Shown here one piece after another: positions 1-29,511 of a stretch of DNA of 29,511 nucleotides. Origin of the DNA: a virus; the IMG/VR virus record IMGVR_UViG_3300049489_000214, positions 1-29,511 of that record. One strand, given 5' to 3'. A program made the translations under genes and the position numbers. The number at the start of each line of letters is the position of its first letter. Position 1 is the first letter of the stretch. Under the pieces are notes generated by a model that was not told the origin of the DNA, ran no database searches, and worked only from the letters and a program-made list of their open reading frames with translations.

Positions 1-2
1 AT

Positions 3-29
3 ATTATAAAATCTACTCCATCGTGTCAA
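3..29 (-). promoter_or_regulatory. Consensus-like sigma70 promoter leaving the left edge
   Basis: On the minus strand a perfect -35 box TTGACA (24-29) is followed by a perfect -10 box TATAAT (3-8). The spacer is 15 bp, shorter than the usual 16-18. The TGA stop codon of the 60-aa gene lies inside the -35 box. It would drive leftward genes beyond the window. Two perfect hexamers this close are unlikely by chance, but the short spacer lowers certainty. Confidence 0.55.
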
Positions 30-208
30 GCCTCATCTTCTGCATGCTTTATATGTCCATTAGGTCGGGGGTCGTTTCCTAAGCTGCGCAATTTGTGATT
101 TCCTTTATCGCATGAGATCTTATCGCTATCATCTTCCCAATCCTCGTCCTTTTCTACAGGTTTGGGTATTTTTTCTATGATTGGTTGATTAACAGGCTCT
201 CGTTCCAT
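26..208 (-). CDS. Short charged hypothetical protein
   Basis: A 60-aa acidic, hydrophilic protein that I do not recognise. The N-terminal half is rich in Pro, Glu, Asp and Lys. The C-terminal half has one Cys and several His residues (CDKGNHK, then GHIKHAEDEA), with too few Cys for a normal zinc finger. There is no signal peptide or membrane segment. AGGAGG precedes the ATG by only two bases, which is tight; no better in-frame ATG follows, so I keep this start. It follows the holin-like gene after a terminator hairpin, and a consensus-like promoter overlaps its stop. It is therefore the last gene of the leftward late transcript or is expressed by read-through. Confidence 0.6.
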   Translation of the reverse strand: MEREPVNQPIIEKIPKPVEKDEDWEDDSDKISCDKGNHKLRSLGNDPRPNGHIKHAEDEA

Positions 209-219
209 AACCTCCTAAA

Positions 220-241
220 GAAAAGCCCCTTTCGGGGCCTT
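220..241 (-). terminator. Intrinsic terminator after the holin-like gene
   Basis: On the minus strand a hairpin GGCCCC-GAAA-GGGGC (arms about 225-229 and 234-239) has a stable GNRA tetraloop and is followed by a short T-rich run TTTTCTTT. It lies just after the TAA of the holin-like gene and before the SD of the 60-aa gene. It probably ends the lysis transcript in part. Confidence 0.75.
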
Positions 242-243
242 AC

Positions 244-498
244 TTAAATAATCATTGTTTTTGCAACTGTGGACTTCTCATCGTACCCAAAACGGCTGTC
301 TAGGTAATCACGAATCCATTTACCCAATGCGGTAAGAAAACCCGCTCCAAAGGCTACTAGAAGCGTTCTCCCTGCTTGTTTGGGATCAGACCAGTCTGGT
401 TGTAGAACGAGAGCTTGTGCAATACCAGCACCAACTGAAGCTCTAGCTCCACGATACAAAATAATCGCCCATTCTGGAAATTCTTTTTTCTTTTTCAT
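244..498 (-). CDS. Putative holin (small membrane protein)
   Basis: An 84-aa protein starting MKKKKEFPEW. I prefer this ATG (496-498) to an in-frame one at 561. It has AAGGAG just upstream, and the longer form would overlap the 3' end of the endolysin gene. Two moderately hydrophobic Gly/Ala-rich segments (about residues 20-33 and 45-64) are separated by a polar turn (QPDWSDPKQAG). The N terminus is basic and the C terminus charged, a class-II-holin-like arrangement. Its position directly after the CHAP endolysin supports a lysis role: holins open the inner membrane so that endolysin can reach the wall. The hydrophobicity is not strong and I recognise no named family, so the call rests on size, topology and context. 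Confidence 0.6.
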   Translation of the reverse strand: MKKKKEFPEWAIILYRGARASVGAGIAQALVLQPDWSDPKQAGRTLLVAFGAGFLTALGKWIRDYLDSRFGYDEKSTVAKTMII

Positions 499-505
499 AT
501 TCTCC

Positions 506-1360
506 TTATTTTTTAACGATACTAGTAACACGTTTGACAAATTCTTGCAGTAGTTCAACAAGTGTAGCTGTCTCTAGGCTCTTATTGCTCTTTAGAAGAA
601 GCTGTAGGCGGGCAATTTCGGCTTTTAATTCAACAGTATCCACTTCGTACTCTTTGATCTTTTCACTGTCTTTTTTGGCGTTTGCAGTCATTTGGTCGGT
701 TGTTTTAATCATCTCCTCAATAGCCGAAAGTATACGTGGCATGTCCTGTGGAGAGTTCAACTTAGCAGCTACCTCTTTAATTTGATTGCGAGCGTCAGTA
801 GCTTCATCTCTTGCGGTAGATGCTGAGTCGTTGGCTTCTTTAACCAGTCTTTTTAGATCAACAACGTCCTGAGCTTGAGCTATACCAGCTTTAACGATTT
901 CGTCATATTTTGTTGCTTTAGTAACAAGATTCTCAAAAGTCTCTTTGTCTACTTGAATTGTATTCATATCTTTTAATTGTAGCCAACCTTTCAACCCATT
1001 GTATGTGTGGGTTACTATTTTAACTGCTGAACCAAGAGGCCAATTTTGATCCAAGCTTTTAAATGATGATGTCGTTCCTGATTCAAAAACTGAAATATGT
1101 CCATAAGGCAGTGATGAAGTGGATTTCCAGATCATAATATCTCCCTGCTTTGGTACTCCTGATGGAGTGTTCTCAACAAAAGTATATCCAGAAGCCTTAG
1201 ATGGAAAATCACACGCATTCGTTCCGAGAATGATGGGTTGTCCGTCAACCTCTTTCATATAGGCGTTAGCAAGGTCTACGCATTGATTCTGAGCGTTTGG
1301 AGATCCACCAACCTCTACAAATTTGCCAAGATATTTTGATTTAAACTGTGAGTATGTCAT
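506..1360 (-). CDS. CHAP-domain endolysin with C-terminal coiled coil
   Basis: A 284-aa peptidoglycan hydrolase. Residues 1-130 form a CHAP (cysteine, histidine-dependent amidohydrolase/peptidase) domain. The catalytic Cys is probably C27 in QNQCVDLANAY and the His H88 in YGHISVFES. The GDIMIW strand between them is typical. CHAP enzymes cut peptide or amide bonds in peptidoglycan. The rest (about 135-284) is not a known wall-binding domain but a long charged heptad-like helix, which is unusual for an endolysin. It may drive oligomerisation or mark a virion-associated lysin. The start overlaps the stop of the 46-aa gene (ATGA), with AAGGA upstream. The neighbouring holin-like gene supports a lysis role. 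Confidence 0.85.
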   Translation of the reverse strand: MTYSQFKSKYLGKFVEVGGSPNAQNQCVDLANAYMKEVDGQPIILGTNACDFPSKASGYTFVENTPSGVPKQGDIMIWKSTSSLPYGHISVFESGTTSSFKSLDQNWPLGSAVKIVTHTYNGLKGWLQLKDMNTIQVDKETFENLVTKATKYDEIVKAGIAQAQDVVDLKRLVKEANDSASTARDEATDARNQIKEVAAKLNSPQDMPRILSAIEEMIKTTDQMTANAKKDSEKIKEYEVDTVELKAEIARLQLLLKSNKSLETATLVELLQEFVKRVTSIVKK

Positions 1361-1497
1361 GACTTCCTTATAACTAATTCTAATGGGGAAGTTTGTATAA
1401 TCATTGTATTGCCGTTTTGGTCTACTACTTCGTGGCGGTTTTCTTGAGGGTTTTCTAGCCAGTTATTGATGATGTCTTCAAGGACTCTTTCGTTCAT
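1357..1497 (-). CDS. Small hypothetical protein (46 aa)
   Basis: A 46-codon ORF starting MNERVLEDIINNWLENPQ. It is locked between its neighbours by two ATGA overlaps: its ATG overlaps the stop of the membrane-anchored protein upstream, and its TGA overlaps the ATG of the endolysin. The C-terminal part carries the AAGGA used by the endolysin. The protein is a short amphipathic helix followed by a strand-like segment (TMIIQTS). There is no known family. Gene reality rests on the perfect coupling on both sides and the clean reading frame; translation through it probably helps endolysin expression. Confidence 0.65.
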   Translation of the reverse strand: MNERVLEDIINNWLENPQENRHEVVDQNGNTMIIQTSPLELVIRKS

Positions 1498-1943
1498 TTG
1501 ACCTCAAATGGTACTTCGTACCTGTATTGTACATCTTTTAGCTTATTGATTTCAAATGAGAGGGTGATTAATATCTGGTAGTCTCCACTTTCAGCGTTCA
1601 AAGGAAGCTTAACGGTAGGATCAATAAACTTAGTGCATCCTGGTTTTCCTGATGATGATTCTATAATCGTATCGCTAATCTTTCGACTTACCTTACCGCC
1701 ATCGAACTCTTCTACTTTGAACAGTGTGTAATTCATCTTAACGGGAGTTTCACGGAATTTGCATATATCAACTAATAAATCAACTGGTTCTCCTGGTTTT
1801 GGCGAGTTAGAAACGCTTATGCTATTCATTTCCATGACTTTATAGGGATACACAAAAGTCATAAAAACATAGACTATGGATGCAAATCCTAGAATTATAG
1901 ATATAACTCCTGCGTGGAAAAATGCTCTGTCTATGTTGTTCAT
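1494..1943 (-). CDS. Membrane-anchored protein with extracytoplasmic beta domain
   Basis: A 149-aa protein. A short cytoplasmic N terminus is followed by one strong hydrophobic segment at about residues 11-33 (GVISIILGFASIVYVFMTFV). After it comes a polar beta-rich domain with two Cys residues about 40 residues apart (near DICKF and GKPGCTKF), which could form a disulfide outside the cytoplasm. The segment spacing resembles a small Ig-like fold, but I recognise no family. It overlaps both neighbours by ATGA and sits in the lysis module. Possible roles are lysis regulation, a spanin-like function or superinfection exclusion; none is shown by the sequence. Confidence 0.7.
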   Translation of the reverse strand: MNNIDRAFFHAGVISIILGFASIVYVFMTFVYPYKVMEMNSISVSNSPKPGEPVDLLVDICKFRETPVKMNYTLFKVEEFDGGKVSRKISDTIIESSSGKPGCTKFIDPTVKLPLNAESGDYQILITLSFEINKLKDVQYRYEVPFEVK

Positions 1944-2125
1944 TGAACTGCTTTAACGACTTGAGCCACTACTGCAACCGCAACAGAGGTCAAGACTAAT
2001 CCAACCATGCCAAATACGATATTTTTAACAGGTAAGAACTCGTTTTTAGCGACATACTTCTCATCGAGTTTTTCAAATAGCTCTTCTTTGAATCGGTAGA
2101 AATCGTCTTTAGATAGGTTTGTCAT
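1940..2125 (-). CDS. Small protein with C-terminal membrane segment (XhlA/holin-like)
   Basis: A 61-aa protein. Residues 1-30 form a charged helix (MTNLSKDDFYRFKEELFEKL) and residues 35-59 form one hydrophobic helix (IVFGMVGLVLTSVAVAVVAQ). This layout, cytoplasmic helix then a C-terminal transmembrane segment, is like XhlA-type and other small phage lysis accessory proteins encoded near endolysins. It overlaps its neighbours by ATGA on both sides, so it is part of the same translationally coupled string. It may act with the other holin-like protein. The family assignment is by general resemblance only. Confidence 0.65.
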   Translation of the reverse strand: MTNLSKDDFYRFKEELFEKLDEKYVAKNEFLPVKNIVFGMVGLVLTSVAVAVVAQVVKAVQ

Positions 2126-2214
2126 TGCTCTTTCATAAGTAGTTTAATTTCGTCAACAGACTTACTAATGTATTCAAGACGGATTAAAACTTCTTCTACA
2201 GTAGGTTTATTCAT
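2122..2214 (-). CDS. Very small helical protein (30 aa)
   Basis: A 30-codon ORF, MNKPTVEEVLIRLEYISKSV then about ten more residues, predicted as one amphipathic helix with heptad-like spacing. Its TGA overlaps the ATG of the next membrane protein, and no other gene fills the space. There is no clear SD. The composition matches the first half of the following gene's charged helix, so the two may pair. Confidence is limited by size. Confidence 0.5.
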   Translation of the reverse strand: MNKPTVEEVLIRLEYISKSVDEIKLLMKEQ

Positions 2215-2250
2215 AGTTCTATCATCTCATTTTTTTAGATAATAGTTACC

Positions 2251-2409
2251 CTATGACAACTTCCTTAGGATGGAGCTCACGGTTTTTTTACAATCTTCAA
2301 AATATGAGTGGCTTTTATCTTTTACGTCTCTTGATAAGTCTTTGAATGTTTGAAGTTCTGATTTTAATTTTTTGTTGAGAAATAGTTTTTCTTCTGGAGT
2401 TAGATTCAT
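2251..2409 (-). CDS. Small hypothetical protein (52 aa)
   Basis: A 52-codon ORF starting MNLTPEEKLFLNKKLKSELQ. It is Lys/Glu/Ser-rich and mostly helical, with a single Cys, and has no family that I recognise. Its ATG overlaps the TGA of the methyltransferase gene (ATGA), which is good evidence for a real coupled gene. It ends at a TAG, then about 36 bases without coding precede the 30-aa gene. Confidence 0.6.
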   Translation of the reverse strand: MNLTPEEKLFLNKKLKSELQTFKDLSRDVKDKSHSYFEDCKKTVSSILRKLS

Positions 2410-2942
2410 CTCTTTATAAGATTAACCTGTAGGTCATTTATAGCATTGGTGTAGTGCTTTGCGGCGAAGTCTCTTGTTTCTTGCGACTTGCTCAACCACT
2501 CTGGAGCGAAGAAGTAGCCATAGGTAAAGTCAAAGTCGCATTTAATAGGATAATGGTCTAATTTATTTTGCTCTCGCCAGCTTTTATTGAAATATAAATA
2601 AGTAGCTTCTGATACTGGAGGCCATTCATGAGTAGGGTCTTGTGAGGCTCTGATTGAATTATAATAAGGGGTTATAAACGTAGCCTTTCCACCTGGAACA
2701 AGAATTCTATATACTTCTTCCATGAATTTCATTCTCTCTGCACCAGTCAAATGCTCCACAAAGTGAGAAGCAAACACTTCAGTAGCTGACTCTTTCTTGG
2801 CAAACTTCCAAGGAAATTTCTTTAGGTCGCATACGATGTCTACCCCTTTAGTTTTAGCGATGTCCACACCAATAAATCCAGGTTGTTTATTTTGACCACA
2901 TCCAAAGTCAAATTTAATCTCTACCTTTTTCTGTTTTTTCAT
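2406..2942 (-). CDS. SAM-dependent methyltransferase (class I)
   Basis: A 178-aa protein with a Rossmann-fold methyltransferase pattern. The SAM-binding loop is FDFGCGQNK at residues 11-19, the acidic residue after strand 2 is in GVDI (D27), and a CDL motif follows. HFVEHL (60-65) is the usual motif of Methyltransf_11-type enzymes, and LVPGGKATFITPYY (81-94) is post-motif III. The length fits small stand-alone enzymes resembling predicted SAM-dependent methyltransferases of the COG4627 type. The substrate is unknown. It lies directly after a glycosyltransferase-like gene, a lectin and the tail fiber, which suggests modification of a sugar or virion protein rather than DNA. DNA methyltransferase motifs such as NPPY or PCQ are absent. 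No good SD is visible before the ATG. Confidence 0.8.
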   Translation of the reverse strand: MKKQKKVEIKFDFGCGQNKQPGFIGVDIAKTKGVDIVCDLKKFPWKFAKKESATEVFASHFVEHLTGAERMKFMEEVYRILVPGGKATFITPYYNSIRASQDPTHEWPPVSEATYLYFNKSWREQNKLDHYPIKCDFDFTYGYFFAPEWLSKSQETRDFAAKHYTNAINDLQVNLIKR

Positions 2943-2972
2943 ACAAACTTTCTTAATAAATTTAAGTAAACC

Positions 2973-3713
2973 TTACCACGTGATATCATTTTGCAGATCA
3001 TAATGTCCGACTTTTACTCTAGTATCGCAAGCGAACTTATAGCCATTTTTACCAGCGTCTTCAAAGAAATAAAGGTCTTGAGTATAAGCAGAAGCTCCGT
3101 TTTGATTGACTTCTTGAAGTGTCTTGAACCAAGGTTGTCGAAGATTTTTATCCTTAAACAAATCTAGTCTCCAGAGATTGAATCCCATTCCTAGACCGTT
3201 TGCTGGCATGACTGTCTCAGGAATAGGCATTTGAGGAATAAAGTTTTTTGGCATTTCTTGAGGGTTGCCATAAATCATTGGCTGTCCACCCTCACCTTTA
3301 GTCCAATAAATACCCTGCACTACATCGTATTTATGACCATCAATCTTTCCCTCAATAGACTCATAAAGTTTTAATAGTCCGTCAGCAGGAGGGGCGTTAT
3401 CTTCTTCAATCGTAAGAATGTATTTCCATTTAGAAAGCTCTGGATTAGCCAAAATCATCTGGATAAGCTGATTGTAGGCATCTCCTACTTCTAGTCCTAT
3501 GGCAAACAATGGTCCAATTACTTTTTGATTCATTGGTCGCATTAAACCCATCCAAGCCTGAACTATTTTTGCAGGGATAACTCCACGAGTAGGGCAGATG
3601 ATGATTGTTGAAAGGTCTTTATATGATTGGGAAATATCTAGTCTTTTTGCTGACTCAATAAGGTCTTGATTATGTTTTCCGCCTATGTCTGGGACGACAA
3701 TTTGAGACTGCAT
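2973..3713 (-). CDS. GT-A-fold glycosyltransferase-like protein
   Basis: A 246-aa protein resembling family 2-like glycosyltransferases. STIIICPTRG at residues 35-44 is the first nucleotide-binding strand. ILTIEEDNAPP (99-109) holds a DXD-like acidic cluster that would bind metal and the sugar nucleotide. QDLYFFEDA (212-220) resembles the acceptor-side ED motif, and H237 near the C terminus is where a metal ligand often lies. There is no membrane segment, so it acts in the cytoplasm. It would transfer a sugar to a protein, glycan or DNA base; which one is unknown. The ATG lies 6 nt after an extended -10 sequence and has no SD, so it may be translated from a leaderless mRNA. It sits between a lectin and a methyltransferase. 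Confidence 0.7.
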   Translation of the reverse strand: MQSQIVVPDIGGKHNQDLIESAKRLDISQSYKDLSTIIICPTRGVIPAKIVQAWMGLMRPMNQKVIGPLFAIGLEVGDAYNQLIQMILANPELSKWKYILTIEEDNAPPADGLLKLYESIEGKIDGHKYDVVQGIYWTKGEGGQPMIYGNPQEMPKNFIPQMPIPETVMPANGLGMGFNLWRLDLFKDKNLRQPWFKTLQEVNQNGASAYTQDLYFFEDAGKNGYKFACDTRVKVGHYDLQNDITW

Positions 3714-3719
3714 AAAGTT

Positions 3720-3728
3720 ATTATATCA
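3720..3728 (-). promoter_or_regulatory. Extended -10 promoter just before the glycosyltransferase start
   Basis: Minus-strand TGATATAAT is an extended -10 (TGn then perfect TATAAT at 3720-3725). It ends 6 nt before the ATG of the glycosyltransferase-like gene. Transcription would start at or next to the start codon. No clear -35 is seen, which extended -10 promoters tolerate. It overlaps the stop region of the upstream lectin gene. Confidence 0.45.
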
Positions 3729-4331
3729 CGCTGTAATCCAAGCAACTGGAGGTTGTGATACTCCTCCACCAACATTATCAATAACACCAGTTGTATCTCT
3801 AATAGTTACTGATAAATAAAATCCCCCTGTGTATGTTGTATCTGCTGACGAAGATAAAACTGAAACTCCGTTCTGCCAAACAGTAAAAACACCACTTGAA
3901 GATCTTGAAAATCCTATAACATCATTAGCATTAAACTCTACCGTGGTTGAGGCGAGCGTCGTTCCAGCACTATTGTCAACTCGCTCTATTAAAAGACTAT
4001 CTGTTCCTGATTCTTCTTGCCAGGCTGCTTGATAACCATCCCACTGTCCAGCAACTCCTGGATTTTGTAAAAATCCCAAAGAAAATCGCTGAGAAGTTCC
4101 TGGTTTAGTTATAACTGTAAAATATGCCTCTATAATTTGACCATTGAAAATATCTTTGTTCCAATACATTTCACAAGAAGTTGCTGCAGTAACAGCTTTT
4201 AGTTGATTGGAGACAATTCTTAGTTGGTTGTCAGCTCCCTCTCCTAGTGCATTATTTGTCCAGTTTCCACCAATAGGGTTCTCATCTGCTCTGTTAAAGT
4301 CATCTATTATAGGAGTGGTTGGGAAAGGCAT
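3726..4331 (-). CDS. LamG/concanavalin-like lectin domain virion protein
   Basis: A 201-aa protein with a single beta-sandwich domain. The opening IIDDFNRADENPIGGNWT is the standard start of laminin-G/concanavalin A-like domains found in phage structural proteins, and it is followed by alternating strands ending in GGFYLSVTIRDT and IDNVGGG. Such domains bind carbohydrate or act as structural adhesion units. The ATG comes one base after the TAG of the 1136-aa fiber gene with no SD, so it is probably made by reinitiation and may belong to the same adhesion apparatus. The C terminus ends PPVAWITA. It is likely a receptor-binding or fiber-associated protein; this function is inferred. Confidence 0.75.
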   Translation of the reverse strand: MPFPTTPIIDDFNRADENPIGGNWTNNALGEGADNQLRIVSNQLKAVTAATSCEMYWNKDIFNGQIIEAYFTVITKPGTSQRFSLGFLQNPGVAGQWDGYQAAWQEESGTDSLLIERVDNSAGTTLASTTVEFNANDVIGFSRSSSGVFTVWQNGVSVLSSSADTTYTGGFYLSVTIRDTTGVIDNVGGGVSQPPVAWITA

Positions 4332-4332
4332 A

Positions 4333-7300
4333 CTAATACGTATTATTTAATATCTGATTGTAAAAGTTGGCTCTCTGCAAATTTGATGCGGAAGTCCAGT
4401 TAATGTGTGCTTTAGACATTGACGATGGTCCGACTGAAGTTGCAGCCGTGTAGATTCCTTGGAATAATATGGGCATACTTGAAGCAGTTGTACCCGAGCC
4501 GATTGGGGCGAATACTCCAGCACTTGCAGCGTTATTGATTAAGTTCCCACCATACAGAGTAAACCCAGCCGAGGTATACGTAGTAGCACTTGAGATAACA
4601 GCTGCCACCCAATACTCACCAGGAGTCATATTTACGTTCATCGGTACAGTCATTTGACGCATTGACTGAATAGATGTATTGGCTGTTGTTGAGGCTGATA
4701 ATGACCATTGGAATCCATTATTGGCAGATCCTGATGAAGCTAGAGATAGCGATGATCCATTGAGTGTGTAAATACCCATCCAAAGTGATATATTAGCAGA
4801 GGCAGTTGTGGCCGATGTATTGGTTGCAGCAGATAAAGATCCTCCTATTTTCATAGCTGTACCAGTTATATTAAAAGGTGCATACATATGTTTGATTGAA
4901 AGCGACCCTTGCCCCTGAGCGCCAAGAGAAGTCCACATATTTTCAGGGTGTCTGAAATCAGAGAGTATATTACCCATACCAATAGAAATAGTTGATCCGT
5001 TAGTCGATAATTTAATTCCCCCTGTAGCTGATAACGATGACGTTGCTGGAGCTGATATATTCCAGACACTACCATTAGTTCCAGAGAGAGTTAAGTTAAT
5101 TCCTGATACGCCTATCGTAGATCCAGATGCAGTGGTGTTACCTGCTGTATTTGCACCCAAAAGATTAAACCAGTTGTTTTCCGCAGCAGCACCTGGGGCG
5201 GCAACTGAAGCGGTGATTATTGAACCAGCAGAAGTTCCAAAGGTTACATTGTTAGCATTAGAAAAGTTAAGCGTAGTAAAAGAGAACGAACCATTTGACG
5301 CAGAAGCAACAGGATTGACCCCTCCTCCAGCAGCCACACTCATAGACATTTGAATACCGTTTGAATTTTGTGTTAGTGAGCCTGAAATGTTAGCTCCATT
5401 AAAGGTTGTTCCAGTTCCTGCATAACCTCTGCCATCAAACGAAATGCCTGATGAATTGACCGTCCATGTAGCGTTTGATTGAGCCGTGTTAAGACCTACA
5501 GCGTCATTTGAAGCTCTATATGATGTATTGACCGAACCGACTATGGCGTTTCCTGCTGATGTGTAAAACGAGATATTGTTAGCGTTAGAGAAAGACACAT
5601 TCGATGAGAGTGAAGCCGTACCACCACCTGTGTTGTTAGTGGCAGCTAAGATGTTCATGACTCTAGAAGCTGATGTATTCAGAGCATTGGCTGTAATAGC
5701 TGATGTAGCTGATGTGAATTGAAGATCGTGAGTAACTCTGATTGCTCCAGCATTATTTGAAAATGACACTCCATTTGAATCTTGGAATGATAATGTTTGA
5801 AAAGCACTAGAGGCAGCGCCCGCACTGAAAGCTTGTCCTGATTGTGTAGTAAGCGCATTAGGAGCTGAAAATTGGATGCTTCCGTTAGAATATCCGACTG
5901 TAAGAGATCCAATGGCATTAAATGACATATTTGAGGCATTGAGAAGCGTTGAGGAGTTCTGCGTAGTGTTACCTAGCGCATACAGACTCATATTTTGATT
6001 TGATTGAGCCACAGTGTTTGGAGATGAAATTGTAATAGTAGCCCCACCAGCATCTGTAGATTGAGAAAGCGTAATGTTGTTCCCTCCAGCTAGAATCATC
6101 CTATTAGAAACAGTCCCTGTATCTCCTAGGGTGTTTCCTATGTTTGAAAGTCCTCCCGTGAATCCTGCACCGCCTGCCGCTACAGACATAGACATCTGTA
6201 TTCCATTGGAGTTCTGAGTCAAAGATCCTGATATATTAGCGCCGTTGAAAGTAGTGCCTGTACCAGCGTAGCCACCTGCATTAAGACTTAATCCAGCACT
6301 ATTTGCTGTCCACGTTACATTAGTACCAGCAGTAACAAGACCTATCGCATCGTTGCTTGCTCTAGCGGTAGTAAGATACGCTCCTGCGGTTTGGAAAACA
6401 CCTGTATTACTTAAAGCAGTGATATCAATGTTTCCAGGGATTAGGCTAACCTTGATGTTGTTCCCGACAGTGTCGTTTGAGATTGAAATATGGTTATTAA
6501 CAGAAGCGATATTCTTGAATTGTAGGTCAACCCCTACTTTCTGGACATAAACTCCAACTCCAGAATTTCCGATATTGCTTGCAGTATTACTCTCACCAGC
6601 AGAACCACCTCCAGAAACAGAACTTACTAAGCCTAATTTACCAGCAGACAAAAATGTTGCTTGTGCAGGGTCTGTTAAATCGGTAGAACCTTCTTGAACG
6701 ACTAACCAACATCTAAATGTGTCCCAATCAGCGATCCAGGGATTAATCTCAATAGTCGCAGAAACGGCAGCTTCTGCTTCTTCTCTAGTAGCATAATATG
6801 CTTGACCATACTGAACGTCAGTTGTTCCCCAGGGGGCATAAAAGAAAACTGTTTGTACCGTCCAGTAGTCTGTAGGAACAGCCGAAAGACCAGTTCCAGT
6901 GTCGTATTGATTAGGGTCGATACTGCCAACGGGAGCAGTGTCATTTACCCAATCAGTATTCCGATAATAATAATAAATATCGGCCACAGGTGATTCAGCT
7001 CCAGAAATGACTACGTTTGGGCTTTTAACTGAATTCACATAATTGCTTCCAGCATCGAAAGTTTTTCCAGCAGTTTTTTCAATCGCTAGTGCGGAATTGT
7101 GGTTATACTCATTACCTTCAATGTTAAAAGCCCCAAAGTTTTCAAAGAAATCACTGACCTGACCCATAACATTATATGACTCGTAAGGCTCTAAATCAGC
7201 AGATTCAATGACATCGCCAACAATATGTGATGTAGTCCCCAAAATGATGTAATCACGTCTTTGACTGTCAGTAAAATTAACATCACTTTGAACAACATTT

Positions 7301-7743
7301 CCTGAAGAATCTATAGCAATGTAAGTACTTGTAGAAGTAGCCAAATAAGTGTCTGTTTGGGCGGTTTTAGCGCTCCAGTTAACGAGTGTTCTTGTTGGAT
7401 TTAATGGGTCTGTATGATTATCAACAATCAAACCATATCCAGCAGCTATATCAAACTTAGTTGGGTCGGCATTGATTGACAGCTCTCCACCGTCAATAAT
7501 TCCTGTAGAGAGTAGATTGGTAACTCTAGGATGTCTATCATCATCTAGTCCTGATAGATTAGAGTGGTTGTGGGTATGAGATACAGAAGCAAAGTTAGTA
7601 CTTACAACTGAAACGGTGGTTGAAGCACCATTTGTTGAGAGCGATATATTATTTCCAGCGTAAACATTTCCACCACCAGTTCCCGCAGCGCCAACTACAT
7701 CTATGTCAAATGGTTGTCCGATTGGATTAAACTTTAATCCCAT
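4333..7743 (-). CDS. Long repeat-containing tail fiber / receptor-binding protein
   Basis: An 1136-aa protein rich in Ser, Asn, Thr, Gly and Ala. The N-terminal 80 residues contain VSHTHNHSNLSGLDDDRHPR, a histidine-spaced motif common in phage fiber shafts. Residues about 400-930 are made of repeating beta modules (phrases such as NNVTFGTSAGS and NATWTVNSSG). One module of about 65 residues occurs twice, at roughly 460-525 and 742-806, the last 35 residues being identical. The C-terminal part (about 930-1136, from SDFRHPENMW) is non-repetitive and beta-rich and probably forms the receptor-binding head. AAGGA precedes the ATG, which directly follows the TAA of the 86-aa gene. The size and repeats fit a trimeric fiber. 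There is no visible enzyme domain and no autoproteolytic chaperone motif that I can identify. Confidence 0.85.
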   Translation of the reverse strand: MGLKFNPIGQPFDIDVVGAAGTGGGNVYAGNNISLSTNGASTTVSVVSTNFASVSHTHNHSNLSGLDDDRHPRVTNLLSTGIIDGGELSINADPTKFDIAAGYGLIVDNHTDPLNPTRTLVNWSAKTAQTDTYLATSTSTYIAIDSSGNVVQSDVNFTDSQRRDYIILGTTSHIVGDVIESADLEPYESYNVMGQVSDFFENFGAFNIEGNEYNHNSALAIEKTAGKTFDAGSNYVNSVKSPNVVISGAESPVADIYYYYRNTDWVNDTAPVGSIDPNQYDTGTGLSAVPTDYWTVQTVFFYAPWGTTDVQYGQAYYATREEAEAAVSATIEINPWIADWDTFRCWLVVQEGSTDLTDPAQATFLSAGKLGLVSSVSGGGSAGESNTASNIGNSGVGVYVQKVGVDLQFKNIASVNNHISISNDTVGNNIKVSLIPGNIDITALSNTGVFQTAGAYLTTARASNDAIGLVTAGTNVTWTANSAGLSLNAGGYAGTGTTFNGANISGSLTQNSNGIQMSMSVAAGGAGFTGGLSNIGNTLGDTGTVSNRMILAGGNNITLSQSTDAGGATITISSPNTVAQSNQNMSLYALGNTTQNSSTLLNASNMSFNAIGSLTVGYSNGSIQFSAPNALTTQSGQAFSAGAASSAFQTLSFQDSNGVSFSNNAGAIRVTHDLQFTSATSAITANALNTSASRVMNILAATNNTGGGTASLSSNVSFSNANNISFYTSAGNAIVGSVNTSYRASNDAVGLNTAQSNATWTVNSSGISFDGRGYAGTGTTFNGANISGSLTQNSNGIQMSMSVAAGGGVNPVASASNGSFSFTTLNFSNANNVTFGTSAGSIITASVAAPGAAAENNWFNLLGANTAGNTTASGSTIGVSGINLTLSGTNGSVWNISAPATSSLSATGGIKLSTNGSTISIGMGNILSDFRHPENMWTSLGAQGQGSLSIKHMYAPFNITGTAMKIGGSLSAATNTSATTASANISLWMGIYTLNGSSLSLASSGSANNGFQWSLSASTTANTSIQSMRQMTVPMNVNMTPGEYWVAAVISSATTYTSAGFTLYGGNLINNAASAGVFAPIGSGTTASSMPILFQGIYTAATSVGPSSMSKAHINWTSASNLQRANFYNQILNNTY
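5325..5516 (-). repeat. Fiber module repeat, copy 2
   Basis: Encodes RASNDAVGLNTAQSNATWTV through GIQMSMSVAAGG. The last 35 residues from GYAGTGTTFNG are identical to copy 1, while the DNA differs at many synonymous positions. That indicates an old duplication, or import of a related module, kept under protein-level selection. Confidence 0.85.
6168..6362 (-). repeat. Fiber module repeat, copy 1
   Basis: Encodes RASNDAIGLVTAGTNVTWTA through GIQMSMSVAAGG. It matches copy 2 (5325-5516) at protein level along about 65 residues. The copies lie about 650 bp apart in the shaft region of the fiber gene. Confidence 0.85.
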
Positions 7744-8004
7744 TTATGTCCTTGTTGCACTTGATAGAGCTGTTTTAGTTGCATCAGTATAGACTATTTC
7801 TACAAAAGCAACTTGAGTGCCAGAAGAACCTCCTGTTTTGAACGTATACTCTTCGGTTGTTGCATTTGGGTAAGATACCGAAACATAGTCATACGGGGGT
7901 ATTGAAAAACCACTAAATGCACTTCCTATGTCAGATCCGTCAGGATTGACAACAGTTTGAGAGTGTACGTCTGGATTTGATACTGACTTGATTGTGTCTG
8001 CCAT
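7744..8004 (-). CDS. Small virion/tail-associated protein
   Basis: An 86-aa protein. The pattern SIPPYDYVSVSYPNATTEE then YTFKTGGSSGTQVAFVEIVY is a two-strand beta unit often seen in small phage structural proteins encoded next to fiber genes. There are no membrane or catalytic motifs. AGGAG lies six bases before the ATG. Its TAA is immediately followed by the ATG of the long fiber (TAAATG), so the two are co-translated. It probably connects the fiber to the tail or is a minor virion component; this is inferred from context and composition. Confidence 0.65.
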   Translation of the reverse strand: MADTIKSVSNPDVHSQTVVNPDGSDIGSAFSGFSIPPYDYVSVSYPNATTEEYTFKTGGSSGTQVAFVEIVYTDATKTALSSATRT

Positions 8005-8022
8005 TAAAATCTCCTGTATAAT
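7993..8022 (+). promoter_or_regulatory. Plus-strand promoter for a leaderless ORF
   Basis: Perfect TATAAT at 8017-8022 with a weak -35 TTGTGT at 7993-7998 (18-bp spacer). The -10 ends 6 nt before the plus-strand ATG at 8029, so transcription would start at the start codon. It overlaps the start region of the minus-strand 86-aa gene. Confidence 0.4.
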
Positions 8023-8028
8023 GATTGC

Positions 8029-8145
8029 ATGAATTGGCTAGATGAACCTATAAAAATAGACACTAAAGAGGATAGGATTAAATATGCCATTAGTGTTGCT
8101 ATTCCTGTGATATTTTCTTGCATATTGGCCTCTTTATTGGTTTAA
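8029..8145 (+). CDS. Plus-strand small membrane protein (38 aa)
   Basis: The only plausible plus-strand gene in the window. It encodes MNWLDEPIKIDTKEDRIKYA then a hydrophobic segment AISVAIPVIFSCILASLLV and a TAA stop. A charged N-terminal half followed by one transmembrane helix is a very protein-like pattern and unlike an antisense shadow. It fills the one clear gap (8005-8133) between minus-strand tail genes and overlaps the 3' end of the 464-aa gene by 12 bp. There is no SD; a TATAAT ends 6 nt before the ATG, so translation would be leaderless. The family is unknown. It could be a small host-membrane effector, such as superinfection exclusion or a lysis regulator, but that is speculation. 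Confidence 0.5.
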   Translation: MNWLDEPIKIDTKEDRIKYAISVAIPVIFSCILASLLV

Positions 8146-9528
8146 CATGTAATTTGATACTGCACTCGGGAGTCTTCCAAAAACATTAGAAACATTTTTA
8201 GCGAATACGGGAAGTTTTTTACTTGCTACTTTTCCACCCTGATAGATTCCTTTTAAGACGTTTGGATCTCTGAGTAGCGACTCGCCAGCAAGACCAGCAG
8301 TACCTCCAACTATTGCACCTGGTACTCCTCCAAGCAAAGCACCGATAGTTCCAGCTCCTCCACTTGATAAAATTCTGGGAAGGTTTGCAACCATGCTTCC
8401 TCTACCGAGATTACTTTGTCTTTCAGCTACATCTAAAAAGTCGTAATACTTGCTTAATTCTTTACCGAGTTCTTTGAGCGATAATCCTGACTTATTTCCT
8501 ATTAGTCTACTGTCGATTCCTTCTGTAACTACGTCATTGAGCATAGATCTTAGTCTTAGGGCAGTATTTTTAATCGTTGGCGTAGTCCATGCACTTTTTG
8601 GGATAACCTCATCTATAGCTCTTCTCATTAAAGTTAGTTGCTTTGGGGTTACATTATCAACTCCCATTTGAGTCAACTGATTTGATATATTATCCCACTC
8701 GGCTAAAACCTTTGAAGCAATATCTTTATTGAATGATGGGACAATATCTGTTTTTACTCCCTCTTTGGTTACTCCTGCAAGATTTCTAATCTCATCGGCA
8801 AATCTTTGTCTTAATTTAGTTACGGGAATAGTAAGATTTTCATTTAAGGCAAAGTTATCAAACTGACTTTGGAGGTTATCGGCAGACTTATCGGCAATAT
8901 CTATAGCATTTTCACCCAAAATCTTGTTTTTGACCATCCATCCTGATAAATCTCCTCCGTGTTTGGAATTCCATTTAGTTAGTTGGCTAGGGTTAATGCG
9001 GATTGATTTTAGAGGAATATCATCAACAATTTTTCCTACTGTTTTAGCGACTGGTTTGAGTATTTTTCCAGCTCCTTTTAATACTCCAGCAGTTGCCACA
9101 TCCGTCGCACCTGCAATAGCAGATTGTTTAACTACGTCTTTTAGTTGCTCCATTGGTTTTTGTTTCTGTTTACCAAATAGATCAAGCATGGTGTTTTTAA
9201 TAACTCCACCTCCAGCCGTACCCAAGGCAGTACCAGCACCACTTCCAGCGATACCACCAGCTACCGTACCAGCTCCAGGGACGACTGATCCAGCCGTACC
9301 TCCTAGAAGTCCTCCTGTAATTCCTCCGATAATTCCTCCAGCGACAGGTGAGGCGTTAGCAACCTTCTCAATAAAAGATTTTTTTGGTCTTTGAGTTGTC
9401 ATAAATGGTGACTTCCCATAAGAAGACTCATACTGAGAACGAGTCATTTTAACTGGTTGACTAGTTTTCTTTGGAGATTGAGTATTACCATACTTTTCTT
9501 GATACTGCTGTCGTGTCATTTGAATCAT
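8134..9528 (-). CDS. Internal virion / DNA-ejection-like protein
   Basis: A 464-aa protein. I use the ATG at 9526-9528, one base after the TAA of the upstream gene, rather than an in-frame TTG at 9540. Residues 4-14 and 28-38 are two copies of a short motif, MTRQQYQEKYG and MTRSQYESSYG. Residues about 60-110 and about 385-412 are Gly/Ala-rich glycine-zipper-like segments (GGIIGGITGGLLGGTAG) that could insert into a membrane. The middle is helical and charged. Two membrane-active segments in a large soluble protein encoded beside other tail genes fits ejection proteins of podoviruses, which form the channel for DNA entry. I do not recognise a named family. Confidence 0.6.
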   Translation of the reverse strand: MIQMTRQQYQEKYGNTQSPKKTSQPVKMTRSQYESSYGKSPFMTTQRPKKSFIEKVANASPVAGGIIGGITGGLLGGTAGSVVPGAGTVAGGIAGSGAGTALGTAGGGVIKNTMLDLFGKQKQKPMEQLKDVVKQSAIAGATDVATAGVLKGAGKILKPVAKTVGKIVDDIPLKSIRINPSQLTKWNSKHGGDLSGWMVKNKILGENAIDIADKSADNLQSQFDNFALNENLTIPVTKLRQRFADEIRNLAGVTKEGVKTDIVPSFNKDIASKVLAEWDNISNQLTQMGVDNVTPKQLTLMRRAIDEVIPKSAWTTPTIKNTALRLRSMLNDVVTEGIDSRLIGNKSGLSLKELGKELSKYYDFLDVAERQSNLGRGSMVANLPRILSSGGAGTIGALLGGVPGAIVGGTAGLAGESLLRDPNVLKGIYQGGKVASKKLPVFAKNVSNVFGRLPSAVSNYMLNQ

Positions 9529-9529
9529 A

Positions 9530-11020
9530 TTAGTCAACAATCATTATCTGCGTACCATCTGGAGCAGTAACGATATTTCCTCCACTAGATTGTCCTATTC
9601 CAAGTGCAGATTGACCATTTCCAGCTAGTAAAGGAAGATTTCTCATTAGCCCTCTTAGTTTTTCTTCGGCTATTGATGGGGAATCGCTATACTGAGGAAT
9701 ACCAGCCATAATTTGTTCCATTTCTTTAGGACTCATATTTGCACCTAGTAAGGCATTTTGAACTGCAGTTCTCATTGCCGCAATATCTGATCTATATGAC
9801 TGTTGTTCTTGTGAGTTAAATCCCCAAGTTTCACCAAGTTTTCCGAGAGCAGTATTTCCGATTCCAGATTTTACATTTCCAGATTGAAGTTTAGTTAATG
9901 CATTGCCAGCTATAGTTGCGGCTGCTTCATACGCCATTTGTTTTTCTGTTTTTTTACCATCATTACTTCCCGAACCTATCTTCTCATAAATATCAGGGTT
10001 TTTAGTTCTAAACATAAAGTCTGCCATAGTTTTAGGAACACCTGTTTTCATAAAGTTTGGCGATAAGTTCTTAAATTGCTCTTCAAAAGCCTTTGATTCT
10101 TGGTCTAATCTTGTTTTCTCCTGTTCAGATGCCATCTTTAACTGTTCAATACCAGATTTTATTTGATTGATGTAGTCGTCAGCCTCGTTGTACGCATCGA
10201 TGAGTGAGTTCTCCATTTCAATATCATTTTGCTGTCTGGCGACTCGTATTTGCTTGATAAGGCTGTTTTTCTTGATTTCCTCTGCTTGGATAGCTTGGAT
10301 AGAATCACGCTCTGCCTTGCCAACTACAGCGTCAATCTCAGTGAGTTTATTAGCTTGTTCGTTCAACCTTTTGGCTGTTTCACTATTAAATTCACTATCG
10401 ATGTTTTCGGTAGCCTGTTGGAATGAACCCTCACCACGAGAATCAACTGTGCCTAGGTTTGCAAACGTCCTACCAGTTTGTGCTCTATTTTGGTTTCTGG
10501 TTTGAGCTGATAGTTTTTGAGCCTCTCCAAAATAGTCTCTAGTCTGTTGTTTTTGTCTATCTCCTGATGCTTGAATGTCTTTGACTCCCATTTCACTGTT
10601 AGTCTTGAACTGATTAAAGGCGTTTTCATACTCAGGAATTTGAGAGTCTAGTGCTTCATTAGCCAGGCCGAAGCTCTTTTTGATGTTAGCTTGTTTTTGA
10701 TCTAATCCTGCTTGTCGAGATTTTATTTGTTGATCTGCAATAGCTTGAAAACCAGCAAAAGGGTTAGGCTGTGTTGGCTGTGGCGTTGGTTTTGGCGTAA
10801 CCTGGGTAATAGGCTTAAACTTCGGCGTAGTTGTAGCAGGTTGTGGTGTAGAGGTGTAGTTTCCCTTTAGAGGAGGGTATTGTTTTGGAGCTACGACAGG
10901 TTTTGGAGTACTAGAAGGATAACTTGTAGTTTTTGGTGCTTGTGGCTGTGCGTATAAACTAGGAAACAACTGCTCGCTGACAGTCTTTTTTTTGAATACG
11001 TTTGGTGAGTAGTTAAACAT
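9530..11020 (-). CDS. Pro-rich, coiled-coil internal virion protein
   Basis: A 496-aa protein. Residues 1-90 are Pro/Thr/Gln-rich and disordered (PKPTPQPTQPNPFAGFQ). Residues about 95-320 are long charged helices with many Gln and Glu, predicted coiled coil. The last 150 residues are a mixed helical domain ending in DGTQIMIVD. No catalytic motif is seen. AGGAG lies four bases before the ATG. It lies between two other large proteins likely to be packaged in the virion, which in podoviruses is the place of internal core or ejection proteins. That role is inferred from context only. Confidence 0.6.
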   Translation of the reverse strand: MFNYSPNVFKKKTVSEQLFPSLYAQPQAPKTTSYPSSTPKPVVAPKQYPPLKGNYTSTPQPATTTPKFKPITQVTPKPTPQPTQPNPFAGFQAIADQQIKSRQAGLDQKQANIKKSFGLANEALDSQIPEYENAFNQFKTNSEMGVKDIQASGDRQKQQTRDYFGEAQKLSAQTRNQNRAQTGRTFANLGTVDSRGEGSFQQATENIDSEFNSETAKRLNEQANKLTEIDAVVGKAERDSIQAIQAEEIKKNSLIKQIRVARQQNDIEMENSLIDAYNEADDYINQIKSGIEQLKMASEQEKTRLDQESKAFEEQFKNLSPNFMKTGVPKTMADFMFRTKNPDIYEKIGSGSNDGKKTEKQMAYEAAATIAGNALTKLQSGNVKSGIGNTALGKLGETWGFNSQEQQSYRSDIAAMRTAVQNALLGANMSPKEMEQIMAGIPQYSDSPSIAEEKLRGLMRNLPLLAGNGQSALGIGQSSGGNIVTAPDGTQIMIVD

Positions 11021-13426
11021 TTATCTCCTGAATATATTACCTAGTAGTCTTTCGATTAAGCTCGGTTGTTGAGCCTGTGGTTTCAAAGTTGCAGATGGTG
11101 CTGATACTGGTGCTTGGAATAACGGCAAGTTTGAAGGGTTGGGGTTTTTAGGTCCAACTCCATTAGGGATAGTCTTTATTAAATCTCTAGCCGATTGGTT
11201 CAACGTCCCATTACTGCTAAAGTATTGAGGCTGTGACGATGCTTGAGGCTGATTTTGAGGTCTATTTTCAACTTTGCCCATTTGATCCAATGTAGACTGT
11301 TGACCTGTTTCGGCGTACCATTGAGCTTCTGTTTTACCCTTATTAAGATAGTCTTGCAGACTCTCACGAGGCTTGCTCGCTTCTGCCTGTCGTCTTTCCT
11401 CTTCTTTTTTGTCCTGAATAGCTTTGTATCTATCATTTGCACCAGATTGCAGGAAAGTACCACCAAAGACACTTTTTATCTTGTCGGCATCCTCATAAAA
11501 ATCAGGCTTGAATAGATCTAGTGATAACGCTCTTTCGGATGAAGCTCCAGGGTTTAAGAATTTTGAGTATAGATCTACAGAGCCATTCTTGAAAAATGGA
11601 TCTCTATTGTCGATCTTTGACACCATTTGCGACATAGAAGGTGCAGAGTCCATGAGTGAAGAAGCTTGTCCTGGGTTAGATGAAACACCGCTTACATCAC
11701 CTACAACACGTTTTACTGTAGGTGTAGAAGGTTTGAAGATACTTCCAAGGGATGATATAGCATCACTTTTTAGCTTGTTTATACCCTCACCTGCTTTACC
11801 GAATACGGAGTTTTTGTAAGCGTCAGTTTCAAATACATTAACGTCATTTAGTGGTCTTGATACTCCATTTTCAGAGGCATAAGCACTAGTCGTGTCTTTG
11901 GTGTTTCCACCTGCAACCAATTCTGACAAAGCATTTCCTGTAATCGGGGTTATAAATCGCTTGTTCAACTCTTCTGGGATAGCATCACTAATGTTTTCTA
12001 GTGTTTGACCTGCTACTTGCCTCAAAGATCCAAGTATTCCAGGTTTTGAAGGGTTAGAAGCAGATTCTGACAAGTTCATCTCTGGCAAGTTTCTCTTTAA
12101 CCCCTCACGAGCAATAGTTTGACCTAGTTCTGCACTAGCTCCAGTCTTATCTCCTGCTAGTGTTTCTCCAACTCCCAAAAATCCCTCTGGGGAGTTTCCA
12201 ATACTTAAACCTATACCAGCTTGAGAGGCTACTTTGCCAGCTTGATTAAACATGCTTCCAATAGTTTTCCTTGAGGGGCTCATTGGCTCTAACCCTGCAT
12301 TTTTTGCAAGAATACTAGCTGTTTCACCTGCTGATCTTTCGGCAAATTGTGGTTGTTGAGGTACTTGTTCCTGAGACTGCATAGATTGCATGGTCATGGG
12401 CTGTTCTGGCTGTTGAGTCTGCTCAAGCTTGCTAGACATGAGTACTTCTGGTTGAGTAAATCCACTAAACTCTTTCAAGTCTTTGAGTTGTCCATCCTGA
12501 CCGTAATACTCAACGTCAAGATGTTCGCCTGTTACGTTTCCTGTAGCTCCTGTCGTACCAACATATTGACCAGCTAGAAGAGTTTGACCCTCTTCAAAGT
12601 TTCCGAGATGAGATAAGTGAGATAATCTAACTCTCTCGCCTGTTGGAAGCTCAACGAGGACAGAGTTACCGTAAGGATTCCCGTCAGCTCTGTAGATTTG
12701 TATAACTCGAGAATCAACTGGCAAAGAAAAACTTTTATTCGTCAAGTTCTTGGTTCGCAAATCAGTACCGATATTTACATTCCCAGGTGTAGGCTCGATG
12801 GGGTTTATTTCTCCGTAAGCCTGGGTAACGTCTAAAGGAATACCAAAAATTTGACTCGTAAATCCTGTAATACCAGTCATTAAAGGATCGAAGTATCTGA
12901 CTGTTCCATCATCATACCCAACACCACCGCCAGGATATGAGCTATTGGGATATGAAACCCTACCGTCTTGAGTAGTAATCGCTCCTGTTTGGTCGTCCAT
13001 TCTCTCGCCGTTATTGAAAGTTGAAATACCATTAGATCGCTCAACTACATAAGGGACACCTGTTTGTTGAGATATTGCTTCCATTTGTTCTTGTGAGGGA
13101 GAGCTATATCCAGTAGTCTGACCGAGAAAATCAATAAAGTCATTGACACTTGTGTATTCTTCTTGTGGTTGTTCATCTGGAGGTTGCTCAAACTGAACCT
13201 CTTCAGGCAATAGTGATTGAGGTGGGGTATAGGCTGATGCATTGAAAGCACTATCACTCGTACCGAGTGGATTGCTAACTCGTCCAGGTAAGTACATCGG
13301 GGTATTAGATGATACATCTTGACCGACAAACATTCCCTGACCTGTATTGCGTTTTAGTAAAGACTCAAGTTCTTTGAGATACTCTTGGTATGATCTTGGT
13401 TGTTTTTGTTGTATTGGTGTTTTCAT
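11021..13426 (-). CDS. Large virion protein with degenerate M23 peptidase domain
   Basis: An 801-aa protein. Residues about 216-312 match an M23/LytM fold: NIGTDL (218-223), GNSVLVELPTGERVRLSHLS, then GQYVGTTGATGNVTGEHLDV (287-306). In active M23 enzymes zinc is held by His and Asp of HxGxD and by the last His of HxH. Here the first His is Asn (N218) and the final His is Asp (D304), while D222, H270, H273 and H302 remain. The domain may be inactive, bind glycan only, or hold metal differently. The rest (1-210 and 330-801) is low-complexity, Gln/Pro/Ser-rich and partly helical. It is probably a tail-associated lysin or ejection component. The ATG overlaps the TAA of the fiber-like gene (TAATG). 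Confidence 0.7.
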   Translation of the reverse strand: MKTPIQQKQPRSYQEYLKELESLLKRNTGQGMFVGQDVSSNTPMYLPGRVSNPLGTSDSAFNASAYTPPQSLLPEEVQFEQPPDEQPQEEYTSVNDFIDFLGQTTGYSSPSQEQMEAISQQTGVPYVVERSNGISTFNNGERMDDQTGAITTQDGRVSYPNSSYPGGGVGYDDGTVRYFDPLMTGITGFTSQIFGIPLDVTQAYGEINPIEPTPGNVNIGTDLRTKNLTNKSFSLPVDSRVIQIYRADGNPYGNSVLVELPTGERVRLSHLSHLGNFEEGQTLLAGQYVGTTGATGNVTGEHLDVEYYGQDGQLKDLKEFSGFTQPEVLMSSKLEQTQQPEQPMTMQSMQSQEQVPQQPQFAERSAGETASILAKNAGLEPMSPSRKTIGSMFNQAGKVASQAGIGLSIGNSPEGFLGVGETLAGDKTGASAELGQTIAREGLKRNLPEMNLSESASNPSKPGILGSLRQVAGQTLENISDAIPEELNKRFITPITGNALSELVAGGNTKDTTSAYASENGVSRPLNDVNVFETDAYKNSVFGKAGEGINKLKSDAISSLGSIFKPSTPTVKRVVGDVSGVSSNPGQASSLMDSAPSMSQMVSKIDNRDPFFKNGSVDLYSKFLNPGASSERALSLDLFKPDFYEDADKIKSVFGGTFLQSGANDRYKAIQDKKEEERRQAEASKPRESLQDYLNKGKTEAQWYAETGQQSTLDQMGKVENRPQNQPQASSQPQYFSSNGTLNQSARDLIKTIPNGVGPKNPNPSNLPLFQAPVSAPSATLKPQAQQPSLIERLLGNIFRR

Positions 13427-14499
13427 TAGATCTCGTAACTAAAATATAATGTACACGCTTTTCCGCCTGATGCAGTCCAGTTTCCGTTGGGAGCTGAAAT
13501 ACTCATGGTAGTGCCAGCAGAGAGAACAAAAACATTGCCTTCTCCATAGTAGGTAGTACCATTATCAACAGCACGAGAAAGTGCCGCCGCCCATGATGCA
13601 TTAGTAAGCGTTTTTGCAGTAATTGGAAGCGTTGCAGTAAATCCTGTTGCGTTCGAAGTTCCATTAGACCCGTGATTGATCGTAATTGTACACACAGTCC
13701 CATCAACAAAAAACCTGTTTACTGTATTGGTTGGGTTTGCACTAAAACCTGTCAATGTTGGTGTATAGTTAAATACTTTTGGGAATCCTTGAGGGTTGCT
13801 CTGATAGGAGTAATAAGGAGCTGTAATAGCGGCGTTGGCTAGAGAATAGTCATCTCCTGCTGTTACGGTAACAGTCGTATCAGTTCCAAATGCAGAGCTT
13901 ACGACATAGAAGTATTTACCTGTTGTTTGAGTTAGAAATAGTTTAGTGCCTTTAGTAAATATCGAAGTTCTATCCACCCCCGCAATAGTAAACGTAGTTG
14001 CGGATGCGTATGTCCAGGTATCTTGACCAGGAATCCAACCAGTTGTTGAAGATCGGTTGTCTACATAAGCCTTGATTGACTGTTGAGTGGCTAGTTTAAC
14101 AGCAGAGTTTGAAGCCATGTCATCTTCATCGAGTGTTTGAGTTACTGGATTAGTTGCCACCCCACCGATAGATAAAGCGTCAGCTAATCTATTTATATGA
14201 CTTTCAGATAAAGGAAATGCCACAACTACGCCATTATCGTGGCTCTTGGCACTAAATCCCTCTGAACCACGTGTAACGCCTACAAACTCCTTTGATCCGT
14301 TTATGGAGGTGTACTCTATCCACTCACAAATAGTCGTATTTAATGGGTCTGAGTAGTTAATAAGGGCAATTCCTGGCTTGGTAGTATCAACTCCTGAAAC
14401 GTCAGCAATAATAATGCCCGTAGTCTGAGTATCATCGATACCGCCTCCGACATTGATCGTGGTGGTGAAGTACTGATTGAGATATAAAATGTTTGGCAT
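13426..14499 (-). CDS. Tail fiber-like structural protein
   Basis: A 357-aa protein. The N-terminal 105 residues (GGGIDDTQTTGIIIADVSGV ... ITEWI-like strand ... GVTRGSEGFSAKSHDNG) match the small beta domain that begins many phage tail or baseplate proteins. Residues 105-145 form a helical linker, and the C-terminal 120 residues are a beta-rich domain (FNYTPTLTGFSANPTNTV to YFSYEI) like the tips of short fibers. There are no enzyme motifs. AGGAA lies about eight bases before the ATG. It is encoded next to the beta-propeller tail hub, so it may be the adaptor between hub and fibers. Confidence 0.7.
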   Translation of the reverse strand: MPNILYLNQYFTTTINVGGGIDDTQTTGIIIADVSGVDTTKPGIALINYSDPLNTTICEWIEYTSINGSKEFVGVTRGSEGFSAKSHDNGVVVAFPLSESHINRLADALSIGGVATNPVTQTLDEDDMASNSAVKLATQQSIKAYVDNRSSTTGWIPGQDTWTYASATTFTIAGVDRTSIFTKGTKLFLTQTTGKYFYVVSSAFGTDTTVTVTAGDDYSLANAAITAPYYSYQSNPQGFPKVFNYTPTLTGFSANPTNTVNRFFVDGTVCTITINHGSNGTSNATGFTATLPITAKTLTNASWAAALSRAVDNGTTYYGEGNVFVLSAGTTMSISAPNGNWTASGGKACTLYFSYEI

Positions 14500-14541
14500 G
14501 TGTTTTCCTAATTTTTATTATTTCATTGATTAGCAAATCGG

Positions 14542-16476
14542 TTACGATGGATATGAGATTGTTGACGATTCAAGATTCTTCTTTTCGAGTATCACGTAGT
14601 CTGTATTGAGAGAAATAAACTTGTATCGTGCCGTGGCTGAATTTGATCTAAAGCGATATTTAATAGATCGGGCAATTCGTACCATTTTAAGCCACACAGG
14701 AAGATCAGATGATACAGCGTGTTCGGTATCAGTACCTAGCGGGGCATCTCCTGGGAGATCGAACCCAACCATCATGACACCGACACCTGCACCGCCTGTT
14801 GACTGCTGATTGATCGTGAAGGTCGCCGACACGGTAACGCCGTCTAAAATGACATCACCCTCTAAAGCTCCCGAAGTCGTTACGTTCTTGAACTGGAATT
14901 TTGGATCGAAGTATTTTTTGTAGTACATGAAGACTTTTTGATTAAATGCCTTGGTAGCCCATTCGACACTTATCGCCGTTCCGTTGTCGTTTCTATCGTC
15001 AGTCCACATCTCTTCCATATACCCTGATGAGTCATCCCCAAAATAGAGCTTTTCTGACCCATCGGAATCAACATAGGTCATAAAGAAGTTTGGTGTTGTA
15101 CCTTCCCAATAGACAAACGCACCAAAACGAGTATCTAAACACCACGTTCTATCGTTAACGCTAGATCCTTCGGTGGCTACTGCACATCCATATATATTGT
15201 TGTAATAAAACGATGCCGAGTAGGGCAAATTAGCGGTATTTACATCTGTTAGTCTTGAAGCTATCTTGATTGAAAGCTCATTAGTACGCAAGACAGTAGA
15301 GGAGTAATTTTCCTGATTTCCTAGTGAGTAAAACGCTAGTCTTCCGTCCTTTTTGGCGGCAAAAATCACGTCATTTTCTACGTGTTTGCATGATCGAAAC
15401 GAAATACCACCAAAAGATCGGGTAATTTCCTCAAGTCTTTGTAATCCTTCATCCGTAAATGAGAATTTATAGATCGCATTGTCTTTCCAAATGATAACCC
15501 CACCTTGGAAGGGTAAAATTGACCGTATAACCGACCCATCGTTACGGAATACGTCTACTGAACCTCCCCCAATAGACGATCCTGAGAAGTTTCCAATATT
15601 TTCAGCCGTTCCACCAAAATACAGCCTTGACGGGTAATCAGGATCACCTGCGGCGAATATACGTGAAATAGCAAATACGCCCATTGAGCAGATAATACCT
15701 TGAGTGTTATTGGCTTCTGCTGGTAATAGTGATAGTGATGGGGTGTCTGCGCCGTTATCGTCATATTGCAAGAGTCCATATACTGTCCCCATGTATGTTT
15801 CGGTAAGTCCCGTTGCTTTGCGTCCATAAATGTTGTAACCAGTTGCCCCTGTAACAGTACTCCAGGTCAATCTATTGAAATTAGTAGCTGATAGAGTAGC
15901 GTTTCCTGTTGCGGTAGCCACCGAGGTACACGCTAGAGTTTCACCGATAGAGTTAAATGCAGATACTCGGTATGAGTATGCTGTCGATCCAGTCGTTCCT
16001 TGTGGGGTAACTGCAAGACCTGTAGGGGTCGTTAAAGCCGTGTATGTCGTGATGGTAGTCCCATCATACTTCCATAACTCATCTACGCCGTTAAAGCCGT
16101 ATAGAGTGTCCCTTGCTTGTACAAAATTCATGCGAGCATCAGGATCAAAGGTGGTCGATCCTATGTCTGTAGGCACACCTGACACGTATTTTTGCAGTTT
16201 GTTGTTTATGCCCGATGCATAGCGGATAAACTGTCGAGTTCCATCTGACTTGTAAAACCCGATACCTCCCAACATATTATCTCCAGACTCAGAGCCATAG
16301 TGAATAGTCCCTGGTCTTGGTTCGATGCCGTCAACTGATAAGAGAATATTTTTAGCCTCGGTAAGCTCGGAATCTTTAATGCTTAACTCATCTTGAAAGG
16401 TATTTAATCCTCCAAGGAATCCTACGATTGTTTCTGGTCTTTTCTGGCTGTTTTTGCTATCACTTATCTTTAACAT
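14542..16476 (-). CDS. Beta-propeller-like tail hub / stabilisation protein
   Basis: A 644-aa protein resembling podovirus tail hub or stabilisation proteins such as the P22 gp10 and T7 gp12 types. GGLNTFQDELSIKDSELTEAK (20-41, divided here by the usual loop) and NILLSVDGIEPRPG are the standard opening that lays down the first propeller blade. Later blades carry GVIIWKDNAIYKFSF, RSFGGISFRS and DVIFAAKKDGRLAFYSLG. Residues about 150-245 look like an inserted fibronectin-III-like domain (PTGLAVTPQG, YSYRVSAFNSIGET, TGYNIYGRK). It closes the portal channel and holds fibers in such phages. Only weak AAGG precedes the ATG. It is the main evidence for podovirus morphology in this window. Confidence 0.75.
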   Translation of the reverse strand: MLKISDSKNSQKRPETIVGFLGGLNTFQDELSIKDSELTEAKNILLSVDGIEPRPGTIHYGSESGDNMLGGIGFYKSDGTRQFIRYASGINNKLQKYVSGVPTDIGSTTFDPDARMNFVQARDTLYGFNGVDELWKYDGTTITTYTALTTPTGLAVTPQGTTGSTAYSYRVSAFNSIGETLACTSVATATGNATLSATNFNRLTWSTVTGATGYNIYGRKATGLTETYMGTVYGLLQYDDNGADTPSLSLLPAEANNTQGIICSMGVFAISRIFAAGDPDYPSRLYFGGTAENIGNFSGSSIGGGSVDVFRNDGSVIRSILPFQGGVIIWKDNAIYKFSFTDEGLQRLEEITRSFGGISFRSCKHVENDVIFAAKKDGRLAFYSLGNQENYSSTVLRTNELSIKIASRLTDVNTANLPYSASFYYNNIYGCAVATEGSSVNDRTWCLDTRFGAFVYWEGTTPNFFMTYVDSDGSEKLYFGDDSSGYMEEMWTDDRNDNGTAISVEWATKAFNQKVFMYYKKYFDPKFQFKNVTTSGALEGDVILDGVTVSATFTINQQSTGGAGVGVMMVGFDLPGDAPLGTDTEHAVSSDLPVWLKMVRIARSIKYRFRSNSATARYKFISLNTDYVILEKKNLESSTISYPS

Positions 16477-16483
16477 GATAGCC

Positions 16484-17353
16484 TTAGTAACTTAATATAT
16501 TGACATTAGAAAATAGTCTTTTGTTATTTTCCACATTCATATCTTCTACGATGTCATTAAACTCATCGAAGCCATCGGCGGCACTACCACGCTCAGAGTC
16601 CCTCAAATCAAGTCGTGCCTTTACATACGCCACAAACCCCTCAAAGAACAGATCAGGAATAAGCAGGGTGTCCGTGAGAGCGGTTAATCTATCGGGCATT
16701 TTATAGAAGCTGTAGACAATATCTCGCTTAATCACAGTCATCGTTCCTGTCGCTGGAGTAGTTGGTGTGGCTGTAGTGATGAAGGTAAAAGTTGTAGTCG
16801 AGGGGACTGAATAAATCTGTTGCGCTCCGTTGTAGTCTGTCTGGTCTGCTCCTGCGATGGTTACAAAATCGTCAACGATATACCCATGCTCTGCCGAGGT
16901 CGTAACAGTAACTGTACTACCTGATCGGGTAATTCCTGATATTGATTGAGATTCTGGGGGAGAGGTTGTAACAGGGATTATATGCAACTCTCTCTCCCCA
17001 AAAATATAGTAGGATAGCGAGTATCTGAGTGATCGGGGGGAAACGGCTGGATAAATAGTGTTATAGGTTACTGATTGCTCGTGTTGAGTGATTGGGCTGA
17101 CTATTTTCCCATCTAATCGAACATCAATCATTTCTCTAAAAGTAGAATCAAGATCGTATTTTTCTTGATCTGACACACTGGTTAGAGATTTCTTGTCTTG
17201 GGTAAACCAATAGAGATTTTTTCTAAGTATTGACCTTTGAGCGTCATCACATTGAGAAATCCAGCGGGATTTTTCGTTATTATTAGTGGGTACATCGTCA
17301 TAACCCATGCGATATGCCACTGATGTTAGTGCATCATTGACAGTAAAAGACAT
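16484..17353 (-). CDS. Head-tail adaptor (neck) protein with inserted Ig-like domain
   Basis: A 289-aa protein. Residues 1-135 and 210-289 together resemble the helical adaptor under the portal in podoviruses (opening MSFTVNDALTSVAYRMGY, DDAQRSILRKNLYWF, and a C-terminal FEGFVAYVKARLDLRDSERG helix). Residues about 137-208 (ITRSGSTVTVTTSAEHGYIV to TFTFITTATPTTPATG) are an inserted beta domain common in phage structural proteins, joined in a loop. Gene order, between capsid genes and the tail hub, agrees. Its ATG follows the stop of the coiled-coil gene within three bases, so translation is coupled. Confidence 0.7.
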   Translation of the reverse strand: MSFTVNDALTSVAYRMGYDDVPTNNNEKSRWISQCDDAQRSILRKNLYWFTQDKKSLTSVSDQEKYDLDSTFREMIDVRLDGKIVSPITQHEQSVTYNTIYPAVSPRSLRYSLSYYIFGERELHIIPVTTSPPESQSISGITRSGSTVTVTTSAEHGYIVDDFVTIAGADQTDYNGAQQIYSVPSTTTFTFITTATPTTPATGTMTVIKRDIVYSFYKMPDRLTALTDTLLIPDLFFEGFVAYVKARLDLRDSERGSAADGFDEFNDIVEDMNVENNKRLFSNVNILSY

Positions 17354-17355
17354 GA

Positions 17356-17793
17356 TTAGATCTTCAAGTATTTAGTAGCAAATTCTTTGGCGATTTCTTC
17401 TTTGTAGGTTTGTTCTCTGACTCCTACGGCTCTTTCACGCTTCTCAATTTCTCTCAAATTGTATTCGGTGAGTCCACGCTCTTCTTTAACTTCGGCGAGC
17501 ATTTTCTCAATATCTTTTGCTTGTTGAGCTTGTGCCCTTAAATCCTCTGAAAGTTTTTGGTCGTTTCTGATTTTGTTCATTTTCACATTAACCTCAGAGC
17601 TTAAACGGTCAAAATCGGCTTTTTCTGCAATAAGTGCGTTCCTATCAGTCTCTAGATCTGAAAACTCTTTTGCAAGCCTGTTTTGGAGTTCTTGAAGCTC
17701 ATTTTCTCGTTGAGAAAGCTGTCCTTCCCTCCCTGATAGCTCGTTTTCGATCTGTTTTACTAATTCACTAACTTCTGTACGTGTTTTTTTCAT
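17356..17793 (-). CDS. Coiled-coil protein (145 aa)
   Basis: An almost entirely helical 145-aa protein with continuous heptad-like spacing (ELSGREGQLSQRENELQELQ) rich in Glu, Lys, Gln and Arg. It has no Cys and no membrane segment. AAAGGA lies before the ATG. It is the first gene after the terminator that ends the capsid block, and is coupled to the adaptor gene. Possible roles are a tail assembly scaffold, tape-measure-like rod or virion core protein. No family can be assigned because coiled coils match many proteins. Confidence 0.65.
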   Translation of the reverse strand: MKKTRTEVSELVKQIENELSGREGQLSQRENELQELQNRLAKEFSDLETDRNALIAEKADFDRLSSEVNVKMNKIRNDQKLSEDLRAQAQQAKDIEKMLAEVKEERGLTEYNLREIEKRERAVGVREQTYKEEIAKEFATKYLKI

Positions 17794-17850
17794 AAGTTCC
17801 TTTCAGTAACTATATATAGTTTACTTTCTAAATATAAATGTGTTACCTAA

Positions 17851-17888
17851 CGCAAAAGCCCCCAATAAAGGGGGCATTGTTTGCGTGA
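17851..17888 (-). terminator. Intrinsic terminator after the decoration protein gene
   Basis: Minus-strand GCCCCC-TTTATT-GGGGGC (17858-17863 and 17870-17875) is followed by TTTT. Flanking CGCAAA and TTTGCG can extend the stem. It lies 10-40 bases after the decoration-like gene. It should reduce transcription into the tail genes and so keep capsid products in excess. Confidence 0.85.
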
Positions 17889-17897
17889 GGCTTTTTA

Positions 17898-18359
17898 TTA
17901 ACCTAAAACATTCGTAACTGATGGGTAGTTCAAGAACACAGTCGCTACGTTAGCAGAGTCTGCGGTCATTGAATATGCACCAACGATCAAATCTCCAGCA
18001 ACAACTGCATCATCTGCACGTCCTGCTGTGCCGTCGATGAACAAAGCTACATCGGCAGCGATAGTGTCGGTACTAGCTTGAGTGTTTACTCCGTAAATTT
18101 GATACCAACCCTTTGTACTGGCAACAGTGGCTGCACTAGCGATAGCGACAGGTCCAACTGCGTTAGCAGCGAGAAGAGTGGTTGCAAAGTTTTCGTCAAA
18201 CGAAACCCATGAACCAGCTACAGTTGAAGCAACACCAGTCAAGAAGATATATGCTTTCCCGTTTGTAGGGTCAGTATATCTCTCTCCAAGAGTAGGAGTG
18301 TCCAGATCTGAGCTTGTCCAGATTTTCGTTAGATCGTGTGTAATATATCTTTCGGCCAT
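17898..18359 (-). CDS. Capsid decoration-like protein
   Basis: A 153-aa beta-rich protein directly after the major capsid gene. The pattern GKAYIFLTGVASTVAGSWVS, then AANAVGPVAIASAATVAS, KGWYQIYGV and DDAVVAGDLIVGAYS is common in small head proteins that sit on the outside of HK97-fold capsids. There are no Cys, membrane or catalytic motifs. AAAGGATAAGATT precedes the ATG with good spacing. The terminator just downstream makes this the last gene of the high-expression head block, which suits a protein needed in hundreds of copies. The exact family is not named here. Confidence 0.75.
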   Translation of the reverse strand: MAERYITHDLTKIWTSSDLDTPTLGERYTDPTNGKAYIFLTGVASTVAGSWVSFDENFATTLLAANAVGPVAIASAATVASTKGWYQIYGVNTQASTDTIAADVALFIDGTAGRADDAVVAGDLIVGAYSMTADSANVATVFLNYPSVTNVLG

Positions 18360-18374
18360 AATCTTATCCTTTCT

Positions 18375-19316
18375 TTAAGCGGTCTTAGCTGTTAATTTAC
18401 CCAATTTCCTACGGTTGTCAGTTACCAAAGCCATGGTTGCGAGAATGAATTGCTCGTAGACCATTTGACCTTGCACTTTTTCCATAGGCAACACATCGAA
18501 GTTTGCATCTCTGTGTTGAATGAGCTTCAAAGCAGGTGAAACAGCGTACATTTCACCAGTCTGAGCGAATCGGTTGTACACCATAGGAATTCCTCTGAAT
18601 CCTAGAGTGGCAAAACCTGCATCACCCAAACGCTTCATTTCCTTGGTAGAAGTCGTATTCATCTGCAAAGTAGCAGTGAGTAAAGACTCATACTTGGCGT
18701 GAAGCACAACAGTGGTTTCCAATAAAGACACACCTGCACCTGGCAGAGAGTCAATATCGTTCACCATGTCACGGATGTAAGCGACTGTCAAAGCTGTAGC
18801 AGTGGATTCAACGTAGGATCTCCAGAAAGTTTCTGAAGTACCTGAGATATCACCGACTGTACCTGTGGCAGCAATCAAAGATTGCATACCGACAACAGCA
18901 CTCGTCCCACCAGCACCAGTGTGGAGATCTAATTCGATCTTCTCTTTGAGTGAGCGTTCAGATTGCTTGATTTTGGCTTTGATAAGTTTCTTAACAGCGA
19001 ATTCTCCGTTGTTTTTAAGCTCATCGTCCTTACTAATAGATACGCCACCGTAGTAGTTTACCCAGTCGTAAGTAGCCGCATCGATACCTTCTTGGTATGG
19101 GTTAACCACTGTTGAAGTACCTGAATAAGTACCTACAGCAGAGCTGTTTCCATATTCCAAAGGCATAACGACTTCTCGTCCACCCTCTTCGACCTGAACC
19201 ATGCCATTGGCTTTCATGTGGTTCAAAAGAACGACATCACGACCAATGTTGTCAGCGTATGTTTTTTGATAGTTTTGCAGTGTAGTAGCTGCAAGCTGTC
19301 CTATGTTAATAGGCAT
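18375..19316 (-). CDS. Major capsid protein (HK97 fold)
   Basis: A 313-aa protein encoded directly after the scaffold gene, with the best SD of the window (AAAGGAG). The opening MPINIGQLAATTLQNYQKTY, the N-terminal block VEEGGREVVMPLEYGN, the helix with SKDDELKNNGEFAVKKLIKA, and the P-domain/A-domain run (FRGIPMVYNRFAQTG, PALKLIQHRDANFDV) are typical of HK97-fold major capsid proteins that use a separate scaffold. The length fits a small icosahedral head. No N-terminal scaffold domain is fused, which agrees with the separate scaffold upstream. Confidence 0.85.
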   Translation of the reverse strand: MPINIGQLAATTLQNYQKTYADNIGRDVVLLNHMKANGMVQVEEGGREVVMPLEYGNSSAVGTYSGTSTVVNPYQEGIDAATYDWVNYYGGVSISKDDELKNNGEFAVKKLIKAKIKQSERSLKEKIELDLHTGAGGTSAVVGMQSLIAATGTVGDISGTSETFWRSYVESTATALTVAYIRDMVNDIDSLPGAGVSLLETTVVLHAKYESLLTATLQMNTTSTKEMKRLGDAGFATLGFRGIPMVYNRFAQTGEMYAVSPALKLIQHRDANFDVLPMEKVQGQMVYEQFILATMALVTDNRRKLGKLTAKTA

Positions 19317-19325
19317 ATTTCTCCT

Positions 19326-20138
19326 TTATTGTTTGGAGAAGGCATTGTCTACCGCATCGTCAAGACTCATGATTCCTGCTGGTTTACTTGGTGCTTTCGA
19401 TCCAACTACTCCCATAGGAGCGGTCTTCTTGACACCATTAAAGGCTTCTTGAGTTCTTTGTGTTGCGAGTTCCTTTGCCCTCTTTTCTGTATAATTTTCG
19501 TACTGTTCGATCAATTCTTTTGTTTGAGCTTGATAATCAAACCCGATGACGCTACCGTTCTCTTTAGCGTAAGCTTTCAGAGCGTCGTCTAGCTCTCCTC
19601 CCACAACAGAACGCATATATTTGTCGTATGCTGGGGATTCTGGATTCAATCTCTCGTCTGTCCCTTCAAACTCGGTAACAGCATTGTCAAGGAATTTTTG
19701 TTCTTGTTCCTCGATAGCTTGCCTCTTCTGAAGAGCGATCTTTTCCTCAACTTGTGACAACATATATTTTGTATAGTCGTCAATCGACATGTTGGGGTCG
19801 ATCTGTAGAGCCTTATCTTGCACTTGGGGAGTCTGGGGTGTTTCAGGCTGTATTTGAGCCTTCATTTTCTCCTCGAACTCTTTGCGTTGTTTGGCGATTG
19901 CTTGAGTCTTTTTAGTGTAATCACTAAGTAAAGACCTATGCATTGCTTGCAACTCAGGTGGTAAAGATTTTGGATCTATACGAGTGTATGAATCCTCGGT
20001 TGTAGTAACAGCTTCGTTGCTCGGTTGAGTCTCGGCTGGTGTTTCAACCACTTCATCGTTGTTAATGCTCTCACTTGGATTCATTGCTGAGTCCATAGCT
20101 TGATCTAAATCTTGAGGCTCTGTCACTTTTGGTGGCAT
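19326..20138 (-). CDS. Capsid scaffolding protein
   Basis: A 270-aa acidic, Gln/Glu/Lys-rich, mostly helical protein. The first 60 residues are disordered and acidic (PAETQPSNEAVTTTEDS). Helices with coiled-coil character follow (LSDYTKKTQAIAKQRKEFEE, SQVEEKIALQKRQAIEEQEQ). The C terminus is short and basic then helical (KTAPMGVVGSKAPSKPAGIM), as expected for the capsid-binding end. The position between portal and capsid genes is diagnostic. Scaffolds direct shell assembly and leave or are cleaved before packaging. AAGGAG lies six bases before the ATG. No protease gene is seen in the window. Confidence 0.8.
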   Translation of the reverse strand: MPPKVTEPQDLDQAMDSAMNPSESINNDEVVETPAETQPSNEAVTTTEDSYTRIDPKSLPPELQAMHRSLLSDYTKKTQAIAKQRKEFEEKMKAQIQPETPQTPQVQDKALQIDPNMSIDDYTKYMLSQVEEKIALQKRQAIEEQEQKFLDNAVTEFEGTDERLNPESPAYDKYMRSVVGGELDDALKAYAKENGSVIGFDYQAQTKELIEQYENYTEKRAKELATQRTQEAFNGVKKTAPMGVVGSKAPSKPAGIMSLDDAVDNAFSKQ

Positions 20139-20212
20139 AGGTACTCCTTATGGTAAGACTTCCTATATCTAGGGGTGGTCTACTATAATTATGAGCCGTT
20201 AGGGAAATTTTG

Positions 20213-20512
20213 TTACTTTTTGGAGAATTTACCGTCTTTTAATACATCAATCCCGACGATAAACCTTGTTACAAACTTACACTTCTTGCACGTTGCTTCT
20301 CGCTTTCCTGCATCGGTGATTTCAAAATAGCACTCACCTTTGGGGCATGATTCCCATACTGTTTTTAGAGTGTGTTCTTTTAGTGATCTCTCGCCAGTGA
20401 TAGTGTTTTCTATGTCCTGCCACCTACCTGTACCGCCGTGATGTATTAAACCTTTGTCCTCTTCGACTGGTCGCCATCCTTGTTCGTACTTGCCTGAATT
20501 GGGGTTATACAT
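20213..20512 (-). CDS. Zinc-ribbon-like protein between portal and scaffold
   Basis: A 99-aa protein. Four Cys (C56, C61, C75, C78) in ESCPKGECYFEITDAGKR then EATCKKCKF form a probable zinc ribbon. The N terminus MYNPNSGKYEQGWRPVEEDK has no family I recognise. The start overlaps the end of the portal gene by eight bases, so it is made with portal. The place, between portal and scaffold, often holds a small head-assembly or virion protein. Function is unknown. It is followed by about 70 bases without genes before the scaffold start (20139-20212). Confidence 0.65.
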   Translation of the reverse strand: MYNPNSGKYEQGWRPVEEDKGLIHHGGTGRWQDIENTITGERSLKEHTLKTVWESCPKGECYFEITDAGKREATCKKCKFVTRFIVGIDVLKDGKFSKK

Positions 20513-22298
20513 TAGTCATGGGGTTACTTTGTATTGCAGACTGGCTTGATGCTGGTGTCATATCTCCGTCACTTGGCATTGTTTGCTCTAAATCTGACCG
20601 TAACACTACAGATCCAGACTCATCAGCAATATATTCCTGTCCGTCTGCGCCCATAAACGTCATTCCAGGCTGTACTGTTGACTGTTTGATGTACTGATCT
20701 GGGTTTTTCTCTCCGAATCCGTCTTTAAGCATCTTTTTGAACACTTTAGCACGGTCTACTAGAGGATCTTCTTTTACCTTGTCATATAACACGATAGCCT
20801 GTTGTCGCACTACGTCCTTATTAACAGACGTACTCTCAAAATCGATAGCTATATCAGTGTCAAAGTTAATATCAGCAAAATCTTCTTTAGTCATTTCAAT
20901 ATCCTGAGCGTTGCCATCTTCATCAGTTATTGTCTGAATCTTGGTGTCCTGCCATTCAACCTGAGCGTATTTGAACATTTTTATAATAATCTGTTTTAAG
21001 AACTCAAAGTATTTCTCTTTAGCTACCTTGACTCGTTTCTCGTTACTATCAGCCACCTGAGTTTGCCCTGTGGCAGTCTGTAGGGTACTACTTTGTTGCA
21101 TTTTAGAGATATCAGTGAGTCCTGAGTTAGTTTGAATATCTGATTGATTCTGGTTCTGCATGGCTTCAATAGCTCCATTAGACCCAGGAGGCATAATATA
21201 TTCAGGCTTGGTTTTAACGTAAGTGATAAGCGGATTACTACGCTTCATGAGTTGCTTGGGGTCTTGTCCTGCATCTTTGGCATCTATAGCCATTTTAGGG
21301 AAAGCATAGAGGTCAGCATAGCGTACCTTTTGACCTGTTCCGATAGACTCTCTGATCTGTTGCTCTTTGAGTTGTTTACCGAGTCCAAAACCGAAGAACT
21401 TTTGAGGGAGTGAATACCATCGACCCAAGGCGCAAGTCTGCTCTCCTATAGGTGATTTGTCTATTTTTAAGATACTTTTCTTGGTGAATACAGCATAGAG
21501 AATATCTTTTGTTTCCGAGTCGTCCATGTCCTCAGGGATTTCTATCTCACTACCCTCTTGAGATTGTAGATATCCTAGTAGCTCTTTTTGGGGGAGTGTG
21601 CCTGTGTAGTAATAAATACCACACTTCATCAGCTCAGATTTGATATTTTCCTTCTCTTCGTTTACGTCCTTGGATAGAATACTCTCATCGGTTTCAACGT
21701 CCTTGTTAAAAGCTTTTCTAGCCTCTGATTTGGTCATTTTCTTTTTGCGGAAGTAGCTTACTTGCTTGGCATCAGGTGAAAATACGCTATCAGGCATAAA
21801 CCATTCGTTTTCATGGTCGTATGCTTCTAAAATGGGATCGTCATAGAGAAATCTGGTATATTCCACACCATCTTCACCCGTGGCTGTTTCGGTTTCTTTT
21901 CTGTAGCCAATATGCCCCGTGGTAAACCCTGCTAGTCCGAAGTAGGTGAAGGTATCATCCATGAATTGCTTGAAGTTGGTCTTGTCTTTCAAGTACTGCC
22001 ATGCAGATTCAACTTTAACTGCTTTTTCTTCGTCATTCTTGCCCTTTTTGGTGTACATGACCTCTGGGGGCTTCTCGAAGAATGAAGATCGATATTTTTC
22101 TACGTTATCAAAGATAACTTTAGCTGTATATTGGTATCTCTGGTCGCTGTCTAAAATGTCCTCAATGGTGGTTGCCTTGGGTGTTTCGGCGTTATAATCC
22201 TCAATCCACGAGTCAACCGACTCTTTGAATTCTTTTGTAAACCTTTGGGCGACCTCTAGGCGAGCGTTTAATACCTGAATCAGTGATTTTTCTGTCAT
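20505..22298 (-). CDS. Portal protein
   Basis: A 597-aa protein encoded downstream of the terminase and upstream of the scaffold. A helical N-terminal part (about 1-100), a mixed clip/wing region, a long middle helix region (LKEQQIRESIGTGQKVRYAD, then YAFPKMAIDAKD) and a long acidic Gln-rich C terminus fit podovirus-type portals. The portal is the dodecameric ring that binds terminase and forms the DNA channel. The SD GAGG is close to the ATG (two bases). The last 120 residues are low-complexity and may form a barrel-like extension or be disordered. Gene order gives most of the confidence. Confidence 0.8.
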   Translation of the reverse strand: MTEKSLIQVLNARLEVAQRFTKEFKESVDSWIEDYNAETPKATTIEDILDSDQRYQYTAKVIFDNVEKYRSSFFEKPPEVMYTKKGKNDEEKAVKVESAWQYLKDKTNFKQFMDDTFTYFGLAGFTTGHIGYRKETETATGEDGVEYTRFLYDDPILEAYDHENEWFMPDSVFSPDAKQVSYFRKKKMTKSEARKAFNKDVETDESILSKDVNEEKENIKSELMKCGIYYYTGTLPQKELLGYLQSQEGSEIEIPEDMDDSETKDILYAVFTKKSILKIDKSPIGEQTCALGRWYSLPQKFFGFGLGKQLKEQQIRESIGTGQKVRYADLYAFPKMAIDAKDAGQDPKQLMKRSNPLITYVKTKPEYIMPPGSNGAIEAMQNQNQSDIQTNSGLTDISKMQQSSTLQTATGQTQVADSNEKRVKVAKEKYFEFLKQIIIKMFKYAQVEWQDTKIQTITDEDGNAQDIEMTKEDFADINFDTDIAIDFESTSVNKDVVRQQAIVLYDKVKEDPLVDRAKVFKKMLKDGFGEKNPDQYIKQSTVQPGMTFMGADGQEYIADESGSVVLRSDLEQTMPSDGDMTPASSQSAIQSNPMTNV

Positions 22299-22329
22299 AT
22301 CCTCATTATGCCCTACTAAACAATTATTG

Positions 22330-22596
22330 TTACTCTTTGAAGTACTCTTTTTTGATTTTCAGGTCTTCAAGAAACTTTTTAATCCTCTTGTGGCGTTCCC
22401 AGATAGTTTTTCTCGTCATTCCTGTAGCAACAGCGGTAGCTTGAACAGAGTTTTGCATATCAAACATAAAAGCGACAATAAATTTATCTAGTGGGTCGGG
22501 AATAATCCTATATACATGAGCATATGCAAAGTCTACTATTTTTCTCTCATCGGGAGTGCAGTCTGTAGGTAAGTTAATCACTAATCGGTTGGGCAT
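22330..22596 (-). CDS. Helix-turn-helix protein between terminase and portal
   Basis: An 88-aa protein starting MPNRLVINLPTDC. The ATG at 22594-22596 has GAGGAA eight bases upstream and is preferred over an in-frame ATG at 22644 that would overlap the upstream gene by 71 bases. Residues about 48-75 (QNSVQATAVATGMTRKTIWE followed by RHKRIKKFL) look like a helix-turn-helix of the sigma-region-4 or terminase-small-subunit kind. It could bind DNA as a late-gene regulator or help packaging. It lies 31 bases before the portal start. Which role applies cannot be told from sequence. Confidence 0.6.
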   Translation of the reverse strand: MPNRLVINLPTDCTPDERKIVDFAYAHVYRIIPDPLDKFIVAFMFDMQNSVQATAVATGMTRKTIWERHKRIKKFLEDLKIKKEYFKE

Positions 22597-23050
22597 CTTT
22601 TTCCTCGTGTATTTCTTTAATAATGTCTTTTGCCATCTTTTCATCTGGTGTCGAGGTTGGTAGGTCTGCTATTTTCTTTTTTAAGTCCCTCTCATCGCTT
22701 TGTTTTTTAGCTTCTGCTATCTCGTCCTCTAAAAGTGCCTTCTGTTTGTTTAAGCGTATTTTCCCTTTATTATATCCCTTTAGAAAACCCTTGAAGAATT
22801 TATTGCGTAACTTGTCCTTGCTATCAGACTCATATAAATCACAACACCACGTCTCATCGAAGTACACTTCACACACCCAGGGAGATTTACCTCTCTTCTG
22901 TAGCCAAACGCTTGAATCCTCTTTGAAATTGAAATGATCGGTGTCCATGAGTACGGTTATTCTCTCGACTAGCTCAATCGGAGATATCCCAAAGTCCCTC
23001 ATGTCAGTCTCTAGACTCTGTACAACTGCTAAATGCATGTGTGGATTCAT
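22574..23050 (-). CDS. Hypothetical protein with C-terminal coiled coil
   Basis: A 158-aa protein of unknown function. Residues 1-85 are a mixed domain with several aromatic and Cys residues (WVCEVYFDETWCCDLYESDS). Residues 85-158 are a charged helix (LNKQKALLEDEIAEAKKQSD). There is no known motif. It overlaps the end of the large terminase by ATGA, with GGAG upstream of its ATG, and overlaps the following gene by 23 bases. Coupling to terminase suggests a packaging or early head-assembly role, but nothing in the sequence proves this. Confidence 0.6.
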   Translation of the reverse strand: MNPHMHLAVVQSLETDMRDFGISPIELVERITVLMDTDHFNFKEDSSVWLQKRGKSPWVCEVYFDETWCCDLYESDSKDKLRNKFFKGFLKGYNKGKIRLNKQKALLEDEIAEAKKQSDERDLKKKIADLPTSTPDEKMAKDIIKEIHEEKDAQPISD

Positions 23051-24351
23051 CTCCAGCTCCTATTCTGGCTTTTTTGAGCCTTTAGTCTTTCTAGTAAAAT
23101 TTCACCTTTAGTTTTTTCTTTTTTGACTACGTTGTTTCTATCGATGGGGAAAATGTCTACAATGGCGTATCTAATAGCATCGCATATATGATCGTATCCT
23201 GGCTTTGGCGTGTTTATAATCGTTCCCTCTTTATCCTCTTTCCATGCGTAATTCTCGTACTCAATCTCGATGTTCTTACTCCGCTCTGTGTAGTAAATCT
23301 TTCTATTCTGAACAGCCTGTATGCCCTGTAAAACCGATCCTTGACCCTTTTCTGATGCTAGTACCTTCAATCCGTAAATCTGCAACTCATCGATGCTCTT
23401 CGGCTCGGCACTATCAGCCACAATCAAACACGATGGTTTCTCTAGCATCTCTTTGGCAATCTGTGAGTTGAGCATACCTTTTTTGTAGATAATCTCATCC
23501 AATATGATGGCGTTATTCCACTTGTATACCGCTACTACTGCTGTGGGATCGTTAGTGTACCCAAAATCCAATCCATACCGCTCTAGACGGGCTTCTTTTG
23601 GCACTTCTTTTATCTTCTCCCATCCACTATATATCTTTCCCTTTAACACCTCTGGCACGTACCCTCTAATCATGTGCCAATAGTGGTCGGGGTTGGTGTC
23701 GTGATAATTCTCGTACTGGATAATACTGTCCTTGGCTATGTTTTGGATGTTGTCTTTGTAATCAGATCGTATGGCTATAGTATCGGTAAGATGTTGTTTG
23801 AGTACTGGTACATAGAATCCAGGCTGTCCACTTTCAATAAGGTCAAACCATCGCTGTATGATCCAATGGTTCTTTGCGGGTGGGTTGAGTAGCAGTATCA
23901 CCACAATATCACCCTTCACGGTACGCAATGAGTCATCCAACTGCATAAAGTCCTCTTCGGGAATTTCGTCTGCTTCTTCGATAATCACACAGTTATAGTT
24001 AGCTAGAGATTTGAGTTTAGACTTCTGATCCCCTGATGACTTTCTAAACCCTACAGCATTGATAGTATTCTCTCCATACGATATAGCCATTGTTGAGTCG
24101 TTGATCTTTAAGCTGTCTTTAATGCCGTTCTCTTCTGCTCGGTCTACTATTTCCCTATAAATGGAGTTTCTAATATCCCCCAGAATGTACCGCATGATTG
24201 CGCATCTGTAGTACTCTGTTCCAATTAGTTTAGCGTTGGCAAACTGTGATGCTACTGTTGAGCGTCCTGCGCCTCTACCGCCCATCAAAATCACGTACCT
24301 TGGTTTCTCGGTGAATAACGGTCTATAAACGCTATTTACTTTCTGTTGCAT
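23047..24351 (-). CDS. terL: Terminase large subunit
   Basis: A 434-aa packaging motor and nuclease. The ATPase Walker A is MGGRGAGRST (23-32), Walker B is VIIEEADE (122-129), and the coupling motif is LLLNPP (153-158). The RNase H-like nuclease domain has acidic residues at D262 (GLDFGYTNDPT), D313 (VADSAEP) and D387/D391 (YDHICDAIRYA), all present. It resembles the PBSX/Terminase_3 large-subunit group. It moves DNA into the head through the portal and cuts concatemers. The start overlaps the small-terminase gene by 20 bases and there is no strong SD, so it is likely translated by coupling. The gene seems intact. Confidence 0.95.
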   Translation of the reverse strand: MQQKVNSVYRPLFTEKPRYVILMGGRGAGRSTVASQFANAKLIGTEYYRCAIMRYILGDIRNSIYREIVDRAEENGIKDSLKINDSTMAISYGENTINAVGFRKSSGDQKSKLKSLANYNCVIIEEADEIPEEDFMQLDDSLRTVKGDIVVILLLNPPAKNHWIIQRWFDLIESGQPGFYVPVLKQHLTDTIAIRSDYKDNIQNIAKDSIIQYENYHDTNPDHYWHMIRGYVPEVLKGKIYSGWEKIKEVPKEARLERYGLDFGYTNDPTAVVAVYKWNNAIILDEIIYKKGMLNSQIAKEMLEKPSCLIVADSAEPKSIDELQIYGLKVLASEKGQGSVLQGIQAVQNRKIYYTERSKNIEIEYENYAWKEDKEGTIINTPKPGYDHICDAIRYAIVDIFPIDRNNVVKKEKTKGEILLERLKAQKSQNRSWR

Positions 24352-24637
24352 TGAAATCAGTGAAAACTATTGTATTGCCTTTTATCTCTCCTGAATGTTC
24401 TACTGATTGTTTGGGCATACCATCGATCCTATTACCCAATTCCTTAATAGCAGTTACATCGCCTTTTTGAGCTATTTCCCACAACTTACGAGCAACTATT
24501 TTCTTTCGTGATTCGCCTGTCTCGTCTGCCTCTTCTCCTGCATCCTTGTAAAGTTGAGTCATTGTCCAATCTTTAGGAGGTCTACCGTCTGGATTACCTG
24601 ATTCACCTGGAACAAAAGAAGTATTTGACTTTCCCAT
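24332..24637 (-). CDS. Small terminase subunit-like protein (DUF5681 type)
   Basis: A 101-aa protein. FVPGESGNPDGRPPKDWTMT (8-27) is the standard opening of DUF5681 proteins. It is followed by a helical unit (GESRKKIVARKLWEIAQKGD) and AIKELGNRIDGMPKQSVEHS. Such proteins are regularly encoded directly before large terminases and are taken as the small subunit that binds the packaging site. Its stop lies inside the terL start region. No strong SD is seen; an 11-bp tandem duplication abuts its start codon. Confidence 0.75.
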   Translation of the reverse strand: MGKSNTSFVPGESGNPDGRPPKDWTMTQLYKDAGEEADETGESRKKIVARKLWEIAQKGDVTAIKELGNRIDGMPKQSVEHSGEIKGNTIVFTDFNATESK

Positions 24638-24659
24638 CCCTGTTATTTCCCTGTTATTT
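24638..24659 (-). repeat. 11-bp tandem duplication before the small terminase
   Basis: Minus-strand AAATAACAGGG occurs twice in a row (24649-24659 and 24638-24648), then the ATG of the small terminase follows at once. The first copy contains the TAA stop of the HNH gene. GGG next to the ATG may act as a poor SD. It could be a duplication scar from HNH gene insertion. Confidence 0.8.
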
Positions 24660-25100
24660 TGCAGTATATGCGGTTATTATACCACTCTTTTCAACTTCCT
24701 TATGGTGCTTCGGACAAAGGAATATTATCTCCATTGGTTTACTGATATCTGGATGGTGTCTATGAGTTTTTATATCTCCGCATATTTCACAGGGTTTCAA
24801 TGGAATAATTTTAGATTTATTCCAAGCATTTCTTCTATCAGTATTATTTAATTCATATTTCTTTACTGCCTTACTGGTATTAGCAGATCCAGATTTAGTT
24901 TTTCTATACTTTCTAAAATACTCAGTTCTTTTGCTTCTATTAATTTGTTGATACTCTCTCATTTTAGACAGCTCTTTGTCTCTGTTTTTGTAATGATATA
25001 TAAGAGATCTTTTGCTAGAACATTTTTTACAATAACTAGCTTTAGGAGAGAAGTCACTAATAAACTTATCTTTCTTGCAATATGGACATGTCTTTTTCAT
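24654..25100 (-). CDS. HNH endonuclease with N-terminal zinc ribbon
   Basis: A 148-aa protein. The N-terminal zinc ribbon has C5/C8 (CPYC) and C24/C27 (CKKC), followed by a basic helical linker (about 30-95). The HNH domain has zinc ligands C104/C107 (CEIC) and C129 with His (FLCPKHHKEVE), and the catalytic beta-beta-alpha core is THRHHPDISKPMEIIFLCPK. It nicks or cuts DNA. HNH proteins beside terminase genes can stimulate terminase in cos phages, or can be homing endonucleases. The adjoining tandem duplication slightly favours an inserted element. The start overlaps the stop of the 66-aa gene. Confidence 0.8.
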   Translation of the reverse strand: MKKTCPYCKKDKFISDFSPKASYCKKCSSKRSLIYHYKNRDKELSKMREYQQINRSKRTEYFRKYRKTKSGSANTSKAVKKYELNNTDRRNAWNKSKIIPLKPCEICGDIKTHRHHPDISKPMEIIFLCPKHHKEVEKSGIITAYTAK

Positions 25101-25297
25101 ACCATCTCTACAAAGTACCCTTTATACGTCAAGTTTCCTATGTAGGTATCAGGGTCTAGTCCAAACTGTTCAAAGTACCACTTAAAACTTTCAGGAGGCA
25201 TGAGGATATTCTTTGGTGAGCCATTTCTCTCAATAAAACTATCTAATTCGTCTTTGAGTTCATCGAGTGATTTTCCTCTGAATATGAGAGACTTCAT
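25097..25297 (-). CDS. Small hypothetical protein (66 aa)
   Basis: A 66-aa protein starting MKSLIFRGKSLDELKDELDS, with a mixed alpha/beta pattern and an aromatic-rich C terminus (SFKWYFEQFGLDPDTYIGNL). I do not recognise a family. There is no membrane segment. A TATAAT lies seven bases before the ATG; AGAGGG next to the ATG is too close for normal SD use, so this may be a leaderless start. Its TGA overlaps the HNH start, so it heads the packaging transcript. Confidence 0.6.
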   Translation of the reverse strand: MKSLIFRGKSLDELKDELDSFIERNGSPKNILMPPESFKWYFEQFGLDPDTYIGNLTYKGYFVEMV

Positions 25298-25304
25298 ACC
25301 CTCT

Positions 25305-25334
25305 ATTATACTACCTTTCCCATATCCCTGTAAG
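25305..25334 (-). promoter_or_regulatory. Promoter before the packaging/head gene block
   Basis: Minus-strand TATAAT (25305-25310) with CTTACA as a -35 candidate (25329-25334, 18-bp spacer). It is the only promoter-like sequence immediately before the HNH-terminase block and ends seven bases before the next ATG. It is a candidate late promoter. Activity is not proven. Confidence 0.45.
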
Positions 25335-25397
25335 TAGACTAGCTAACCATTTACATGTAATTGATTGGTATAGTTTGATACGTTGTTCAATGGTCAT
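25311..25397 (-). CDS. Possible very small protein (28 aa)
   Basis: A 28-codon ORF, MTIEQRIKLYQSITCKWLAS then LLTGIWER and TAG. Its ATG overlaps the TAA of the 79-aa gene (TAATG), and it fills the space before the 66-aa gene. It has a basic amphipathic character with a hydrophobic middle. It could also be chance: there is no SD, and the promoter candidate lies within its 3' end. Confidence 0.35.
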   Translation of the reverse strand: MTIEQRIKLYQSITCKWLASLLTGIWER

Positions 25398-25636
25398 TAT
25401 TTACCTCTAGTAACTTCATTTTTTATTTTTTCAAGTATTTCTGGATAGTCAGGTTCGTCTTTGTAAAACTTTTTTACCTCATTATCTGTTTTCCATACCA
25501 TTATGCCAATTTCGTTTCCATCGTCTAACTCATCTTGTACCATCTGTCTTTCTTCCTCTGTTTCTATAATACTCAAATCTTCCTGACAGCAGTAGGTGTA
25601 CCAATAACCTATTTTTACCTTCTCATCTGTTGTCAT
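25397..25636 (-). CDS. Acidic hypothetical protein (79 aa)
   Basis: A 79-aa acidic protein (GYWYTYCCQEDLSIIETEEE, then MVWKTDNEVKKFYKDEPDYP). It has two adjacent Cys and several Trp/Tyr, with no known family. AAGGAAATA precedes the ATG. TAATG overlaps join it to both neighbours. The small acidic, soluble composition is typical of phage early accessory proteins that bind host proteins, but no function is visible. Confidence 0.65.
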   Translation of the reverse strand: MTTDEKVKIGYWYTYCCQEDLSIIETEEERQMVQDELDDGNEIGIMVWKTDNEVKKFYKDEPDYPEILEKIKNEVTRGK

Positions 25637-25770
25637 TATTTCCTTGAGTTAAGTACCCGTATAATCTCGTTTATTTTCTTTTGAATATCTACTAAGTTTT
25701 CTTCAACGCTATCACCGTCATCGTAATACATTGAAAGATCTAGCTCCTCTATCTTCTCTATGTTAGTCAT
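25636..25770 (-). CDS. Small acidic helical protein (44 aa)
   Basis: A 44-aa protein, MTNIEKIEELDLSMYYDDGD to IIRVLNSRK. I choose the ATG at 25768-25770, which overlaps the end of the upstream 54-aa gene by eight bases. A longer frame from 25860 would run through that whole gene and encode an atypical sequence. The second half is one amphipathic helix (VEENLVDIQKKINEIIRVLN). The family is unknown. Confidence 0.55.
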   Translation of the reverse strand: MTNIEKIEELDLSMYYDDGDSVEENLVDIQKKINEIIRVLNSRK

Positions 25771-25927
25771 GGGGTGATGTCTCCAGGTCAATCTTTTCAG
25801 GATTAAATACTTGACCATCAGAAAACTCCACGCCGTAATGATGTTTACCGAAGTAGTCATCCCACCAAGTAGCCTGTTCCCATTCTCCTGTCTGAGGGTG
25901 TTTTGTTTTTCTTTTGAATGTACTCAT
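25763..25927 (-). CDS. Small hypothetical protein with WWDDYFGKHHYG motif (54 aa)
   Basis: A 54-aa protein, MSTFKRKTKHPQTGEWEQAT then WWDDYFGKHHYGVEFSDGQV. The ATG at 25925-25927 has AAGGAG about eight bases upstream. A longer in-frame start at 26014 would overlap the preceding gene and lacks an SD. The HPQTGEWE and DYFGKHHYGV pattern, a short beta sheet, looks conserved and small-phage-like, but I cannot assign a function. Confidence 0.6.
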   Translation of the reverse strand: MSTFKRKTKHPQTGEWEQATWWDDYFGKHHYGVEFSDGQVFNPEKIDLETSPHD

Positions 25928-25949
25928 CCCCGTTTCTCCTTTGACTAAA

Positions 25950-26129
25950 TTAAAATTTACTTTTTCCAGTATAATAATCATGCTTCCATTGGCTAATTTT
26001 CTCATATTGTTCACCGACTAACCTCCAATTTTGTGGAGACTCTTCAAGATCTGTGTTCGGGTCAAACAATCTTCCAACTCTGGATAGTAACTCAAAGAAG
26101 TCTTCTGTCTGTTCTTTTGTTAATGCCAT
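25950..26129 (-). CDS. Small hypothetical protein (59 aa)
   Basis: A 59-codon ORF, MALTKEQTEDFFELLSRVGR to HDYYTGKSKF. It has a strong AGGAGG four bases before the ATG, so it is well supported despite its size. It is mostly helical and amphipathic with two Trp. It has no known family. It lies in the string of small accessory genes and is followed by 22 bases before the next start. Confidence 0.65.
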   Translation of the reverse strand: MALTKEQTEDFFELLSRVGRLFDPNTDLEESPQNWRLVGEQYEKISQWKHDYYTGKSKF

Positions 26130-26155
26130 ACCCCTCCTACATTGTTAATAAATGA

Positions 26156-26476
26156 CTAACTCTTTAATTTTCTGACTATCTTTTTTAGTTTCATCCTGCT
26201 TGCCTCAAATTGTCTCAAGTCCACATTTGCTTTTCCAAGATTCCAATCTTCTACTCTGTGAGAGCTTACGTTTGATAGATGTATCCACCACTGAGTCTCA
26301 CCACCTGCTCCTTTGCGAAATTCAACAGTATCTACTAACGCACCACACATCATGTAATAGGAGGCTTCATAGGTGTTATGAGTCTTTCTATTGAGTTTTT
26401 TAACTGGCTCTCTAAACTCTTTGGGGGTAAGCAAGTAAGTCAATTGTTTAAGTAATTTTATTAATTTTTTTCTCAT
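26156..26476 (-). CDS. Basic hypothetical protein (106 aa)
   Basis: A 106-aa basic protein starting MRKKLIKLLKQLTYLLTPKE. An ORF in this frame extends to 26587, but that part overlaps a tRNA-like element, so I place the start at 26474-26476; 26491 is an alternative. No SD is seen. Residues about 40-80 (TYEASYYMMCGALVDTVEFR, GGETQWWIHLSNVSSH) form a compact alpha/beta unit and the ends are Lys/Arg-rich. It may bind nucleic acid by charge. The family is unknown. Confidence 0.5.
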   Translation of the reverse strand: MRKKLIKLLKQLTYLLTPKEFREPVKKLNRKTHNTYEASYYMMCGALVDTVEFRKGAGGETQWWIHLSNVSSHRVEDWNLGKANVDLRQFEASRMKLKKIVRKLKS

Positions 26477-26494
26477 ATATCTTAAATACATGCA

Positions 26495-26616
26495 ACTGAG
26501 GGCAAGGACTTGCACCTTACATGGCATCGTCATCATCTCGTCAGATTTTGCCTTATCCTGTTCTACGGGTTCCGAATGCTCCCGCATTTTAGCGTCTACT
26601 GTTCCGCCACCTCATG
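26495..26616 (-). tRNA. tRNA-Leu-like element, expanded and non-canonical
   Basis: On the minus strand GTGGCGGAACAGTAGACGC (26610-26592) is nearly identical to the position 8-25 region of bacterial tRNA-Leu, including the GCG/CGC D stem. At the other end TAAGG-TGCAAGT-CCTTG (about 26518-26502) forms a T-arm with TGC in place of TTC. TGAGG (26614-26610) can pair with the CCTCA (about 26501-26497) that follows it. But the part between D arm and T arm is about 75 nt against about 36 in normal tRNA-Leu, and shows no normal seven-base anticodon loop. It can form a CGGG/CCCG hairpin and a GGCA/TGCC hairpin instead. It could carry a small insertion or intron, or be a decayed or repurposed tRNA. The amino acid and anticodon cannot be stated. 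Confidence 0.45.
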
Positions 26617-26625
26617 TGTATATAC

Positions 26626-26958
26626 TTACTCCTCCAGTTCTTTTAATAAATAATTTTCTACTGCTTCTAGTCCTTGTTCAGCGTAGAGGATGGAGATTTC
26701 TTGTAGTTCTACTTTCCATCTAATTTGAGAACCATATACTTCTGGGAATAAAATTATTAATGCTTCTTTACGGAGGATGTCTGCTATCCCATAAGCGTCA
26801 CATAACTTGACCATCCCACCAGAGTCATAATCAGATACCATTGTCATATCCCAAACTTCAGGCTTTATTCCTCGGTTACTTATCCACCAGTGGTCACTCT
26901 CACTCATCACACCCTTTGAGTGGAGGAGTTTGCAGAGAGGGAGGGAAAAATAATTCAT
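26626..26958 (-). CDS. Conserved-looking phage hypothetical protein (110 aa)
   Basis: A 110-aa protein, MNYFSLPLCKLLHSKGVMSE at the start. The pattern LPLxKLLHxKG, SDHWWI, then a helix pair ending LYAEQGLEAVENYLLKELEE is one I associate with small phage proteins of unknown role. There is no enzyme motif or membrane segment. The ATG overlaps the TGA of the previous gene (ATGA) inside a 28-bp repeat that also provides AAGGA. Confidence 0.6.
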   Translation of the reverse strand: MNYFSLPLCKLLHSKGVMSESDHWWISNRGIKPEVWDMTMVSDYDSGGMVKLCDAYGIADILRKEALIILFPEVYGSQIRWKVELQEISILYAEQGLEAVENYLLKELEE

Positions 26959-26982
26959 TGTTGTTCTTCCTTGGAGAGAGAT
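26955..26982 (-). repeat. 28-bp exact direct repeat, copy A
   Basis: Identical to 27634-27661. On the minus strand it encodes the last codons of one gene (LSKEEQQ, stop), carries AAGGA, and holds the ATGA where the next gene starts. Confidence 0.9.
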
Positions 26983-27179
26983 AACTTTGTTTTTATATAA
27001 TTACTTGCCCATTTCCAACCAGTATTTATCCCTGCTTGGTATGTGTCTGAATATCCTTTTCTTTCTTCTTGGTTACTAATACCAATACTGTCCATTAAAT
27101 CATTCAGGGCTGTTATGACTGCACAAGTCCATTCTTCCATTGAAGTCTGATATACAGACATTGTCATTTTTGTTTTCAT
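26955..27179 (-). CDS. Hypothetical protein (74 aa)
   Basis: A 74-aa protein, MKTKMTMSVYQTSMEEWTCA at the start. It is helical, with a Trp-rich middle (INTGWKWASNYIKTK) and the C-terminal tag SLSKEEQQ, which is also found at the end of the 133-aa protein. It has no known family. Its start overlaps the HD gene's stop region (within four bases). The shared C-terminal tag is encoded by an exact DNA repeat and carries the ribosome binding site for the next gene. Confidence 0.6.
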   Translation of the reverse strand: MKTKMTMSVYQTSMEEWTCAVITALNDLMDSIGISNQEERKGYSDTYQAGINTGWKWASNYIKTKLSLSKEEQQ

Positions 27180-27637
27180 TTACTATCCAATCCAATAATT
27201 TTATTAAATATATCTGCTCCGTCTTTCCAAAACTTGCTTCTTTTAAGATATTGATTCTGCCTTTTCCAGTCCCAAGACTCCATTCTTGAGAGATTGCTCA
27301 ATCTATCAGCAAATTTTATGATTATGCCATCCCTAGTTTTCAGTCTAGGGAAGTACCTACCGTAATTGTCTTTTTTCCCTTCGTGGGTTACTTCCATAAC
27401 TAAATTAGCAACCCTTAATCCAAATCTTTCGACTAACTCCTTGTAAGTAACTCCACAGTCTTCAACTACATCGTGCAACCAAGCAGCATCAATGATGTCT
27501 TGGTCATCTGTCACTTCTGACAATATCCTAACAACTTGGCAAATATGAGCATCAAAGTATTTTTTACCCATATCATCCAGAGTATTGCCATGCTTTTCTT
27601 TGGCGAATTGGTATGCAGTCATATAATCCTTACTCAT
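27176..27637 (-). CDS. HD-domain (p)ppGpp hydrolase-like protein
   Basis: A 153-aa single-domain protein of the RelA/SpoT-hydrolase and MESH1 kind. The metal-binding residues are in place: H31 (FDAHICQVVRIL), H55-D56 (AAWLHDVVED), and D111 (KFADRLSNL). E59-D60 are the catalytic-site pair, and N115 follows in the conserved RLSNL. Small proteins of this family remove pyrophosphate from the alarmone (p)ppGpp; related HD enzymes act on other nucleotides, so the substrate is not certain. No synthetase, TGS or ACT domain is present. A phage could use it to prevent the host stringent response. The ATG overlaps the stop of the 133-aa gene. Confidence 0.85.
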   Translation of the reverse strand: MSKDYMTAYQFAKEKHGNTLDDMGKKYFDAHICQVVRILSEVTDDQDIIDAAWLHDVVEDCGVTYKELVERFGLRVANLVMEVTHEGKKDNYGRYFPRLKTRDGIIIKFADRLSNLSRMESWDWKRQNQYLKRSKFWKDGADIFNKIIGLDSK

Positions 27638-27661
27638 TGTTGTTCTTCCTTGGAGAGAGAT
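27634..27661 (-). repeat. 28-bp exact direct repeat, copy B
   Basis: Identical to 26955-26982. Here it ends the 133-aa gene and starts the HD-domain gene through an ATGA overlap. A shorter related sequence (GGAGAGAGAG context) is at about 28495-28510, near the end of the 183-aa gene. Confidence 0.9.
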
Positions 27662-28035
27662 GAAATAAAATCAGCTACTTCATTAGCCCATATGTGTATA
27701 TTTGTAAATTTATGTTTTTTGTCAAAGTTCCTAAGTGTTATTATTTTTACTTCATCCACTATCCTCTTTCTCTCCTTACTAGCTCCTAAAGCCTCTCCCC
27801 TTCTCATTGCTTCATCTGATATATTCATCTTTTCACCATCAAAGGCTCTTCTCTCATCTTCTCTGGCTTTGGTGATGAGGGAGTCAACAAATATCTCTAT
27901 GCTTCTTGGATTGCCAATAACGCCAGTCTTGCCATCTGGTCTACCATTCTCGTGATAACTCCAGAGCAATCTCTCTAGGTCAATTTTCCACGTTTCAATC
28001 GTCATCTCTACTTCTGTCTTATTTGAGGGGGTCAT
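27634..28035 (-). CDS. Hypothetical protein (133 aa)
   Basis: A 133-aa charged helical protein, MTPSNKTEVEMTIETWKIDL at the start. The middle (ITKAREDERRAFDGEKMNIS) and C-terminal helices have no known motif. The first four residues MTPS and the upstream GGAGGATAA are shared with the 183-aa protein's start, and the C-terminal LSKEEQQ with the 74-aa protein. These shared ends suggest assembly from recombined gene cassettes. Function unknown. Confidence 0.6.
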   Translation of the reverse strand: MTPSNKTEVEMTIETWKIDLERLLWSYHENGRPDGKTGVIGNPRSIEIFVDSLITKAREDERRAFDGEKMNISDEAMRRGEALGASKERKRIVDEVKIITLRNFDKKHKFTNIHIWANEVADFISSLSKEEQQ

Positions 28036-28211
28036 TTATCCTCCCTAAACTTATATTGTAAATACTCAACCATTCCTCTTATCGTGTCCTTCAATATTTC
28101 AACATCTGCTTCCATGTCTGTTAACCTGGTATAGTCTCTATTAGTTATTATTGCGTTTATATATGCAGTAAGTGGCTTGTCTTTTACTTTTCCCATCTCT
28201 TTATCTTTCAT
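28032..28211 (-). CDS. Small hypothetical protein (59 aa)
   Basis: A 59-codon ORF, MKDKEMGKVKDKPLTAYINA to LQYKFREDK. Its ATG overlaps the TGA of the 75-aa gene (ATGA), with GGAGAGG upstream, and its TGA overlaps the ATG of the 133-aa gene, so it is coupled on both sides. It is helical, with a coiled-coil-like C-terminal half (DMEADVEILKDTIRGMVEYL). An inner ATG five codons later is possible. No family is known. Confidence 0.6.
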   Translation of the reverse strand: MKDKEMGKVKDKPLTAYINAIITNRDYTRLTDMEADVEILKDTIRGMVEYLQYKFREDK

Positions 28212-28435
28212 AACCTCTCCGTTAATTTATCAAAATCAACATATCTAATAGAGAGTTTTGGATTATCTCTTAACTTCCAATTTCTCTCTCCCATTACCAG
28301 CATTTTTGCTTTACCGTTACTTGTTTCTCCCAGAAGGATGCAGTACATGTCATAATCTCTGCAATGATTTACGCTTACACAATGACGGCATTGTAATAAG
28401 TGGGTGTAGTCTGCTTTGGTAACTTTATCTTTCAT
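28208..28435 (-). CDS. Cys-rich putative zinc-binding protein (75 aa)
   Basis: A 75-aa protein. C16, C19, C25 and C32 in LLQCRHCVSVNHCRDYDMYC could bind one zinc ion. The rest (GKAKMLVMGERNWKLRDNPK) is a strand-rich basic domain. It may be a small nucleic-acid or protein-binding factor. The SD is weak. It follows a 42-base gap after the 183-aa gene. The family is unknown. Confidence 0.6.
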   Translation of the reverse strand: MKDKVTKADYTHLLQCRHCVSVNHCRDYDMYCILLGETSNGKAKMLVMGERNWKLRDNPKLSIRYVDFDKLTERL

Positions 28436-28477
28436 AGGGTGTTTTTCCGTAAACCGTAGTAAATCGCAGTAAACTCT

Positions 28478-29029
28478 TTATATTCCACTGGTTTCCTTGA
28501 GGAGAGAGAGCAATCTTTCAGACACATCTTGTGCGGAGTGTCCATCCCATTCTTTGGCTGTATCGTATGCCACACATCTAAACAAATCCCAATCTTTTAA
28601 CTCATAATGGTTGCTTATCTGTCCTGATGGAAGTTGTGCCGTTACGATAAACCATCCACCTCCAAAACACTCCTCACCGTCATGATGTCTTTTGCTCTTA
28701 TGAACGTCATACATCCCTCTGGAATACCACTCATTAAACAAACAGGCGTTGTAGAGCTTTCTAAACTCGTATAGCTCATTGAAAGTGTGATAACCGTCTG
28801 ATGTTTCGCCAGTTACCACCATCTCCTTTTGGCATTGGGTACGGGTGAGGGTGAGGAGGTTGGCTAAAATATCTTGTATTGCTTTTGTTATATATCCCAT
28901 TCTAATAACCGTACAGTCTCCAACATCTTTTGCATTTTCTGATTTTGATAGTGCGAGCATGTGAATCTTCATTTTTATTTCTTCGTCAAGCTCTACTTCC
29001 TTTGATTGAGTGTTTGGTGATGGGGTCAT
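28478..29029 (-). CDS. Conserved-looking phage hypothetical protein (183 aa)
   Basis: A 183-aa protein. Residues 1-75 form a charged helical region starting MTPSPNTQSKEVELDEEIKM. Residues about 76-172 form a compact domain with a recognisable signature: SDGYHTFNELYEFRKLYNAC, then HHDGEECFGGGWFIVTAQLP, SGQISNHYELKDWDLF and WDGHSAQDVSERL. I have a sense of this signature recurring in phage genomes, always without function; the conserved His, Asp and Trp residues suggest an enzyme or ligand-binding fold. It directly follows the 105-aa gene (TAAATG) with GAGGAC upstream. Confidence 0.65.
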   Translation of the reverse strand: MTPSPNTQSKEVELDEEIKMKIHMLALSKSENAKDVGDCTVIRMGYITKAIQDILANLLTLTRTQCQKEMVVTGETSDGYHTFNELYEFRKLYNACLFNEWYSRGMYDVHKSKRHHDGEECFGGGWFIVTAQLPSGQISNHYELKDWDLFRCVAYDTAKEWDGHSAQDVSERLLSLLKETSGI

Positions 29030-29347
29030 TTAGTCCTCCTCAATAACTATTTTTACTTCTTGACCGACAATTGACCGATAGTAGTCGTGTTTGCTTTGTG
29101 TAAATCTCCTAATCGTTGTCCAGACTTGATTTGATTCCGTGTATAGAAACAAAATCATATACGAACCCCTCTTCGGTAGTGGGTATTGTTCTTCTCTGCC
29201 ATCGATTGGATATGTGGTGTCGTACCCAAGAAAGTCTGTGGGTAATTTGTCCAACTCAACACACTCCAAGCCAATTAAATAGGTCTTATTTTTATCAACA
29301 AGCCCAGGCATTTTGTAATAACGATGACTAAATTTAATTTCTCTCAT
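29030..29347 (-). CDS. Conserved-looking phage hypothetical protein (105 aa)
   Basis: A 105-aa beta-rich protein. The pattern IKFSHRYYKMPGLVDKNKTY, then FLGYDTTYPI, YPLPKRGSYMILFLYT and WTTIRRFTQSKHDYYRSIVG looks like a conserved family of small phage proteins, perhaps ASCH-like in fold, but I cannot name it. AAGGGG lies about six bases before the ATG. Its TAA touches the ATG of the next gene. Role unknown; it probably belongs to the early accessory region. Confidence 0.6.
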   Translation of the reverse strand: MREIKFSHRYYKMPGLVDKNKTYLIGLECVELDKLPTDFLGYDTTYPIDGREEQYPLPKRGSYMILFLYTESNQVWTTIRRFTQSKHDYYRSIVGQEVKIVIEED

Positions 29348-29395
29348 TCCTTACCCCTTTCTAATTGACTCTCTTGTAGTGTAGATTTCATAGGG

Positions 29396-29511
29396 TTAAT
29401 GACCTTCAGGAGTAGTTGGTTTATTAACCACACCACTTTTTAATTGTTTTGGTATTTGACTCCACTCATCTCTTCTAACACTTCCATAATTCATGGTGAA
29501 CATATACCTAC
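29396..29511 (-). CDS. Partial hypothetical protein cut by the right edge
   Basis: An open frame enters from the right edge and ends at TAA (29396-29398). The visible C terminus is RYMFTMNYGSVRRDEWSQIP then KQLKSGVVNKPTTPEGH. There are ATG codons inside it, but none has an SD, so the real start is probably outside the window. No family is visible. About 48 bases follow before the next start, with no convincing gene. Confidence 0.45.
   Translation of the reverse strand, partial: RYMFTMNYGSVRRDEWSQIPKQLKSGVVNKPTTPEGH

Follow-up and report, generated by a model that had tools for sequence, protein, structure and literature searches.

A phage RNA family with the upper half of a leucine tRNA and an exchangeable insert in place of the anticodon arm

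Background

The closest described relatives of the element reported here are the leucine tRNAs themselves (RF00005, including phage tRNA-Leu), with which it shares the length of the acceptor stem, the U8/A14/A15:U48 core and the D and T arms, and the family to which it belongs is clearly derived from tRNA-Leu. The family differs from tRNA-Leu in having an insert of 30-240 nt and no anticodon arm, in a T stem that is usually 6 bp and, in the subtype of the element that is our starting point, in that A73 and CCA are not retained. A similar arrangement is found in tmRNA, which has tRNA-like ends and an anticodon domain replaced by other RNA, whereas the inserts of the family can be as short as 30 nt. 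The stable RNAs C and D of phage T4 (rnaC, rnaD) resemble the family as small stable phage RNAs that lie beside tRNA genes, and rnaC has a T-arm-like hairpin; they were considered as members and rejected, as they have no leucine D block and no match to the covariance model R1 described below (L044).

Other systems share single aspects with the family. The tRNA-Other / sRNA-Other of Bacillus cereus is bacterial and carries a Trp anticodon, and no exchangeable insert has been described for it (PMC3399842). The phage tRNAs associated with theta ribozymes show unusual RNA processing at tRNA loci, including undetermined isotypes (PMC10879173), however these are tRNAs with an adjacent ribozyme, while the only ribozyme seen beside the family is a type II hammerhead identified by Rfam (42.7 bits; L027, 3676-3746, minus) directly upstream of an element. 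ROOL, GOLLD and drum RNAs are phage noncoding RNAs found near tRNA genes, and ROOL adjoins members of the family in L111 (667-1248) and in Brochothrix phage ADU4 (L045), where ROOL and drum RNAs (1489-2052 and 2224-2339) adjoin the elements and a second member (2795-2917) lies just upstream of the first. These RNAs have other structures with no tRNA scaffold, and Rfam assigns no family element to them. Finally, tRNA has been used as a chassis for foreign RNA in engineered aptamer-tagged and tRNA-scaffold RNAs (PMC7590224), and the family would be the natural equivalent of these.

A search of 5.4 million open-access papers brought up no account of a family of this kind, which is apparently undescribed to date, although priority is not certain. 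Phage tRNA clusters contain non-decoding tRNA derivatives that are usually overlooked or dismissed as decayed genes. The family has the laboratory phages SPP1 and phi3T among its carriers and a variable part that is traded like an effector cassette, and if the insert is functional it may bear on the old question of the stable phage RNAs that lie beside tRNA genes.

Anatomy of the element

The window, that is the whole stretch of 29,511 nt that was analysed (IMG/VR record IMGVR_UViG_3300049489_000214), is a siphovirus-like fragment whose late genes lie on the same strand as the element. The element itself occupies 26494..26616 on the minus strand, and from 26616 to 26494 it reads CATGAGG-TG-GCGGAACAGTAGACGC-T-(70 nt)-GTAAGGTGCAAGTCCTTGC-CCTCAGT. 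The two acceptor strands, CATGAGG (26610..26616, minus) and CCTCAGT (26495..26501, minus), were placed by sequence and by the alignment to R1, and form five of the seven pairs (TGAGG/CCTCA) with two mismatches; CCA and A73 are lacking, position 73 being T. The TG represents positions 8-9 and leads into the tRNA-Leu-type D arm GCGGAACAGTAGACGC (26592..26607, minus), placed by sequence and by the invariant columns of the family alignment, which has a 3-bp stem, GCG-GAACAGTAGA-CGC, and retains the tRNA core bases U8, A14, A15 and G19. The T arm GTAAGG-TGCAAGT-CCTTGC (26502..26520, minus), again placed by sequence and R1, has a stem of 6 bp rather than 5, as is typical of the subtype. A first-pass annotation made from the letters alone had named the leucine D block, the GCG/CGC stem, the TGCAAGT loop and the TGAGG/CCTCA pairing, and all of these are present.

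What lies between the arms is 71 nt long, compared with 30-36 nt, mostly 31-33, in 32 ordinary tRNA-Leu controls, in line with the earlier estimate of about twice the normal length. It starts with T at position 26 (26591..26591, minus), a hallmark of the family that is found in 101 of 110 elements, and continues as a hypervariable insert, or cargo, in place of the anticodon arm (26521..26590, minus). Folding gives a first hairpin in the insert, TGCGGG-AGCATTCGGAA-CCCGTA (26564..26586, minus), with a loop of 11 nt as against the 7 nt of an anticodon loop. This additional hairpin precedes a helix of the variable-arm type, GGCA...TGCC (26523..26552, minus), which has TAA before it and AT and the T stem after it, as in the rest of the family, and which at only 4 bp is shorter than in most members. 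The fold predicted by RNAfold for the whole element has two further hairpins between the D arm and the T arm, which bears out the earlier description of two hairpins where a normal anticodon arm would be. The folding energy is not significant (z = -1.0) and gives no support taken alone.

Detection of the element

Standard searches do not report the element: ARAGORN finds no tRNA and no tmRNA in it, and Rfam gives nothing at its gathering score and, with the cut-off relaxed to E<=10, still no match to tRNA. ARAGORN and the tRNA and group I models, which are among the checks proposed with the first-pass annotation, gave no match. The tRNA model RF00005 passes its gathering score in one relative, L031 (36.1 bits), and identity with tmRNA was rejected, as neither ARAGORN nor Rfam reports a tmRNA in the window or the relatives tested.

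The covariance model R1 was trained on 27 other phages, without the window and with the inserts collapsed; it has a single match in the 29.5-kb window, exactly at 26494-26616 on the minus strand, with 39.7 bits and E 4.8e-9, R1 E-values being rough as they come from a short calibration. Most members outside the training set of R1 are also found by it, and ordinary tRNA-Leu genes mostly score lower. Of 20,000 random stretches drawn from this genome, only 56 supply, given the D block, a T arm and acceptor partner as good as those of the element. The element also has T26, U48 and a helix 2 nt ahead of the T stem, as well as the acceptor (5/7 pairs), D and T arms with the tRNA tertiary positions, and it is a member of a large phage RNA family with the upper half of tRNA-Leu.

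A large family in phages

The family was collected by probing IMG/VR with the D block as a search pattern, the first genome-wide pattern, in which a specific T arm was required, having been too strict and having returned nothing. The probe GGYGGAACAGTAGACGC brought up ordinary phage tRNA-Leu genes, chance matches in coding sequence and a group of equally odd elements, and broader D-block probes gave further ones, the matches to GTGGCGGAANNGGTAGACGCT being a lower bound. When a T arm was required together with six or more of the seven acceptor pairs, there remained, among the matches listed, at least about 110 elements without a canonical anticodon arm and at least 39 with one. With named phages added the set comprises at least 147 elements with at least 130 distinct inserts, a handful of the longest entries being possible chance pairings or tandem cases; the true diversity is underestimated, because members were gathered by exact D-block patterns.

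The family is phage-associated and nearly missing from bacterial genomes outside prophages. The D-block pattern has 24 loci in IMG/VR and, among its five occurrences in 84,980 bacterial and archaeal genomes, one real element, which lies in a Flavobacterium genome and is identical to that of an IMG/VR contig. Named carriers are Bacillus phages SPP1 and phi3T; Geobacillus phage PK3.5 and D6E; Brochothrix phages ADU4 and BtpYZU01; Lactobacillus phages 8014-B2 and Bacchae; H1-Guo; R24.2; Listeria phage LP-LmcIH1-8 and Enterococcus phage phiSHEF16, and in none of the records of these named phages is the element annotated as an RNA. The hosts of the carriers belong to Bacillota and Bacteroidota at least, and there are two subtypes, one with a 6-bp T stem and a TGCAAAT loop (the window and Bacillota phages) and one with a 5-bp stem and a TTCRAAT loop (Flavobacterium and similar). 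Several phages hold more than one element, with a common acceptor and differing inserts, and there are five copies in L270.

Conservation of the fold and placement of the insert

The elbow and the acceptor are the sole parts common to all members. In the family alignment both sides have changed in six of the seven acceptor pairs and in four of the six T-stem pairs; the covariation lies above all 500 shuffles and is lost when the pairing partners are shifted. The 100% pairing of the acceptor is not independent evidence, because pairing was the selection filter, while the diversity of pair types is independent of it. Pairing extends over 7 positions, the length of a tRNA acceptor, and then stops; -1:73 is mildly raised, and beyond it pairing is at chance level.

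These results bear on the possibility that the element is a decayed tRNA gene or a chance resemblance, for which one can point to the two acceptor mismatches and the z of only -1.0 in the window copy. Set against it are the independent R1 match, the covariation of the stems and the recurrence of the architecture in at least 130 distinct elements, so that this explanation is very improbable for the window and is already contradicted for the family as a whole. The first-pass annotation had offered three readings, a repurposed tRNA mimic, a decayed gene and an intron-like insertion, of which the first gains support from the large covarying family and the R1 match. Decay is contradicted, because there are compensatory changes in the acceptor and T stems, the kind of change that the annotation had suggested looking for, and because the cargo is kept at 95-100% between unrelated phages (see below). 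The window copy, with its two mismatches, could still be a diverged or partly impaired member.

The insert lies 3' of the D arm and usually takes the form of an enlarged variable arm that closes 2 nt before the T stem, at the site of the variable arm of class II tRNAs. A helix of at least 6 bp exactly 2 nt ahead of the T stem is found in 48% of inserts as against 16% of shuffles; this shuffle comparison of the inserts is the fair test, because the helix was a selected feature of alignment A2. The excess of insert-closing helices peaks at offset 2 and falls to chance level a few nucleotides away. The two nucleotides between this helix and the T stem are usually AT, and U48 is present in 106 of 110 elements.

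Decoding, charging and introns

A canonical anticodon arm, with a 5-bp stem and a 7-nt loop after position 26, is absent from the window element and about 110 relatives. CCA is encoded in one of 110 elements, whereas 19 of 32 ordinary tRNA-Leu controls encode it; for A73 the figures are 32 of 66 elements of the window's subtype and 31 of 32 controls. Judged by its sequence, an element of the window type would be expected neither to decode nor to be charged. In the subtype with a 5-bp T stem charging is possible, because A73 and C74 are mostly retained there. A near-ordinary tRNA with a leucine body and a UUG anticodon, called tRNA-Gln by ARAGORN, was seen in L037 (2222-2309, minus).

A functional tRNA-Leu with an unrecognised intron would account for the tRNA-Leu-like body and for the position of the extra length between the D and T arms. 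If the anticodon stem were split and hidden, bases 27-31 should have a complementary partner in the insert, and they do so in 30 of 106 elements as against 26.7 in shuffles. An intron in the anticodon loop was rejected, and the intron-like insertion of the first-pass annotation is unsupported, because such flanking stem halves are no commoner than chance. A group I intron, a riboswitch or another Rfam family inside the element was rejected also, there being no Rfam match, and no ribozyme or group I match lies inside any insert tested. As A73 and CCA are lost as well, an intron-containing tRNA is the least credible of the explanations and can hardly be maintained.

Exchange of inserts between phages

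The cargo of the window element is unrelated to every other cargo found, while elsewhere in the family the same cargo occurs in different surroundings. In six pairs of loci (L005/L027, L032/L033, L045/L301, L048/L298, L141/L295 and L074/L116) it is 95-100% identical although the 100-nt flanks stand at chance identity, and the conserved shared inserts are up to 162 nt long. The phages in such a pair are unrelated and have the same host, as in two families of Lactobacillus plantarum phages, a 128-kb and a 35-kb Brochothrix phage, and the thermophile pair of D6E and Geobacillus PK3.5. The acceptors of L005 and L027 differ in sequence and are both fully paired around the common insert, and L085 and L155, whose acceptors differ, have a more diverged insert in common (77% over 60 nt).

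The converse is seen in L072/L108, L074/L084 and L005/D6E, where flanks, acceptor and arms are alike and the inserts unrelated. L072 and L108 have 400 nt of upstream flank at 95.5% identity and the same acceptor and arms around unrelated inserts, and the downstream flank of L074/L144 is 98% identical to that of L084/L151 while the inserts differ. L005 has the flanks and acceptor of D6E and the insert and T loop of L027, the mosaic to be expected if the conserved D and T arms are where recombination takes place. Going by these comparisons, the cargo is swapped as a unit between phages; the high identity of common inserts could reflect recent transfer instead of strong constraint. The family itself, the swapping of cargo and the constant placement of the insert at the variable arm all go beyond what the first-pass annotation had noticed.

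Searches for the insert in other contexts were negative in the cases covered: the one insert tested was not found without its scaffold on plasmids, long antisense matches of inserts to their own phage showed no excess over shuffles in four phage genomes, and the insert of the L051 element has only short A-rich matches, at chance level, to its bacterial genome. A second T-arm-like hairpin is present within some inserts (L148, L005/L027), and that of L148 seemingly contains a nested tRNA-like unit.

A possible role for the scaffold and its cargo

On balance, we think that these elements are probably tRNA-scaffolded small RNAs, in which the tRNA fold would serve for processing and stability and the cargo would be the working part, probably directed at the host. 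What would serve as the scaffold is the upper part of the leucine tRNA, made up of the acceptor stem, the two arms D and T and the contacts of the elbow; the anticodon arm is missing and a hypervariable RNA insert is mounted, usually as an enlarged variable arm. Enzymes of the host that mature tRNA might cut the phage transcript, with RNase P acting on the 5' end and, on the 3' end, RNase Z or exonucleases, and the scaffold would thereby allow a stable small RNA to be released. The 5' processing site of the window element is less certain than that of most members, because only 5 of its 7 acceptor pairs are formed. The exposed insert would then probably act on a target specific to the host or to a competitor, for example a host regulator or a component of defence. 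Were the insert functional, this would be a general phage route to stable, host-directed RNAs via host tRNA maturation. Rather more tentatively, the family may represent widespread tRNA-scaffolded RNA effectors, host-directed cassettes that are recombined via the D and T arms among unrelated phages in phage-host and phage-phage conflict.

The main rival of the cargo reading is that the scaffold itself is functional, as a decoy without an anticodon that binds or baits enzymes of the host recognising the elbow or acceptor, such as RNase P, toxins acting on the tRNA acceptor or defence nucleases, and that the insert merely blocks entry into the ribosome or varies in order to evade recognition. 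This would explain why nothing but the elbow and acceptor is shared by all members, and it fits with phage tRNAs in which the anticodon arm has simply been deleted. At least 23 such cases were seen (L004 at 10447-10504 and 11557-11617, both minus, L176, L215, L222, L248, L290 and others), with near-perfect acceptor, D and T arms and a linker of 8-13 nt instead of the anticodon arm, and in a Leu-like element of L041 (1040-1126, minus) the anticodon stem GTATA/TATAC is capped with a GAAA tetraloop. However, a pure decoy would need neither inserts of up to 162 nt that are kept at 95-100% between unrelated phages nor a variable-arm helix that is retained above chance, and we regard this explanation as unlikely, albeit less so than those based on decay or an intron.

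Genomic context

In the window the distance from the element to TerL, which lies downstream, is ~2.1 kb, and the element has a short ORF on either side, both on the minus strand, one of which (26626..26958) ends 10 nt before the element, while the other (26156..26476) has a possible ATG 18 nt past it. Neither is conserved in the terminase relatives: both ORFs are without a tblastn match in 31 terminase-relative loci, some 13 of which have enough upstream sequence, while TerL is matched in 31 of 31, and an earlier protein search for relatives of the downstream ORF found none. The suggestion that the 37 codons upstream of 26476 might show the region to be coding accordingly fell away, and a coding explanation was rejected since the overlapping ORF has no relatives in these searches. 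Among the ~13 relatives with sufficient upstream sequence the element is present only in L324, ~2.0 kb upstream of TerL and with another insert.

Position might also suggest a processing or regulatory site acting in cis: the element would be a tRNA-like leader, and its cleavage by RNase P or RNase Z would separate adjacent phage mRNAs or make them more stable, for instance at an early/late junction. In several temperate phages the element lies between a late regulator and the small terminase gene, in SPP1 it lies between morphogenesis genes 9 and 11, and its place upstream of TerL in the window would be compatible with these. Against such a site, an ordinary tRNA is present no further than 1.5 kb away in 40 of 130 members, many members are in tRNA clusters and not before fixed genes, L270 has its five copies, and neither the swapping nor the conservation of inserts is required of a processing site; we therefore hold a role in cis to be improbable. 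Further RNAs border the element in a Listeria phage (L294), where similarity to the known sRNA rliG (RF02415; 1838-2036) reaches up to the 5' end of the element and stops there; downstream lies an mcrA RNA (2275-2324).
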